Below, in pieces: positions 1 through 64,000 of a stretch of DNA of 64,000 bases. Position 1 is the first letter of the stretch. The number at the start of each line of letters is the position of its first letter. Both the position numbers and the translations under genes were made by a program. This stretch comes from Marinobacter sp. (GTDB lineage: Bacteria; Pseudomonadota; Gammaproteobacteria; Pseudomonadales; Oleiphilaceae): positions 124,001-188,000 of the forward strand of contig JAGYIS010000004.1 of assembly GCA_018402255.1 (NCBI GenBank), read 5' to 3'. The notes beneath the pieces were generated by a model. The model was not told the origin of the DNA. It ran no database searches and worked only from the letters and a program-made list of their open reading frames with translations.

Positions 1-96
1 CGCCTCTTCATATCTCGGGTTGTTCTCTGAAATAGCAGTGTTTGCAATAAAAAATTGGCTAAGAAAAACGAATGCGATGGTTGGGGCATGTTTCAT
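1..96 (-). CDS. Small secreted protein, 5' part only (runs off the window)
   Basis: This frame was not in the ORF track because it is cut by the window edge. It starts at an ATG 15 bp downstream of the stop of the next gene and has a GGGA-type ribosome site about eight bases ahead. The first 32 codons read MKHAPTIAFVFLSQFF followed by IANTAISEN, a convincing signal peptide with a small-residue cleavage region. It is probably cotranscribed with the secreted protein upstream of it and is part of the cargo of the integrated element. The mature protein cannot be seen, so no function can be given. Confidence 0.5.
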   Translation of the reverse strand, partial: MKHAPTIAFVFLSQFFIANTAISENNPRYEEA

Positions 97-111
97 TGAA
101 AATTCCCAGTC

Positions 112-504
112 TTATTTCAATTGGTCATCTGAGAACGTTTTTGAGCCGATCACAGCTCCTCCCATGTTTTCTTTGAATACGGTAGAGTTCCCATTGATTG
201 TGTAGGTCACGATGCTATCTGCTGTTTTATCCCGCCAGCGTCCCCACTTTCCGTCCATCTTAGTCGCCCAAATCACGACGCCTGGTTTGGGAAACTTGCA
301 TTTCATTTCCCATCTGGATCCATCCGCTGGCCTTGTGTAGGTAACGAAAGCCTCTTCTCCTTGCATGCTCCCTTCAATAATTGAAGGATCTTTATACATC
401 ATGGTAGCGACAGCGCCTTTACATAAGCCTACTGTTGTGGGCTCTGCTACTGCGACAGAAGAAATCATTCCGACGCCAATCATCAACAGTATGGTTTTTC
501 TCAT
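112..504 (-). CDS. Secreted hypothetical protein, 130 aa
   Basis: I do not recognise the family. The N-terminus (MRKTILLMIGVGMISSVAVA, then EPTT) is a clean signal peptide with an AxA-type cleavage site, so the product should be periplasmic or secreted. The mature part is about 110 residues with two cysteines (in GLCKG and MKCKF) that could form one disulfide, and a tryptophan-rich middle. An AGGAG site lies seven bases before the ATG, which supports translation. It heads a two-gene leftward unit with the truncated secreted protein and is divergent from another secreted protein across about 80 bp. It is cargo of the integrated element; the role is unknown. Confidence 0.6.
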   Translation of the reverse strand: MRKTILLMIGVGMISSVAVAEPTTVGLCKGAVATMMYKDPSIIEGSMQGEEAFVTYTRPADGSRWEMKCKFPKPGVVIWATKMDGKWGRWRDKTADSIVTYTINGNSTVFKENMGGAVIGSKTFSDDQLK

Positions 505-585
505 AGATGCTCCTTGTGCTAATCTAAATTCGTCGCCACGTGCTACAGTTAAGAGGTGTAACCCTCAGATATCAAGGAAAAGTTG

Positions 586-876
586 ATGTTTCGATTGCTT
601 GCTCTACTCGCAACCTCAATCTTCGCGAACGTTGCTACAGGCGCTGATTACGTGCTCAAGTCCGAAACTTTAGTTTGCGATACAGAGAAAACCTATCGCT
701 CGCAGATCAGGCATTTGGTAGAGGGTAATCGTTCTTTGATCAAGGGTTGCGATGTCACGATGGGTGAAGCCTCCGTTAAGTTGGTAGATGCGAATGCTAC
801 CACTCCGTCTAAAGTCGAGTTCACTTTAACAGGTCGTCAAGTTTGGGTCGGAAATAATGGTATTATTTCAAAATAG
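586..876 (+). CDS. Secreted hypothetical protein, 96 aa
   Basis: The ORF track starts at a TTG, but the next codon is an ATG preceded by AAGGA, so I place the start there. The N-terminus MFRLLALLATSIFANVATG followed by ADYVL is a signal peptide. The mature chain is about 77 residues, with two cysteines (TLVCDTE and IKGCDV), and is probably a small periplasmic beta-rich protein. It diverges from the 130-aa secreted protein and faces the tyrosine recombinase convergently. The family is unknown to me. Its position inside the integrated element marks it as accessory. Confidence 0.5.
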   Translation: MFRLLALLATSIFANVATGADYVLKSETLVCDTEKTYRSQIRHLVEGNRSLIKGCDVTMGEASVKLVDANATTPSKVEFTLTGRQVWVGNNGIISK

Positions 877-930
877 CGACTTTGAAGTTGGCTTTTCGGA
901 AGCTGAATTTCCGACTGGTTTTTTGAGCTT

Positions 931-1482
931 CTAGAGTTCAAAGTCAGTGTAGGTGTCTTGAATGTCCTGTTTCTCAATTCCAATATAACGAAGAGTTACA
1001 GAAGGTGTAGAGTGGTTCAGAACTTTACAAATTTTTTCGATCTGAACACCCGCTTTGTACATCTGGAAGCCTCTAGTTTTCCGCATGCTGTGAGTGCCTA
1101 GAGGGATTTTGACTATTTCGCCTATCTCTTTAAACTTTCTTGCAACCGTTGAGCGATCTATAGGTTTGGTTATGGCTGATCTGTTCGCGATTGCTTGGAA
1201 AAGGTAGGTGTGGTCGGGGTAGCTTTGTATACGACGCCTTACAACTTCGAGTGCCTTTGAATTCAGCGTGATATGCCTAGTCTTTCCTGTCTTCGACTCT
1301 CTTAGGATTAACGTCTCAGACTTGAGATTTTCAATTTTGATAGCTAGCAAATCGGAAATCCGTAAAGCTGTGTTAATTCCGAAGATCCAAATATCACTGT
1401 AGATTTCCCCGCCATGCTTTTTGAGAAGGCTGGTAATAGTCTTGATATCATCTAATGATTTTACTGCTTCCACTTCGTTCAT
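931..1482 (-). CDS. Short tyrosine recombinase (integrase catalytic domain)
   Basis: The 183-aa product is essentially only the C-terminal catalytic domain of the phage-integrase family. The active-site pieces are visible in order: the first arginine in NTALRISDLL, the beta-hairpin lysine region in ESKTGKTRHI, the HxxR box in GTHSMRKTRG, and the second histidine and nucleophilic tyrosine in NHSTPSVTLRYIGI. The usual N-terminal core- and arm-binding domains of about 150 residues are missing, so it resembles small FimB/XerC-like enzymes of mobile elements. It lies downstream of the large serine recombinase on the same strand, with a 100-bp spacer full of GTCACA repeats. It could act in inversion, dimer resolution or excision of the element; which is unclear. 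Confidence 0.85.
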   Translation of the reverse strand: MNEVEAVKSLDDIKTITSLLKKHGGEIYSDIWIFGINTALRISDLLAIKIENLKSETLILRESKTGKTRHITLNSKALEVVRRRIQSYPDHTYLFQAIANRSAITKPIDRSTVARKFKEIGEIVKIPLGTHSMRKTRGFQMYKAGVQIEKICKVLNHSTPSVTLRYIGIEKQDIQDTYTDFEL

Positions 1483-1496
1483 AGCACGAATCCTAA

Positions 1497-1603
1497 GTCA
1501 CAAAACGTGTTTGCATGCCATAATATGTGACATAGAAAGAGGTGTCAAGCCTAAGGTGCTTCTATCACTGATTTTGCTAGGTCACAAAATAACATTGTGT
1601 GAC
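1497..1603. repeat. Four GTCACA half-sites forming two inverted pairs
   Basis: Between the two recombinase genes the hexamer GTCACA occurs at 1497 and 1581, and its complement TGTGAC at 1526 and 1598. They form two inverted pairs with spacers of 23 and 11 bp. Three of the four copies share the flank CTAAG, CTAGG or TTAAG (read in the same direction), so they look like copies of one binding site. The second pair overlaps the last codons of the serine recombinase. Possible roles are an operator for the tyrosine recombinase promoter or accessory recombination sites; both are inference. Confidence 0.5.
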
Positions 1604-3231
1604 TTAAGATCTTTGAGAGAGTTAATTAAAGCTTGGTCTGATGGAGCTTCAGACAAGATGCCCTCTCGATTGATTGCTATGAAGCTTTCTTGATAATCCC
1701 AGTCCTCAGAAGCAATTGAACCTAACTCTTCAACTGCTGCTGGCAAGCTAAGGTGTCGAGTAATATAACAGGCGTAATTTTGAGATCGTCTGAGCAATTC
1801 GTATTGAAGCGATGCTCCGCCAGCATCCACAGTAGCTATTGAACCGTTAAGGGTGATTCGATACCCAATTTCTTTGAGCGTTGCGTTGAGCATCACGGTG
1901 TCGTCAGTTACCTCAGTTAAGAAGTTGCTCAGAATTGGCCTAGTCTCTTGGTTGGCTAGGGCCTGTATTTCTGTATTCAGTTGATTTTCACTTTTCCTCA
2001 TGTCGATATAGGTAGCTTCTAACTCTCTGTCTTCAGGATATTTTCTGAGGAAACCTACGATGTTTTCTTTTTCCTTCCTCAACTCTTTGAGCTCTTGCTC
2101 TTTAGAAATTAGCTCCTTGTTGGCTACTCTATCGCTATCTATTTCGGAAGCGACCTGGAGGTGATAATTGTTTGTCGAGTCGTGAATATATTTTAGGACT
2201 TCGTAAGGCCACATCCTGTTGTTTGTACAGTGATTTTTGCCTCTTTTCAGATACGTCGAACAGTTTGCATAAATGATTGTGTAGTCTTTGTGCTTTTTTC
2301 GCCGGTAATAAAATGCTCCGCCACATTTTCCACATACGCAAAGGCCCGAAAGTTCATAGGTAGCGGCTTTGCTCATCATTTTTGAGCGGTTTTCTAGCTG
2401 GTTCTGAATTTCATAATAAGTCGCTCGATCGATGAGTGGCGGATAAACATTTTCAATTCTTTCACTTGGGTTGGTTTTTGAGTTGTTGGGATCGTCCTCC
2501 GCCTTGAAGATTTCCCAGTCACCAATCAGGGCCCGGTTTCTGAACCAGCGCATAAGAGTCGTAGGGTGCCTCTCTCTTAAATCTGGATAGCGGGGTTCTA
2601 ACTTCTCCAAGATCTTTCTAGGCCCATAGCCTTTGAGGTAAAGATCTATACAGTCCTTTACCGCTTGAGCTCTTTTGGGAATTAGTTCGCCTTCTGTGGA
2701 AAGCCAGAAGGGCGTTAATCTATTCACTTTCTCGCCTTCATAGGCTTTCTTTCTCTTGGCTTCGTATCCCGCCCGTACTCGCTCTGAAAGTCGTTTAGAG
2801 TATTCGTGTGCTTGCTGTACCTTGCCAGCGAGAATAAACAGTGAGGAGGTGTCGGTGTCTAAAGTTTCTTTAGAATAGACCTTGCCATCCTCTACCGTGA
2901 CTATTGAAACGTCAGATTTCGTAATTCTCAGGATGATGTCAAACATGTCTGTGGGCGGTAGGCGTCCAATACGGTCAACCGCCTCAACTAGAATTGAGTC
3001 TCCTGCTCTAATGTCCTCGGACTCTATAGCGCTGAGAATTTTTCCTAGATCGTATTTTAAGTTCGCGCCCGAGTAGCCTGAGCGGCCCTTGTCTATAAAT
3101 TCCAGTGTTCCCAGTTTGTAGTCTGGGTTCCTATTGAGCCATTCGCTAACGCGTTGTTCTTGGCGAGGTATGCTAGAGCCCTTTGCTTGACTGCCAGAGG
3201 AAAAGCGGAAATAGGTGTAAGCGGTTGGCAT
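1582..3231 (-). CDS. Large serine recombinase (integrase)
   Basis: The 549-aa product begins with a resolvase/invertase catalytic domain. The YFRFSS motif supplies the nucleophilic serine (about S11), and VDRIGR matches the conserved arginine box near residue 90. It continues into a recombinase domain with a zinc ribbon (CVCGKCGG with later cysteines, around residue 300) and a charged coiled-coil stretch (KEQELKELRKEKE) typical of large serine integrases. Such enzymes join attP and attB without DNA repair synthesis and usually need a directionality factor for excision; none is visible here. Its 5' end faces the comM junction, so it is the most likely agent of the insertion. The last codons contain an inverted GTCACA pair. 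Confidence 0.9.
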   Translation of the reverse strand: MPTAYTYFRFSSGSQAKGSSIPRQEQRVSEWLNRNPDYKLGTLEFIDKGRSGYSGANLKYDLGKILSAIESEDIRAGDSILVEAVDRIGRLPPTDMFDIILRITKSDVSIVTVEDGKVYSKETLDTDTSSLFILAGKVQQAHEYSKRLSERVRAGYEAKRKKAYEGEKVNRLTPFWLSTEGELIPKRAQAVKDCIDLYLKGYGPRKILEKLEPRYPDLRERHPTTLMRWFRNRALIGDWEIFKAEDDPNNSKTNPSERIENVYPPLIDRATYYEIQNQLENRSKMMSKAATYELSGLCVCGKCGGAFYYRRKKHKDYTIIYANCSTYLKRGKNHCTNNRMWPYEVLKYIHDSTNNYHLQVASEIDSDRVANKELISKEQELKELRKEKENIVGFLRKYPEDRELEATYIDMRKSENQLNTEIQALANQETRPILSNFLTEVTDDTVMLNATLKEIGYRITLNGSIATVDAGGASLQYELLRRSQNYACYITRHLSLPAAVEELGSIASEDWDYQESFIAINREGILSEAPSDQALINSLKDLKSHNVIL

Positions 3232-3257
3232 TAGTGTACCCCCTGATTAATTTATGA

Positions 3258-3290
3258 TTCATGCTAACATGAAACCATCCAGGTCGTGGC
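3258..3290. other. Likely attachment-site junction (att) between element and comM
   Basis: To the right, the sequence encodes the conserved ComM stretch QVVAAMNPCPCG. To the left, the frame meets a TAA stop at 3265-3267, so the chromosomal frame must begin at about 3274-3280. A perfect inverted repeat TTCATG-CTAA-CATGAA occupies 3258-3273 directly on the element side, a plausible half-site for the serine recombinase. The exact crossover bases cannot be fixed without the other end of the element. Confidence 0.5.
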
Positions 3291-3789
3291 CGCCATGAAC
3301 CCCTGCCCCTGCGGTTACAGTGGTCACCCCTCTGTTGAGTGCCAGTGTACACCGCCTCAGATTGTGCGTTACCGATCAAAGATCTCTGGTCCTTTATTAG
3401 ACCGTTTTGACCTGCATGTGGAAGTTCCTGTGCAGTCGGGCACTGTGTTATTGGGCGCCGGTGAGGCGGGGGAACCCAGTGCCGGAGTGCGGGAGCGCGT
3501 GTTGCAGGCCCGGGCCAGGCAGGCGGAGCGGGGTGTTCTGAATGCCGGGCTGTCAGGTCGGGCGTTGGACAACGCCTGTCGGCTTGATGCCGACAGTGAA
3601 CGATTGCTGTCAAACGCCATGGAAAAGCTGGGCCTGTCTGCCCGGGCCTTGCACCGGATTTTGCGGGTTGCCCGAACCCTGGCAGATCTCGAGGGGCAGG
3701 CGGTGCTGGGCCGAAGTCACCTGGTGGAGGCGCTTGGTTATCGGCAACTGGACCGTCAGCATGGCCACAATTCGGCGGTCTCCTCCTGA
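3274..3789 (+). pseudogene. comM: comM (yifB) 3' fragment, disrupted by the integrated element
   Basis: The frame encodes the last 170 or so residues of ComM/YifB, an MCM-like AAA+ helicase that promotes branch migration during natural transformation (older annotations call it a Mg-chelatase family protein). MNPCPCGYSG with CQCTP is the cysteine-rich insert, followed by ISGPLLDRFDLHVEVP (sensor region) and the C-terminal LSARALHRILRVARTLADL. The intact family is about 500 aa, so the Walker A and B part is missing here and should lie beyond the left end of the element. A GTG at 3286 could start a fragment, but a functional helicase is not expected. Precise excision would restore the gene. Confidence 0.85.
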
Positions 3790-3861
3790 ACCGGCGGACT
3801 CTGGTAAACTGATTGGCAAGATTTCGATAATCAGATCCATATTGACGGTTGAGGACAACAG

Positions 3862-4587
3862 ATGACTGACCAGAACGAGACCCCCGACGCCTCCGGAGAG
3901 AATCCGGTCACGACCCGCCGCGGCGTGCGAAGTTTTGTGCTGCGCCAGGGCAGGATGACCGAGGGTCAGAAGAAAGCTTACGACCGTAGCTGGCCAAAGT
4001 ATGGCCTGAGTCGGGACAACGGCATGATTGACCCCCGGGAAGTGTTCGGTCGGGACAATATGCTCAATCTTGAGATTGGCTTCGGGATGGGCAAGTCGCT
4101 GGCGGATATGGCTGAGGCGGCGCCGGAGCAGGATTTCATCGGCGTTGAGGTGCACCTGCCCGGTGTGGGTGCTCTGCTGAAGGAAGTGGAAGACCGGGGA
4201 CTGGAGAACGTACGCGTATACAGTATTGATGCCAACGACGTCATTGATCTGTGTCTGCCGGATGCCAGCCTGGATCGGGTGATGGTGTTCTTCCCGGATC
4301 CGTGGCACAAAAAGAAGCACAATAAGCGGCGCCTGATCCAGCATGATTTTGTTCAGCGAATCCGTCATAAATTGCGGGTAGGTGGCATCCTGCACCTGGC
4401 AACAGACTGGGAAAATTACGCGGAACATATGATGGAAGTGATGGCAGATTCCGAAGGCTTTGCCAACACCCGGGAAGAAGGTGGTTTCTCGCCGCGCCCG
4501 GATGAGCGCCCGATCACCAAGTTTGAAAAGCGGGGTGAAAACCTGGGCCACGGCGTTTGGGATTTGTTGTTCTACCGCACCAACTGA
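3862..4587 (+). CDS. trmB: tRNA (guanine-N7-)-methyltransferase TrmB
   Basis: TrmB uses S-adenosylmethionine to make m7G at position 46 of tRNA variable loops. The 241-aa product has the SAM-binding glycine motif [10 protein letters not shown] near residue 70 and the family signature [16 protein letters not shown] near residue 150, which carries the catalytic aspartate. The C-terminal [26 protein letters not shown] is typical. An acidic N-terminal tail of about 25 residues precedes the conserved part. The start has GAGGACA upstream. It stands alone after the comM remnant and converges on a small membrane-protein gene. Confidence 0.97.
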
Positions 4588-4600
4588 GGTTTTGCGCGGT

Positions 4601-4645
4601 CGCCCTCTCAGAGTTAACCGAAGCCGGTCAATGGTTGAGAGGGCG
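4601..4645. terminator. Inverted repeat between convergent genes (possible terminator)
   Basis: CGCCCTCTCA at 4601-4610 pairs perfectly with TGAGAGGGCG at 4636-4645, between the 3' ends of trmB and the membrane protein. The right arm overlaps the last codons of the leftward gene. There is no clear T-tract, so intrinsic termination is uncertain. Confidence 0.35.
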
Positions 4646-5131
4646 CCGTCTGGCAGCACGAATGATCACCAGCCCGGCGATGCCCAGGACAAGGCCGGTG
4701 AGCTTGACCAGAGTCAGGATGGTGGCGGTCACGCTCATGGAGTCCGTGGGCGGGCTCAGGTTGTTCAGCAGCACGATGTTCTCTGCAACATCGCTCACCC
4801 CGGCAATCACGAAAAGCACGCGCACCCAGCGGGCGATCATCCGCTCCCGAATACCTGGCCGGTCTCGGGTAAAGTGTCTGGTTAATTGCAGCAGGGCGGC
4901 GAGGTAGGCCACGATAAACAGAAAATCCACCCACAACGACAGATGTACCCAGATCAGTCCGCCGTCTCGCCAGCTCCGGATGATGGTGTAAGCCTGTTCA
5001 GCCGTGCCGGCCAGCTGGAAGCTGACAATACCCTGTGGCGCAGACCCGGTTTTCAGAGGAAGGTTGATGGCCATCAGTACCAGAAACAGCGCGACGGCCA
5101 CCACAAATGAAATTTTCATGGGCAGGCGCAT
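4628..5131 (-). CDS. Four-helix membrane protein of unknown function
   Basis: The 167-aa product has four predicted membrane helices: residues about 5-22 (ISFVVAVALFLVLMAI), 62-82 (VHLSLWVDFLFIVAYLAAL), 100-122 and 138-158 (LVKLTGLVLGIAGLVII), with a charged loop HFTRDRPGIRERMIARW on the inner face. I do not recognise a named family; similar small membrane proteins are simply annotated as hypothetical. It follows hemW by 40 bp on the same strand and probably ends the metX-to-hemW transcript. A second methionine (MKISF) four codons in is an alternative start. Confidence 0.75.
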   Translation of the reverse strand: MRLPMKISFVVAVALFLVLMAINLPLKTGSAPQGIVSFQLAGTAEQAYTIIRSWRDGGLIWVHLSLWVDFLFIVAYLAALLQLTRHFTRDRPGIRERMIARWVRVLFVIAGVSDVAENIVLLNNLSPPTDSMSVTATILTLVKLTGLVLGIAGLVIIRAARRRPLNH

Positions 5132-5171
5132 GGCGTGATGCCGGGGGCTTGAGACGGCTGAGCTGAGTCCA

Positions 5172-6320
5172 TCACAGAAAGTGTTCCAGCAAACTGTTCA
5201 GATAACGCTGACCCTGGTCCGTCGCCTGAATCCGATCGGGGGTCAACAAGCATTTGTCACGCAACTGTTGAAGTTGTACCGCAACTGACGACAAGGGTAA
5301 ACCTGTACGCATGGAGTACAGGTTTTCCGTGGTGCCCTGTTTCAGTCGCAAAGCGTTCATCATGAACTCCAGTGGCCTTTCGTCCAGCGCAATGGCCTCA
5401 CTGCCGGCGGTTCGTGAGCCAATGCGTTGCAGGTAGGCATCCGGTTGACGGGTTTTCCAGTAGCGTCGGATTTGCCCGTCCGTCAGGCTGACCTTACCGT
5501 GGGCTCCGGCACCCAGGGCCAGATAGTCTCCGAACATCCAGTAATTCAGATTGTGGCGGCTTTCCGAACCGGCCAGGCTCCAGGCCGATACTTCGTAATC
5601 GGTGAAACCTGAGGCTCGCAGTAAGTCACCACCCTGCTGAAAGATGTCCCATAGGCGCTCATCATCGGGCAAGTCCGGAGGTCGCGAGAAAAACTCGGTG
5701 TTCGGCTCGATGGTTAGCTGATACCAGGACAGATGGGCCGGCTGGTGGGCGATGGCTTCACGCAGATCGGCCAGGGCGTGCTCGGATGTCTGGCCGGGCA
5801 GGCCGTGCATCAGGTCAATATTGAAATTATCAAACCCGGCCGAACGTGCCGCGGTAATGGCTTGATGTGCCATGGACTCATCATGAATGCGGCCCAGTGC
5901 TTTGAGCTGTTCAGGCTGGAAGCTTTGCACACCAATTGAGAGCCGATTGATGCCGGCTTCACGAAAGCTGTCAAAGCGCCCGGCCTCCAGTGTGCCGGGG
6001 TTAGCTTCGAGGGTGATTTCGGCGTCGGTTGCAAAGGCCAATCGCTGGCGCAGTTGCTTGAACAGCTGGTGGTAAAAGTTGCCGCTCATCAGTGAGGGCG
6101 TTCCGCCGCCCACAAACACACTTTCAATCGGTCGATCGCGAACAAAACCGAGGTCATGATCAAGATCTTCCAGCAGGGCGTCCAGATAAGCGCTTTCTGG
6201 AATGTCGCCCCGGATGGCGTGGGAGTTGAAGTCGCAGTAGGGGCACTTGCGCACACACCAGGGTACGTGGATGTAGAGGCTTAGCGGCGGAGACACCGGC
6301 GAAAGCGAAGCCGTTGCCAT
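5172..6320 (-). CDS. hemW: Radical SAM heme chaperone HemW
   Basis: HemW binds heme and a 4Fe-4S cluster and is thought to deliver heme to respiratory proteins; it was long misnamed oxygen-independent coproporphyrinogen oxidase. The 382-aa product has the radical-SAM motif CVRKCPYC at residues 22-29. The residue two after the third cysteine is phenylalanine (CDF), whereas true HemN has a fourth cysteine there, which supports HemW. GGGTPSLM near residue 70 and the HemN C-terminal domain (RPLEFMMNALRL) are present. It starts four bases after rdgB ends; the rdgB-hemW pair is widely conserved. Confidence 0.95.
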   Translation of the reverse strand: MATASLSPVSPPLSLYIHVPWCVRKCPYCDFNSHAIRGDIPESAYLDALLEDLDHDLGFVRDRPIESVFVGGGTPSLMSGNFYHQLFKQLRQRLAFATDAEITLEANPGTLEAGRFDSFREAGINRLSIGVQSFQPEQLKALGRIHDESMAHQAITAARSAGFDNFNIDLMHGLPGQTSEHALADLREAIAHQPAHLSWYQLTIEPNTEFFSRPPDLPDDERLWDIFQQGGDLLRASGFTDYEVSAWSLAGSESRHNLNYWMFGDYLALGAGAHGKVSLTDGQIRRYWKTRQPDAYLQRIGSRTAGSEAIALDERPLEFMMNALRLKQGTTENLYSMRTGLPLSSVAVQLQQLRDKCLLTPDRIQATDQGQRYLNSLLEHFL

Positions 6321-6324
6321 GCCC

Positions 6325-6933
6325 TCAGCGCTCCTGCCGGAGCTGTTCCAGCAGGCCGGCCAGGGCGCGCCCGCGGTGGCTGATTTTACCTTTTTGCTGG
6401 CGGGTCAGCTCGGCGGCGCTGCAATTGTATTCCGGTGACAGAAACACCGGATCGTAACCAAAGCCGCCGTCGCCCTGTGGACTGGTCAAAATCTGCCCGG
6501 GCCAGCGGCCGTGGCTGATGATCGGGGTTGGGTCATCAGCGTGTCGAAGATACACCAGGACGCAGTGGAACTGGGCGCCGCGCTGATCTGCGGGCAGCTG
6601 GCGCATGGCGGCCAGCAGGGCCTGAACATTGTCAGCATCGCTGGCGCTGGTGCCAGCGTAGCGAGCCGAGCGCACCCCGGGTTCACCATTCAGGGCATCC
6701 ACAGCAAGTCCACTGTCATCGGCCAGCGCGGGCAGCCCCGTCACTCTTGATGCGTGACGGGCTTTCAGAATGGCATTTTCAATAAAGGTGACCGCGGGCT
6801 CTTCTGCCTCACCGACACCCAGCTCGCCCTGGGGTACAGGCTGCAGACCCAGTGGGCTGAGCAGGTCGTTGAACTCAGCGATCTTGCCCTTGTTGTTGCT
6901 GGCGATAACGAGTTGAGTCATGGCGTCAGTCAT
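6325..6933 (-). CDS. rdgB: XTP/dITP diphosphatase (RdgB/HAM1)
   Basis: This pyrophosphatase removes non-canonical purine nucleotides such as dITP and XTP from the pool. The 202-aa product has the substrate-binding [10 protein letters not shown] motif near the N-terminus and the metal-binding region [26 protein letters not shown] around residue 70. GGFGYDPVF and SHRGRA close the family pattern. The ORF start (MTDAMTQLV) overlaps the end of the DUF4426 gene by 8 bp; the internal ATG (MTQLVIAS) is the other candidate and matches the family length better. Confidence 0.96.
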
Positions 6934-7372
6934 TGAACAATGTGTGGGAAAACCGGACAGGCAGATCCCGATTGTGGCCGGTGGGGCGGGCTTTGATGTT
7001 GAAGGTCATCAGGTCGGCAGTGCGGTACTGGTACTGGGCAATGAAATAGACCGCATCGCCTTCCTGAATACGCCGGAACGCCAGGAAGTTCACCTGTTGG
7101 ATATCGTTGGCAACCTGGCCCTCAACCTGTCCGCCCACGGGGCGAATCTCGCCATGCTCGCCCTCGGTCATGATCGAAATGTTGATGATGCCGATGCTGC
7201 GACTGCGCTGCAGGTTGTTGGCTCTGGCAACTTCCGGGTCCAGGAAGGTGCTGGGGAAGACGCTCCAGTGCACCTTATATTCGCCAAAATCCTGTTCTCC
7301 GGCATGGGCCTGAGCCAGGATCAGAAGCCCGAAGGCCAGGGTGAGAAACTGTGTGATGGACCGAGCGATCAT
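6926..7372 (-). CDS. DUF4426 domain periplasmic protein
   Basis: The ORF track starts too early. The ATG at 7372 forms an ATGA overlap with the metW stop and begins a signal peptide ([25 protein letters not shown]), so it is taken as the start, giving 148 aa. The mature part ([24 protein letters not shown]) is the DUF4426 family, conserved next to metW/metX in Pseudomonas-like gammaproteobacteria. Its biochemical role is unknown; secretion to the periplasm is predicted. Translational coupling to metW is suggested by the overlap. Confidence 0.85.
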
Positions 7373-7974
7373 GATGCGTTCTCCCGTGTGATGCGATAGA
7401 TGGCAATTTCCCCCAACAGGTTTGGCCACAACCTGGCCAGCCAGCTGTTCTGATGCTGGCCATCCACAACCCGACGGCTCTTTACCCGAATGCCTTTTTG
7501 TCGGCACAGCGCTTCAAAATCCTTGAAGGTACACAACCGAATATTGGGGGTGTTGTACCATTTATACGGAAGTGCGTCGGATTCGGGCATACGACCTTTC
7601 AAAGCCAGCCCCCAACGCAAGCGCCAATGGGCAAAGTTCGGGAAGGTGACAATGCCCTCACGGCCAACCCGAAGCATCTCTTCAATGACCTTGTCCGGGC
7701 GACGAACCGCTTGTAATGCCTGGGTCATCAGGACAACGTCGAACATGCCGTCATCAAAATTATCCAGCCCCTGGGTGTCCAGGTTCTGTTCGATAACGCT
7801 GACGCCGCGGCCCATGCAGGTGGTGATGTGGTCCGGGTTGATCTCCAGACCGAAGCCGGTTGCGCCGCGCTCACGCTGCAGGAAATCAAGCAACGTGCCA
7901 TTGCCGCAGCCCAGATCCAGAACATGGTTGCCGGGTTGAACCCACTGCTGAATGATCTCGAGGTCTGGCCTCAT
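7369..7974 (-). CDS. metW: Methionine biosynthesis protein MetW
   Basis: MetW is a methyltransferase-fold protein that works with MetX in homoserine acylation for methionine synthesis. The 201-aa product shows the SAM-type motif [15 protein letters not shown] near residue 18, then [27 protein letters not shown] and a typical MetW core ([15 protein letters not shown]-like, here [16 protein letters not shown]). It overlaps metX (ATGA at 7971-7974) and DUF4426 (ATGA at 7369-7372), so the three are translationally coupled. Confidence 0.95.
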
Positions 7975-9118
7975 GCGCCCACCTCCCGTGCCACTCGGTC
8001 CAGGTAGGCGGTAAAGATATCCGTGTATCTGGGCGTGGGGATCAAAAACGCATCATGACCCCAGGGGGCGTCTATTTCGGCATAACTGACTTTTTACGGG
8101 CCTGAATCATGGCATTCACCATTTCTTCCGAGCGGGCCGGGGTAAAGCGCCAGTCGGTACTGAATGATAGCACCAGAAATTCGCACTGAGCAGGGGCCAG
8201 TGCTTTGGCAAGATCGCCGCCAGCGGCGTAGGCCGGGTCGAAGTAGTCGAGAGCGCGGGTCATCAGCAAATAGGTATTGGCGTCGAAGATTTCCGAGAAA
8301 CGTTCACCCTGATAGCGCAGGTAGCTTTCAACCTGGAACTCGGCATCAAAGCCGAATTTGTAGGCTTCTTCACGCAGTTCCCGGCCAAACTTTTCACCCA
8401 TCGAGGCGTCCGACAGGTAGGTGATGTGGCCAACCATTCTGGCCAGCATCAAGCCTCGGCGGGGCAGTACACCAAAGTCCTGATAGCGGCCATCATGAAA
8501 TTCACGGTCTGAGGTGATGGCCTGACGTGCCACCTCATTAAAGGCGATGTTCTGTGCGCTGAGTCTGGGCGTGGATGCTATGACCAGCGCGTGGCGCAGG
8601 CGCTCCGGGTAGTCGAGGCTCCATTGCAGGGCTTGCATGCCGCCCAGGGAGCCGCCTATCACAGCGGCCCATTGTTGAATGCCCAGACGGTCGGCCAGGC
8701 GAGCCTGGCTTTTCACCCAGTCGGCCACGGTGATGACCGGGAAGTCAGGGCCGTAAGGTTTGCCGGTGGACGGGTTGATGGAGCTTGGCCCGGTGCTGCC
8801 ATGGCAGCCGCCAAGGTTGTTCAGGCTAACCACGAAAAAACGATGAGTGTCGATGGGCTTGCCGGGGCCGATGCAGCTGTCCCACCAACCGGGTTTTCGC
8901 TCTTCCATGGTGTGATAGCCAGCGGCGTGGTGATGGCCGCTCAAGGCGTGGCAGATCAGCACGGCATTGCTGGCATCGGCATTCAGAGTGCCATAGGTTT
9001 CTACCACCAGATCATAGCGCTCCAGAGACTGGCCGCAGGCCAGCTCGATAGGCTCATCAAAAGGGATGGTTTGCGGGCTTACTAAGCCCACGGAATCCGA
9101 GGGCAGGGAATCAGGCAT
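7971..9118 (-). CDS. metX: Homoserine O-acyltransferase MetX, frameshifted in this sequence
   Basis: MetX acylates homoserine in methionine synthesis (succinyl or acetyl donor; the type is not decided here). The start is ATG 9118 ([12 protein letters not shown]), not the longer ORF. The nucleophile elbow [11 protein letters not shown] and the aspartate of STDWRFTP are in the main frame. At the T5 run 8091-8095 the frame breaks after ARKK. Restoring one base gives [20 protein letters not shown] and ends at a TGA that overlaps the metW ATG. The catalytic histidine (WGHDAF) lies in that shifted tail, so as written the enzyme would be dead. Corrected length is about 382 aa, normal for the family. 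An error in the sequence is likely, but a real mutation is possible. Confidence 0.93.
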
Positions 9119-9253
9119 GGGTGTGATGAGTTCCTGGTCCGGTCCACAAGTGCCTGGCCATAGACCAGGATTTGTGCGGGAGTTCGCGACAACGTTGCAG
9201 TTTAAAGGGGGGTGGGAGTTGCTGCAACCGATGTATGTCCGGCTTCGGGAATT

Positions 9254-9286
9254 CCAGTCCCCGGGCAAGGGTCGCCCGGGGACTGG
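9254..9286. terminator. Strong hairpin after the dynamin-like GTPase gene
   Basis: CCAGTCCCCGGGC at 9254-9266 pairs over 13 bp with GCCCGGGGACTGG at 9274-9286 around a 7-base loop. It sits four bases past the GTPase stop, upstream of metX. No U-tract follows on either strand, so it may block 3' decay or terminate with help. Confidence 0.5.
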
Positions 9287-9290
9287 ACGC

Positions 9291-11254
9291 TCAGACAGCG
9301 CCTGAGATATTGACCACTTTTTGTTGAATCATGGTAGGCGCCGGTTTGCGGATTTGTCGCATCATGGCGTCGGCCAGTTCCAGCTGTTTGCGAAGATCGG
9401 TGATCGAATGGTCGAGGCGCTGACGCTCGGCACGACTGTCACGATCACTCCGTACCATGTCGCGCAAGCGCCGGATCTGATGTTCCAGCAGCTGTTTCTG
9501 TTCCATGGAATACTGCATGATCGGCAGCAGGGCCTCTTGCGGCCAACGTTCCACATCCTTGCGCACCCGGCCATGCAGGGTGCGTGCCTCGCCGACCATC
9601 ACGTTGAAGAAACGGCGTACCAGGAGTGACTGCTCGGTAAGCAGGTTCTTCGGGCTGATCCGGAACCGCTTGGCTTTTTGCGAAGCTCGCGGATGGCAAT
9701 CACATGGCGACCGGCTCTTAAGGGGATGGGTTCAAGGTGTCTGGCTCGGGTATCTTCGTTGTAGCGTCGATAAATCGCGCCCACCATTTTTTCCGCCAGC
9801 CGGCCCTCGGCGAGCAGGTTGCTCAGATCGCTCTCCAGTAACTCGAAGAAGTGATCCATGGCCCGGTTCATGCCAGCGGTGGTCCAGCTTTTGGACATCA
9901 TGTGGCGGACTTTGCTGGCGTGATTTTCAAATCGGTCTTCCGCCACCAGCTTGGTCAGCATGTCGCCCTGTGAGTCCATCAGCCGGCGGGAGGAACGAAG
10001 GGTGATCAGCTTTTTGTAGTAAAAGTCATAATCCCTCTGGGCTCGCTCTGCCAGTCGGCTGAGTGCGGGTTTGTCCATGGTGACACCCGCGCAGGCCTGA
10101 CGTTCTTCTTCCAGGCATTCCAGCCGATATTGCATGGCAGCCTGACTGTTCTGCAGCATGCCCAGAAGATCATTGATCAGGTTCTGGGTGATCAGCTGTT
10201 CCTTGTGCATCAGAATGCGTTGAATGATCAGTTGCTCAAGCTGGCCGATATTGGAGCGGCCAAAGAGCGCATCATCCTTGCGTACCCGTGCCAGCAAGCC
10301 TTGCTTGGCTGACAGGGGGATTACATCCTGTTGACGGATGCCCAGGTGATCAGCGGTGTAACTGCGGACCCGTTCGATGGCGTCATTGGTGTGCTGCTCG
10401 CCCTGAAGGTCGTCCCACATCACATCGATTTTGTTCAGCACGGCAAAGCGGCCAGCGCGGTGATCTGCGTGCTCGGTGTCGATATGCTCTTTCCAGATGG
10501 TCATGTCGCTGGCGGTCACGCCGGTGTCTGCGCTCAAGACGAAAATCACGGCATGGGCCCGGGGCAGCATGCTAATGGTCAGCTCTGGCTCTGAGCCCAG
10601 CGCATTCAGGCCTGGTGTGTCGAGAATGCGAAGGCCTCGCTCAAACAGCGGGTGGCGAATACTGATCTGGGCATTGCGCCAGGCCGGTACCAGTACGTGA
10701 CCCGGGTTGTTGCGGTCATGCTCCAGCATGTCCTCGTCGAACCCGAGTTGGCGGGCTTCTTCCGGTGGCACGCTCTTGACGCGAGCGACTTCCGCCAGGA
10801 CCTCTCGCATGATGTCCGGGTTGCGCTCATCAAGGTCGTGTTTGACCCAACGCTCCGGTTGTTTGCGAAGTTGTTGCAGTGACAGCTCGCCGGTGCGGGT
10901 TTCGATCGGCAACAACAGTAAATAATTCTGGTTGGCGCTGCGATCGTAGAACAGTTCGGTCGGGCACATCGTAGTCCGGCCGGCCTGGGATGGCAGCATG
11001 CGCTGACCGTATTCTGAAAAGAACAGGGCATTGATCAGTTCGGTCTTGCCCCGGGAGTACTCGCCGACAAAGGCAATGGTCAGCTCATCTTCGATAAGCA
11101 GCTCCAGGCCATGACGGATGCGGGTACTGACGTCTTCGGAGAATAGATTGTTGTCTTGCAGCCACAACCGATAGCGGCCAATCTGCCGAATCAGTTCTTT
11201 TTTCCAGTTGTGGTAGGCCTCAACCTGCTGCGACAGAGTTCCCTGCTGATTCAT
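9291..11254 (-). CDS. Dynamin-family GTPase, frameshifted in this sequence
   Basis: The N-terminal 350 residues are a dynamin-type GTPase: P-loop GEYSRGKTE, switch [10 protein letters not shown] and the NKID specificity motif. A long helical C-terminal region follows, suited to membrane-associated assembly. The track splits it in two. After ELRKK at the T5 run 9675-9679 the frame breaks; adding one base gives [19 protein letters not shown] and runs smoothly into the second ORF ([19 protein letters not shown]), ending at 9291 for about 654 aa. The last 100 residues form a coiled coil ([17 protein letters not shown]). The in-frame ATG of the second ORF is internal, not a separate gene. The cellular role is unknown; bacterial dynamins act in membrane remodelling. 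Confidence 0.88.
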
Positions 11255-11408
11255 TGGTAATCCTTCTGCGCGACTTCCGGGTGCTGTCCCAGGGAGCGTC
11301 TGGCGTAACCTCTCGCCTCCTGGATTAAATGACGTTAATAATAGCCTGTTTATTCAGGCGTTTGGGGTGAGCCAGTCGGCATTTTCAGGGAAATTTGAGG
11401 CGAAAAGC

Positions 11409-11446
11409 AAAAAAGACTGCAGAATCAAGTCATTGACGCTGCAGTC
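11409..11446 (-). terminator. Intrinsic terminator of the yggS-proC-yggT unit
   Basis: Read on the minus strand, GACTGCAG and CTGCAGTC form an 8-bp stem followed by TTTTTT (the A6 run at 11409-11414 on the plus strand). It lies about 55 bp past the yggT stop. The rest of the 246-bp gap to the GTPase start shows nothing else clear. Confidence 0.7.
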
Positions 11447-11500
11447 CAGGCTGTTTCAAAAAGGTGCGATCTGTAAATTAATGTATATTTGTGATGAAAC

Positions 11501-12085
11501 TTACATTCCGAGCCCGATGGCGCCGAGTCCGGCAGCCAGTTTCATGTGATCTATCATCACCGAAATCACGTTCAGGATCAGGAAGACAATGATCGGTGAC
11601 AGATCCAGTCCGCCCATCGACGGCATCACGCTGCGTACCGGGCGCATCACCGGCTCGGTGATCTGTGCCACCAGCTGAATGGCTGGATGTCCGCTTTGCG
11701 GCGCAATCCAGCTGACCACAACGACGGCAATCACCGACCAGAAGTAGATCTTGACGATCAGACTAACCACATTCAACACAGCCCAGACCAGCAGGGTCAG
11801 CGGATTGATGGCCGGTATGCCGCCGTTGAGCGCAACCAGAATAAGGAAGAAGGTGATCGCCTGGATAATAATGGCGAGCACCAGAGCGGCTCCGTCGATG
11901 CCGCCCAGAACGGGAATAACCCGACGCAGCGGTTGCAAGGGCGGATTGGTGGCCTTTACCACAAATTGGGTGATCGGATTGTAGAAGTCGGCCCGGGCCA
12001 GCTGCAGCAAAAACCGCAACAGAACAATGGTCATGTAAAAGGTGGATGCGATCAGCAAGATCGTAATCACTATATCTGCCAGCAT
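11501..12085 (-). CDS. yggT: YggT family membrane protein
   Basis: The 194-aa product contains two tandem YGGT domains, each with a pair of hydrophobic segments and the loop motif NPITQFVVKATNPPLQPLRRVIP in the first and ITEPVMRPVRSVMPSMGGLDLSP in the second. YggT proteins are inner-membrane proteins of unclear function, linked in some bacteria to osmotic or potassium homeostasis. It starts 22 bp after proC, in the conserved yggS-proC-yggT order, and is followed by an intrinsic terminator. Confidence 0.93.
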   Translation of the reverse strand: MLADIVITILLIASTFYMTIVLLRFLLQLARADFYNPITQFVVKATNPPLQPLRRVIPVLGGIDGAALVLAIIIQAITFFLILVALNGGIPAINPLTLLVWAVLNVVSLIVKIYFWSVIAVVVVSWIAPQSGHPAIQLVAQITEPVMRPVRSVMPSMGGLDLSPIIVFLILNVISVMIDHMKLAAGLGAIGLGM

Positions 12086-12107
12086 GAAGCTGTATCTCCA
12101 TTATTGA

Positions 12108-12941
12108 TTACTGTTTGTCTGCCAGTTCTTTGGACATCTCTTGTGAGCGTTCAAACGCTGCGCCATAGGCTTGTTTCACCAGGTCCCGCAGGCCGCCGTC
12201 TTCGAATGTGTTGACCGCCCGCTCGGTGGTGCCGCCGGGCGACATCACATTGCGCTTGAGCTGCGCCGGATCCTGATCACTGCGCCCCGCCATTTCAGCA
12301 GCGCCGGCCATGGTCTGAATGGCCAGTGCCCGTGCCGTTTCCGGCTCAATGCCCGCCGCAGTCGCTGCTTCTTCCAGCGCTTCAAGCATCAGGAAAAAAT
12401 AGGCCGGTCCGCTACCTGATAAGGCGGTAACACCGTGCAGCAGGTTTTCATCATCTACCCACAGTGCGGTGCCGATGCTTTCAAACATCGCCTGCACCGC
12501 GTCTTTCTGGGCAGGCTTGACCTGATCGTTGGCGAACAGGCCGGCCGCGCCTTTGCCCACCAGCGATGGAGTGTTCGGCATTACCCGAACCAGTGGCATA
12601 CCGCCACCCAGCCACTGGTCAAGTGTTTCTGCGGTCAAGCCCGCGGCAATCGAGACCATTAACGGGCGGGTGTTTTGTACCATGGGTGCAATATCACTGC
12701 ACACTGATGCCATCACTTGTGGTTTTACCGCCAGTACCACGATGTCTGCTTGCTGTGCGCAGTATCGGTTGTCGGTGGTCACGCTCACGCCAAAGCGTTT
12801 GCGAATGGACTGCAAATGGTCATCGTCAGGGGCGCTGACCCAGATATCGCCGGCCTGGTAGCCGCTGTCCAGCATGCCGCCAATGATGGCGCTGGCCATG
12901 TTGCCGGCACCGATAAAAGAGATCGTGGGTGATTTACTCAA
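12108..12941 (-). CDS. proC: Pyrroline-5-carboxylate reductase
   Basis: ProC performs the last step of proline synthesis, reducing pyrroline-5-carboxylate with NAD(P)H. The 277-aa product has the Rossmann motif SFIGAGNMASAIIGG at the N-terminus and the family signature TALSGSGPAYFFLMLEALEEAA in the helical dimerisation domain, with SPGGTTERAV near the end. The length is normal. It lies between yggS and yggT on the minus strand. Confidence 0.97.
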   Translation of the reverse strand: MSKSPTISFIGAGNMASAIIGGMLDSGYQAGDIWVSAPDDDHLQSIRKRFGVSVTTDNRYCAQQADIVVLAVKPQVMASVCSDIAPMVQNTRPLMVSIAAGLTAETLDQWLGGGMPLVRVMPNTPSLVGKGAAGLFANDQVKPAQKDAVQAMFESIGTALWVDDENLLHGVTALSGSGPAYFFLMLEALEEAATAAGIEPETARALAIQTMAGAAEMAGRSDQDPAQLKRNVMSPGGTTERAVNTFEDGGLRDLVKQAYGAAFERSQEMSKELADKQ

Positions 12942-13003
12942 GATTCACTCCGGGCTTGGGTCGGTTAAAGAATTGAATGGGATCATAGCAGGAACCATCC
13001 GGT

Positions 13004-13717
13004 TCAGCTCTGGCTGTGTTTGGGTGGTCGGCCTCCGAACAGCGCTGTACCTACTCGCACCCAGGTTGCGCCCTCGGCAATGGCGATCTCCAGATCATCC
13101 GACATGCCCATGGACAGCGCATCCAGTGGGCCGGCATCAGGGTGATTCTGTCTCAGTGCGCGCAGAGTGTTGGCCAGCTTGCGAAAGCTGACGCGCAATT
13201 CTGCCTCCGACTGGTCCGGGTCCGGGATGGCCATCAGGCCCCTCAGTTTAATGTTGGGCAGCTCGCCCACGGCCGCCACAAGCTCGGGAAGTTCCTCCAA
13301 TGAACACCCGGATTTGCTTTCTTCTTTATTGATATTTACCTGCAGGCAAAGGTTCAGGGCAGGTAAGGAGGCTGGTCGCTGCTCACTCAAACGCCGGGCG
13401 ATTTTTAGCCGGTCGACGCTGTGCACCCAGGCAAACGTTTCTGCGATTTGCCGGGTTTTGTTGGACTGGATCGGGCCGATGAAATGCCATTCAATCTGGC
13501 TCAGATCACTCAGCGCGGCAATCTTGTCCAGGGCTTCCTGCAGGTAATTCTCACCAAACGCGACTTGCCCGGCCTCGGCCGCCGCGCGGAGCTCTTCGGG
13601 TGTGCGGGTCTTGCTGACTGCCAACAAACGCACACTGCCGGGCTCCCGGCCCGCGTTCAATGTTGCTTTTTGTATGCGTCGGGTTACGCTCCCGATGTTG
13701 TCTGCTATGCTGCTCAT
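13004..13717 (-). CDS. yggS: Pyridoxal phosphate homeostasis protein YggS
   Basis: The long ORF is extended upstream through the pilT promoter region; the ATG at 13717 (MSSIADNIGS) gives 237 aa, the family length. LLAVSKTRTPEEL places the PLP-binding lysine at residue 36, and GENYLQEALDK, WHFIGPIQSNK, LMAIP and LSMGMSDDLEIAIAEGATWVRVGTALFG complete the family pattern. The protein is a single-domain alanine-racemase-like barrel that buffers free PLP. It is divergent from pilT across 52 bp, an arrangement conserved in pseudomonads. Confidence 0.96.
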   Translation of the reverse strand: MSSIADNIGSVTRRIQKATLNAGREPGSVRLLAVSKTRTPEELRAAAEAGQVAFGENYLQEALDKIAALSDLSQIEWHFIGPIQSNKTRQIAETFAWVHSVDRLKIARRLSEQRPASLPALNLCLQVNINKEESKSGCSLEELPELVAAVGELPNIKLRGLMAIPDPDQSEAELRVSFRKLANTLRALRQNHPDAGPLDALSMGMSDDLEIAIAEGATWVRVGTALFGGRPPKHSQS

Positions 13718-13769
13718 AGTGTGAGTTTGCCGCTTCTGGACTAAAAGAAAAAGCCTTCCGAGGAATCCT

Positions 13770-14804
13770 ATGGATATTACTGAACTGCTTGCCTTTTCGG
13801 CCAAACAGGGTGCGTCGGATTTGCACCTGTCTGCCGGTCTGCCACCCATGATTCGTGTTGATGGCGATGTCCGTCGTATCAACCTTCCGCCCATGGAACA
13901 CAAAGAAGTACACGGGCTGATCTACGACATCATGAACGACAAGCAGCGTAAGGACTACGAAGAATTCCTCGAAACCGACTTCTCGTTTGAAGTGCCCGGC
14001 GTGGCCCGTTTCCGGGTCAACGCCTTCAACCAGAACCGCGGTGCCGGTGCAGTCTTCCGGACCATTCCTTCGAAGGTTTTGACTATGGAAGATCTGGGCA
14101 TGGGCCAGGTTTTCAAGGACGTGTCTTCGGTTCCTCGTGGACTGGTGTTGGTCACGGGGCCGACCGGTTCCGGTAAGTCCACAACCCTGGCGGCGATGAT
14201 CGATTACATCAACGATACCCGCTACGAACACGTCCTCACCATTGAAGACCCCATCGAATTCGTACACGAATCCAAAAAGTGCCTGGTTAACCAGCGCGAG
14301 GTGCACCGGGATACCCTGGGCTTTAACGAGGCCCTGCGCTCGGCCCTGCGGGAAGATCCTGACATCATTCTGGTGGGCGAGTTGCGGGATCTGGAAACCA
14401 TTCGTCTGGCGCTGACCGCCGCCGAAACCGGCCACCTGGTGTTTGGCACCCTGCACACCACCTCCGCCGCCAAGACCATCGACCGGGTGGTCGACGTGTT
14501 CCCGGCCGAAGAAAAGTCCATGGTCCGGTCCATGTTGTCGGAATCCCTGCAGGCGGTTATCTCCCAGACCCTGATGAAGAAGATGGGCGGTGGCCGGATT
14601 GCCGCGCATGAAATCATGATTGGTACCTCCGCGATCCGTAACCTGATCCGGGAAGACAAAATCGCCCAGATGTACTCGTCGATCCAGACCGGTGCGTCTC
14701 TTGGAATGCAGACCCTGGATCAGTGTCTGGAGAAGCTGTTGCAGAAAGGTCTGATTTCTCGCGAAGCGGCGCGGATGAAGGCGAAGATGCCGGATAACTT
14801 TTAA
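13770..14804 (+). CDS. pilT: Type IV pilus retraction ATPase PilT
   Basis: PilT is the hexameric inner-membrane-associated ATPase that depolymerises type IV pili, driving twitching motility and DNA uptake. The 344-aa product has Walker A GPTGSGKST near residue 130, the Asp box EDPIEFVHE, Walker B PDIILVGELRD, the His box LVFGTLHTTSAAKTIDRVVD, and the PilT-specific retraction motif AIRNLIREDK near residue 290. It is followed 36 bp later by pilU. The nearby comM remnant is another gene of the natural-transformation set. Confidence 0.98.
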   Translation: MDITELLAFSAKQGASDLHLSAGLPPMIRVDGDVRRINLPPMEHKEVHGLIYDIMNDKQRKDYEEFLETDFSFEVPGVARFRVNAFNQNRGAGAVFRTIPSKVLTMEDLGMGQVFKDVSSVPRGLVLVTGPTGSGKSTTLAAMIDYINDTRYEHVLTIEDPIEFVHESKKCLVNQREVHRDTLGFNEALRSALREDPDIILVGELRDLETIRLALTAAETGHLVFGTLHTTSAAKTIDRVVDVFPAEEKSMVRSMLSESLQAVISQTLMKKMGGGRIAAHEIMIGTSAIRNLIREDKIAQMYSSIQTGASLGMQTLDQCLEKLLQKGLISREAARMKAKMPDNF

Positions 14805-14840
14805 ATGCCATGCTCCAAAAAATGAAAACTGGGTAGAAAA

Positions 14841-15961
14841 ATGGAATTCGAAAAACTGTTACGGCTGATGGTAGAGAAAGGCGGATCGGACCTGTTTATT
14901 ACCGCAGGGGTACCGCCGAGCATGAAAGTGAACGGGAAAGTGTTGCCGGTCACCAAGAATGCGCTGACGCCGGAGCAAACGAGAGAGTTTGTCTACGGTG
15001 CCATGAACGACAAGCAGCGCGCCGAATTCGATGAAACTCACGAGTGCAACTTTGCCATCAGTGCACGGGGTATTGGTCGGTTCCGGGTCAGTGCGTTTTT
15101 CCAGCGCAACCTGTGCGGCATGGTGTTGCGTCGGATTGAAGTAAAAATCCCCAGATTGACGAATTGTCCCTGCCGGAAGTGATCAAGGAACTGGCAATGA
15201 CCAAGCGGGGCCTGATCATGTTTGTGGGCGCCACGGGTACCGGTAAGTCCACCTCGCTGGCGGCCATGCTCGGGCATCGGAATCGCAACAGTCGCGGTCA
15301 CATTATCTCCATCGAAGACCCGATCGAGTTCGTGCACCAGCATCAGGGCTGTATCGTGACCCAGCGTGAAGTAGGCATTGATACCGAAAACTTCGAGGTC
15401 GCCCTGAAGAACACGCTTCGGCAGGCGCCCGACGTTATCCTGATTGGTGAGGTCCGTACCCGCCAGACCATGGAGTACTCGGTGCAGTTCGCGGAAACCG
15501 GCCACTTGTGCCTGGCTACCCTGCACGCCAACAACGCCAACCAGGCGCTGGACCGGATTATCCAGTTCTTCCCGCCGGAGCAGCACAACCAGATCTGGAT
15601 GGATTTGTCCCTGAACCTGCGGGCGATTGTGGCGCAGCAACTGATACCGACGCCTGATGGCAACGGCCGAAAGGCGGTTATCGAAGTGTTGATCAACACT
15701 CCGTTGGTGGCCGATATCATTCGTAAAGGCGACGTGCACAAGCTTAAAGAGCTGATGGCGAAGTCCAACGAATCTGGCATGCAGACCTTCGATCAGGCCC
15801 TGTACAGGCTCTACGCAGAAGGCTCGATTACCTACGAGGATGCTCTGGCCCACGCGGACTCTGCCAATGACCTGCGCCTGATGATCAAGCTGGGTGCAGA
15901 TGCCCAGGGTGCAGACAAGCTGTCATCTTCCGTGGATAAGCTGACCATCCAGGGCGATTAA
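14841..15961 (+). CDS. pilU: PilT-like ATPase PilU, frameshifted in this sequence
   Basis: PilU is the PilT paralogue that helps retract pili under load. The track shows two ORFs: an N-terminal part (MEFEKLLRLMVEKGGSDLF) and a C-terminal part with Walker A GATGTGKSTS and Walker B PDVILIGEVR. The break is at the C4 run 15149-15152, after VKIP. Adding one C gives QIDELSLPEVIKELAMTKRG, which joins the two exactly and restores a protein of about 373 aa, the family size. As written, the first ORF stops before the ATPase core. A homopolymer sequencing error is likely; a true pilU mutation cannot be excluded. Confidence 0.93.
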
Positions 15962-15978
15962 GTTTTCCCTCTTTGATC

Positions 15979-16002
15979 AGCGACCCCTGTCCGGGGGTCG
16001 CT
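15979..16002 (+). terminator. Hairpin terminator after pilTU
   Basis: AGCGACCCC and GGGGTCGCT form a 9-bp stem around TGTCCG, about 18 bp after the pilU stop. Only a weak T content follows. Confidence 0.55.
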
Positions 16003-16053
16003 GTCATACCAAAGTCGTACTTTGTTAGCTAAAACAACCAGTAGTTATGGCAT

Positions 16054-16083
16054 TTGAGGCCAATGCTTTGTGCTGCGTATACT
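16054..16083 (+). promoter_or_regulatory. Putative sigma-70 promoter of the fadL-like gene
   Basis: TTGAGG at 16054 and TATACT at 16078 are separated by 18 bp. They sit 28 bp upstream of the start codon, leaving a leader of about 20 bases with an AAAGGAG ribosome site. Confidence 0.5.
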
Positions 16084-16110
16084 CCCCGCGCGACCCACAA
16101 AGGAGATACC

Positions 16111-17586
16111 ATGCACAAGAATACCAACACTCTCGTAAAGGCCATTCGCCTCGCAAGCCTGGCAGTCGTTACTGCACCCGTCAGTGTGATGGCGGGCGGT
16201 TTTGCCCTCAATGAGCAGAGCGCCAGTGCAATGGGTACCGCCAATGCCGGTGCCGCCGCCAACCCCGAGAATGCCACCACTGTATTCTTCAACCCTGCCG
16301 GGATGAGCCAGTTGTCTGGTACCAATATTTCATTTGGTGCGGCTGTTCTGGATATTGATGCCGAGGCAAAAAGTGCAGAAGCTCGTCGAAATTTACCGGG
16401 GCCTGCACCGATCATGGCCAGCGGCTCTCGCGGCGGCGATATAGCTGATCCAGCAGTGCTGCCTAATTTCTATATGACGCACGAAGTTAACGATTCAATC
16501 GATGTTGGCTTTGGCGTTCACGCGCCCTTCGGTCTGGCGGCTGACTATGACGACGATTTTGTGGGTCGCTTTTTTGCGGATGAGACCGAGCTGACGGCAA
16601 TCGCCTTTACCCCGTCGATTGCGATTAACAATGGCGAAGGTCTGTCAATGGGCCTTGGCCTGAACGTGATTTATGCTGAGGGTCGACTGACGCGGTACCA
16701 GGATCTCGCAGGCTCGGTCTATCAGCAAGCCTTTGCACAGGCTACGACTGGAGGTGCGGATCCTGCCACCGCCGATCAAATTGCTCGCCAGTCTGTGCAG
16801 GCCGGGCCAGAGCCATACGCCGATATCGAGGGTGATGATATTGGCGTAACGTTTCGAGTTGGTTTTCTTTACGAGCTGTCCGAGAAGACACAATTTGGCC
16901 TGAGCGCACAAACAGGCACTGAACTTAACCTCAAGGGTGACATGAAGCTTACAGATTTCCCTGCTTCTATGTCTCCGAATGGGACATCGACGCTTTCAGA
17001 GAAGGTTGAAGTGCCACTCGCGATTCCTGAAAGCATTACCTTTGGTGCACGTCATAAATTAACAGATGATGTGACCGTTCTTGCTGGCGTAACTTATGCC
17101 CGGTGGAGCCGTTTTGAGGAGCTGGACATCAACAGCAGAGAGGGTGATGCGGGGGAAATCTCTCAAGTCAGTGGTCGTACTGGCGATACACCCATCAACC
17201 ATGTGACTGAAAAGTGGAAGAATACCTGGCAGTTCAACGTGGGTGGTATCTGGCAGGCGACGCCGGATTGGGCCTTCAAAGCTGGTTATGCCTTCGATGA
17301 GTCTCCTGTTGATCAATATGTCACTGCACGTATCCCATCAACGGATCGTCATTGGCTCACACTTGGGGCTCAGTGGAAGCATGCCGCCAGTGGTTGGACG
17401 GTCGATGCAGCGGTTGGTACTTTGATTTTTGACGGTAACGCCAAGGTCAACGAGCGCAACTATTCTCACGAAAACCCCGAGCAAGTTGCAGACCTGCAGC
17501 CGGGTGTTGAAGATCCCAGCTACTACCAGGCCGAATACGAGCTCAGCGCCTGGAGCGCCGCTATCGAGTTCAGCAAGGCGTTCTGA
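16111..17586 (+). CDS. FadL/OmpP1/TodX-family outer-membrane transporter
   Basis: The start is the ATG at 16111 behind AAAGGAG, giving 491 aa; the upstream ATG of the track has no ribosome site. A signal peptide (SLAVVTAPVSVMAGG) is followed by the FadL plug region GFALNEQSASAMGTANAGAAANPENATTVFFNPAG, shortened here to its hallmark NPAG. Long alternating beta-strand sequence follows, ending in a terminal phenylalanine (FSKAF), the outer-membrane assembly signal. Family members pass long-chain fatty acids or hydrocarbons across the outer membrane. A second, more distant FadL-like protein lies at 43246-44583. The substrate cannot be told from sequence. Confidence 0.92.
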   Translation: MHKNTNTLVKAIRLASLAVVTAPVSVMAGGFALNEQSASAMGTANAGAAANPENATTVFFNPAGMSQLSGTNISFGAAVLDIDAEAKSAEARRNLPGPAPIMASGSRGGDIADPAVLPNFYMTHEVNDSIDVGFGVHAPFGLAADYDDDFVGRFFADETELTAIAFTPSIAINNGEGLSMGLGLNVIYAEGRLTRYQDLAGSVYQQAFAQATTGGADPATADQIARQSVQAGPEPYADIEGDDIGVTFRVGFLYELSEKTQFGLSAQTGTELNLKGDMKLTDFPASMSPNGTSTLSEKVEVPLAIPESITFGARHKLTDDVTVLAGVTYARWSRFEELDINSREGDAGEISQVSGRTGDTPINHVTEKWKNTWQFNVGGIWQATPDWAFKAGYAFDESPVDQYVTARIPSTDRHWLTLGAQWKHAASGWTVDAAVGTLIFDGNAKVNERNYSHENPEQVADLQPGVEDPSYYQAEYELSAWSAAIEFSKAF

Positions 17587-17631
17587 CGGAGCCGCTGACC
17601 TCCCCCGAGCGGCTGGCCCGGCATGTCCGGG

Positions 17632-17997
17632 TCAGCCCACTACCTGGCCGCGGTAGATGACTTGTGTCCTCCGTGGCCGGGCCTCCGCCCCGCTTTCACT
17701 CTGCGTGTCTCTTGATTCGTTGCTTGCAATGACCTGACCGCGGTACGTTTTTTCCCCGCTGTTTTCAAGTTCCACTTCGCTGAGCCTCGGCACCCTTTGT
17801 TTCAGGGCTTCCCAGGTATGTACCAGATGCTGCGATCGGGTTTTGCCTGCGTACTCCGCCAGATGCTCAGCCAGATGATCTTCATTCAGGTGGAGTTTTA
17901 CGCCGAATTCCGACTGAATCAGTCGGCGGCACTGCTGCACCAGTTTCAGGTGGGATGGGTCGAATAACCAGTCGCGTTCATTCGCTACGGAATTCAT
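17632..17997 (-). CDS. Hypothetical protein with two YRGQV motifs, 121 aa
   Basis: I do not recognise this family. The N-terminal half is predicted helical (SHLKLVQQCRRLIQSEF, EDHLAEHLAEYAGK). The C-terminal third contains the repeated motif YRGQV twice (KTYRGQVIASN and VIYRGQVVG), separated by a low-complexity charged linker. No signal peptide or membrane segment is seen, so it should be cytosolic. It converges on the fadL-like gene and lies downstream of polA across 198 bp that show no convincing gene. The YRG motif recalls short tail motifs in some small domains of unknown function, but I would not assign one. Confidence 0.6.
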   Translation of the reverse strand: MNSVANERDWLFDPSHLKLVQQCRRLIQSEFGVKLHLNEDHLAEHLAEYAGKTRSQHLVHTWEALKQRVPRLSEVELENSGEKTYRGQVIASNESRDTQSESGAEARPRRTQVIYRGQVVG

Positions 17998-18195
17998 GAG
18001 TTAGGCCTCGTATCGATGTCACTGCATTGGGCATGAATGCGCCCAGACAGTGAATAACGAAGCAGAATTCGTGCCGTTGTCACGCAGGCTGGGTTTGCGG
18101 AGTTGGTGGCCGCCATAGAGGAAATCGCTGCCCTGTTTCTGTGCCATCTTGCTGAAAATGAACAAAAACAGGGCGATACTCTGGGGGCTGAACGG

Positions 18196-20952
18196 TCAGT
18201 GCGCCTGATCCCAGTTGTCACCGGTACCGGCTTCCACCAGCAGCGGCACATCCAGCTTGGCGGCCGCAGACATGCGTTTGACCAGGCCGTCGCGGACGGT
18301 GTTCAGCATGTCTTCGCGCACTTCGATGATCAGTTCGTCGTGCACCTGCATGGTCATGCAGGCATGATCGGCGTGCTCTGTGTGCAGCCAGTGGTCTACA
18401 TCAATCATCGCTCGTTTGATAATGTCGGCAGCGGTGCCTTGCATCGGCGCGTTAATGGCGGTGCGCTCGGCGGCCTGCTGCATCTGCTTGTTGCGGGCGT
18501 TGATCTCTGGCAGGTACAGGCGGCGCCCATACAGGGTTTCGACATAGCCGTCGTCATGGGCCTGCTTGCGGATGTTGTCCATGTATTTGAGCACGCCCGG
18601 GTAACGCTCAAAATAGCGGTCGATGTATTCCTGAGCTACCTTGCGCTCCACCCCCAGTTGGCGAGCCAGGCCAAAGGCCGACATGCCGTAGATCAGGCCA
18701 AAGTTGATGGCCTTGGCGCTGCGGCGCTGGTCGGAGCTGACCTCAATCAGGCTGACCCCGAACACTTCCGCGGCGGTCGCCTTGTGGATGTCTTCGCCGT
18801 GCTCAAATGCTTTCAGCAGGCCCTTGTCGCCAGACAGGTGCGCCATGATCCGGAGCTCAATCTGGGAGTAATCTGCAGCCAACAGTTTGTAGCCCTTCGG
18901 CGCAATAAACGCCTGACGAATACGACGGCCTTCCGGGGTGCGGATGGGGATGTTCTGCAGGTTGGGCTCGGACGACGACAGTCGGCCTGTCGCGGTGACC
19001 GCCTGGTGATACGACGTGTGCACTCGGCCGGTCCGATGATGAATCAGTTCGGGCAGGGTGTCGGTGTAGGTGGATTTGAGCTTGCTCAGGCTGCGGTGTT
19101 CCACGATCAGCCGGGGCAGTTCATGTTCGTGGGCCAGTTCCTGCAGCACCGGTTCGGCGGTGGAGGGCGCACCTTTCGGGGTTTTCTTGATCACTCGCAA
19201 GCCGAATTTGTCGTAAAGAATGACCTGCAATTGTTTGGGGGAGCCCAGGTTGAAGGCTTCGCCGGCCACTTCATGGGCCTCTTTTTCCAGCTCCGCCATG
19301 CGCTCAGCCAGCTCCTGGCTATGCTGGCGCAAGGTGCTGGCGTTGATCAGGGTGCCTCTTTGCTCCATACGTGACAATACAGGCACCAGAGGCAGATCGA
19401 TGTCCCGGTACACGGATTCCAGCTGTCCGGTTTCCTTCAGTTTCGGGCTCAGGGCCTGATGCAGGCGCAGGGTAATGTCGGCGTCCTCGGCGGCGTAGGG
19501 GCCGGCCTTTTCCAGATCAATCTGGTTGAAGGTGAGCTGTTTGGCGCCTTTGCCTGCGATGGATTCAAAGCTAATCGTCTGCTCGCCCAGGTATTCCCGG
19601 GCCAGGCTGTCCATGTCGTGGCGGGTGGCTACCGAATTGAGTACGTAGGATTCCACCATGGTGTCGTCGCTGATGCCTTCCAGGTGAATACCGTGGTTGG
19701 CCAGCACGTTTTTATCGTACTTCAGGTTCTGGCCGATCTTGTTCAGCTTTGGGTCTTCCAGCAGCGGTTTTAGCTGACTTAGTACCTGGTCCCGGTCGAG
19801 CTGATCCGGTGCGCCCATGTAATCATGGCCCAGGGGCACGTAAGCGGCTTCACCGGGTTCGATGGCGAAGGAGACGCCGACAACTTCGGCGTCCATGTAG
19901 CGCAGGCTGGTGGTTTCGGTGTCGAATGCAAAACGGTCGGCCGTGCTCAGGCGCTTTAGCCATTGATCCAGCTCAGCCTGATCGGTAATGACCGAATATT
20001 CTTTTTTGGGAGCTGCGGGCGCGGTATCCGGGGTGGGCGCAGCGGCCTCGGCTGAGGCGCTGTTAGCTGCCGGTTTGCTCTGGCTGGTGCCTGTATTTTC
20101 CAACTCGTTGATCCAGCCCCGGAACTCGTATTCGCGGAACAGTTCGAGCAACGAGGTGTGGTCTTGCTCACGTTCCTGCAGATCCTCCAGACCAAAATCC
20201 AGGTCAACGTCCAGGCGGATGGTGGCCAGCTCCCGGCTCAAGGGCAGGGTGTCGGTGGCTTCACGCAGGTATTCGCCGATCTTGCCTTTGATCTCGTTGG
20301 CATGTTCGATCAGGTTGTCCAGGTTGTTGTAGGTCTCGAGCCATTTTACCGCGGTTTTCGGGCCGCACTTGTTCACGCCCGGGATGTTGTCGACCTTGTC
20401 GCCTACCAGCGCCAGGTAATCGATGATCTGCTCCGGTGTTACGCCAAACTTTTCCAGCACGCCGTCCCGGTCCATGGCGGTTTCAGTCATGGTGTTGATC
20501 AGGGTGACGTGGTCGCTTACCAGCTGGGCCATGTCCTTGTCGCCAGTGGATACCACCACGTCAATGCCTTTGCTGGTGGCTTCATGGGCCAGGGTGCCGA
20601 TCACATCGTCGGCCTCAACGCCCGGCACGATCAATAACGGCAGGCCCATGGCGCGGACAATCTGGTGAATCGGATCGATCTGTATGGCCAGATCTTCCGG
20701 CATGGGAGGTCGGTTGGCTTTGTATGCTTCATACATGTCATGACGGAAGGTTTTGCCCTTGGCGTCGAACACCACCACTACTTTGGAGCCCGGAAAGTCC
20801 TGATCCAGCCTGCGTAGCATGCTGATAACGCCTTTGATGGCGCCGGTGGGGTGATTTTTGCTGGTGGTCAGGGGCGGCAGTGCGTGGTAGGCACGGAACA
20901 GGTAAGAGGAGCCGTCTACCAGCACCACGGGTGGGGTCTTTTTCTCAGTCAT
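18196..20952 (-). CDS. polA: DNA polymerase I
   Basis: The start is ATG 20952 (MTEKKTPPVVLVDGSSYLFRAYHAL), giving 918 aa, close to the 928 of E. coli. Domains in order: 5'-3' exonuclease (about 1-300), 3'-5' proofreading exonuclease with an intact DTETTSL motif near residue 370, and the polymerase domain with motif A DYSQIELRIMAHLSGD, motif B RRSAKAINFGLIYG and motif C QVHDELIIEV. A proline/alanine-rich linker (AEAAAPTPDTAPAAP) joins the first two parts. It serves Okazaki-fragment processing and repair. It is divergent from a DUF2782 gene. Confidence 0.98.
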   Translation of the reverse strand: MTEKKTPPVVLVDGSSYLFRAYHALPPLTTSKNHPTGAIKGVISMLRRLDQDFPGSKVVVVFDAKGKTFRHDMYEAYKANRPPMPEDLAIQIDPIHQIVRAMGLPLLIVPGVEADDVIGTLAHEATSKGIDVVVSTGDKDMAQLVSDHVTLINTMTETAMDRDGVLEKFGVTPEQIIDYLALVGDKVDNIPGVNKCGPKTAVKWLETYNNLDNLIEHANEIKGKIGEYLREATDTLPLSRELATIRLDVDLDFGLEDLQEREQDHTSLLELFREYEFRGWINELENTGTSQSKPAANSASAEAAAPTPDTAPAAPKKEYSVITDQAELDQWLKRLSTADRFAFDTETTSLRYMDAEVVGVSFAIEPGEAAYVPLGHDYMGAPDQLDRDQVLSQLKPLLEDPKLNKIGQNLKYDKNVLANHGIHLEGISDDTMVESYVLNSVATRHDMDSLAREYLGEQTISFESIAGKGAKQLTFNQIDLEKAGPYAAEDADITLRLHQALSPKLKETGQLESVYRDIDLPLVPVLSRMEQRGTLINASTLRQHSQELAERMAELEKEAHEVAGEAFNLGSPKQLQVILYDKFGLRVIKKTPKGAPSTAEPVLQELAHEHELPRLIVEHRSLSKLKSTYTDTLPELIHHRTGRVHTSYHQAVTATGRLSSSEPNLQNIPIRTPEGRRIRQAFIAPKGYKLLAADYSQIELRIMAHLSGDKGLLKAFEHGEDIHKATAAEVFGVSLIEVSSDQRRSAKAINFGLIYGMSAFGLARQLGVERKVAQEYIDRYFERYPGVLKYMDNIRKQAHDDGYVETLYGRRLYLPEINARNKQMQQAAERTAINAPMQGTAADIIKRAMIDVDHWLHTEHADHACMTMQVHDELIIEVREDMLNTVRDGLVKRMSAAAKLDVPLLVEAGTGDNWDQAH

Positions 20953-21058
20953 GTCAAAGCAGGTCCGGAATCTGATTGAAGCGTGGGTTGGCTTGTGCAA
21001 CTCTTTAACGAACGAATCATTCTGAAGCCAAAAATATGAATCAAAGGGTACCACGAAA

Positions 21059-21394
21059 ATGAAACGAATCGTCTGTTCTGCCCTGCTGGCGGGGTTTGTG
21101 TCAGCGCCGGTCATAGCTCAGCAAGAGGGGGCGCTGGACGCGACGCCGGTGGTAACGCCTCAAGAGCCTGTGGTTATCTCGGACTACCAGCCAGCGGCAG
21201 GCGGTCCGGAAATTGTGATACGGCCGGGTGACAATGAGGTGTTTTATGAGTATCGGGTAAACGGTCAGCTGATGGAGATCAAAGTTGTGCCAGAAGTCGG
21301 TCCCGAGTATTACCTGGTGCCTTCGGATGGTGGCTGGATTCAGGATTCTGAGTCAGACCTGCTGGTTCCGAGCTGGGTTATTTTTCGCTGGTAA
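21059..21394 (+). CDS. DUF2782 periplasmic protein
   Basis: The 111-aa product has a signal peptide (MKRIVCSALLAGFVSAPVIA, then QQEG) and the DUF2782 core: PEIVIRPGDNEVFYEYRVNGQLMEIKVVP and GPEYYLVPSDGGW. This family lies next to polA in many Pseudomonas-like bacteria. Its function is unknown. It is divergent from polA (107 bp between starts) and converges on a lipoprotein gene 12 bp away. Confidence 0.88.
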   Translation: MKRIVCSALLAGFVSAPVIAQQEGALDATPVVTPQEPVVISDYQPAAGGPEIVIRPGDNEVFYEYRVNGQLMEIKVVPEVGPEYYLVPSDGGWIQDSESDLLVPSWVIFRW

Positions 21395-21406
21395 CCGACC
21401 GGGTTG

Positions 21407-21922
21407 TCAGATCAAGTTGACTTCTACAGGGTCTGAGCGCCGGCTTTCCAGGCCGTCGACGTCAACCGTGCTGATCGAAAACTCATAGGCCCCGGGCGGC
21501 ATGCCCTCGAGAGGATAGCGCGTGGTGTTTGCATCGTTCAGCGAAATAATATCGAAGGTGTCTTTATGCTTCAGTCGGAAGTAAATCCGGTAGCCTGAGA
21601 TCTGGCCGGGGGCCAGTGACGAGCCGTCCTCACGAGTCATAGGTGCGCTCCAGGCAAGGGTGCGTGGAGCGACGCTGGCGTCTTCTTGCTCACTCTTGGC
21701 CTTCGGTTCGCTCTGTCCGAGCGTTGCCAGCAGATTGGACTGCGCCTGCTTTAATCGGGCATCGGCAACATCGGAGGCGCGCTGCGAATCGAGCTTGCTG
21801 GCGCGCTTGTCTTCCTGACATCCTGAGAGCAAGCCGGCCATGCCAAAAACAAAAGCACACATCATGGCGGGCACAAGCAGGCGGGCCTTGAGGCCTGTCG
21901 GTCTGGGCAAAGAAATCATCAT
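21407..21922 (-). CDS. Lipoprotein with a fibronectin type III-like domain
   Basis: The 171-aa product has a long basic N-terminus and a lipobox LLSGC with the lipid cysteine at residue 35. A charged helical spacer (KLDSQRASDVADARLKQAQSNLL) leads to a C-terminal domain with the fibronectin III pattern (LAWSAP, ISGYRIYFR, YEFSISTVDVDGLES). This suggests a surface-facing or periplasmic adhesion-type module on a lipid anchor. No partner genes are nearby. The first two codons are both ATG, so the start may be three bases later. Confidence 0.75.
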   Translation of the reverse strand: MMISLPRPTGLKARLLVPAMMCAFVFGMAGLLSGCQEDKRASKLDSQRASDVADARLKQAQSNLLATLGQSEPKAKSEQEDASVAPRTLAWSAPMTREDGSSLAPGQISGYRIYFRLKHKDTFDIISLNDANTTRYPLEGMPPGAYEFSISTVDVDGLESRRSDPVEVNLI

Positions 21923-22187
21923 GGCGTACTCGCATACGGGGCCGTTGACAGGCCTTCTGTTTCTTTCGTATCGAGCCTGAATAAAACCGGGAGACGGGCT
22001 GCGTAAATCAGTCGGACGGATTATGCCAGCCCTTGCCTTTCGATCAAGTGAACTATCCGTAAAATCCGCAATAAAGTTTTAGTATGAACATTCTAATTTT
22101 TATCCGTACCTTGGCAGGTGAAAGTTACCAAAGGCGAACCGAATTATCGCAACGCCAACACGATCCGAACGATCAAGGAGATATACC

Positions 22188-22586
22188 ATGGGTAAGCTGA
22201 AATCCTACCAGGAACAACTGCAAGACATCGTTGAGAAAGGCATCAATGCCGCTGAAGAGCAGCAGAAGAAGCTGGCCGCCAAGCCTTTCGATTACGCTGA
22301 AAAGCTGGAAACAGAAGTTCGTGAATACAGCGTGAAAGGTCTGCGTAAGCGTTACACTGGCTACTCCGAGAACCTGTTCGGACAGTTGCGCACCCTGAAC
22401 AGCCGTTTCGGTAACTTCGCTGCCGAGCTGGTTGCCAAGCTGGAAAAAGAAGCTGCGGAAGGCGCCGATGCGGTTTCTGATGCCGCTCAGGATGCCAAGA
22501 AATCTGTAACAGCGAAGAAGCCTGCCGCTCGCAAGACCACTGCTCGTAAAGCTTCTGCCGCAAAGACTGAAACCGCTTCTGCCTGA
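22188..22586 (+). CDS. Phasin-like protein with a Lys/Ala-rich tail
   Basis: The 132-aa product starts behind a strong AAGGAG site. Residues 1-95 are an amphipathic helical region (QEQLQDIVEKGINAAEEQQKK, LNSRFGNFAAELVAKLEKEA) resembling small phasin or apolipoprotein-like proteins. The last 30 residues are Ala/Lys/Thr-rich with PAARKTTARKA repeats, as in histone-H1-like AlgP proteins, and could bind DNA or polyphosphate. A granule-associated or nucleoid role is therefore possible but not shown. The gene is monocistronic, with 265 bp upstream and a strong terminator after it. Confidence 0.75.
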   Translation: MGKLKSYQEQLQDIVEKGINAAEEQQKKLAAKPFDYAEKLETEVREYSVKGLRKRYTGYSENLFGQLRTLNSRFGNFAAELVAKLEKEAAEGADAVSDAAQDAKKSVTAKKPAARKTTARKASAAKTETASA

Positions 22587-22611
22587 AGTTCAGGTTGATG
22601 GGTTGTTAAAC

Positions 22612-22640
22612 AAAAAGGGCGCTCATTGAGCGCCCTTTTT
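22612..22640. terminator. Bidirectional intrinsic terminator
   Basis: AAAAAGGGCGCTCATTGAGC begins an inverted repeat that ends GCGCCCTTTTT. It has a GC stem with A5 and T5 flanks between two convergent genes, so it can stop both. Confidence 0.9.
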
Positions 22641-22651
22641 GTTACCGAAAA

Positions 22652-23302
22652 TCAGCGACTTTCATCCGGATCGAGGGGCAGTGTCCGCTCTTCACCGGTG
22701 ATCGTCTCGAGGCGTTCGATATCAACCTCAAAGGCTTTCTTCATGGCGCTGATGTCCTGCCTTTGGGCGGCAATTTCCCGCTCGACATCGCGAACTTGCG
22801 ATTCCAGCCTGCGGATTCGCTCCAGCGTGGCCTCAGGAATGTCGCGGCCGGCGCGTTCCAGGTCTGCGGCACGGCTTTGTTCTGTATCCAGCTGGCTGGA
22901 AATAACAGAAATATTGCCTCGCTTCAGCTGAATAACACCTTCCAGTTCCCGGGTTTTCCGGTGCATGGCGCGCACGGCCTGGTCGGGGTGGCTGTAGCGT
23001 TTTAACAGCTCACGGTCCTGAGAATGCTGCAGCTCCAGTTGCCGCTGCCGCTCTTTCTCGGCTTCCCGGCCTGCAATCTCCTCCGCAGTGGGGGCGGGAG
23101 CGATGGTTTCCATTACCCGCCCATTGGTGCTGAGAATCTCATAGCCGCGTTTGGTGGCTTCTTGCGGAATGGTATTGCTGATCACCAGCTGACCGTTTTC
23201 GTCCGTGTAACGATACATGGTGGCCTGTGCGTTGGCAGCAAACAGCATTCCGGCTGCCGCCAGGCTGGCAATGATCGTTGATTTGGTCACACGGTGTGGC
23301 AT
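22652..23302 (-). CDS. DUF4124 domain periplasmic protein with coiled coil
   Basis: The start is ATG 23302 (MPHRVTKSTI), four bases after pyrE; the ORF-track start lies inside pyrE. The 216-aa product has a signal peptide (IIASLAAAGMLFAANAQAT), a DUF4124 domain (MYRYTDENGQLVISNTIPQEATKRGYEIL), and then a long charged coiled coil (EREIAAQRQDISAMKKAF). DUF4124 proteins are common periplasmic proteins of unknown function in gammaproteobacteria. It probably shares the pyrE transcript. Confidence 0.87.
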   Translation of the reverse strand: MPHRVTKSTIIASLAAAGMLFAANAQATMYRYTDENGQLVISNTIPQEATKRGYEILSTNGRVMETIAPAPTAEEIAGREAEKERQRQLELQHSQDRELLKRYSHPDQAVRAMHRKTRELEGVIQLKRGNISVISSQLDTEQSRAADLERAGRDIPEATLERIRRLESQVRDVEREIAAQRQDISAMKKAFEVDIERLETITGEERTLPLDPDESR

Positions 23303-23306
23303 GGGG

Positions 23307-23945
23307 TCAGACTCCGTAACGGTCCCGGTAGCTGGCCACGGCTTCCGCGTGGTCGGCAAACTCCGGATTGGACTTCAGGTAGTCCAGCACCTGTTCAAGG
23401 CAAATAATACTGACAACGGGAATACCAAACTCCTGTTCCACTTCCTGGATGGCAGAACGTTCGCCGTTGCCTTTTTCCTGTCGGTCCAGGGCGATCAGCA
23501 CGCCAGCGGGCTCGGCGCCCGCCGCGCGGATGATGTCTATGGATTCCCGGATCGCGGTCCCGGCGGTAATAACATCATCAACGATCAACACCTTGCCGTG
23601 CAAAGGGGCGCCCACAATGTTGCCGCCCTCACCATGATCTTTCTTTTCTTTGCGGTTAAAGGCAAAGGGTTTGCTGTTACCGTCTGTTGCCAGTGCCATG
23701 GCGGTCACCGTGGCCAACGGAATGCCCTTATAGGCGGGGCCGAAAATAATGTCATAATTCAGGCCGCTGCGCTCTATTGCTGCAGCGTAGGCCTTGCTTA
23801 GTTGTAGCAGGTCGTTTCCGGTATTGAACAGCCCGGCATTGAAAAAATATGGGCTTGTGCGCCCGGATTTGAGTGTAAATTCGCCAAAACGCAGAACATT
23901 CCGGTCAATGGCAAATTCGATAAATTTTTGCTGATAGTCGTGCAT
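23307..23945 (-). CDS. pyrE: Orotate phosphoribosyltransferase
   Basis: PyrE couples orotate to PRPP to make OMP in pyrimidine synthesis. The 212-aa product has the PRPP-binding motif [14 protein letters not shown] near residue 125, the N-terminal [17 protein letters not shown], and [10 protein letters not shown]. The length is normal. It is divergent from crc across 81 bp, the same arrangement as in Pseudomonas. Confidence 0.98.
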
Positions 23946-24026
23946 GGCAAGGCTTCTGGCGGGGTTTGATCTTTAATTAAAGTGTAAAACCGGTATCATA
24001 CACACAAACCGAATCAGGGAACACGT

Positions 24027-24833
24027 ATGCGGGTAGTATCAATCAGCGTCAACGGTCTTGAACAGGCTGTTGAAAAAGGCTTTTTCGACTGGCTGGCCGA
24101 GCAGGACGCTGACGTCGTCTGTGTGCAGGACCACCGCATGCGCGCCTACGAGATTGAGGACAAAAACCTGATCCCGGACGGCTACGAGGCTTACTTTATT
24201 GATGGTGAGCTGAATGAGCACGGTGGCGTGGGCATTTTCACCCGGCATTTCCCGAAGGCGATCATGTATGGCTTTGCCAATGAGCAGGCGGATCGTGAGG
24301 GCCGGTTTATTCAGGCCGACTTTGATAAAGTTTCCGTGGCGTGTGTGCTCGCCCCGAACGCGCTAGGGCGCGAAGAAGAGTTGACCGGTGACGATGATCT
24401 GACCGTTCTGGACCACAAGGACGAGTTCATGGAAGCGTTTGGTCTGCACATGCAGAAGACCCTGCGCAAGCGTCGGCAGTTTATTATCTGTGCCAACCTG
24501 CAGACGGCCCATCACGTTACGGATGCCAGCCCGCTTTATCACAAGCTCGACTTTTCTGGCTTCCTGCCCCACGAGCGCGCCTGGCTTGATCGCTTGTTTG
24601 ATGAAATGGGCTGTATTGACGGTTTCCGCGAGATCAACAAGCAGAGCAATCAGTTTACCTGGTGGCCGGAGGGAGCTGAAGGCTCCCGCAAGAAAGCCGG
24701 CATCCGGGTCGATTACCAGTTGCTGACGCCTGGCATCCGTAAAACCATCAGTGATGGCTGGATTGATGACGCGACTCGGTTCTCTGATCACGCACCGGTG
24801 ATCATGGATTACGACATCGAAATCGGGCTCTGA
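24027..24833 (+). CDS. crc: Catabolite repression control protein Crc (ExoIII-like, catalytically altered)
   Basis: Crc has the exonuclease III/AP-endonuclease fold but acts with Hfq to hold A-rich mRNA sites and repress catabolic genes. The 268-aa product follows the fold (ISVNGLEQAVEKGF at the start, SDHAPVIMDYD at the end). Active-site positions are replaced: the catalytic glutamate region reads CVQDHR instead of an LQE motif, and the GDxN catalytic loop reads CANLQT. Loss of these residues also typifies Pseudomonas Crc. Gene order pyrE/crc near rph-gmk-rpoZ-spoT matches the pseudomonad crc locus. A CrcZ RNA and cbrAB lie in the same window. A residual nuclease role is the alternative. Confidence 0.85.
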   Translation: MRVVSISVNGLEQAVEKGFFDWLAEQDADVVCVQDHRMRAYEIEDKNLIPDGYEAYFIDGELNEHGGVGIFTRHFPKAIMYGFANEQADREGRFIQADFDKVSVACVLAPNALGREEELTGDDDLTVLDHKDEFMEAFGLHMQKTLRKRRQFIICANLQTAHHVTDASPLYHKLDFSGFLPHERAWLDRLFDEMGCIDGFREINKQSNQFTWWPEGAEGSRKKAGIRVDYQLLTPGIRKTISDGWIDDATRFSDHAPVIMDYDIEIGL

Positions 24834-24869
24834 GCTGGGCGGATACTCCACTAAACAGCGGGTTCGGAA

Positions 24870-24961
24870 GGGGAGACCTTTCCGGGACCCTCTCCGGCCA
24901 GGGATGGCCGGAGCGGAGCGCACATGGATGTGCTTGTAGCGTGTCCCGGAAAGGTCTCCCC
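24870..24961. repeat. Nested inverted-repeat element between crc and rph
   Basis: A perfect 19-bp inverted repeat (GGGGAGACCTTTCCGGGAC at 24870 and its complement at 24943-24961) encloses two further hairpins: CTCCGGCC/GGCCGGAG (24892-24913) and GCACAT/ATGTGC (24920-24933). The single strand would fold into a three-way, cloverleaf-like structure. It lies between convergent genes. It could be a dispersed palindromic element (REP or MITE-like), a bidirectional terminator, or both. Only one copy is in this window. Confidence 0.8.
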
Positions 24962-24984
24962 CTCCGGACACGCGGGCGTCTGAC

Positions 24985-25701
24985 TTACTCAGCCAGCGCC
25001 GCTTTCTGAAGTTCAAACAACTGATCAATCGCCTTCCGCGCAAGCGCCAGCATAGAATCCAGTTCTGACTGCTCAAACGGCGCGCCTTCCGCAGTTCCCT
25101 GAATTTCGATGAAGCCACCCTGGTCGGTCATGATAACGTTCATGTCGGTTTCGGCTTCGGAATCTTCCGGGTAGTCCAGATCGGCTACCGGAATGCCTTT
25201 GTAGACACCCACAGATACCGCTGCGACCATCTGCTTGAGCGGTGATTTCTTCAGGCGTTTGGTGGCGACCAGGTGGTTCAGGGCATCAACCAGGGCCACG
25301 CAGCCGCCGGTGATCGCTGCAGTGCGGGTGCCGCCGTCGGCCTGGATGACGTCACAGTCGATGGTGATGGAGTGTTCACCCAGAGCGGTCAGGTCAACTG
25401 CGGCACGCAGGCTGCGGCCGATCAGGCGCTGAATTTCGACGGTGCGGCCACCCTGTTTGCCACGGGCGGCTTCACGGCCCATACGGCTGCCGGTGGAGCG
25501 GGGCAGCATGCCGTACTCAGCCGTAATCCAGCCTTTGCCTTCACCGCGCAGGAACGGCGGTACCTTGTTTTCCACCGAGGCGGTGCAGATCACCTTGGTA
25601 TCGCCGAACTCAACCAGCACCGAGCCTTCAGCATGGCGAGTGTAGTTGCGGGTGATACGGACGTCTCTGGGTTGCTCTGGCGTTCTGCCACTTGGTCGCA
25701 T
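24985..25701 (-). CDS. rph: Ribonuclease PH
   Basis: RNase PH is the phosphorolytic 3'-5' exonuclease that trims tRNA 3' ends. The 238-aa product is full length: [20 protein letters not shown] at the start, [30 protein letters not shown] in the middle (arginine-rich phosphate site), and [19 protein letters not shown] with the metal-site aspartates. It is divergent from yicC, as in many gammaproteobacteria. Confidence 0.98.
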
Positions 25702-25886
25702 GATGTGTCCTGTTTATGAAGGATAAATGTCCGGCACGATGCCGGTCGGGATCTGTGAAAGGTCGACGAGTATAACACGGCGATGCAACAGGGCGGGATG
25801 GAGGTCTGTGATCTTTGGTCGGGTTCGCCGCCCGGGGGAGTACCCTGCTAAACTCGGTGAATCTGTCTACCCGTAATGGAGCCAAT

Positions 25887-26753
25887 ATGATTCGCAGCAT
25901 GACTGCTTTTGCCCGCAAGGATACCCGGGGTGACTGGGGAACCCTGACCTGTGAGATCCGGACGGTCAATCACCGATATCTGGAACCTTCATTTCGCTTG
26001 CCGGAGGCCTTCCGAGAACTGGAAAACCGTTTTCGGGAGGAGCTGCGCAGGGGGCTGAAGCGGGGCAAGGTGGATGTGTCGATGCGCCTGCAGTCGGCGG
26101 AAAACGAAGTGCAGAGCTTTGAAATCAGCGATGAAATGGCGAAGGCGGTAAACGAGGCTGCCAACCACATTAATCGAATGCTGGATAACCCGGCCCATAT
26201 CAATGCCCTGGATATTCTGCGCTGGCCCGGCGTGCTGTCGGTGCCGGAAACAGACTACAGCGCCGCCAAAGAAGCGGCCGCCAACCTGTTTGCGGATACC
26301 GTTGCAGAGCTGGTGAGCGTGAGAGAGCGGGAGGGCGACCGCCTGCGACCGTTATTCGAAGATCGCCTGGCCACCATGAGCCGACTGGTCGCCGAGGTGC
26401 GCGAGCGGATGCCGGATTTGCTGGCGGCACAGGAAGCTAACCTGCGTGAGCGGTTTGCCAAGGCAAAAGTCGAGCTTGATGCAGACCGCGTCGCTCAGGA
26501 AATGGTGATGCTGGCGCAGAAAAGTGACGTTGCTGAAGAACTCGATCGCCTGGATGCCCACGTCAGTGAAGTGACCGAAACCCTGCAAAGCGACGATGCC
26601 ATCGGCCGTCGACTGGACTTTCTGATGCAGGAGCTGAACCGCGAAGCCAATACTCTGAGCAGCAAGAGTATCGATGCCGCAGTTACTCGCGCGGCGGTCG
26701 ATCTGAAGGTGCTGATCGAGCAGATGCGCGAGCAGGTGCAGAACCTGGAGTAA
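25887..26753 (+). CDS. yicC: YicC/YloC family endoribonuclease
   Basis: The start is ATG 25887 (MIRSMTAFARKD) behind ATGGAGCC, giving 288 aa. The N-terminal YicC domain (EIRTVNHRYLEPSFRLPE) and the C-terminal DUF1732 (LDRLDAHVSEV, GRRLDFLMQELNREANTLSSK) are both present and complete. YicC proteins are endoribonucleases linked to RNA turnover and stationary-phase fitness. It is divergent from rph and converges on a universal stress protein gene. Confidence 0.94.
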   Translation: MIRSMTAFARKDTRGDWGTLTCEIRTVNHRYLEPSFRLPEAFRELENRFREELRRGLKRGKVDVSMRLQSAENEVQSFEISDEMAKAVNEAANHINRMLDNPAHINALDILRWPGVLSVPETDYSAAKEAAANLFADTVAELVSVREREGDRLRPLFEDRLATMSRLVAEVRERMPDLLAAQEANLRERFAKAKVELDADRVAQEMVMLAQKSDVAEELDRLDAHVSEVTETLQSDDAIGRRLDFLMQELNREANTLSSKSIDAAVTRAAVDLKVLIEQMREQVQNLE

Positions 26754-26765
26754 GTCGCCATTCGC

Positions 26766-27644
26766 TCACTCTGCTGGCTTGACTGCCAACAGGTCGGTAC
26801 GCAGGTGCGTCAGAACTTTCTCCGCGGTATTACCGATCACTCGGGCGGCGAGTCCGGTTTTGCCAGTGGTGCCGATCACCAGCATATCGGCCTTGATGGT
26901 GTTGGCGACGCTGGGTATGACCTTCTGGGCTGGGCCGGAAACGATGTGTACGTGCTCAGGCTGGATCTGCCAGGTGTGGCAGAGGTGCTCGATTTTGGGT
27001 TTTAGCGATTCTTCGCGTTTTTGAGCCTGGGCGACCGGGTCAATGATCTCCAGATCGGCCAGCACCACCGAGGTGTGTAGTGCATGAATCAGATGCAGGT
27101 CTGTGCCCATGGCTTTGGCCAGATGCCAGGCTTGATCGATAATCCGGTTGTTCAGTGCTTTTTTAACCGGCTTGTCTGAGCTCAGATCAACTGCCGCCAG
27201 AATCGGGTGGGCTTTGTTCCACTTGTTGGCGGCGACCAGCATCACCGGGGCCGGGCAGTCGCGAATGAGATGCCAGTCGGTCGGTGTGTACAGAAAGGTT
27301 TCCGATCGATTGCCGGTTTTTACCACCGCGCTGATGGCCTCCTGCTGACAGTGGGCGCTGATCCAGCGATGTATGTGTTTTTCCCAAACGGTGTTGGCCT
27401 GGATGTTCAGATCGCCGGCATCGGTCAGGGCCAGCATTTGTTCAAGCCACTGTTGCCTATGTTCAATCAGCGCCTCTTTGGCGGTGCGTTGAATTGATGG
27501 GTCTTGGGGCAGGGCGTCGAGATATTCATGCACGAACGCTACCACCTCAAGATCAGCACCGGTTACCCGGGCTAGTTCAATTCCCCGGGTGAGTGCAGTC
27601 TGGTGCTTGTGCTTGGGGTCCATGATGATCAGAAGGTTGTTCAT
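26766..27644 (-). CDS. Tandem universal stress protein, UspE-like
   Basis: Two universal-stress domains lie in tandem: residues about 1-140 (NNLLIIMDPKHKHQTALTRGIELA) and 150-290 (ILAAVDLSSDKPVKKALNNRII). The second has the nucleotide-type tail DMLVIGTTGKTGLAARVIGNTAEKVL. This layout, and the N-terminal IMDP, resemble E. coli UspE. The second ATG (MNNLL) is preferred because GGA lies nine bases ahead of it. A role in stress survival is inferred only from the family. Confidence 0.85.
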   Translation of the reverse strand: MNNLLIIMDPKHKHQTALTRGIELARVTGADLEVVAFVHEYLDALPQDPSIQRTAKEALIEHRQQWLEQMLALTDAGDLNIQANTVWEKHIHRWISAHCQQEAISAVVKTGNRSETFLYTPTDWHLIRDCPAPVMLVAANKWNKAHPILAAVDLSSDKPVKKALNNRIIDQAWHLAKAMGTDLHLIHALHTSVVLADLEIIDPVAQAQKREESLKPKIEHLCHTWQIQPEHVHIVSGPAQKVIPSVANTIKADMLVIGTTGKTGLAARVIGNTAEKVLTHLRTDLLAVKPAE

Positions 27645-27715
27645 GCTGCGCATCCATCGGTTTTGGTCATTTCGGTAATATTATCAGCTCAGGATTGTGC
27701 GGGATGCGCAGATAG

Positions 27716-28423
<708 letters not shown>

Positions 28424-28510
28424 TCGTGGTTTTGCCTGTATACAAAATGAGCCGGGGGCAGTAGACTACGCGGTCTGCTAAATCAGTGATTCTTTTTGTC
28501 GGGGAAGATA

Positions 28511-28723
28511 ATGGCACGAGTTACCGTTGAAGATTGTCTGGAACACGTTGATAACCGTTTCCAGCTGGTTATGCTGGCCACCAAGCGGGCGCGCCAGATT
28601 GCCACCAAGGGTTCAGAGCCAATGGTGCCGGAAGAAAATGATAAGCCGACGGTGATCGCCCTGCGTGAAATTGCCGAAGGTCTGGTCAGTCGCGATCTTC
28701 TGAAGGAAGATCTCGACGATTAG
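28511..28723 (+). CDS. rpoZ: RNA polymerase omega subunit
   Basis: The start is ATG 28511 ([29 protein letters not shown], shortened here), five codons inside the ORF-track start. The 70-aa product matches omega in length and in the conserved helix [16 protein letters not shown], and helps assemble RNA polymerase. In proteobacteria omega also forms part of a ppGpp binding site. It lies 87 bp after gmk; a terminator separates it from spoT. Confidence 0.97.
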
Positions 28724-28835
28724 AAAAATCGCCGGCAGGAATGCGTACATTTACCTGTCAGTGATCAAGGACCATTGAAATCTGTCTCAGCAGTTTATAG
28801 TGTATCTATAGAAACCTGCTGGAAGGACAATGGAA

Positions 28836-28864
28836 AGCCCGGATGCATGCATTCGGGCTTTTTT
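28836..28864 (+). terminator. Intrinsic terminator after rpoZ
   Basis: AGCCCGGATGCATGCATTCG and the rest of the palindrome form a long stem followed by T6. It lies about 110 bp past rpoZ and 33 bp before the spoT start, so spoT may need its own promoter or read-through. Confidence 0.85.
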
Positions 28865-28897
28865 GTCTCTGGCTTATAGAAAAATGGTGGAGGCGCG

Positions 28898-31039
28898 GTG
28901 TCGGTAGAGGCAACGGTTGAAGAGCTCGCCCAGGAGCTCAGTTCATATCTGGATACCAATCGCATCAATCAGGTGCGACGGGCCTACTATTACGCCGATC
29001 AAGCCCATGAAGGGCAGATGCGCAAAAGCGGTGACCGGTACATCACCCACCCACTCGCCGTCGCCCATATTCTGGCGGAGCTGAGGCTGGACCATCAAAG
29101 CCTGATGGCGGCCATGCTCCACGATGTCATTGAAGACACCGGCATTCCGAAAGACGCGCTATCCGAGCAATTTGGTGAGGATGTGGCGGAGCTGGTGGAT
29201 GGCGTGTCCAAGCTCACCCAGATTGAGTTTCGCTCCCGTGCTGAAGCCCAGGCTGAGAATTTTCAGAAAATGACCCTGGCCATGGCCAAGGACATCCGGG
29301 TGATTCTGGTCAAGCTGGCCGACCGGCTGCACAACATGCGTACCCTGGGGCCCATGCCCTATGAAAAGCGCCAACGCATCGCCACTGAAACCCTCGATAT
29401 TTACGCTCCGATCGCCAATCGTCTTGGTATGCACTCGATTTCCACCGAGCTGGAAGACCTGGGCTTCTGCTCGCTTTACCCGATGCGTTCCAAATACATA
29501 TCCAAGGCGGTGGAACAGCTGAGGGGCAGTCACCGGGAAATCATTGACGACATTCGCAGCAAGCTACAGGAAAAGCTGGAAGAGCGAGGCCTGCCCGGGC
29601 GCATTCTGGGCCGTGAGAAACACCTGAATTCCATCTACAACAAGATGAAGTTCAAGCAGAAATCCTTCCATGAAATCATGGATGTTTATGCTTTCCGCAT
29701 CATCACCGACACCGAAGATGACTGCTATCGCATTCTCGGCGCCGTCCATAGCCTCTACAAACCATTGCCTGGTCGTTTCAAAGATTACATCGCCATGCCC
29801 AAGGCCAATGGCTATCAGTCGTTGCACACCACGCTGTTCGGCATGCACGTGAATATTGAAATCCAGATCCGCACGGAGGAAATGGAGCACATTGCCAACA
29901 ACGGTATTGCGGCCCACTGGATGTACAAGCATGAGGAGCCTGGCGTTACCAACATCAACCAGTCCAGAGTCGATCGCTGGGTGGAAGGGTTGATGGAAAT
30001 GCGCGAGCGGGCAGACGACTCGATGGAGTTCATCGAGCATGTGAAAGTCGACCTGTTCCCGGATGAGATCTACGTGTTCACCCCCAAAGGTCGAATCATG
30101 GAGTTGCCAAGGGGCGCGACCCCTGTCGATTTCGCCTACGCCATCCACACCGACATAGGCAACGCCTCGGTTGCTTGTCGCATTAATCGCAATCTGGCGT
30201 CCCTGAGCCAGCCGCTGCAAAGCGGTCAGACGGTGGAGGTTATTACCGCCCCCGGTGCGAAACCCAATCCGGCCTGGCTCAGCTTTGTGGTGACCGGCAA
30301 GGCCCGCAGCAGCATCCGCCATGTATTGAAAACCCGCAAGCGGGCAGAATCCATGGAGCTCGGGCGTGCTCTGCTCAAGAAGTCCCTGAAAGGCTTCGGG
30401 GCCAAACTGGCGGATATCAGCGATGCCCAGAAACAATCGGTGGTCAATCACAACCAGGTCAACAGCTTTGATGATTTGATCAGCGATATTGGTCTCGGCA
30501 ATCGCATGGCCTACCTGGTGGCTCGCCAACTGGTGTCGGGTAACGAGGCCCTGGATGCGCCCGCCAGCCTGGAAACGGTGCCTGGCAGCAAGCAGGGCGC
30601 GGTGACGATCCGGGGAACCGAAGGCTTGCTGGTCAAGTTCGCCAATTGCTGCAAGCCGATCCCCGGGGATCCAGTGCTGGGTGTGATGGATTCCGGAAAT
30701 GGCATGGTGATTCACTCAGACACCTGTTCCCGGTTGCCGGAAGACAGTGAAAGCCGTGCACGGCTAACCCATCTGAAGTGGGCCAAAGACATTACTGACG
30801 AGTTCTCTGTTGAGCTGCGGGTTGAGCTTGAGCGCCAGCGTGGTGTGATTGCTGAAGTCGCCAATGCAGTGGCCATGGCCGATGGCAACATCGAGCGGAT
30901 CGGCGTGGAAGATCAGAATGCCAAGTTTGGCGTCGTCAGCCTGGTGGTGCACGTGCATGGCCGCAGGCATCTGGCCAGAGTGATGCGCCGGGTTCGGAAC
31001 ATCCGGGCGGTCACTCACATCAGTCGTGTTCGCCACTGA
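28898..31039 (+). CDS. spoT: Bifunctional (p)ppGpp synthetase/hydrolase SpoT
   Basis: The product of 713 aa starts with GTG behind GGAGG. Domains in order: HD hydrolase (AAMLHDVIEDTG, intact metal site, near residue 75), RelA/SpoT synthetase (FKDYIAMPKANGYQSLHTTLFG and VNIEIQIRTEEMEH, near 290-340), TGS (VFTPKGRIMELPRGATPVDFAYAIHT), a cysteine-bearing linker (FANCCKPIPGDP) and a C-terminal ACT domain. Both activities look intact by motif. It sets the stringent-response alarmone level. ridA follows 77 bp later. Confidence 0.98.
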   Translation: MSVEATVEELAQELSSYLDTNRINQVRRAYYYADQAHEGQMRKSGDRYITHPLAVAHILAELRLDHQSLMAAMLHDVIEDTGIPKDALSEQFGEDVAELVDGVSKLTQIEFRSRAEAQAENFQKMTLAMAKDIRVILVKLADRLHNMRTLGPMPYEKRQRIATETLDIYAPIANRLGMHSISTELEDLGFCSLYPMRSKYISKAVEQLRGSHREIIDDIRSKLQEKLEERGLPGRILGREKHLNSIYNKMKFKQKSFHEIMDVYAFRIITDTEDDCYRILGAVHSLYKPLPGRFKDYIAMPKANGYQSLHTTLFGMHVNIEIQIRTEEMEHIANNGIAAHWMYKHEEPGVTNINQSRVDRWVEGLMEMRERADDSMEFIEHVKVDLFPDEIYVFTPKGRIMELPRGATPVDFAYAIHTDIGNASVACRINRNLASLSQPLQSGQTVEVITAPGAKPNPAWLSFVVTGKARSSIRHVLKTRKRAESMELGRALLKKSLKGFGAKLADISDAQKQSVVNHNQVNSFDDLISDIGLGNRMAYLVARQLVSGNEALDAPASLETVPGSKQGAVTIRGTEGLLVKFANCCKPIPGDPVLGVMDSGNGMVIHSDTCSRLPEDSESRARLTHLKWAKDITDEFSVELRVELERQRGVIAEVANAVAMADGNIERIGVEDQNAKFGVVSLVVHVHGRRHLARVMRRVRNIRAVTHISRVRH

Positions 31040-31116
31040 GCAGAGCCAGGTATTGTTGACAGGTGTGGCAGCCAGGGGTGACGATTGGCGTTTTGAACGA
31101 AAGGAAATTGCACGTC

Positions 31117-31503
31117 ATGACCAATAAATCGATTATCCAGACCGAAAACGCTCCTCAGGCGATCGGTACCTACTCCCAGGCGGTAAAAGCGGGAGACACG
31201 GTGTATCTGTCTGGCCAGATCCCACTGGACCCGGCAACCATGGAGGTGGTGCCCGGAGATTTTGCGGCCAAAACGCGTCAGGTATTCGAAAACCTCAAGG
31301 CCGTGTGCGAAGCCGCCGGCGGTGAGCTCAAGGATATCGTCAAACTGAATATTTACATGACCGACCTGGCTAACTTTGCCACGGTTAACGAAATCATGGC
31401 GACCTATTTTCAGGAGCCATACCCGGCTCGGGCTGCGGTTGGTGTCGCAGCGCTGCCCAAGGGTGTGCCTGTCGAGATGGAAGCGGTGATGGTGCTCAGC
31501 TAA
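31117..31503 (+). CDS. ridA: Enamine/imine deaminase RidA
   Basis: RidA hydrolyses reactive 2-aminoacrylate-type enamines made by PLP enzymes. The start is ATG 31117 ([14 protein letters not shown]), giving 128 aa, the family size. [23 protein letters not shown] and [23 protein letters not shown] carry the conserved glycine- and arginine-containing active site. The 3' end overlaps the convergent epimerase gene by 8 bp. Confidence 0.97.
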
Positions 31504-32365
31504 GTCCGTCGATCATGTCCCGGTACCCTGCGCGATAGTCGGGGTACCGGAACTCAAACCCGCTATTCAGCAATCGCTGATTGCTGCACCGCTTGCTTCC
31601 CGCACGTCCTCCTTTTCTGGCATCTGCCACCGGCGCTTTGCACGCAATCTGCTGCCTGACCCACTCAACAACCTGATCCAGCCTGACCGGCTCACAATCA
31701 GTGGCAATGTACAGATTCTCTATCGCGTTGCCCGCCAACGCCCGCTCACTCAGCCAGGCGATCACCCGGGCTGCATCCTGCTCATGAACCCGGTTGCTGA
31801 AAGGTGCTGGCGGTTGTGGGTTCATTCGTCCTTCGATCACCTCTTCCAGAAAACGCTGTCGGGTGGGGCCATAAATGCCACTGAAGCGCACCACGGTGGC
31901 CGGATGAATGCTGTCGAGGGCGGTTTGTTCTCCCCTGAGGATGATCTGGCCGGTGAACCGGTCCGGTTCGGCAGGACTGGTTTCATCCACCCAGCGGTCA
32001 TCGTCCTGGGCGTACACGCTGGTGCTGCTGATAAAGATCAACCGGGTCAGGGGCGTGTCGCCGAGGGCATCGAGCAGGTTCTGCAGGCCCGCAACATAGG
32101 CATTGTGATAACCCTGTTCATCATAGCTGGTTGGTGTCAGGCAATAGATCACGATGTCCAGCTGCTCCGGCAGCTTGCCGGCCAGGGTTTCTGGCCGGGT
32201 CAGGTCGGCGCCAATTCCGGTGATGCCCGCGGGCACCCGGTCCGGATTGCGGCGCAAGCCGTACACTTCCGCGGTTGCTGACAGTGTTTTGGCGATGTCG
32301 CCGCCTAATTTGCCACAACCAGCCACCAGAATTCGTGCAGATTGCTTGTGATCGGTCATTGCCAT
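31496..32365 (-). CDS. NAD(P)-binding epimerase/dehydratase-like protein (SDR)
   Basis: The product of about 289 aa has the nucleotide-binding motif [15 protein letters not shown], an extended short-chain dehydrogenase pattern with [10 protein letters not shown] near residue 120, and [16 protein letters not shown]. The usual YxxxK active-site pair is not obvious, as in YeeZ-type members. The ORF begins at a TTG; the ATG at 32365 (MAMTDHKQS) with AGGA eleven bases upstream is preferred. The substrate is unknown. It is divergent from oxyR across about 75 bp. Confidence 0.8.
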
Positions 32366-32441
32366 AGACAATTTCAATCCTTATGCTTTCGCTGATAAAG
32401 TATGTGAAAGTTTGACCCGCCCTTACTGACCGGAGCTCACC

Positions 32442-33401
32442 ATGACACTCACGGAGTTACGATACGTCGTTACGCTTGCCCGGGAAAGGCATTTTGGCCG
32501 TGCGGCGGAGCGCTGTCACGTCAGCCAGCCCACCCTGAGTGTGGCGGTAAAGAAGCTGGAGGAAGAGCTTGGTATACCGCTGTTTGAGCGAAGTAAAAGC
32601 AGCATCCGGGTTACCGAAGTAGGCCAGCGCATCATTGAGCAGTCCCAGCGGGTGCTGGACCAGGTGGGTGTCATCAAAGATATGGCCCAGGACGGCAAAA
32701 ATCAGCTCAACTCGCCGTTGAAAGTCGGGGCTATCTACACCATCGGACCTTATCTGTTCCCGCATCTGTTGCCGGAATTGCGGCGTGCGGCGCCGGCCAT
32801 GCCGTTGTACATCGAAGAGAACTACACCGCCAGCCTGCGCCAGAAGCTCAGGCACTCGGATCTCGACGCGATCATCATCGCGCTGCCGTTTGAAGAACCG
32901 GAAGTCGTTACCCTGCCGCTCTACGACGAACCCTTCGTGGTCTTGTTGCCGGCGGATCATGCCTTGGCGAAGAACGATCAGATCACACCCGAGGAGTTGT
33001 CCAGAGAGCAGTTGCTGTTGCTGGGGCCGGGGCACTGTTTCCGGGATCAGGTACTGGAGTCCTGCCCGCCTTTAGTGGATGCCATCACGCGCCGGGTTGA
33101 TCAGGGCACACCGGAGCTGGTGACCGAGGGCAGTTCGCTGGAAACCATTCGTCACATGGTGGCATCGGGCCTTGGTATCACCGTACTGCCTTTGTCTGCT
33201 GCGACCGGCATGAAATATCAGGAAGATATTCTGGTGGTGCGCCCGTTTGCCGCTCCAGTGCCGTTCCGAACGGTTGCTCTGGCCTGGCGGGTGACCTTCC
33301 CGCGCCCGAAAGCGATTGATGTATTGTCGCTGGCGGCCAGCCAGTGTCGGGTGATAGAACGGGCAAAAACCGAAACGCCGGTGGCTGCCGAGCGCGCCTG
33401 A
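32442..33401 (+). CDS. oxyR: Hydrogen peroxide sensor/regulator OxyR
   Basis: OxyR is a LysR-type activator of peroxide defence. The 319-aa product begins with the winged helix (TLTELRYVVTLARERHFGRAAERCHVSQPTL in two parts). Its effector domain holds the redox pair in GPGHCFRDQVLESCP, spaced nine residues apart like C199 and C208 of E. coli. It ends eight bases before recG; oxyR-recG is the pseudomonad order. Confidence 0.95.
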   Translation: MTLTELRYVVTLARERHFGRAAERCHVSQPTLSVAVKKLEEELGIPLFERSKSSIRVTEVGQRIIEQSQRVLDQVGVIKDMAQDGKNQLNSPLKVGAIYTIGPYLFPHLLPELRRAAPAMPLYIEENYTASLRQKLRHSDLDAIIIALPFEEPEVVTLPLYDEPFVVLLPADHALAKNDQITPEELSREQLLLLGPGHCFRDQVLESCPPLVDAITRRVDQGTPELVTEGSSLETIRHMVASGLGITVLPLSAATGMKYQEDILVVRPFAAPVPFRTVALAWRVTFPRPKAIDVLSLAASQCRVIERAKTETPVAAERA

Positions 33402-33409
33402 GGGCTGTT

Positions 33410-35485
33410 ATGACGTCACTGGACGACATTCCGGTTACCCAGCTCAAGGGCGTAGGCAGCGCCCTGGCAGATACGCTTGCCAAATTGGGTATCCATTCTG
33501 TACAGGACCTGCTGTTTCACCTTCCCCATCGTTATGAAGACCGTACCCGCGTTGTGCCCATGGGCAGTCTGCGCATCGGCGACGTTGCGGTGGCCGAAGG
33601 TGAGGTGATGAAAACCGATCTGGTGATGGGGCGTCGTCGCTCGCTTCAGGTGACCTTGCGGGATGACAGCGGATTTCTGGTGATGCGTTTTTTCCACTTC
33701 AACGCTGCGCAGAAAAACCAGCTCGCTGAAGGCGCCAGAGTCCGATGCTTTGGTGAGGTTCGCCCTGGCCGGGCCGGCTATGAATTTTACCATCCGGAAT
33801 ACCAGATCAACCCGTCGCCCATGCCAGCGGCCGAAGAGGCGACCCTGACCCCGGTGTATCCATTGACCGAGGGCATTCAGCAGCCCAGAGTGCGAAGCCT
33901 GTGCCAGCAGGCGCTGGGTTATCTGGAGCGATTCCCGATCAAAGACTGGTTGCCGCCGGAGCTGTTGGCGGACTTCCAATTGCCAGGCATCAGTGATGCC
34001 GTAAAACTGGTGCACTCACCACCGGCCGGTTCACCGGTACACTCGCTGCTGGAGGGCCGTCATCCGGCCCAGCAGCGGTTGGTTATGGAAGAATTACTGG
34101 CGCATCAGCTCAGCCTGTTGCGGGTTCGTCAGCAAATACAGGCGCGGCAGGCGTTGCCCCTGCTACCGACCGGGGATTTGCCAGAACAGTTTCTGGAGCA
34201 ACTGCCCTTCAGTCTGACCGGTGCTCAAAAGCACGTGGTGCAGGACATCCGGCAGGATCTCAGCCAACCGATACCGATGCTGCGGTTGGTGCAGGGTGAT
34301 GTCGGCTCCGGTAAGACGGTTGTTGCGGCCCTTGCGGCCATCCAGGCCCTTGGCTCCGGCGCGCAGGTCGCCTTGATGGCGCCCACCGAGATCCTGGCAG
34401 AACAACACTACCGGAATTTTGCAGGCTGGCTTGAGCCACTGGGTGTTCGACTTGCCTGGATATCGGGCAAGGTCAAAGGCAAGGCCCGGCAAGAGGCGTT
34501 GGCGGCAGTCGCCGAAGGTGACGCGCAGGTGGCCATCGGCACCCATGCGCTGTTCCAGGACGAGGTTAAATTCCAGCGGCTGGCACTGGTCATTGTCGAT
34601 GAGCAACACCGCTTTGGCGTGCATCAGCGGCTTGCTCTGCGGGAAAAAGGCGTCGGCGGCAGTCTGGCACCACACCAACTGATCATGACCGCCACTCCCA
34701 TTCCCAGAACCCTGGCCATGAGCGCCTATGCCGACCTTGATACTTCGGTGATTGACGAGTTGCCCCCGGGCCGCAAGCCCATCGAAACCATCGTGCTGCC
34801 GGACAGCCGCAGGGACGACATCGTTGAGCGGGTGCGTAACGCTTGTCAGGATGGCCGTCAGGCCTATTGGGTGTGTACGTTGATTGAAGAGTCCGAAGCC
34901 CTGCAATGCCAGGCAGCAGAGGTGACGGCGCAAGAGCTGTCAGAACGACTGGCTGATCTGAAAGTGGGTCTGGTGCACGGTCGCCTGAAAGCCCAGCAAA
35001 AAGCCGATGTGATGGAGCGTTTCAAAAACGGTGAGCTGGACCTGTTGGTTGCGACCACGGTTATCGAAGTGGGTGTGGATGTGCCCAATGCGTCACTGAT
35101 CATAATTGAAAACCCGGAGCGTCTTGGACTGGCCCAGTTGCACCAGCTGCGGGGCAGGGTCGGTAGAGGCCATCAGGCGAGTTTTTGCGTATTGATGTAC
35201 CACCCGCCACTGTCCAATAATGGCAAGGCTCGACTGCAAGCGTTGAGAGACAGCCAGGACGGTTTCTTTATTGCGGAAAAAGACCTTGAAATCCGGGGCC
35301 CGGGGGAAGTTCTCGGGACCCGTCAAACCGGCTTGATGCAGTTCCGGTTGGCGGAGTTTGAGCGGGACAAAGGCTGGATCGAACCGGTCAAGGAGATGGC
35401 CCCAGCGCTGATGAAACAGCCCAGAGTGGTTGACGCCCTGATTCGCCGCTGGCTGGGCGCCAATATCCGTTATGGTGAGGTGTAA
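33410..35485 (+). CDS. recG: ATP-dependent DNA helicase RecG
   Basis: RecG reverses stalled replication forks and branch-migrates Holliday junctions. The start is ATG 33410 (MTSLDDIPVTQLKGVG), giving 691 aa. The N-terminal wedge/OB domain is followed by Walker A GDVGSGKTVVA near residue 300, DEQHRFGV, TATPIPRTLAM and the motif VI region QLRGRVGRG. All motifs are intact. It is probably cotranscribed with oxyR. Confidence 0.98.
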   Translation: MTSLDDIPVTQLKGVGSALADTLAKLGIHSVQDLLFHLPHRYEDRTRVVPMGSLRIGDVAVAEGEVMKTDLVMGRRRSLQVTLRDDSGFLVMRFFHFNAAQKNQLAEGARVRCFGEVRPGRAGYEFYHPEYQINPSPMPAAEEATLTPVYPLTEGIQQPRVRSLCQQALGYLERFPIKDWLPPELLADFQLPGISDAVKLVHSPPAGSPVHSLLEGRHPAQQRLVMEELLAHQLSLLRVRQQIQARQALPLLPTGDLPEQFLEQLPFSLTGAQKHVVQDIRQDLSQPIPMLRLVQGDVGSGKTVVAALAAIQALGSGAQVALMAPTEILAEQHYRNFAGWLEPLGVRLAWISGKVKGKARQEALAAVAEGDAQVAIGTHALFQDEVKFQRLALVIVDEQHRFGVHQRLALREKGVGGSLAPHQLIMTATPIPRTLAMSAYADLDTSVIDELPPGRKPIETIVLPDSRRDDIVERVRNACQDGRQAYWVCTLIEESEALQCQAAEVTAQELSERLADLKVGLVHGRLKAQQKADVMERFKNGELDLLVATTVIEVGVDVPNASLIIIENPERLGLAQLHQLRGRVGRGHQASFCVLMYHPPLSNNGKARLQALRDSQDGFFIAEKDLEIRGPGEVLGTRQTGLMQFRLAEFERDKGWIEPVKEMAPALMKQPRVVDALIRRWLGANIRYGEV

Positions 35486-35608
35486 TTTGTCATGCCATGC
35501 CATGATGGCCAAAGGGTGTGCTCTGGGCCACTAATTCTCAGTCGTTGTCTTGATAATGCCTGCAAAATGCAGCCAAATAGAGTTTTGAACGTCAATTCGG
35601 AGATCGAT

Positions 35609-36976
35609 ATGGAACTGCCTGTCGTGGTTCAACAAGCTCTTGGCGACAATGCCGCTGGCGTGTCTTTACGGAGCGTGAGCCAGGTTCAAGCGAATCACCT
35701 GTTGAGGATGGTGTTGCTGAACGACAGCGAGGGTAACCTGCAGGCCATTTGCCGGCGGGACGACATGCTTGACCTTGAGGCACTGAACAAGCGCCTGGGT
35801 CGCGACTTGAGAATGATGCAGCGCCGTGAACAGGTGAGAGTGCGCCAGCGGTCCGGCTTGCAGGAATTACCGGCGCTGCCTTCCCTGACGGGCTGGCCTA
35901 CGGTGGTGGACAAGAGTGTTGACCACTTGGAGTCGGTGGCCCTGGAACTGACCGATCAGAAGCTGGCGATCGTCATGCCAGCGGAAGACTTTGTTCAGTT
36001 GACCAGCAAAGCGGATCGTTTTGATTTCGCCGTCGACACTTGCACCATCTCAGTCAACCTGAATAACCATGGGGCGGATCGGGACGAATTACATTCCGCT
36101 CTTAAAAGATTCACAGGCTTGCGCATTCAGCAACGCCTCGAAGACACTCTGGAGCTGCCTCCGTTACCGGAAACCGCCCAGCGGATCATTCACCTCCGGG
36201 TAAACCCGAATGCCGTGATGGGTGACCTCGTCGATGTGGTGGAGAGTGATCCCAGCCTGGCGGCGCAGGTGGTCAGTTGGGCATCCTCTTCCTTTTATGC
36301 GGCGGCGGGGCAGGTGCGTTCGGTGCACGATGCGGTGTCACGGGTACTGGGCTTTGATCTGGTGATGAACCTGGCGATGGGCCTGGCTCTGGGCCGTGCG
36401 CTGAAGCATCCGAAGGATCACCCCGATGGCTACGTGGATTATTGGCAGCAGGCCATCTGGCAGGCTCAGTCTGCGGGTATCCTTGCCAGCATGATGCCCC
36501 GGGGCAAGCGGCCGATGTTTGGCCTTGCCTATCTGGCAGGGTTGCTGCACAACTTCGGTCACCTGGTTCTGGCTCAGGTATTCCCGCCTCACTTCAAACT
36601 GGTGTGCCGGTCCCTGGAGGTTAATCCGCAGATCGATTCAAGCGTCATTGAACATTACCTGTTGGGGATTACCCGTGAGCAGATTGCGGCGCAGTTGATG
36701 GAAAACTGGGGCATGCCGGATGAGGTGACCCTGGCGATCCGTTACCAGAAAAACCCGGTCTACGACGGCCCGCACAATGTCTATGCCCGACTACTTTGGT
36801 TAGGGCGGCAGCTGCTGACCGAACGGGGTGTTGCCCTGGGCGCCGGCGAACCCGTCGATCAGTCGGTGTTTGATGAGCTGGGCCTGGACAGAGAGTCTGT
36901 TGAGGAGCAGTTTGATGAACTGGTCAACAGTAAAGACAGCATTATGGCGATGGCCGGGATGATGGGGCAAAACTGA
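35609..36976 (+). CDS. Aminoacyl-tRNA deacylase-like (YbaK) plus HDOD domain protein
   Basis: The start is ATG 35609 (MELPVVVQQAL) behind CGGAG, giving 455 aa; the ORF-track start adds a tail without a ribosome site. Residues about 1-150 resemble the YbaK/ProX editing fold (LALVMPAEDF-like segment LAIVMPAEDFVQL). Residues about 190-400 are an HDOD domain (LPPLPETAQRIIHLRVNP, VVESDPSLAAQVVSWASS, YLAGLLHNFGHLVLAQVF). HDOD proteins are signalling modules lacking full HD-hydrolase residues. The fusion recurs in Marinobacter and Pseudomonas, but its role is not known. It follows recG by 123 bp. Confidence 0.85.
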   Translation: MELPVVVQQALGDNAAGVSLRSVSQVQANHLLRMVLLNDSEGNLQAICRRDDMLDLEALNKRLGRDLRMMQRREQVRVRQRSGLQELPALPSLTGWPTVVDKSVDHLESVALELTDQKLAIVMPAEDFVQLTSKADRFDFAVDTCTISVNLNNHGADRDELHSALKRFTGLRIQQRLEDTLELPPLPETAQRIIHLRVNPNAVMGDLVDVVESDPSLAAQVVSWASSSFYAAAGQVRSVHDAVSRVLGFDLVMNLAMGLALGRALKHPKDHPDGYVDYWQQAIWQAQSAGILASMMPRGKRPMFGLAYLAGLLHNFGHLVLAQVFPPHFKLVCRSLEVNPQIDSSVIEHYLLGITREQIAAQLMENWGMPDEVTLAIRYQKNPVYDGPHNVYARLLWLGRQLLTERGVALGAGEPVDQSVFDELGLDRESVEEQFDELVNSKDSIMAMAGMMGQN

Positions 36977-37254
36977 CGAAAAAAGGCCGGCACGTGTGGC
37001 CGGCAAATTCACCCGCTTGTTGCAGAGTCGTCCAAACCTGAGGAGAAACAACGCGAGCCACTGCCCGGATGAAGTGGGCAGTGCCTGTCTATAAACTTAG
37101 ACAAGCTTGATCAAAAGAAAAGCAGGATATGCCATCGAACGAGAAATGAGCGCAGTGTCATATTTCTTGAATAGCAAAAGCTATTGATTTGCTTTGCTAT
37201 ATTTTGTGAGTGTTGCCGCCCCATGTTACAAAAAATTACACAAAGGCAGCCTGA
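36977..37254. other. 278-bp intergenic region with two hairpins
   Basis: GCCGGC-ACGTGTG-GCCGGC (36986-37004) follows the HDOD stop but has no T-tract on the plus strand. CACTGCCC/GGGCAGTG (37059-37083) is a second stem. The remainder, about 37084-37230, is AT-rich (CTATTGATTTGCTTTGCTAT). Both flanking genes end here (convergent), so terminators are the simplest reading. No gene is evident. Confidence 0.4.
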
Positions 37255-37713
37255 TCAATCGAAGCGGTAGTGCCGGATCGCGGTTGCTGCCCTGCGAACT
37301 TCATCAGCATGTTCCTTTTCTACCGCAAGTCGCTCTTTATCCATCTTCTGGACGAATTTGGTTTCGGTACTCTGCCGCGCGCGGTGCGTGGGCATATGCT
37401 GAATCTTGTCGTGAACCGTCTGGAACACGTAAAACGGTGACTTCTCCAGCAGCTCTGGCGCAATGTAGTCCAGTAAACCCTTGAGCCTAAGACAGGCTTC
37501 GGAGTATTCCACCTGGTCCTCCTCCACCGCCATGGCAATGATGCGAATACTCTCGATCATCTCGTCACGGCGCTTGGCCTGGAATTCTTCCGTCTTCCTT
37601 TGGCGCTGGCGGTGTTCAGCGATGGCCCTGCTCTGGCGCCAGATGTAGTAGAGCAACACCGCGATGGCGATCAGGCCAAGGGCTATGATGACCAGTTGCA
37701 GTCCTCTGGGCAT
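37255..37713 (-). CDS. DUF2489 membrane-anchored protein
   Basis: The 152-aa product has one N-terminal membrane helix (LQLVIIALGLIAIAVLLYYIW), then a basic coiled coil (EHRQRQRKTEEFQAKRRDEM) and the DUF2489 core (RIIAMAVEEDQVEYSEACLRLKGLLDYIAPELL). The function of the family is unknown. It starts 25 bp after the molybdopterin oxidoreductase gene on the same strand, so the two are probably one transcript; whether they cooperate is not known. Confidence 0.85.
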   Translation of the reverse strand: MPRGLQLVIIALGLIAIAVLLYYIWRQSRAIAEHRQRQRKTEEFQAKRRDEMIESIRIIAMAVEEDQVEYSEACLRLKGLLDYIAPELLEKSPFYVFQTVHDKIQHMPTHRARQSTETKFVQKMDKERLAVEKEHADEVRRAATAIRHYRFD

Positions 37714-37738
37714 GTTGGGTCTCCTGAATCAGAATGAG

Positions 37739-40033
37739 TCACGCTTGTTTGCGTTGGGCCTCAGTTTGCCAGACTTTGACCTGCACTACCTGCCCGTTGA
37801 GTACGGAAGTGCCGGAAACCGGATCAACCTCGGCGTCATCCAGCACATCATTGATGCTTGCACCGGCATGGGCGGTCGCAACCGATTGGCCGGTGCCCGG
37901 CCGGCTGTGTCCCCAGCCATGGGGTATCGAGACAACGCCGGGCATGATGTCTTCGGTAATTTCGACGGGTAACACCACCGAACGGTCGCCGGAGCCGATC
38001 TGCGCCTGCTGACCGTCCACAAGGCCACGGTTTGTGGCATCCTGCGGATGCATCATCAGGGTGCAGCGATTCTTGCCTTTCACCAGGCGCTGACTGTTGT
38101 GCATCCATGAGTTGTTGCTGCGTACGTGGCGGCGGCCGATCAGTTGTAATTGGTCGCCCGATGGCTGCTCCAGCAGGGCTCTCAGACGTTCAACATCCGC
38201 CAGGTAGCGGCGCGGTGCAAGCTGGATCTTGCCATCCCGGGTGAACAGCCGGTCTGGCAGGCTGGGTTGTAACGAGCCGAGATCAACGCCGCTTGGGTAA
38301 TCCTTCAAGGCTGACAATGACAGCCCTTTGGGCAAATCCTGCCAGCGCCGGTTCAGCGGGCTGAGTTTGGCCAAGCTCTTCAGAGGGTGGCGCTTGGGCA
38401 GTATGTCCATAACCAGATCCAGCGCTGGCTGAACAAGCTTGCCAGCCTTGCCCAGGCTGGCGCCGTAAGGGCCGGTGCGCAGCATCATATCCAGAATCGG
38501 GTCTGGCCCCAAACGCTTGAAGGCGCGCCAGCCAAGCTCTGCACGCCACGGCAGGCCGCCGCCCTTGCGTTGTTTTTCCAGGCGGTGGGCCAACTCCAGA
38601 AGAATCTGCCAGTCATGACGGGCATCGGGGCCCGGATCGAACAGAGCTTCGCTGTACTTGGCGACGTTGCGAACGGCAAACATGCTGAAGATCAGATCGT
38701 AATGGCTGCGCTCCAGGGCTGCCGTTGGGGGCAGAATCACGTCGGCATGTCGGGTGGTTTCATTCAGGTAGTAATCTACCGACACCATGAACTCCAGCCC
38801 GCCCAGGGCTTGCTCCAAACGCGGGCCATTGGGGCTGGAAAGCACCGGGTTACCGGCCACTGAGACAAACGCATGGATCTGGCCTTCGCCCGGGGTCAGA
38901 ATCTCATCCGCCATGGTGCTGGCGGGGTATTCGCCAGCAAACTCTGGCAGCTTTTTCACCCGGCTGTAACGTTTGCCGAAGTGGCCGTTCTGGCCAGACA
39001 TTGCGCCGAGTGCAACCAGGTCCACCGCCGGTTGAGTGAACAGAACACCCCCCGGGATGTCCAGTTTGCCGGTAAGAATGTTCAGGCAGTAGGCCAGCCA
39101 GGTGGTTGTGCCGCCAAACGCCTGGGTGCTGGTGCCCATGCGGGTATACAGCGCGGCTTTGCGGGTGCCGGCCAAGTCCCGGGCCAGCTGGCGGATTGCC
39201 TCGGCAGACAGGCCGGTGTGGCCAGCAACGGATTCGGGCGCAAAGCTCAGGCAGGCCAGGTGCAGCAGGTCAATATCTTTGATCAGGCGCTCAGCTGCGC
39301 CGACATTGACCAGTTTCTCGTCAAATAACGTGTACACCATGGCCATCAGCAGTAACGCATCTGTGCCGGGGCGAACAAAGTGAAAATCGTCCGCCAGCTT
39401 GGCCGTTTCAGTGCGGCGGGGGTCGATGACCACCAGTTTGCCGCCCCGCTGTTTGAGAGCTTTCAGCCGCCCACGCACATCCGGCACTGTCATAAGGCTG
39501 CCATTGGAAGCCATCGGGTTTGCCCCAATGCAGATAAAAAGATCGGTATTGTCTATGTCCGGGATCGGGAAAAGAATCTGGTGCCCGAACATCTCCAGGC
39601 TCGCCAGCATATGTGGCAACTGGTCATTGGAGGTGGCCGAGAACCGGTTCTGAGTGCCGATGGCCCGCAGGAACGGCATGGTGGTCATCAGAGCGCCGTG
39701 ATTATGTACATTAGGGTTGCCCAGATATACCCCGACACTGTTTTTGCCGTGCTTGCTGCGTACTTCATGCAAGCGCCGGGCGACCAGGTCGAATGCCTCA
39801 TCCCAGGACATTTCCTGCCAGCCATTGGCGGTTTTACGAACCGGTTTGCGCAGGCGCTCCGGGTCTTCATGCAAATCCTGCAACGCCACCGCCTTGGGGC
39901 AGATATGGCCCTGGCTGAGGGGATCCTGCTCATCACCTTTGATGGAGGAGATCTTGCCGTTCTGAACCTCAATGGCAACGCCACACATGGCTTCGCAGAG
40001 GTGACAGGTGCGGTAGTGAGTGCCGTTTTCCAT
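37739..40033 (-). CDS. Molybdopterin-dependent oxidoreductase (formate dehydrogenase-like)
   Basis: The 764-aa product begins with a 4Fe-4S site (CHLCEAMC at residues 10-17, then HICPKA at 45) and has the molybdopterin oxidoreductase domain (DNTDLFICIGANPMASNGS region) and the C-terminal dinucleotide-binding domain (HPQDATNRGLVDGQQAQIGS). There is no Tat signal, so it is predicted cytosolic. The substrate is not evident: it is in the formate dehydrogenase/nitrate reductase superfamily, but no selenocysteine or clear FDH-specific signature was seen and no accessory subunit genes are adjacent. A DUF2489 gene follows. Confidence 0.88.
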   Translation of the reverse strand: MENGTHYRTCHLCEAMCGVAIEVQNGKISSIKGDEQDPLSQGHICPKAVALQDLHEDPERLRKPVRKTANGWQEMSWDEAFDLVARRLHEVRSKHGKNSVGVYLGNPNVHNHGALMTTMPFLRAIGTQNRFSATSNDQLPHMLASLEMFGHQILFPIPDIDNTDLFICIGANPMASNGSLMTVPDVRGRLKALKQRGGKLVVIDPRRTETAKLADDFHFVRPGTDALLLMAMVYTLFDEKLVNVGAAERLIKDIDLLHLACLSFAPESVAGHTGLSAEAIRQLARDLAGTRKAALYTRMGTSTQAFGGTTTWLAYCLNILTGKLDIPGGVLFTQPAVDLVALGAMSGQNGHFGKRYSRVKKLPEFAGEYPASTMADEILTPGEGQIHAFVSVAGNPVLSSPNGPRLEQALGGLEFMVSVDYYLNETTRHADVILPPTAALERSHYDLIFSMFAVRNVAKYSEALFDPGPDARHDWQILLELAHRLEKQRKGGGLPWRAELGWRAFKRLGPDPILDMMLRTGPYGASLGKAGKLVQPALDLVMDILPKRHPLKSLAKLSPLNRRWQDLPKGLSLSALKDYPSGVDLGSLQPSLPDRLFTRDGKIQLAPRRYLADVERLRALLEQPSGDQLQLIGRRHVRSNNSWMHNSQRLVKGKNRCTLMMHPQDATNRGLVDGQQAQIGSGDRSVVLPVEITEDIMPGVVSIPHGWGHSRPGTGQSVATAHAGASINDVLDDAEVDPVSGTSVLNGQVVQVKVWQTEAQRKQA

Positions 40034-40142
40034 GGGAGCTCCCGAATTGTTTTTATGCTGGATCAGGTTGTCGTGGTTTCAAAGTGCAACCAGATTAGCA
40101 GGAAATGGGGAATGAATGAAATTGTCGACTGAGGGAAAAGTG

Positions 40143-40164
40143 AAGGCCGGCAAATGCCGGCCTT
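40143..40164 (-). terminator. Hairpin after the aupB-like gene
   Basis: AAGGCCGGC-AAAT-GCCGGCCTT forms a 9-bp stem six bases past the lipoprotein stop. On the minus strand it runs into CACTTTTCCC, a weak T-tract. Confidence 0.65.
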
Positions 40165-40169
40165 GGATT

Positions 40170-43100
40170 TTACTGTTGAGTGGATGGCGATAGATAGTTC
40201 AGGTACAGCTGCCGTTCGGGTATTGTCAGTGCCAGAGAGGTGCGGGGCCCTAAGCCGAGGAAGTTGCCTAAACCTCCCAGGGTGTTCCCGTCAATGACAA
40301 TATTCGGCAGTCCAACGGTTGCGGTGTTTCTTTGCAGAATTTGCATGCGCCCATCATCCAGAAAGGTAACGGGCCCCGATAGCTTGAGGTTGTTAATCGG
40401 AAAACTCCGCATATTATGGTCGAGCTCCGTCAGAGGGATTTCTGGTTTCAGATAAGGTGCGTCCATATACAGGTCCAGCTCGGTTTCAAACGTAAGTACG
40501 CCCTCAGCATTGGTAAATAGATAGCCGCTGATCAACTCGTTTCTTTCGTCCCCTTCATATCGCATGCGCATCAGCATGGGTCCAGTCTTTATGCTGTGAT
40601 GTTTCCCGACAAGCCAGGCCACCAGATCGGAAATGCTGACATTGACATCAAGTTCTGAGGTATACAGCACTGACGGGTGCAGCTTCACCGGAACTCTCCC
40701 CAGATCATCTGGTTGGCCGATTACCGCAACATCCAGCATTGCCGTCAGGTAAATGAATTTGTCTTGTTCGCAAGTCTGGCCAACGCGGCACCCAATATTC
40801 GCATTGTCGACCAGCGTGCTGTTCACACTGCCGGGCTGGTAGCGAACCTGACCTGAGTTTTCGATAGCGGCATAGGAGCCTGATTCGTCAGGCTGAACCT
40901 TTTGTTCCGGATTGGCGATCTGAAAATCACTGTTAACGTCTGCTGTTGGTAGGTTTCGCAGCGGAGCTAAAACTCCCGGACTCTCTGGGTCGCCGCCAAT
41001 GAAGTAATTCTCCATGGTCGGGCCGCCAAAGGTTCGAACAGGGTTGCGAATGGATTGGCTAAGAACCTGAGTCTGAAGTGGAAGATTGGCGATGGATTTA
41101 ATGCCATTTGCTCCAGATGTCAGGCGATAACGGTAGTGCGTGCCGGATTGCCAGCGCTCATTAGGAATGATCTTGATTTCTTGCGAGCTGACCTCCACGA
41201 CAAAGTCGGTGAATGCCTGCCACGCGCCGTCCTTGAATTCCTCCATTCGTACGGTGTCACCAGCGATGATTGAGTCGCTCTTCATAACCTGCGAGAAACG
41301 CACGACTACAGGTTGGTGGCCAGGATGCGCATGAATTGGCAGTAAATCGTCTGTACTTTTGCCTCCGGCACAACGGCCCTGATTGCCAGCTTCTGGATTG
41401 GTTGGAACGCTAACCTTCGCACATGGGTAACCAGGCAATGAGGTTAAGACCACGGGAGACTGATTGGTGGGGGTGTCCTCATTAGTGCGCGGTCGGGCGA
41501 ACACTTTTTCAGTCGGCGTCAGCGCATGGCCTGCGATATCGGTAATGCTACCCGAAAGTGACAGTCGGTACTCCCTTCCCCCTTCAAGCGGGGATTCCGG
41601 CGCGACTGACAGTGCCGAACCGTTGAGTGTAAGTTTAACCGGCGTTGGATCGTTTGGGTTGTCCGCGGGATACAACGTGACTGAGCTGCTTGTTACGGTG
41701 CTTGGGAGCAGAGGCTCAGAGAAGAACACCGTAAGGGGATCGCCGGGAAGCAGTTTGTCTACATCGGCAGTCTCAGGGGACCAACTCTTAACAAACGGAG
41801 CCTCTTGGTCCGCAAACTGCTCTGGCGAAGGCGCGTCCTTCTCAAAACGGAAGCCTTCAAGCCGGAATGAGATCAGCCCTGAGGCCTGGTCTACGCCCAT
41901 CACCTCGGGTTCAATAACGCCAACCGCCTCTATGGTCAGTGTGCCGTCTTCAACGATCGCTGTTCCGACCAGCTGCACGTGCATCAGCTGTTGAGCGAAG
42001 GCTGCGTTTGCAACCGAATTATCGGCGTTCAGCGCCATGTCGATGTACAGCTCGACCAGTCGAGGGGCATCCTCGGCGTCGGTGTACGGGTTGGGCATCA
42101 AGAACCCGTTGGCATCGGAGATGAATCGAACGCTCACATCTTCGGATTCGAAACCGGCCGGTACCGCTCCGGCAACATTAATCACGACGCTGGAGCCAGT
42201 CATTAACGATCCGCGGCTGATGGCCAAAGGTACGCTTTTGCCAACACGCTCAAATCGGGGAATGTATCCGAGCTCCGCGAAAACAACCCCGCCGGCGGTG
42301 GTCGGATTGTTGTCGCCAAGCAGCTTTGATTGCAGGTTCACCGTATTGAAGTCGGCACCGGAAATGGCAACCTGGCCCGCGCTGTCCGCTGCTTTTTGTG
42401 CAGCGAACTGACGCTCCCCGTTAGGGGATCGGGTATCCATCGGCTGAAAGGTCCAGGGGGCTTCCGCTGGCACGGTCAGGTTGGCGCCAAGAATGTCACT
42501 CTGGATGCCGTCGGTCACGTCAATTGAATAGGTTTGCGTCGGGTCCAGGTAATCATTCGGATCGACGGTCAGGCGGTGCCCGCGCAGGTAGACTTCTGCG
42601 GGCACCAGTTCGCCTTCGCTGTCGAGCAGGCTGAAGGTTTCGCCGTAGACAACCGTTGAGGCTTTGACCGGCTCAGTGAATTGAACTCGCAAGACTGACA
42701 GGTCGGTTGCAGGATAGCGGTCGTCACCCAATGGGATCAGCCGTGCAACGCGGAAGTCGACACCTTCAGTCTGGCTCAGTAGAGGGCCACTGGTTGACGG
42801 CTCAGTCTTGAACACTATGCCGTCGTCTGTGAGGGCCACGGCTTGCCCGGCCACTTCCAGCCCGTCTGCCGTCAGTGTGTAGACCCGGCCTGGAGACAAG
42901 GTCTCAGCAGGCTTTACCGCCAAGCCCTTATCGCCGGCGGTGAGCATCGCCGCTTCCAGCGCGACGATATTGCCCTGATCATCTTTCAGGATCAGAGCGT
43001 CCGCGATATCGCTTTCGGGCGTAGTAATCCGGTCGGTAAAGCGCAGAAAAACAGGCGCACTCACCGGCACGGCGGTGGTGAACATGTGCTGCCCGTCAGC

Positions 43101-43235
43101 CATGACCGGGGTGTCTGCCGGATAGGCAAAATAGAGCTCCGGTGCAGCCGCTGACTTGCTTACCGTCTGCGTATCGCCACCGCAACCCACTAGACCGAGA
43201 CCCGCAGTTGCGAGTGCAATCATTGTTTTTTTCAT
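40170..43235 (-). CDS. Large lipoprotein with SbsA/Big_5 Ig-like domains, AupB-like
   Basis: The 1021-aa product has a lipobox LVGC with the lipid cysteine at residue 18. At least four bacterial Ig-like (Big_5) units are visible by the pattern VxF-(S/T)-x-PxxxxTV: VFLRFTDRITTPES, LRVQFTEPVKASTV, VFFSEPLLPSTVTSS and VVRFSQVMKSDSI. The gene starts ten bases after a FadL-like outer-membrane protein gene. That pair and domain make-up resemble AupA-AupB of Marinobacter, where AupB is a lipoprotein acting with AupA in uptake of poorly soluble hydrocarbons. The identity is by resemblance and synteny only. Confidence 0.7.
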   Translation of the reverse strand: MKKTMIALATAGLGLVGCGGDTQTVSKSAAAPELYFAYPADTPVMADGQHMFTTAVPVSAPVFLRFTDRITTPESDIADALILKDDQGNIVALEAAMLTAGDKGLAVKPAETLSPGRVYTLTADGLEVAGQAVALTDDGIVFKTEPSTSGPLLSQTEGVDFRVARLIPLGDDRYPATDLSVLRVQFTEPVKASTVVYGETFSLLDSEGELVPAEVYLRGHRLTVDPNDYLDPTQTYSIDVTDGIQSDILGANLTVPAEAPWTFQPMDTRSPNGERQFAAQKAADSAGQVAISGADFNTVNLQSKLLGDNNPTTAGGVVFAELGYIPRFERVGKSVPLAISRGSLMTGSSVVINVAGAVPAGFESEDVSVRFISDANGFLMPNPYTDAEDAPRLVELYIDMALNADNSVANAAFAQQLMHVQLVGTAIVEDGTLTIEAVGVIEPEVMGVDQASGLISFRLEGFRFEKDAPSPEQFADQEAPFVKSWSPETADVDKLLPGDPLTVFFSEPLLPSTVTSSSVTLYPADNPNDPTPVKLTLNGSALSVAPESPLEGGREYRLSLSGSITDIAGHALTPTEKVFARPRTNEDTPTNQSPVVLTSLPGYPCAKVSVPTNPEAGNQGRCAGGKSTDDLLPIHAHPGHQPVVVRFSQVMKSDSIIAGDTVRMEEFKDGAWQAFTDFVVEVSSQEIKIIPNERWQSGTHYRYRLTSGANGIKSIANLPLQTQVLSQSIRNPVRTFGGPTMENYFIGGDPESPGVLAPLRNLPTADVNSDFQIANPEQKVQPDESGSYAAIENSGQVRYQPGSVNSTLVDNANIGCRVGQTCEQDKFIYLTAMLDVAVIGQPDDLGRVPVKLHPSVLYTSELDVNVSISDLVAWLVGKHHSIKTGPMLMRMRYEGDERNELISGYLFTNAEGVLTFETELDLYMDAPYLKPEIPLTELDHNMRSFPINNLKLSGPVTFLDDGRMQILQRNTATVGLPNIVIDGNTLGGLGNFLGLGPRTSLALTIPERQLYLNYLSPSTQQ

Positions 43236-43245
43236 GATGAGCCTC

Positions 43246-44583
43246 TCAGAACTTCAGGGTGACTGAGCCACTGACAACGTGGATGTCGCCGTCGGCCGTT
43301 ACCGCTTCTTCGTTGCCATTGAAGTCAACAATCGTGAAATCGCGTTCCTGCAGTTGCTGGTACTGGTAGCCGATATCAAAGCGAACCGGGTAAGCCAGTA
43401 ACCGGGTCCGGTTGTAGGTGGCACTCAGGCCCAGGCCAAGCACAATCTTGTCGGTGTCGAGATAGTTAACCTCAGGATTGCGGGTCGATTTGAGCGGCGA
43501 CTCCTCGTAGGCAATGCCAGCCCTCAGAGCAAAGTTCTCGTTCAAAGTGTATTCGCCACCCAGGCGAGGCACCAGAATGTCGTCGAACTTCATCCGACTG
43601 GCCGGTGCAACATCGCCCTGATCTTTGATGCTGTCGCGGGCGAAGATACGCTCCAGCTCCGACCAGTTTTGCTGCTCCAGGCTGCCGCCAATCCGCCAGC
43701 CTTCACCCCGATACTGGGTGCCGATGCTGAGGGTTTCCGGCTGGAAGGAGTCGATGGTGGAGACCGCCAGGCTCAAGCCCGGATCAGGAATGGTCTGGCT
43801 CACGATCACGTTGGACGAAATGGTGGTCGATGAGGTGGACTTGGTGCGATAGGCAATGGCCGTTTCCCAGCCACTGAGGAAGCAGTTGCTCTCAGGGCAG
43901 AAGGTTTCACCGTGATCAATATTGACGCTGAGGATGCTTTTCAGCGATGGCTTGGCGTTAACGCTGAGTTTTTCCTTCTCGGTGTCGCCGGCCAGGTTGG
44001 AGGTCGCGATCAGCTCCGCTTCGGCTTCCAGGGTGATTCGAGCCGACACGCCCGCGTCTATTCCGCGCCAGATACGGGTTGCGCCACCCAGATTCAGGAA
44101 TAGCGGCTCTTTTCCGTACTGCAGAAACTGACCGGTTTCGGAGGTCTCGGATGAGAACGCGAGCATCTCCTTACCGTACTTTTCCACGCCGGCAATAAAG
44201 CCAAGATACAGCGGATGGCCGAAGCGAGTGAGTGATCCCAGGTTGGTCTTCATGCCGACCAGAACGTGCTGGCTCGGGGAGCTGGAGACCACATCGCCGT
44301 CGCGATTCGGGCCGGATGCGCGCAGTTCCTGTTCGGCATGCAGCAGGCCGGTGGTCAGCTCACCCCGTGGGTCTTTGGTCAAATAGGCAGGGTTGTAGTA
44401 GGTGGCTGAAACCTGATCGTTAAACATCGACAAGGACTGGGCGGTCGCCACATCAACAGGCATCACGCCATAGCTGGTGCCCAGATTGCCCATGCTGGCA
44501 CTCACAGGGATAGCAAAGGTGGTGGATACAGCTGCAACAGCCAGGGACACCGCCCGTACCGAAAATCGGGGGGAAAGAACCAT
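43246..44583 (-). CDS. FadL-like outer-membrane protein, AupA-like
   Basis: The 445-aa product has a signal peptide (AVSLAVAAVSTTFAIPVSAS) and an OmpP1/FadL-type start (DVATAQSLSMFNDQVSATYYNPAYL, with NPA as in the FadL plug). Beta-barrel sequence follows and ends in VTLKF, a C-terminal phenylalanine for BAM assembly. It is more divergent than the FadL at 16111-17586. The adjacent lipoprotein supports an AupA-like role in hydrophobic-substrate uptake. An A-rich CA motif lies 20 bases upstream of the start. Confidence 0.75.
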   Translation of the reverse strand: MVLSPRFSVRAVSLAVAAVSTTFAIPVSASMGNLGTSYGVMPVDVATAQSLSMFNDQVSATYYNPAYLTKDPRGELTTGLLHAEQELRASGPNRDGDVVSSSPSQHVLVGMKTNLGSLTRFGHPLYLGFIAGVEKYGKEMLAFSSETSETGQFLQYGKEPLFLNLGGATRIWRGIDAGVSARITLEAEAELIATSNLAGDTEKEKLSVNAKPSLKSILSVNIDHGETFCPESNCFLSGWETAIAYRTKSTSSTTISSNVIVSQTIPDPGLSLAVSTIDSFQPETLSIGTQYRGEGWRIGGSLEQQNWSELERIFARDSIKDQGDVAPASRMKFDDILVPRLGGEYTLNENFALRAGIAYEESPLKSTRNPEVNYLDTDKIVLGLGLSATYNRTRLLAYPVRFDIGYQYQQLQERDFTIVDFNGNEEAVTADGDIHVVSGSVTLKF

Positions 44584-44602
44584 TGATACACTCCATTCGC
44601 AC

Positions 44603-44614
44603 TATTGTTTTTGT
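44603..44614 (-). promoter_or_regulatory. Candidate Hfq/Crc CA motif in the aupA-like leader
   Basis: On the minus strand the leader reads GACAAAAACAATAG, containing AAAAACAA, which fits AANAANAA. It ends about 20 bases before the start codon, overlapping the ribosome-site neighbourhood (GAATGGAG). Such sites are bound by Hfq-Crc in Pseudomonas. Function here is inference. Confidence 0.4.
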
Positions 44615-44823
44615 CGTAAGCCCTGTGAATTGGCAATTCAGGCAGGACGGGTACGTTTTTCAGGTTTAAGTGTATTGGGCTTGTCTGATCGGGACGTTGG
44701 CTTCTGTGACGAAAATCAGTGTCTGCAAAACCACGTCAAGGTCATCGTTGTTCAAAATTACCTACTATTCATAGGCATAACAGGCCATGCGTGTGTATTT
44801 TTGTTGCGGATTATTTCTGCGGA

Positions 44824-44850
44824 TATAAAAAAGCTCCCGGAGGGAGCTTT
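44824..44850 (-). terminator. Intrinsic terminator of the PEP-CTERM gene
   Basis: AAGCTCCC-GGA-GGGAGCTT forms an 8-bp stem, followed on the minus strand by TTTTTTATA. It lies 27 bp past the stop. Confidence 0.85.
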
Positions 44851-44876
44851 GGAGGTTATGTAAGAAAAGTCGACAG

Positions 44877-45479
44877 TCAGGCCGGGCGGTGCAGTTTTCT
44901 GCGCAGAGTGGCCAACCCCAGAATGCCCAGGCCTAGCAAGCCGAGCGTGCCTGGCTCGGGAACCTTGGCGATATCCTTGTAATAGAGGTTGACGTGGGAC
45001 AGGCCACCACCCTTCGGTTTATCAAAGCTCGAACCGTGGAAAAACGCCCATGAGCCGGAACTTACGCCATCAGCGAGAGAAAACACAAACCATTCATCTG
45101 GCTGGTTGCCAGTACCAAACTTGAAGCCAAGGGCAGCATGGGCGTAGTTGTCCCAGAAGCTGCTGTCGAAGCTCCAGGTCCCTGTGCTGCCATTCTGGGC
45201 GTAGTGAATGTTGAATGGATTGGCACCGCCGGTTTTGCCGGCACTGAGATAACCCACACCGGTGCCACCGTTGTTGATAAACAGGTCGTTGTGATTGGCG
45301 CCGGTGATGTTGCCTGAGCCGGAAGCCAGGCAAGCAGAGGCTTCTGTATCACTGATCTGCATGTAATTGATGGTCGGGTTGGTGTTGCAGGAGATGACAG
45401 CCGCCTGGGTGTATGGCGCCGCCAACAGCAGGACACTGAGGCCGAAAAATAGTCTAGAAATGCTTTTTTGTGCGGTCAT
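44877..45479 (-). CDS. PEP-CTERM sorting-domain protein
   Basis: The 200-aa product has a signal peptide (LFFGLSVLLLAAPYTQAA) and a classic exosortase tail: VPEPGTLGLLGLGILGLATL followed by RRK. It should be exported, processed by an exosortase and released or anchored at the surface. The middle (SSFWDNYAHAALGFKFG) contains few charges and two or three cysteines; its role is unknown. The exosortase genes are not in this window. A strong AAAGGAGG site precedes the ATG and a sigma-54 promoter precedes that. Confidence 0.92.
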   Translation of the reverse strand: MTAQKSISRLFFGLSVLLLAAPYTQAAVISCNTNPTINYMQISDTEASACLASGSGNITGANHNDLFINNGGTGVGYLSAGKTGGANPFNIHYAQNGSTGTWSFDSSFWDNYAHAALGFKFGTGNQPDEWFVFSLADGVSSGSWAFFHGSSFDKPKGGGLSHVNLYYKDIAKVPEPGTLGLLGLGILGLATLRRKLHRPA

Positions 45480-45520
45480 GATGGGCCTCCTTTGGCGACA
45501 TGCTTAACCCTGTTCACGTT

Positions 45521-45538
45521 AAGCAGGGGCTATGCCAA
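45521..45538 (-). promoter_or_regulatory. Sigma-54 promoter of the PEP-CTERM gene
   Basis: On the minus strand TTGGCATAGCCCCTGCTT has GG and GC exactly ten bases apart (-24/-12 spacing) and matches most of the sigma-54 consensus. Transcription would start near 45511, giving a leader of about 32 bases. Sigma-54 promoters are known ahead of PEP-CTERM genes in exosortase-bearing bacteria with PrsK/PrsR. Confidence 0.75.
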
Positions 45539-45650
45539 GAGGAGAAAGTCGATTTTTCACAATAAGATGGGTGTTTGGAGCAAAGCCGGCAGGCGTCCAA
45601 CTGTAAAGAAAGTCAACATGTGCCAGGTCTGCCGTCAGTCCAAAAATGAC

Positions 45651-45672
45651 AAAGCCCGCTCGATCGCGGGCC
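45651..45672 (-). terminator. Terminator after the tRNA gene
   Basis: GCCCGC-GATCGA-GCGGGC on the minus strand is followed by TTTGTCATTTTT, 14 bases past the tRNA CCA end. Confidence 0.8.
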
Positions 45673-45685
45673 AAGTGCTTTGATG

Positions 45686-45762
45686 TGGTGGGCCCACCTG
45701 GACTCGAACCAGGGACCAAAGGATTATGAGTCCTCTGCTCTAACCAACTGAGCTATAGGCCC
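45686..45762 (-). tRNA. tRNA with CAU anticodon (Ile2 or elongator Met)
   Basis: The 77-nt cloverleaf includes an encoded CCA. The acceptor stem GGGCCTA pairs with TGGGCCC (one G-U), the D arm is AGCTCAGTTGGTTAGAGC, the anticodon loop is ACTCATAA, and the T arm is GGTTCGAGTCC. The anticodon stem GAGGACTCATAATCCTT and variable region TTGGTC resemble isoleucine tRNA whose C34 is changed to lysidine (ileX type) more than elongator methionine tRNA (metT). Automatic tools would often label it Met. It lies between rpoD and the PEP-CTERM gene. Confidence 0.9.
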
Positions 45763-45770
45763 TTAAACAA

Positions 45771-45808
45771 AGCGGGCGCCATTATACCCATGGGGGTTGG
45801 CGCCCGCT
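45771..45808 (-). terminator. rpoD terminator whose loop carries the tRNA -10 box
   Basis: AGCGGGCGCC (45771-45780) pairs with GGCGCCCGCT (45799-45808), 16 bp past the rpoD stop, with TTTGTTTAA after it on the minus strand. The 18-base loop contains TATAAT (minus strand, 45781-45786), about 20 bases upstream of the tRNA 5' end; no good -35 box was seen. Confidence 0.7.
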
Positions 45809-45824
45809 ACTGTGTTTGTTGCTT

Positions 45825-47681
45825 TTAGCTGTTGCCCTGGTCGTCAATAAAGCCGCGCAGGTGATCGGAGCGGGAAGGGTGGCGCAGTTTGCGCAGTGCC
45901 TTGGCTTCGATCTGCCGGATACGCTCACGGGTAACATCGAACTGCTTGCCGACTTCCTCGAGGGTATGATCGGTGTTCATTTCAATGCCGAAGCGCATGC
46001 GCAGTACTTTCGATTCGCGAGCGGTCAGGCCGGCGAGCACGGAGCGGGTCGCTTCGCGCAGGCCTTCGGCAGTGGCAGAGTCCACCGGCGACAGGGCCTG
46101 GATATCTTCGATAAAGTCGCCCAGATGGCTGTCTTCGTCGTCACCGATCGGTGTTTCCATGGAGATCGGCTCTTTGGCGATCTTCAGTACCTTGCGGATC
46201 TTGTCTTCCGGCATTTCCATGCGCTCGCCAAGCTCTTCGGGCGTGGGCTCGCGGCCCATTTCCTGCAGCATCTGACGGGAGATGCGATTGAGCTTGTTGA
46301 TGGTCTCAATCATGTGCACCGGAATCCGGATGGTCCGGGCCTGGTCCGCGATGGAGCGGGTGATGGCCTGACGAATCCACCAGGTGGCGTAGGTAGAGAA
46401 TTTGTAGCCGCGACGGTATTCAAACTTGTCCACCGCTTTCATCAGGCCGATGTTGCCTTCCTGAATCAGGTCGAGGAATTGCAGACCGCGGTTGGTGTAT
46501 TTCTTGGCGATGGAGATAACCAGTCGCAGGTTGGCCTCGACCATTTCTTTCTTGGCACGGCGGGCCTTGGCTTCGCCAATAGACACACGACGGTTGATCT
46601 CTTTGATATCAACCACGTCCAGATCCACTTCGGTCTGTACGTTATGGATGCGCTTTTGCAGACGGATGATTTCGTCGAGGCGCTCGCCAATAGCAGCGCC
46701 GTAAGCCTTTTTGCTTTTAGCAATCTGCGGTGCCCAGTCCAGGTCAACTTCGTTGCCCGGGAACACCTTGATGAAATCCTTACGGGGCATTTTGCAGTCG
46801 CGAATACAGATCTGCATGATGGCCCGTTCGTTTTCACGTACCAGGTCGTTGGTGGAGCGAACGACTCTGACCAGCTCATCAAAGGCCTTGTTGCCGAGCT
46901 TGAAGGGCGCGAATACCTGGCCCAGTTCGTTCAGTGCTTCCTGGGTTTTCTTGTGGCTGCGACCATGTTTGGCCAGCGCTGCGTTGGCGGCTTCCAGCTT
47001 TTCTTTCAGCAGCTCGAAGCGCAGGCGAGTCTCTTCGGGATCCGGACCGCTCTCTTTCTCTTCTTCGTCAGCGTCGTCATCGTCGTCGACATCGTTGTTG
47101 TCGCTGTCATCAGCGGAGGTATCTTCACTGGTGTCTTCGCCCATGAACGGTTCAGCGTCGTCCGGATCGAGGAAACCGGTCACGATGTCGCTGATGCGGC
47201 CTTCGTTCTCGATGATGCGGTCGTAAGCCTGGATAACGGTGCCAGCAGTACCCGGAAAGTGCGCAACCGCCGCCATAACATCGCGGATACCTTCTTCGAT
47301 CCGCTTGGCAATAACGATTTCGCCTTCACGGGTCAGCAGCTCAACCGTGCCCATTTCACGCATGTACATGCGTACGGGATCGGTGGTGCGTCCGGCGTCG
47401 GTTTCAACCGCGGCGAGGGCTGCAGCAGCTTCAGCGGCGGCAGCTTCGTCAGCGGTGGAATCACCTTCGGTCATCAGCAGGGTATCGGCGTCCGGTGTTT
47501 CTTCGCACACCTGGATGCCCATGTCGTTAATCATCCGGATGATGTCTTCAACCTGATCCGGATCTGCGATATCTTCTGGCAGGTGGTCATTGACCTCAGC
47601 GTAAGTCAGGTAACCTTGTTCCTTGCCTCGTGCGATGAGGTCTTTTAAACGTGATTTCTGCGAATTGCCTGACATAGACAC
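45825..47681 (-). CDS. rpoD: Primary sigma factor RpoD (sigma-70)
   Basis: The product of 616-618 aa is full length. Region 1.1 ([20 protein letters not shown]), a strongly acidic non-conserved stretch ([19 protein letters not shown]) near residue 205, region 2 ([20 protein letters not shown]) with the promoter-melting and -10 residues, and region 4.2 ([20 protein letters not shown]) are all intact. The start may be the first ATG or the third codon (MSGNSQ). It is the last gene of the rpsU-dnaG-rpoD operon. Confidence 0.98.
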
Positions 47682-47791
47682 CCTGTGAACTCGCTTTTGA
47701 AGAGGAAAAAGTTAAACAGCCATTATAGCTGTCGCATATCTGGTCTGCCACCGATGGTTAGATGGTGATCAATTGCTATAGTTTCAAGTGC

Positions 47792-49546
47792 TCAGTCGTC
47801 AGCATTCGGATTTAACGTGCCGGCACTGAGGGTTCTCAGCTCATCCCGTTGTTCCGGGGTGAGCGTTGCCAGGTTCCGGAGCAGGGTGGCCAGTCTTTGC
47901 TGGCGCGCGGCTTCTTCGTTCGGGCTCAATAGCTCTCTGGCGGCTGCCAGTGTACTGTCCCGTGCCGGTATGTGCTCCAGTCCGTCGAACAGGTTGTAAA
48001 ACCTGTCTCGGGCCTGTTTGTCGGTCGCCAGTCCCGCCACTAATGCCTTGCGGGTCCGGATGTCCTGTTCCAGTAGCCAGCGGGCAAATCGCCCCGCTTG
48101 CTCCAGTTGTCTCGTGCTGTCGGCCAGTGCTTTGACTTCGGTAGCCAGCTCTGGCGTTTCCAGCAAAGCCAGACACAGCGTGCTGTCTTTGCTCAGCTTT
48201 ACGTCAATTCGCTCTTCCGTTGGCCGGTTCTGGCGTTCGCCTCGCCAGCCTCTGGCTTTGTATTTCTGGTCGCCCTGCTGGCGGTTCTGCCACTGATTTC
48301 GGCTCCCGCACAAACGCAGCATTTCCTGCCACATGGCGTCCCGCAGTGTGCTGCGGGGCATTTTGTTCAGCAGGGGCTCGGCTCTGGCTCTCAGTTCGCC
48401 CCGATGTTCCGGTTGCTGAAGGTCAAGGCCCTCACTCTGGCGATCAAAAAGATACCGCGAGAGGGGGGTGGCGCCTTCAATGCGCTTCTGGAAAGCGCTG
48501 GCGCCCTCCTTGCGGACCAGTGTGTCTGGGTCCTCACCCTGCGGCAGCATCAAAAATTGAAGATGCAGGCCGTCTGCCATCAGTTCCAGGGCGTTTTCCA
48601 TGGCGCGGTCTGCTGCCCGGAAGCCGGCCTGGTCGCCGTCAAAGCAAAATACAATGTGCCTAACCTGCCTGAGTAAGGCGGTCAGGTTGTCCTGATTGGT
48701 CGCTGTGCCCAGGGTCGCAACGGCGTAATGTATGCCGTGCTGGGCCAGTGCGATCACGTCCATGTAGCCTTCTACCACCAGCAACTTGTCGAGCTGGCGA
48801 ATGGCTTGCCGGGCTTCGTGCAGGCCATAGATCTCGCGGCTTTTATGGAATACGTCTGATTCCGGCGAGTTGATGTACTTGGCCTTGTCGTCGCCCAGTG
48901 TGCGTCCACCGAAGGCGACGGTTTTGCCACGGCTGTTCCGGATCGGGAACATTACCCGGTTGCGAAACAGGTCTCTTGGCCTGCCGTACTGATCGGAAAC
49001 CGTCTTGGTTTCCAGCAGCGGCGCTTTCAAATCCTTGGGCGCGGCGTCAAACAGGGCCGTGCCGGTGCCGGGTGCAAAGCCAACCTGGTACTGCTCGATA
49101 ATGGCGTCGTCCAGGCCGCGCTGCTTCAGATAATCTCTTGCGTAAGCGCCTTGCTGGCTGGCCAGGGCAGAATGGTAGAACCTGCCGGCGAAATCCAGAG
49201 CATCGGTCAGTGTCCGGGCCTGCTGCATTTCCTGTTTGGCGGCCTGGTCATAAGGCACTTCCATGCCGGCACGTTTGGCCAGTTCCTCCACGGCTTCCGT
49301 AAAGCCAAGCCCCTCAAATTCACGGATGAAGCTGATGGCATCGCCGTGAGCGCCGCAGCCAAAACAGTGATAAAAGCCTTTATCTGGCCGAACATTGAAT
49401 GAGGGTGTCTTCTCATCATGAAACGGGCAGCAGGCTTTATAGTTGGCACCGGCTTTCTTGAGAGTAATGCGGGATCCGATCAGCTCCCCCAGATCAATAC
49501 GATCCAGCAGGTCTTCAACAAATCGTTGAGGGATCAGTCCGCTCAT
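47792..49546 (-). CDS. dnaG: DNA primase
   Basis: DnaG makes RNA primers at the replication fork. The 584-aa product has the CHC2 zinc ribbon (CCPFHDEKTPSF and HCFGCG) at residues 40-65, the Toprim domain (VVEGYMDVIAL, FCFDGDQAG) near residue 270, and a C-terminal DnaB-binding helical region. Its length is in range. The C-terminal part is the most variable and looks slightly short compared with some homologues. It lies 110 bp upstream of rpoD. Confidence 0.97.
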   Translation of the reverse strand: MSGLIPQRFVEDLLDRIDLGELIGSRITLKKAGANYKACCPFHDEKTPSFNVRPDKGFYHCFGCGAHGDAISFIREFEGLGFTEAVEELAKRAGMEVPYDQAAKQEMQQARTLTDALDFAGRFYHSALASQQGAYARDYLKQRGLDDAIIEQYQVGFAPGTGTALFDAAPKDLKAPLLETKTVSDQYGRPRDLFRNRVMFPIRNSRGKTVAFGGRTLGDDKAKYINSPESDVFHKSREIYGLHEARQAIRQLDKLLVVEGYMDVIALAQHGIHYAVATLGTATNQDNLTALLRQVRHIVFCFDGDQAGFRAADRAMENALELMADGLHLQFLMLPQGEDPDTLVRKEGASAFQKRIEGATPLSRYLFDRQSEGLDLQQPEHRGELRARAEPLLNKMPRSTLRDAMWQEMLRLCGSRNQWQNRQQGDQKYKARGWRGERQNRPTEERIDVKLSKDSTLCLALLETPELATEVKALADSTRQLEQAGRFARWLLEQDIRTRKALVAGLATDKQARDRFYNLFDGLEHIPARDSTLAAARELLSPNEEAARQQRLATLLRNLATLTPEQRDELRTLSAGTLNPNADD

Positions 49547-49598
49547 GGTGGCTCCACTTCATCCGGAATGCCGGATACAAACGTTATTCACCATAGCC

Positions 49599-49634
49599 AA
49601 AAATGCCGCCGAAGCCAGGCCTCGGCGGCATTTT
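49599..49634 (-). terminator. rpsU-dnaG intergenic terminator/attenuator
   Basis: AAAATGCCGCCGA and TCGGCGGCATTTT form a 13-bp stem with T-runs, 65 bp past rpsU. In enterobacteria a terminator here makes rpsU expression exceed dnaG. Confidence 0.9.
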
Positions 49635-49698
49635 CAGTTTGCCGGATAAGGCGAAACGCCGTTCCGGCAATCAGTCGTGCTGTCGATACGATCTGAAC

Positions 49699-49914
49699 TC
49701 AGTACAGACGCTCGAACTTGCGCTGCTCACGCTGAAGCTTCTTGAGATGACGCTTAACGGCTGCAGCTGCTTTGCGCTTACGTACGGAAGTTGGCTTCTC
49801 GTAGTGCTCACGACGACGTACTTCAGACAGTACACCGGCCTTCTCGCAGGAACGCTTGAAGCGACGCAGTGCTACATCAAACGGCTCATTCTCTTTCACT
49901 TTAACAGCTGGCAT
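49699..49914 (-). CDS. rpsU: Ribosomal protein S21
   Basis: The 71-aa basic product ([21 protein letters not shown], then [21 protein letters not shown]) is S21, complete, of the 30S subunit near the anti-Shine-Dalgarno site. First gene of the macromolecular-synthesis operon rpsU-dnaG-rpoD. Confidence 0.99.
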
Positions 49915-50034
49915 TCGAAAATCACCTACCTGATAGATTCGGTTTCAATTTATTCGGCCGGAAAGTTGCGTCCGGTCGGCTCGATCCCTGGTCAGATTGG
50001 CTAAAACTCGACCAGTGCATAATTTAGGGCGGCA

Positions 50035-50063
50035 ATGATAGCCCCTGGATATGTTCAGGTCAA
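50035..50063 (-). promoter_or_regulatory. Sigma-70 promoter of rpsU-dnaG-rpoD
   Basis: On the minus strand TTGACC (50058-50063) and TATCAT (50035-50040) are exactly 17 bp apart. The start would be near 50028, leaving a leader of about 114 bases before rpsU. Confidence 0.75.
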
Positions 50064-50152
50064 TGACTGTTCAACGAATCTGCCTGAGCCTTTCGGGTTT
50101 CTGCTAAAATGCCGTCAGTTTTCAACGACCCTTTTCGGACGCGACCCTGATT

Positions 50153-51238
50153 ATGCTGATTCTTGGTATCGAAACCTCCTGCGATGAAACCGGCGTAGCC
50201 CTGTTTGACGATGAACAGGGCCTGCTGGCCCATGTGTTGTTCAGTCAGATCGATATGCATGCGGATTACGGTGGTGTGGTGCCAGAACTGGCATCCCGCG
50301 ACCACGTTCGTAAACTGTTGCCGCTGTGTGAGCAGGTGCTGGCCAGTGCCGGCAAAACCCGCGCAGACCTTGAGGGCATCGCCTACACCGCAGGACCGGG
50401 TTTGGTGGGTGCGCTGATGGTGGGCGGATCGGTTGCCCACGCGCTCGGGTTCGCCCTGGGTATTCCTGTGCTGGGGGTGCACCATATGGAAGGTCATCTG
50501 CTGGCGCCGATGCTGGAGGACAATCCGCCGGCATTCCCATTTGTAGCTCTATTGGTGTCGGGCGGTCACACCCAACTGGTCAGGGTGGACGGTATAGGTG
50601 AATACCAGATGCTGGGTGAGTCGGTGGATGATGCCGCTGGTGAGGCGTTCGACAAGACTGCCAAAATGCTGGGTCTGGACTATCCCGGAGGGCCCAGGGT
50701 CGCTGCGCTGGCCGAGAAGGGCCGGGAGGGGCAATATCGATTCCCGCGCCCGATGACAGATCGGCCTGGGCTGGATTTCAGTTTCAGTGGTCTGAAAACC
50801 TTCACTCTGAACACGGTGAATGCCGCCCGTGATAATGGCCAGCTGGATGATCAGGTTCGGGCGGATATTGCACTGGCCTTTGAGTCAGCCGTGGTAGACA
50901 CGCTGACCATTAAATGCCGTCGGGCGCTGGAACAGACTGGCTGCAAACGCCTGGTCATTGCCGGCGGTGTAAGCGCAAACAAACGCCTGCGGGCGGGGTT
51001 AGAGAAAATGACCGCGAAAGTCGGTGGCTCGGTGTTTTACGCACGCCCGGAGTTTTGTACCGATAACGGTGCGATGATTGCCTATGCCGGTGCCCAGCGC
51101 CTGAGAGCCGGGCAGCAGGATGGCGAGAGGATCGTGTCTGTGCCGCGCTGGCCGATGAACACCTTGCCGCCGGTGCATGAGCCCCGAGCGAATGGCCTGG
51201 TGGACGGACCGGGTTACAAGCCGGTTTCCCGCCCCTGA
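50153..51238 (+). CDS. tsaD: tRNA N6-threonylcarbamoyltransferase TsaD
   Basis: TsaD joins threonylcarbamoyl-adenylate to A37 of ANN-decoding tRNAs. The 361-aa product has the metal-binding HHMEGH motif, LVSGGHTQL and [17 protein letters not shown], and [13 protein letters not shown] near residue 270; all are intact. It has a C-terminal tail of about 20 residues beyond the usual length. The stop overlaps the 3' end of plsY by 25 bp. It is divergent from rpsU. Confidence 0.98.
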
Positions 51239-51807
51239 GCCAGGCGGATCAGGTTGTTGCGGTGACGCACCACAATGAGCAGAGTCAGCAGACCAAACAG
51301 CGGCAAGGTGTCGGGTTCAATAAAGGCGCTGATGATCGGGCCGCTGATGATGGCTACCAGGGAAGCCACGGCCGAAATGCGCCAGCGCCACATAACCAGT
51401 AACCAGAGTGTCGCCATGATAAAGGTGGTGGCGGGCGCCAATGCCAGTCCGGCGCCGAGGGCGGTTGCGACGCCTTTGCCTCCTTTGAAACGGTAGAACA
51501 GCGGGATCATGTGGCCGGTGACGGCGCACAGGGCGACCATTGCCTGCACCAGGATCGACATGCCAGCCAGGTGCGCCAGCCACACCGGCAACCATCCCTT
51601 GAAGGCATCCAGTGCCAAGGTGATCAGCGCTGGCTGCCAGCCGCCCGCCCGATACACGTTGGTGGCTCCCGGGTTGCCGGAGCCCTGGGCCCGCGGATCT
51701 GGCAGATGCCACAGACGGCAAACCGGCAACGCGAACAACACCGAACCGGCCAGGTAGGCGCCGAAGCAGAGTATGACGATTAGGATCGGGTTGCTGGTCA
51801 GGTCCAT
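51214..51807 (-). CDS. plsY: Glycerol-3-phosphate acyltransferase PlsY
   Basis: The start is ATG 51807 ([27 protein letters not shown]), giving 197 aa. Five membrane helices, [16 protein letters not shown] and [11 protein letters not shown] carry the acylphosphate and phosphate motifs. PlsY acylates glycerol-3-phosphate at position 1 with acyl-phosphate. It converges on tsaD with a 25-bp overlap and is divergent from folB. Confidence 0.97.
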
Positions 51808-51952
51808 GGTTGCATCGCAGGCGCGCAGACGTCGCCGGGTATTCTGTGAGAAAATGCCCGTTTGGTCGTTCAACAAGCAGGTAAGTGATTACAGTATCGG
51901 TTGCCTGCACATTATTCAATCAGCCTTGAGTGCAACACACTGGGAGTCCGGT

Positions 51953-52321
51953 TTGGCAGAGCGTAGCGTAGACACGGTGCTCATTGAGGGCCTGGCGGTC
52001 GAAACCGTCGTGGGTGTTTATGATTGGGAACGGGAGGTTACCCAGCGGCTGCTGGTTGATCTGGAGATGGCCTGGGACATCCGTATACCCGGTGCCAGTG
52101 ACGATGTCGCCGACGCATTGGATTACGCGGCAGTCAGCGAGCGGGTTAGCCAGTGCCTGCAGATCATGAAGCCTCAGCTGATCGAACGCGCGGCAGAGGA
52201 ACTTGCCGCGATGCTGCAATCCGAGTTTGGCGTGCCGTGGCTGAGGCTGGCCTTACACAAACCGGGCGCTGTGCCGGCTGCGCGTTCGGTGGGCGTGCGG
52301 ATTGAACGTGGAGTGCGCTAA
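51953..52321 (+). CDS. folB: Dihydroneopterin aldolase FolB (TTG start)
   Basis: FolB cleaves dihydroneopterin in folate synthesis. No ATG fits the start: the best is TTG 51953 (LAERSVDTVLIEGLAVETVVG) with GGGAG seven bases upstream, giving 122 aa like E. coli FolB. VYDWEREVTQRLLVDLEM and the C-terminal KPGAVPAARSVGVRIER match the family. Its stop overlaps the folK start (TAATG). Confidence 0.94.
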   Translation: MAERSVDTVLIEGLAVETVVGVYDWEREVTQRLLVDLEMAWDIRIPGASDDVADALDYAAVSERVSQCLQIMKPQLIERAAEELAAMLQSEFGVPWLRLALHKPGAVPAARSVGVRIERGVR

Positions 52322-52839
52322 TGAGTCGGGTCTATATCAGCATTGGCAGTAATATCGAGCGTTACCGGCACGTAACGGCCGCACTGGATGCGCTACACGC
52401 ATGGTTTGGCGAGCTGATCATCTCGCCCGTGTATGAGAGCGAATCGGTGGGCTTTGAAGGCTCCGACTTTCTGAACCTGGTGGTAGCTATCGAAACCGAG
52501 CTGACGGTCGGTGAATTATCGCGGCGCTTTAAACAACTGGAGGCGGAGAATGGCCGAACCCGATCTGCGCCAAAATTCAGCCCCCGAACGCTGGATCTGG
52601 ATATCCTGACCTACGATGATGCCAAGGGCGTGGTCGACAGCGTTGAACTGCCACGGGCAGAAATTCTGAAGAATGCCTTTGTGTTGCGGCCGATGGCGGA
52701 TATCGCCGGCGATGAGCTGCACCCGGTATGCGGGCAGTCATATGGTCAGCTATGGCAGGACTATCAGCGTGACCAGAAACTCTGGCCAGTTGATTTCAGC
52801 TGGCAGGGCCGGTGGGTGTCACGGGCGCTTGTGGGCTGA
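52321..52839 (+). CDS. folK: HPPK (FolK), copy coupled to folB
   Basis: This enzyme transfers pyrophosphate from ATP to 6-hydroxymethyl-dihydropterin. The 172-aa product has ISIGSNIERYRHVTAALDAL, SDFLNLVVAIET and the signature PRTLDLDILTYDD with the two aspartates that bind magnesium. It is translationally coupled to folB. A second full FolK lies at 56298-56798, so the genome has two; which is the main one is not decided by sequence. Confidence 0.93.
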   Translation: MSRVYISIGSNIERYRHVTAALDALHAWFGELIISPVYESESVGFEGSDFLNLVVAIETELTVGELSRRFKQLEAENGRTRSAPKFSPRTLDLDILTYDDAKGVVDSVELPRAEILKNAFVLRPMADIAGDELHPVCGQSYGQLWQDYQRDQKLWPVDFSWQGRWVSRALVG

Positions 52840-52873
52840 TCGGAATCGCCGAATCAGGTTGTCGGTGGCACTG

Positions 52874-54484
52874 TCACCGGCGCTGCCTGCTTGTTCCGTC
52901 GTTCAGCAGTCGGGGCAGTATCTCGTTGCCAATCTGCTTGCCGAGTTCAACTCCCCACTGATCAAAGCAGTCCAGATTCCAGATCACGCTCTGTACAAAG
53001 GTGCGATGCTCATACAGCGCAATCAATGCGCCCAGAGTCTCCGGTGTGAGCTTATCCATCATCAGGATATTGCTGGGCTGGTTGCCGGGGATCGCTTTGT
53101 GGGGCGCCAGGTTTTCTGCCGTGGCGGCATCCACGCCGTCTTCGATCAGCTCCTGCTCGGCTTCTGCCCGGGTTTTACCCGCCATCATGGCTCTGGCCTG
53201 GCTAAGGCAGTTGGCAAACAGGGTGGCGTGGTGATGTGCCACCGGGTTGTGGGATAGCAGCGGAATAATGAAATCAGCCGGGATCAGCCGGGTACCCTGA
53301 TGAATAAGCTGGTGATAAGCGTGCTGGCCATTGGCTCCAACCCCGCCCCAGAGAACCGGCCCGGTTTGATAATCCACTGCCCGACCATTCTGGGTGACGC
53401 GTTTGCCGTTGCTCTCCATATCGAGCTGCTGCAGGTGTTCCGGCAGATGCTTGAGGTATTCGTCGTAAGGCAACACCGCATGGCTTTCGGCGCCCCAGAA
53501 GTTGTTGTACCAAACGCTCAGCATGGCCATGACGATCGGTAGATTGCGGTCGCCGGGTTGATCCCGGAAGTGGCAGTCCATGGCATGGGCACCGTTCAAC
53601 AACGCCCGGAAGTGATCCATGCCCAGGGTCAGGGCGATCGGTAGCCCGATCGCTGACCACAGCGAGTAACGACCGCCAACCCAGTCCCACATCGGGAAGA
53701 TGTTGTCACGATTAATTCCGAAGCGTGTAGCCTCGGCAACGTTGGCCGTTACCGCCAAAAAGTGCGCGCTGACGGCGGCGTCTGTTGCGCCGTTATCAAC
53801 AAACCACTGTCTGGCAACCTGACTGTTTTCAAGGGTTTCCTGAGTGCGAAAGGATTTCGACTGAACCAGGAAGACCGTTGTCTCAGGATCGAGCTCAGAC
53901 AGGGTCTCGGTGATGTTGGTGCCGTCAATATTGGCCACGAAATGGCATCGAATGTTGCCCTGCCAATAGGGCTTGAGGGCCTCAACCACCAACTTGGGGC
54001 CAAGGAAGGAGCCGCCGATGCCAATGCTGACCAGATCGGTAAACGCTTTGCCGGTATAGCCTGAGTGACTGCCCGAGTGCACGGCAGAGACCAGCCGGTC
54101 CATACGCTCCAGGGTCTGATGAATTTCCGGAATGATGTTTTTGCCGTCAACCCGGACGTCCTGGTCGGCGGGCTGCCGCAAGGCGGTGTGCAAAGCAGGG
54201 CGGTTTTCGGTGGGATTGACGATCTCACCCGCGAACAGGGCGGTCCGACGCTGGTCAAGGCCGCAGGCATCGGAAAGCGCCATCAGGGCGTCGAGAATCT
54301 CATCGGTCAGGCGGTTGCGCGAGAAATCGAGAGCCAGTCCGGCAGCTTCGATCAGGTAGCGGCTGGCCCGTTCCGAATCCTGCGCAAACAGGTCCCGCAT
54401 GGACGTTGCCGCCAGTTGATTCCGGAGTTGGGTCAGCGCTTGCCACTGCGCAAGGTCGGTGGGTGTTGCAGGTTGCTCAGCCAT
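52874..54484 (-). CDS. pgi: Glucose-6-phosphate isomerase
   Basis: Pgi interconverts glucose- and fructose-6-phosphate. The 536-aa product has the sugar-phosphate loop SIGIGGSFLGPKLVVEAL near residue 150, the signature WDWVGGRYSLWSAIGLPIAL near 265, and the active-site VLWGGVGANGQHAYHQLIHQG. The length is close to the 549 of E. coli. It is downstream of panC on the minus strand, as in pseudomonads, and converges on folK. Confidence 0.98.
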   Translation of the reverse strand: MAEQPATPTDLAQWQALTQLRNQLAATSMRDLFAQDSERASRYLIEAAGLALDFSRNRLTDEILDALMALSDACGLDQRRTALFAGEIVNPTENRPALHTALRQPADQDVRVDGKNIIPEIHQTLERMDRLVSAVHSGSHSGYTGKAFTDLVSIGIGGSFLGPKLVVEALKPYWQGNIRCHFVANIDGTNITETLSELDPETTVFLVQSKSFRTQETLENSQVARQWFVDNGATDAAVSAHFLAVTANVAEATRFGINRDNIFPMWDWVGGRYSLWSAIGLPIALTLGMDHFRALLNGAHAMDCHFRDQPGDRNLPIVMAMLSVWYNNFWGAESHAVLPYDEYLKHLPEHLQQLDMESNGKRVTQNGRAVDYQTGPVLWGGVGANGQHAYHQLIHQGTRLIPADFIIPLLSHNPVAHHHATLFANCLSQARAMMAGKTRAEAEQELIEDGVDAATAENLAPHKAIPGNQPSNILMMDKLTPETLGALIALYEHRTFVQSVIWNLDCFDQWGVELGKQIGNEILPRLLNDGTSRQRR

Positions 54485-54537
54485 CAGAGATTCCTTTCTG
54501 TGTGCCGCGCCCGCGGCGGACGCGGCGGTTCCGGACG

Positions 54538-55386
54538 CTATCGGGTAACGCAGAGGTTATCAATCAGCCGTGTTGTGCCCAAAAAGGCCGCGACCAGCAG
54601 CGTGATCTCCTGATCAGCCGGCGATGCCGGCTTCAGGGTATGGCTGTTTACGATGTTGAAATAATCCGGTCGCAATCCGGCCTGAGTCAGGGCTTGCCGT
54701 GCCTCCCGCTCCAGCTCGTTGTGATCGGTGCGGCCCTGTTGCAGCTGTTCGGCAACGTTGGTCAGGGTTTGGTACACCACCGGCGCCACGGCTCTTTCCT
54801 GCTTTGACAAATAGCCATTGCGGGAGCTCTTGGCCAGGCCATCGTCTTCACGCACGGTGGGCGCGCCAACGATTTCGGTCGGTATCAGCAGGTCGCGAGT
54901 AAGTTTGCGAATCACCGCCAGCTGCTGGAAATCTTTCTCCCCGAACACGGCAATATCCGGCTGGACCATGTTGAGCAGCATGGTGACGACGGTAGCCACG
55001 CCTTCAAAGTGCCCCGGTCGGCTGGCGCCGCAATGGCCTTCGCTGACTTCCGGCACGATGACTTTGGTTTGTCGGGCCAGCCCCTCCGGGTAGATTTCGT
55101 CTGCCGAGGGCGCAAACACCAGAGTGTTACCGGCTTCGGCCAGCAAGTCCTGATCTTCTGCCAGGGTGCGTGGGTATGTGTCCAGGTCTTCACCGGCACC
55201 GAACTGCATCGGATTGACAAAGATGCTGGTGACCACAACGTCGGCTGCTTCCGCTGCTTTGCGTACCAGTGAAATGTGGCCCTCATGCAGATTGCCCATG
55301 GTGGGGACCAGGCCGATGGTTTTGCCCTGCTGCCGCAAGCTACGCAGAATGGACCTTAGTTCTTTGAGTGAATGTACAGTTCTCAT
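54538..55386 (-). CDS. panC: Pantothenate synthetase
   Basis: PanC joins pantoate and beta-alanine with ATP. The 282-aa product has the HIGH-type motif [16 protein letters not shown] near residue 30 and the KMSKS-like region [13 protein letters not shown]. It overlaps panB by 4 bp (ATGA). Confidence 0.98.
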
Positions 55387-56177
55387 GCCTTGAACGTATG
55401 CTCCGCGGCCGGGAATGAGCGTTGTTTCACTGCCGTGGCGTAGGCGGCAATCGCTTCAGGAATCGAGTTGGTCTCAGCCAGAAAGTTTTTCACGAAGCGC
55501 GGTTTGCGACCGGTGGTGATGCCCAGCATGTCGTGCAGTACCAGTACTTGGCCATCGGTATCGCAGCCGGCACCAATGCCGATAACCGGGGCCCGAACGG
55601 CCTGGGTAATGCGCGCTGCCAGGGGCGCCGGAACGCATTCAAGCAGAATCACATCGGCACCTGCCGCTTCGAGCTCACAGGCGTGTTCGATCATCGCTTC
55701 GGCGGCTTTCTCATCGCGGCCCTGAACCTTGTAACCACCAAATTTATTGACGAACTGGGGTGTGAGTCCCAGGTGTGCGCACACCGGCACACCCCGTTCG
55801 CTCAGCGCCTCAATGGTGTCTCTCATCCAGTCAGTGCCTTCCAGCTTCACCATATGCGCCCCGGCCCGCATCAGCTCGGCGGCGTTGTCGAGGGCATCGG
55901 TGACGGTGCCGTATGACATGAACGGCATGTCGGCCATGATCAGTGAGCCGGTGTTACCTTTGGCAACGCAGCTGGTGTGATAGATCATCTGCTCCATGGT
56001 GACCGGCAAGGTGCTGTCATGGCCCTGAAGAACCATGCCCAGGGAGTCACCAATCAGGATAACGTCTACGCCTGCTTCGCTCACCACGTGTGCGAAGATT
56101 GCATCGTAGGAAGTCAGGGCAGAAAAGGCTTCGCCCTTTTGCTTGTATTCCCGCAGGGTATTGATGGTAACTGCCAT
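55383..56177 (-). CDS. panB: Ketopantoate hydroxymethyltransferase
   Basis: PanB makes ketopantoate from ketoisovalerate using methylene-tetrahydrofolate. The 264-aa product has [19 protein letters not shown] and the catalytic region [19 protein letters not shown]. It precedes panC and follows folK across 120 bp; the folate link to the adjacent folK is conserved in Pseudomonas. Confidence 0.98.
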
Positions 56178-56297
56178 AAGATCCTTGCCTTTTGGGTAGA
56201 TGGACCAGCTCTGCCTCGGGGTCTGCCGAGCTCAAAGCGTTAGATTAATGCCGGGTTATATAAGACACAAGAGTAGCACGGAGAGTCGGGCGGGTAT

Positions 56298-56798
56298 TCA
56301 GTGGCTTGCGGGCTGGGCTGGTAACCGTCGCAACTGGTTGTCCGGACACTGACGCCGCAAGGATTGAATGCGCTGGCCATCCGGTAAGGTCAGCCCTGGA
56401 TTCAGATCGAGCAACGGTTGCAGCACAAAATCCCGGCCGGGAAGTTCGGCGTGGGGCACTGTGAGGCGCTCGTCATGAATGGTTTCATTGCCGTACATCA
56501 GCAGGTCGAGATCCAGCGTGCGCGGGCCCCAGTGCTGCTTGCGTTCCCGGCCATGGGCCTGCTCAATGGATTGCAGGTGGTCCAGTAGCTGGTGGGCCGT
56601 CAATGTGGTGGCCAGTTCAACCGCTCCGTTCACAAAGTCTGGTTGGTCCTGGGGGCCAACGGGCCGACTGGCGTAAAACGGTGACTGCGCCTGCAGCGTT
56701 GTGCCGGGCAGGCCGGCCAGCTCAGCGACCGCCCGGGCCAGTTGTGCCGCCGGGTTCTCCAGGTTGCTGCCCAGCCCGATGTAGGCCAGTACGGTCAT
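56298..56798 (-). CDS. folK: HPPK (FolK), copy coupled to pcnB
   Basis: The 166-aa product has YIGLGSNLENPAAQL, GPQDQPDFVNGAVEL and RKQHWGPRTLDLDLLMYG, a canonical HPPK pattern close to the E. coli type. It overlaps pcnB by 4 bp. It belongs to the pcnB-folK-panB-panC block and is the likely main FolK by conserved context; the folB-linked paralogue is the other. Confidence 0.96.
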   Translation of the reverse strand: MTVLAYIGLGSNLENPAAQLARAVAELAGLPGTTLQAQSPFYASRPVGPQDQPDFVNGAVELATTLTAHQLLDHLQSIEQAHGRERKQHWGPRTLDLDLLMYGNETIHDERLTVPHAELPGRDFVLQPLLDLNPGLTLPDGQRIQSLRRQCPDNQLRRLPAQPASH

Positions 56799-58165
56799 GC
56801 CTGCGGCGGCCTCGTTACTGGACTGCGCTTGCGGCGACGCTTGCGGGGGGCCGTCGCAGAGCCCAGCTCTGACAGCATTTTCTCCTGCGCCCGTTCGTCA
56901 ACACGCTGGAAGTCGGTCCACCATTTCCCGAGCCCCGGCTCGATTTCGCCCGCTGATTCCCGCACCAGCAGGAAGTCGTAGGCGGCCCGAAAACGTGGGT
57001 GTGTCAGCGTTGCAAAGGCGCGTTTGCCCTGGCGGCGGGGCAAGCGTATCTGCAGTTCCCAGATTTCTTTCATGGGGCCCGAGAAGCGCTTGGGAATAGC
57101 TGTTGCCTGCACCTGGCGGCCGATGACTTTGCCTATGGCGCCATGCAACGCAGGTTGTACCGGATCGCCATTGTCTTGTCGGTGGTGCCATTCTGCCTGC
57201 AATGCCGGCCACAGCATGGCGGCAAACAGGAAGTAGGGAGTAACGGATTTGCCCTGGGCAATCCGGGCATCGGTGTTGCGCAGCGCCTGGCGAATAAGTT
57301 CGTCGGATTCGCCTGCCTCGATGGCTCGGGCGGTTTCAGGAAACAACGGTTCCAGCAAACCGTAGTCGAGCAGTAAATTGTAAGTGGCTTCGCCATGGCC
57401 GGCGGAAAACAGTTTGAGCACTTCGTCAAACAGCCTGGCTGATGGAATGTGAGTCAGCAATGGCGCGAGTTTGCGAATCGGCGCCTCGGTTTCCCGCTCA
57501 ATATCAAAACCGAGCTTGGCGGCAAACCGTATGGCCCTGAGCATGCGCACAGGGTCTTCCCGATAACGGGTTTCGGGGTCGCCGATCAGTCGGATTTGCC
57601 GGTTGTTCAGGTCCTGAACCCCGTTGGCATAGTCAATGATGGTGAAGTTGCGAATGCAGTAATACAGGGCGTTGATCGTGAAGTCCCGGCGCAGGGCGTC
57701 GTCCTCCATGTTGCCATAGACGTTATCGCGCAACAGCAGCCCGTGTTCGCTGGTTCTGTGCTCGTCGTCGGCGACTTCCTCTTCAGCGTCCCGGGCATTG
57801 CCGCGGAAGGTGGTGACCTCGATCACTTCGCGCCCGAACACCACGTGCACAATCCGGAAGCGCCGGCCGATCAGCCGTGAGTTCCGGAACAGGTCGTGCA
57901 CTTCTTCCGGCGTTGCGTCGGTGGCGATATCGAAGTCTTTGGGCTGGCCGCCGAGCAGAATGTCTCTTACGCCGCCGCCGACAAGGTAGGCTTCGTAGCC
58001 CGACTTGTTCAGCCGGTGCAGTACTTTTCTGGCCTGCTCGCTGATCATGGAGCGCGAGACAGTGTGCTGATCTCGCGGGATCTCCTGTCGCTGGTAGCGT
58101 CGGACTTTCTTTTTCCCGTTGCCGGGCATGAAGGAGCGTAGTTTGTCTACAAGTCTATTAGGCAT
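56795..58165 (-). CDS. pcnB: Poly(A) polymerase I
   Basis: PcnB adds 3' A tails that promote RNA decay. The 456-aa product has the nucleotidyltransferase motif LVGGGVRDILLGGQPKDFDIATDATPEEV (given here in two pieces: GGGVRDILLGG and KDFDIATDA), DDALRRDFTINALYY, and a basic C-terminal tail (RKRRRKRSP) for RNA binding. The first 40 residues are basic and less conserved. The gene follows the CrcZ terminator. Confidence 0.96.
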   Translation of the reverse strand: MPNRLVDKLRSFMPGNGKKKVRRYQRQEIPRDQHTVSRSMISEQARKVLHRLNKSGYEAYLVGGGVRDILLGGQPKDFDIATDATPEEVHDLFRNSRLIGRRFRIVHVVFGREVIEVTTFRGNARDAEEEVADDEHRTSEHGLLLRDNVYGNMEDDALRRDFTINALYYCIRNFTIIDYANGVQDLNNRQIRLIGDPETRYREDPVRMLRAIRFAAKLGFDIERETEAPIRKLAPLLTHIPSARLFDEVLKLFSAGHGEATYNLLLDYGLLEPLFPETARAIEAGESDELIRQALRNTDARIAQGKSVTPYFLFAAMLWPALQAEWHHRQDNGDPVQPALHGAIGKVIGRQVQATAIPKRFSGPMKEIWELQIRLPRRQGKRAFATLTHPRFRAAYDFLLVRESAGEIEPGLGKWWTDFQRVDERAQEKMLSELGSATAPRKRRRKRSPVTRPPQA

Positions 58166-58310
58166 GGAATTCCGTGTTTGCGGTGCGCAAAAACAGGGAT
58201 TTTAACGGTTTGAGCAGGAATTGCACACGTTTAGGCAGTTTTCGTGCCCAGAAAGATAATACAGAGAGGGTGTTTTTTCGGCTGCGGCCCTTTTCAGGAG
58301 CCAAATAATC

Positions 58311-58340
58311 AAAAGGCGGATCCGTTTTCACGAATCCGCC
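58311..58340 (-). terminator. Terminator of the CrcZ-like RNA
   Basis: On the minus strand GGCGGATTCG-TGAAAA-CGGATCCGCC followed by TTTT forms a strong intrinsic terminator. Downstream, 58166-58310 leads to pcnB and shows no further gene. Confidence 0.85.
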
Positions 58341-58690
58341 CTCAAAGCGTTGACGATCTGCATTGTTTTTGTTGTTGTCGGGATTCTTTTTGATTTTTTA
58401 CCCCACCGTGTGTCCTAAAGATAAGGACAATAAGCAACGCAAACGGAAAGCTTTGAATACATAGAGCAGTCAGGAGCATGGTGCGGGTGATTGGAGTAGC
58501 TGCAGTGCCGTTTCTGGAACGATTCTTCTCTACATCTACAACTCGCACATGCCTGGGGACCACTAAAAAGCAAAGTACCCAAAACACTCAGTTCGCTTGC
58601 GTCCAGTTTTTGTTTTTGTTGGTGGACGCTCGTGTAGCTTTTTGTTTTTGTTTTATCGCTACGTTGTCACTTTTGTTTTTGTTGTTGTGC
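58311..58690 (-). ncRNA. crcZ: CrcZ-like small RNA (Hfq/Crc-sequestering)
   Basis: No protein gene fits 58166-58870; the ORFs of the track there are low quality. On the minus strand, about 12 bases after a sigma-54 promoter, the RNA would begin GCACAACAACAAAAACAAAA. Five A-rich CA clusters follow (plus-strand 58670-58690, 58638-58656, 58606-58620, 58384-58400 and 58362-58378), several of which fit AANAANAA, the Hfq/Crc binding type. A terminator ends it after about 380 bases, close to the 407 of Pseudomonas aeruginosa CrcZ. The place between cbrB and pcnB is the same. CrcZ is induced by CbrB and titrates Hfq/Crc, lifting catabolite repression. A variable middle part (58401-58605) has no CA motif. 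Confidence 0.87.
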
Positions 58691-58701
58691 GCCATATAGA
58701 G

Positions 58702-58717
58702 TGCAGAGCTCGTGCCA
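58702..58717 (-). promoter_or_regulatory. Sigma-54 promoter of crcZ
   Basis: TGGCACGAGCTCTGCA on the minus strand has GG and GC ten bases apart. It predicts a start near 58690, right at the first CA cluster. CbrB, an NtrC-type activator, is encoded just upstream. Confidence 0.85.
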
Positions 58718-58748
58718 GTTTTTAAAAACTCTATATTAACAGCGGGTT

Positions 58749-58850
58749 AAGTGTTTTACAGAAATAAGTGTTACCCCGTATTCGGCTTAAGTGTTACCTG
58801 TCAGGCCTTGGGATTTCGGGAAGTGTTACCGTGAGGAACGTTCGGTAACA
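58749..58850. promoter_or_regulatory. Repeated upstream sites, likely CbrB binding sites
   Basis: AAGTGTTAC occurs at 58766, 58789 and 58821, with a weaker AAGTGTTTT at 58749. The rightmost copy joins GGTAACA at 58844-58850 in a perfect inverted pair TGTTACC-N13-GGTAACA. They lie 30 to 150 bp upstream of the sigma-54 promoter, the place for an enhancer-binding activator. Confidence 0.65.
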
Positions 58851-58870
58851 AATGATTCCTCGTTCATTTT

Positions 58871-60265
58871 TTAGCTTTTCTTGCGCGGGATGCCCAGGCG
58901 TTGCCGTCGCTCCCAAAGTGATTTTCGGCTGATGCCCAGTTTTTGGGCCAGTTCGGTTTCACTCATCCGGTCCTGATTTTCCAGCACAAAATGCTGGAAG
59001 TAATCCTCCAGTGACAAGTCGTTGGCAGAATCGGTCTCACGGGTACGGGTCTGTTCATTGTTGCCCTCTACCAGGGTTTCCGGGATGTAGTCATCGCCGA
59101 AATCGTTGTCCAGATCGAGCACGCCCGGTGTGATCACGTCGCCGTCGGTCAGAATGGATGCTCGCTCAATGGCGTTTTCAAGTTCCCGGACGTTGCCAGG
59201 CCAGCGGCAACGTTCAAGAGCCTGCATGGCCTCCGGGCTGAGGCTGAGCTCGGGCCTGCCCAGTCTTTCCGCCTGCCGCTTCAGGAAGCGACGGGCCAGG
59301 CCCAGAATGTCGGACCGACGCTCCCGCAAGGGTGGAATCCGGATTTGCATCACGTTCAGGCGGTAATACAGATCCTCCCGAAACTCACCAGTGCGGGTCA
59401 TGGCTTTCAGGTTTCGGTGGGTGGCGGCAATCATTCGTACGTCTACGGTGCGGCTCTGGGTGGAGCCTACTTTGCGTATTTCGCTTTCCTGCAACACCCG
59501 CAGCAGCCGCGCCTGGGCTTCGGCCGGCAATTCACCAATTTCGTCCAGAAACAGGCTGCCGCCATCAGCGGCTTCGATCAAACCCGTCCGGGCAGACACA
59601 GCCCCGGTAAAGGCGCCCTTTTCGTGGCCGAACAGTTCAGACTCAATCAGGCTTTCGGGGATGGCTGCGCAGTTGACTGAAATCATCGGTTTGGTGGCAC
59701 GTGGGCTAAGCAGATGCAGCGCTCTGGCGGCCAGTTCCTTACCGGTGCCGGATTCACCCTGGATCAGCACCGTCGTTTCTGTGGGCGCGACTTTGCGAAT
59801 CAGTGTGAAGACTTTCTGCATGGGCTCACACTGGCCGAACATGATGGCCGAGGGGTCGGATGCCTCCGCACTGTGCTCCCCGGAAGAATCATCACTGGCC
59901 AGATTGCCCATGTCGGTGTTTTTGCGGGCCAGAATGTTTTCGACCGCCGCCAGCATCTCGTCGTGATCAAAAGGTTTGGCAATGTAGTCGACGGCGCCCA
60001 TTTTCATGGAGTCGACGGCAGAGCGCAGGCTGGCGTAACTGGTCATGATCAACACCGGGGTGTTCGGGGCGCGATTGATCATCTCGGTACCGGCAGCACC
60101 GGGCAGCCGAAGATCGGTGATCACCAGGTCGAAGCTGTCTGGCTCAAGCAGGTCTGCTTCTTCGACGGAGACGGCATCAGCTACCTCGTAGCCGGCATGC
60201 TGAAGCAGTTTTCGCACTGCAGATCGAATAATGTCTTCATCTTCAACAATCAGAATGCGGGGCAT
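58871..60265 (-). CDS. cbrB: NtrC-family response regulator CbrB
   Basis: CbrB activates sigma-54 promoters for carbon/nitrogen balance. The 464-aa product has a receiver domain with the phospho-aspartate in LVITDLRLPG, a AAA+ sigma-54 domain (GESGTGKE, FGHEKGAFTGA with the sigma-54 loop intact) and a Fis-type HTH (AQKLGISRKSLWERRQRLG). It starts seven bases after cbrA. Gene order cbrA-cbrB-crcZ-pcnB matches pseudomonads. Confidence 0.96.
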   Translation of the reverse strand: MPRILIVEDEDIIRSAVRKLLQHAGYEVADAVSVEEADLLEPDSFDLVITDLRLPGAAGTEMINRAPNTPVLIMTSYASLRSAVDSMKMGAVDYIAKPFDHDEMLAAVENILARKNTDMGNLASDDSSGEHSAEASDPSAIMFGQCEPMQKVFTLIRKVAPTETTVLIQGESGTGKELAARALHLLSPRATKPMISVNCAAIPESLIESELFGHEKGAFTGAVSARTGLIEAADGGSLFLDEIGELPAEAQARLLRVLQESEIRKVGSTQSRTVDVRMIAATHRNLKAMTRTGEFREDLYYRLNVMQIRIPPLRERRSDILGLARRFLKRQAERLGRPELSLSPEAMQALERCRWPGNVRELENAIERASILTDGDVITPGVLDLDNDFGDDYIPETLVEGNNEQTRTRETDSANDLSLEDYFQHFVLENQDRMSETELAQKLGISRKSLWERRQRLGIPRKKS

Positions 60266-60272
60266 ATCGCGT

Positions 60273-63236
60273 TCACGACCTTTGGTTCGGGGAGCTGTTG
60301 CCGGTATCGGTTTCTGGCTCGTAGGCGGGCAAGCGCAGTCTCATGCAGGTTCCGCGACCGGTTTCATTGCTGGCCGGGCTTTCCACTTGCACGTTGCCAT
60401 AGTGTTCTTCAACGATGCTGTACACCAGTGACAGACCAAGGCCAGTGCCTTTGTTCGGAGCCTTGGTGGTGTAAAACGGCTCAAAAATATGATCCAGCTG
60501 GTCGGCCGGAATGCCGGAGCCTTCATCGACCACTTCGATGATAGCGGAGTAGCCGTCGCGGTTTCCACTGACCCGCACCACGCCGCCGTCGGGGGAGGCG
60601 TCGCGGGCGTTAGCCAGCAAGTTCACAAACACCTGGACCAGGCGCTGCTCGTCGCCCAGTACTTGCAGGTCTTGCGGGCAATCGTTCAGGTAGCGAATGC
60701 CCATGTCTCTGTCACTCAGCGACAGCAGGTTAATGGATTCTTCGACGCAGCGATAAATACTGACCGGCTCATAGCGGTTGGCGTGGGCGTGATTGCCGGT
60801 GCGGGCAAAGTTCATCAATGACTGCAGGATGTTGGAAATCCGTCGGGTTTGTTGCTGAATCTGTTCGGCGGTTTCCAGAATGGCAGGGTTGTCGGTTTCC
60901 AGTTTCAGATTTTGTGCCAGTGATGAAATGCCGGTCACCGGGTTGCCAATTTCATGGGCCACGCCCGCAGCCAGCCGGCCCACCGAGGCCAGCCGTTCGC
61001 TGTGCATCAATTCGTCTTCCAGCAAGCGGGTTTCGGTTTGGTCCTCGACCAGAATAATGGAGCCACCCTCGGCGTGATCGGGACCACTGAGGGCTGCTTT
61101 ATGCAGGTTCAGCCAGTGTGGTTTGCCACGGAGATCCAGCCGATGCTTGTATCGGTGCAGGTCGTCACCGCCGTTGAAATCCTCCAGCAACGCATGCCAG
61201 CGATCGGGTAAGGCGAGCAGCTTGGCGCCGACCACTTCGTCAGCAGAAATGCCGGTTAGTGATTCCATGGCGTGGTTCCACATCAGGATCTCGCCGTCCT
61301 CGCCTACTGAGCAGGCGGGTATCGGAAGGTTTTGCAGCGTCTGGCGATAGTGTCGGCGCAAGTTGTCCAGCTCACCGGCCAGTCCGGTCAGCTGATTCTG
61401 GTAGTCGCCCAGAGCCCGCTCCACATAACGGATGTCCTGACCGGTGCCACCGTGGGTGAGTGGCTTGAAACCCAGGTGACGTTTGACGATATCCCGGGCC
61501 ACCGATGGCCCGAGCAAACCCGACAGGTTCACTTCGACCTGGTCGCGCAACCGGCGCAGTTGATAGGGACGGAATTCCACATTGGGTAGTTTGAGCTGCT
61601 CCAGACCCCGGTCCACTTCCCGGCGGGCAACGCTCATGCCGAGCGGGTCGGCCAGTTGCTGAATGAAATCGTTTGAGGAGGCGGCCAGTAGCTCCCGGCG
61701 CTGGGGTCGGGACAGCGCCCCGACCGAACAGGCCTGGGCGGCACTGTTCTCCTCCGCTGAGGCCGGGCTCAGAATAGACACCAGCGCGAACATGCAAATG
61801 TTGGCAGTCAGGCTGACGAAGGTGAACAGGTGCCAGTTGTCGTAACCCGGCGTAACCGGAAGGTTCATCCAGCTCAACAGATCGGTGGTGTGGGAGAACG
61901 GCAGCACAAGCGTGACCAGCCAGATCAACAGCCCGGTCATCAAACCTGCAATCAGCCCGCGCCGATTGCCCTCCGGCCAGTAGATAACGCCCAGGGCCCC
62001 AGGCAAAAGCTGCAGCGTGCCCGACAGCGAGATAGCCCCCAGAATGGAGAGGTCCAGATGCTGGCCAATGGTTTCATGAAACAGCAAGGCCAGGAACAGA
62101 ATCACAGCGATCAGCAGGCGCTTGACCCATTGCAACCAGCGATAGATGTCGCCCTGATCCTTCGGTGTTTTCAGCGGTAGCACCACGTGGTTCAGCACCA
62201 TGCCGGCCAGCGACAGGGTGCTTACGATCATGAGTCCGCTGGCCGCTGACAGGCCGGCAATGTACATCATTAGCGTCAGTGCCGGGCTGCCCAGCGCCTG
62301 TGCCACGCCAATGCTGAAAAAGGCCGCCGGCACACCAACGTCCAGCGCCTGGCCGGCCCAGACAATCAAGGGCACCGGCAGGCCGAGCAGCAACAGGTAC
62401 AGCGGCAGGCCCCAGCTGGCTTTTGCCAGTGCCCGGGGCGAGGGGTTCTCACTGAAGGTCATGTGGTACATATGCGGCAGTACCAGTGCAGCGGCAAATG
62501 ACATGAGCAGTAACGCCCGCCAGCTTCCGTCATCAATCGCCGCAGCCATGGTGACTTCCGGGTGGGAGGCCTGGGCCAGCCATTGCTCCAGGCCGTTGGT
62601 GCCGCCGAAGACGCCAAACAGGATCACCCCGCCAAGCACCAGCAGAGCCACCACTTTGACCAGAGAATCAAAAGCAATGGCCAGTACCAGGCCCTGATGA
62701 TTGCCGGTGTTCTGATGGTGGCGGGCGCCAAACAGCACGGTGAACAACACAACAATCAGGCTGAACATCACGCTGATGGCTTTGGGTGAGGTGTCGGGCG
62801 CCAGCAAGCTGGCGGATACCGCGACCGCCTGAATCTGCATGCTCAGCAGGGCAAGTATGGCGGCAGCGGAACACAAGGTGACCAGAGTGCCGGCCCACTG
62901 GCTGCGATAGCGGTAGGCAAAAAGATCCGCCAGGGATGTCAGTTGATAGGCCCGGCCAATACGAAGAATCGGGTTGAGCAAGACGGGGGCCAGCAGGAAC
63001 GCCCCGGAGATGCCCAGGTAGTAAGCCAGAAAGCCATAGCCGGACTCGGCCGCCATGCCGATAGCGCCGTAGACTGCCCAGATGCCGGCATAGACCCCCA
63101 GGCTGAGGGTGTAAACAAGCGGATGGCGAACCCAGCGGCGCAACACTGTGCCGCGCTCGGTTCCCCAGGCGATACCGAACAGTAGAATCAGATACAGCAG
63201 GCTGGCCAGTAGCAGGCCGGTTGCGCTAAAACTCAT
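60273..63236 (-). CDS. cbrA: Sensor kinase CbrA with SSS transporter domain
   Basis: The start is ATG 63236 (MSFSATGLLLASLLYLILLFG), as in Pseudomonas CbrA; the track start adds 13 residues. The product is 987 aa. About 500 residues of sodium/solute-symporter-like membrane helices come first, followed by a linker, a PAS domain (IPACSVGEDGEILMWNHAME), the H box GVAHEIGNPVTGISS, the N box FVNLLANARDASPDGG and the G boxes DEGSGIP and NKGTGLGLSLVYS. CbrA phosphorylates CbrB; the transporter part has been linked to histidine transport in Pseudomonas. It overlaps cbrX by 11 bp. Confidence 0.95.
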   Translation of the reverse strand: MSFSATGLLLASLLYLILLFGIAWGTERGTVLRRWVRHPLVYTLSLGVYAGIWAVYGAIGMAAESGYGFLAYYLGISGAFLLAPVLLNPILRIGRAYQLTSLADLFAYRYRSQWAGTLVTLCSAAAILALLSMQIQAVAVSASLLAPDTSPKAISVMFSLIVVLFTVLFGARHHQNTGNHQGLVLAIAFDSLVKVVALLVLGGVILFGVFGGTNGLEQWLAQASHPEVTMAAAIDDGSWRALLLMSFAAALVLPHMYHMTFSENPSPRALAKASWGLPLYLLLLGLPVPLIVWAGQALDVGVPAAFFSIGVAQALGSPALTLMMYIAGLSAASGLMIVSTLSLAGMVLNHVVLPLKTPKDQGDIYRWLQWVKRLLIAVILFLALLFHETIGQHLDLSILGAISLSGTLQLLPGALGVIYWPEGNRRGLIAGLMTGLLIWLVTLVLPFSHTTDLLSWMNLPVTPGYDNWHLFTFVSLTANICMFALVSILSPASAEENSAAQACSVGALSRPQRRELLAASSNDFIQQLADPLGMSVARREVDRGLEQLKLPNVEFRPYQLRRLRDQVEVNLSGLLGPSVARDIVKRHLGFKPLTHGGTGQDIRYVERALGDYQNQLTGLAGELDNLRRHYRQTLQNLPIPACSVGEDGEILMWNHAMESLTGISADEVVGAKLLALPDRWHALLEDFNGGDDLHRYKHRLDLRGKPHWLNLHKAALSGPDHAEGGSIILVEDQTETRLLEDELMHSERLASVGRLAAGVAHEIGNPVTGISSLAQNLKLETDNPAILETAEQIQQQTRRISNILQSLMNFARTGNHAHANRYEPVSIYRCVEESINLLSLSDRDMGIRYLNDCPQDLQVLGDEQRLVQVFVNLLANARDASPDGGVVRVSGNRDGYSAIIEVVDEGSGIPADQLDHIFEPFYTTKAPNKGTGLGLSLVYSIVEEHYGNVQVESPASNETGRGTCMRLRLPAYEPETDTGNSSPNQRS

Positions 63237-63402
63237 TGGGATCTCGCCGCCATTCCAGCCAGAAACCAATGGCAATCAGGCCGCCCCAGATCACATAGGG
63301 GCTGTACCAGGCATTTTCTGGTGAGGTCCACCAATCCAGTATGTTCGGGGAGAAAATGTAAATGGCCAGTACCAGCAAAAAGACCAGGCGGTAGATATAC
63401 AT
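63226..63402 (-). CDS. cbrX: Small membrane protein CbrX, coupled to cbrA
   Basis: This 58-aa ORF was below the track cut-off. It reads MYIYRLVFLLVLAIYIFSPN, then a WW-containing segment and VIWGGLIAIGFWLEWRRDP, with two hydrophobic segments. Its stop (63226) lies 11 bp inside cbrA, so cbrA is translationally coupled. A small ORF named cbrX lies ahead of cbrA in Pseudomonas putida, with the same coupling. It starts four bases after gluQ ends. Confidence 0.85.
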   Translation of the reverse strand: MYIYRLVFLLVLAIYIFSPNILDWWTSPENAWYSPYVIWGGLIAIGFWLEWRRDPNEF

Positions 63403-63406
63403 GGGC

Positions 63407-64000
63407 TTAATGGTCCGGAGGCAAGTGTGTGACTGGGTTTATACCATGTGCCTGCCGGGATGTCAGGGCAATGGCTTGCCGGCGCCAGTTGCAGCGGCCC
63501 CAGGCCAGTACATCCTCCACGCAGGCCGTTTGCAGTGTCGGGGGCGGCTTATGGCCCAGTGCCTCAAGGGCCATGAACAGATTGCCGGCGGGCTGGCGGT
63601 CATTGAGCGCGGGTGCATGGGTCTGTTTGCTCAGCTTCTGGCCCTGCTCGTTAACAATCACCGGGATGTGCAACCACGCCGGCGGCCGAGCGCCAAGGGC
63701 TCTGAAAATCTGTTGTTGCTGGGCGGTCATGTCGAGCAGGTCTGAACCACGGACAACGTGAGTAATACCCTGATCAATGTCATCGACCACCACGGCCAGT
63801 TGGTAGGCGTAGAAGCCTTCTTTGCGCAGAATGACCGGGTCGTCCAGTTCTGCCCGCACCTGTTGCTGTTGAGGGCCGAGCAGGAGATCGTGCCAGTGTC
63901 CGGCTTCGTCGTTCAAGGCAAAGCGGATGGCATAGGGCGTGTCACCGGCCGCTGGCTCGCCGTTCCGGCAGTGCGCCGGGTGATAGCCGCCGTGTTGCTG
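63407..64000 (-). CDS. gluQ: Glutamyl-Q tRNA(Asp) synthetase, 3' part (cut by window edge)
   Basis: GluQ-RS charges queuosine 34 of tRNA-Asp with glutamate. The frame is open to base 64000, 28 codons beyond the track start (which is an internal TTG). YHPAHCR suits the zinc-site tail of the family. THVVRGSDLLDMTAQQQQI and GQKLSKQTHAP (KMSKS-like) are the synthetase signatures. The ATP-binding HIGH part lies beyond the window. gluQ precedes cbrX-cbrA, as in pseudomonads. Confidence 0.93.
   Translation of the reverse strand, partial: QQHGGYHPAHCRNGEPAAGDTPYAIRFALNDEAGHWHDLLLGPQQQQVRAELDDPVILRKEGFYAYQLAVVVDDIDQGITHVVRGSDLLDMTAQQQQIFRALGARPPAWLHIPVIVNEQGQKLSKQTHAPALNDRQPAGNLFMALEALGHKPPPTLQTACVEDVLAWGRCNWRRQAIALTSRQAHGINPVTHLPPDH

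Follow-up and report, generated by a model that had tools for sequence, protein, structure and literature searches.

A two-part PrsR/sigma-54 promoter element predicted ahead of a PEP-CTERM gene in Marinobacter and recurring across the genus

The window analyzed here, a 64-kb stretch of DNA from a Marinobacter genome whose named orthologues are mostly from the same genus, carries on its minus strand a gene coding for a 200-amino acid PEP-CTERM protein. The protein combines an N-terminal signal-like stretch and two conserved cysteines with a C-terminal sorting tail, VPEPGTLGLLGLGILGLATLRRK (the ORF ends in VPEPGTLGLLGLGILGLATLRRKLHRPA), and scores above the cut-offs of both TIGR02595 (25.7 bits, cut-off 16) and PF07589 (31.2 bits, cut-off 20.7). 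The generic domain excepted, none of the NCBIfam subfamily models matched the protein at its own cut-off, and the PepA family model reached 23 bits, under its cut-off of 80. The gene and its surroundings are organized as follows.

44830..44850, minus strand: terminator-like hairpin 3′ of the PEP-CTERM gene
44877..45479, minus strand: PEP-CTERM gene, 200 aa, supported by profile matches and by 16 close loci (the gene itself included)
45486..45491, minus strand: ribosome-binding sequence AGGAGG, read from the sequence
45522..45538, minus strand: motif 2, sigma-54 −24/−12 element TTGGCATAGCCCCTGCT, found at the same place in close orthologues
45557..45569, minus strand: weak IHF-like site CATCTTATTGTGA, at a position enriched in the genus, tentative for this promoter
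45602..45618, minus strand: motif 1, predicted PrsR (enhancer) box TGTTGACTTTCTTTACA, a motif defined in PMC1569441
45653..45672, minus strand: terminator-like hairpin 3′ of the tRNA, separating it from motif 1
45686..45762, minus strand: tRNA-Met (cat), upstream of the promoter region

The hairpin that follows the PEP-CTERM gene is consistent with a single-gene transcript. Just downstream lies aupA (43246-44583, minus strand), an alkane uptake gene matching NF041571 over its cut-off, after which comes a gene for a 1021-amino acid Big_5-domain protein (40170-43235, minus strand). The presence of aupA, together with the Marinobacter origin of most named orthologues, is the basis on which the genus was assigned. 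On the other side, four loci in other Marinobacter genomes (L049, L050, L053 and L054) carry apparently non-orthologous PEP-CTERM genes beside the same tRNA-Met (cat), and in the last three the promoter is of the same type as in the window, as if PEP-CTERM cargo were exchanged at one chromosomal site.

Between positions 45538 and 45521, the minus strand reads TTGGCATAGCCCCTGCTT, with exactly 10 nt separating GG from GC (GG-N10-GC), and the last base of motif 2 is 42 nt from the ATG at position 45479. The earlier note had reported exact −24/−12 spacing 42 bases ahead of a PEP-CTERM start, and both values are confirmed here. Motif 2 differs from its consensus YTGGCACGRNNNTTGCW at three positions. 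Matches to this consensus with at most three mismatches number 30 in the 64-kb window against 40.8 expected from shuffles, so that motif 2 by sequence alone is not rarer than chance; because of this chance-level frequency, we rejected motif 2 on its own as proof of a promoter. The same count is what would be expected of a fortuitous −24/−12 look-alike, with the gene transcribed by read-through or from another sigma factor. This explanation is contradicted by the statistics of the two-part element and by its conservation among orthologues, both given below, as well as by the terminator-like hairpin between the tRNA and the PEP-CTERM gene and by our failure to find a sigma-70-like promoter around this gene. 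We regard it as highly improbable.

Proteobacterial PEP-CTERM genes have been described as preceded by a 17-nt motif 1 that terminates in TTTACA, proposed to be the PrsR site, followed after a spacer of 62.8 ± 10.6 nt by a sigma-54 motif 2 that lies 71 ± 38.5 nt ahead of the start codon (Haft et al. 2006, PMC1569441). In the window, motif 1 is the upstream member, is 17 nt long and ends in TTTACA, with T instead of C at position 4. It is separated from motif 2 by exactly 63 nt, and both this spacer and the 42-nt distance to the start fall inside the ranges published in PMC1569441. When the composite was defined as motif 1 with at most one mismatch plus motif 2 with at most four, we found a single occurrence in the 64-kb window, compared to an average of 0.07 in shuffled windows, and none when the surrounding 211 nt were shuffled 3000 times. 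It is the pairing with a PrsR box 63 nt upstream that makes the −24/−12 element convincing. This box, which is absent from the earlier note, is the decisive evidence for the promoter. The earlier observation on the element was correct, even understated.

Analysis of the whole genome (G000; 3.51 Mb in 10 contigs, 99.2% complete) identified seven PEP-CTERM ORFs over the cut-off, and the composite lies upstream of all seven, with spacers of 49, 75, 64, 63 (the window), 49, 82 and 74 nt. Seventeen further sites combining TTTACA with a loose motif 2, located elsewhere than at PEP-CTERM promoters, were not counted because motif 1 is degenerate in them, with 2-4 mismatches. The genome also codes for PrsR (680 bits, cut-off 503), PrsK (686 bits, cut-off 300) and PrsT (417 bits, cut-off 312), whose intact genes prsT, prsR and prsK stand side by side at G000:C1:1850-8269, and for RpoN (PF04552, 239 bits, G000:C7:502863-503339). 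The proposal of the earlier note that sigma-54 control is exerted through PrsK/PrsR is thus supported by the PrsR box and by the presence of prsK, prsR and rpoN, and its suggestion of a regulon of exosortase substrates by the recurrence of the two-part element at every PEP-CTERM gene found. The note had also placed the system genes elsewhere in the genome, which holds for PrsK, PrsR, PrsT and RpoN while the exosortase is absent from the assembly.

Since about a dozen NtrC-like regulators are encoded in this genome, one of them in the window, a sigma-54 promoter could also be driven by an enhancer-binding protein other than PrsR. Twelve matches to the PrsR model were obtained at E below 1e-20, among them the one at about 59102-60256 of the window, but the true PrsR stands far over the cut-off whereas the others fall short of it, and the TGTC-N7-TTTACA box tracks PEP-CTERM genes throughout the genus. 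Activation by another member of this group is accordingly very unlikely. The gene in the window (minus strand) codes for an NtrC-like sigma-54 activator and adjoins a histidine kinase gene; the two are under the PrsR and PrsK cut-offs.

We observed the same organization in relatives. Close orthologues, ten of which were aligned, are 46-67% identical to the PEP-CTERM protein of the window, and both motifs are present in 16 of 16 close loci, comprising the gene of the window and 15 orthologues (L032-L047), and in 28 of the 29 loci listed. On the scale of the genus, 107 of 120 genomes contain the composite, while a backwards control pattern gave two matches across all 120. When 60 unselected sites were taken consecutively, 47 were judged to lie directly before a PEP-CTERM gene, a number that falls to about 45 after reading of the individual rows, two of the 47 having the appearance of false calls in coding sequence. 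Three other loci (L196, L214 and L242) carry correctly spaced composite sites before ORFs of 425-584 amino acids without a recognized PEP-CTERM tail; these ORFs are possible non-substrate members of the regulon.

Taken as a whole, these observations lead us to interpret the element as a Marinobacter promoter that depends on PrsR and RpoN and drives a monocistronic PEP-CTERM transcript, with a probability of roughly 0.93, PrsR binding and activation being what we infer from them. Counting against this interpretation are the three departures of motif 2 from its consensus, the T for C in motif 1, the weakness of the IHF-like site and the lack of an exosortase in the assembly.

The spacer between the two motifs is not distributed evenly. 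Across 130 sites of the genus, from which repeated coding-sequence matches recognized by eye had been removed beforehand, spacers measure 49-53, 62-64 or 73-75 nt, with five exceptions. PEP-associated sites in the unfiltered set of 60 have spacers of 49-53, 61-64 or 73-74 nt, and a wider set of sites also includes a few of 82-92 nt. These three classes (about 50, 63 and 74 nt) fit an activator confined to one face of the helix, may be what lies behind the published standard deviation of 10.6, and seem to be a new refinement.

The spacers also tend to contain an IHF-like sequence. With at most one mismatch, the IHF consensus YAANNNNYTGATW was found in 32 of 65 spacers, whereas shuffling of dinucleotides gave 9.7 (maximum 19) and permuted IHF consensuses gave at most 16. 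The commonest placement, with 16 matches, is in one orientation at 31 or 32 nt before motif 2. Among 43 promoters outside the discovery set, 20 have a match, against 5.9 in shuffles, and 11 have it at the 31/32-nt position, against 0.4. The site of the window itself differs from the consensus at three of the nine specified positions. IHF usually acts between enhancer and promoter at sigma-54 promoters (PMC7962754); we found no published report of IHF at PEP-CTERM genes in the literature searched, though one may still exist, and the genus-wide enrichment of an IHF-like site at a constant position within the spacer seems to be new. We therefore lean, with some reserve, toward a three-part architecture for Marinobacter PrsR promoters, in which the box would lie about 50, 63 or 74 nt from the −24/−12 element, in discrete registers of the helix, and IHF would bend the spacer from a site centred ~25 nt upstream of that element.

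A plausible sequence of events would begin with PrsK, a membrane histidine kinase, phosphorylating PrsR. PrsR would bind the TGTC-N7-TTTACA box (45618-45602), probably confined to one helix face relative to the promoter, and remodel the RpoN-RNA polymerase sitting at 45538-45522; IHF may assist by bending the spacer. The PEP-CTERM gene would then be co-expressed with the other PEP-CTERM genes of the genome, and an exosortase would presumably process their products for the surface or the exopolysaccharide matrix.

The search for epsH/xrt suggested by the earlier note came back empty: the assembly yielded no exosortase at E ≤ 10, none with PF09721 at E ≤ 0.01 and none with TIGR02602. By the terms of the earlier note this would refute its proposal, a conclusion that we rejected after the synteny comparison below. 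A first explanation is that the exosortase has truly been lost, the promoters and sorting tails being relics or serving another processing enzyme, which would be compatible with the promoter interpretation above. The lack of any PF09721 or TIGR02602 match in an assembly that is 99.2% complete speaks for such a loss, given that 107 of 120 genus genomes have an exosortase, usually 4-9 kb from prsR. So does the closed, single-contig genome of the relative G004, in which the models used detect three PEP-CTERM matches but neither exosortase nor PrsR. G004 may itself have truly lost the PEP-CTERM/exosortase system. On the contrary, prsK, prsR and prsT are intact in the genome of the window, and comparison with the closed relative G082 points to a gap. 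Counterparts of the genes at the right end of our contig C8 stop near G082:C1:1838.5 kb and counterparts of those at the left end of our contig C1 start near 1889.5 kb, leaving between them an exosortase/EPS interval of ~51 kb with the G082 exosortase at 1885.3 kb. Both of our contigs break off inside the flanking genes, which code for a glycosyltransferase and a PA14/thrombospondin-type protein (names assigned by visual inspection and a weak match to MtsD), and the right end of C8 matches mostly at 70-96% identity with gene order kept. We rejected the glycosyltransferase at the left end of C8 as the opposite border of the gap, since it is just 48-57% identical to the cluster enzymes. Neither the small contig C10 nor those contig ends that were scanned contained an rRNA operon. 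Because the G082 locus falls between the genes where C8 and C1 stop, we ascribe the absence of the exosortase to the assembly: judging by synteny, its locus most likely lies in the gap between C8 and C1, and a gap appears much more likely than true loss, which we consider unlikely.

The PrsR/RpoN-dependent promoter proposed here shares with the element of Haft et al. 2006 a TTTACA-ended motif 1, a spacer near 63 nt, a sigma-54 motif 2, a monocistronic PEP-CTERM gene and the presence of PrsK/PrsR/PrsT in the genome. It differs in that the earlier study gives the spacer as a mean with standard deviation, whereas Marinobacter displays discrete classes together with enrichment of an IHF-like site; the text of PMC1569441 mentions neither IHF nor Marinobacter. 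A further parallel is pepA of Aquincola tertiaricarbonis RN12, a PEP-CTERM gene with an RpoN1-dependent, mapped −24/−12 promoter (TGGCAC/CTGCTT) and, as in the window, a predicted enhancer upstream (PMC9850573). RpoN dependence is experimental for Aquincola pepA, while the promoter of the window belongs to another host and is predicted from its sequence. Within the genus of the window, Marinobacter atlanticus has eight PEP-CTERM genes, several of which are raised in electrode-attached biofilm cells, according to passages on PEP-CTERM genes in PMC8233155 that do not mention promoters, RpoN or PrsR.

Our finding is sound yet largely expected, given that a two-part switch was predicted for PEP-CTERM genes in 2006: membership in the PrsR/sigma-54 class of PEP-CTERM promoters is known, and what is added is a modest refinement of promoter anatomy. 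The regulon predicted then is nonetheless confirmed from raw sequence and extended across the greater part of a marine genus that is well sampled (107 of 120 genomes). If the three-part architecture is true, IHF would gate the entire PEP-CTERM regulon. The box, the spacing classes and the IHF-like site define this regulon well enough for the role of PrsR to be tested in Marinobacter biofilms.
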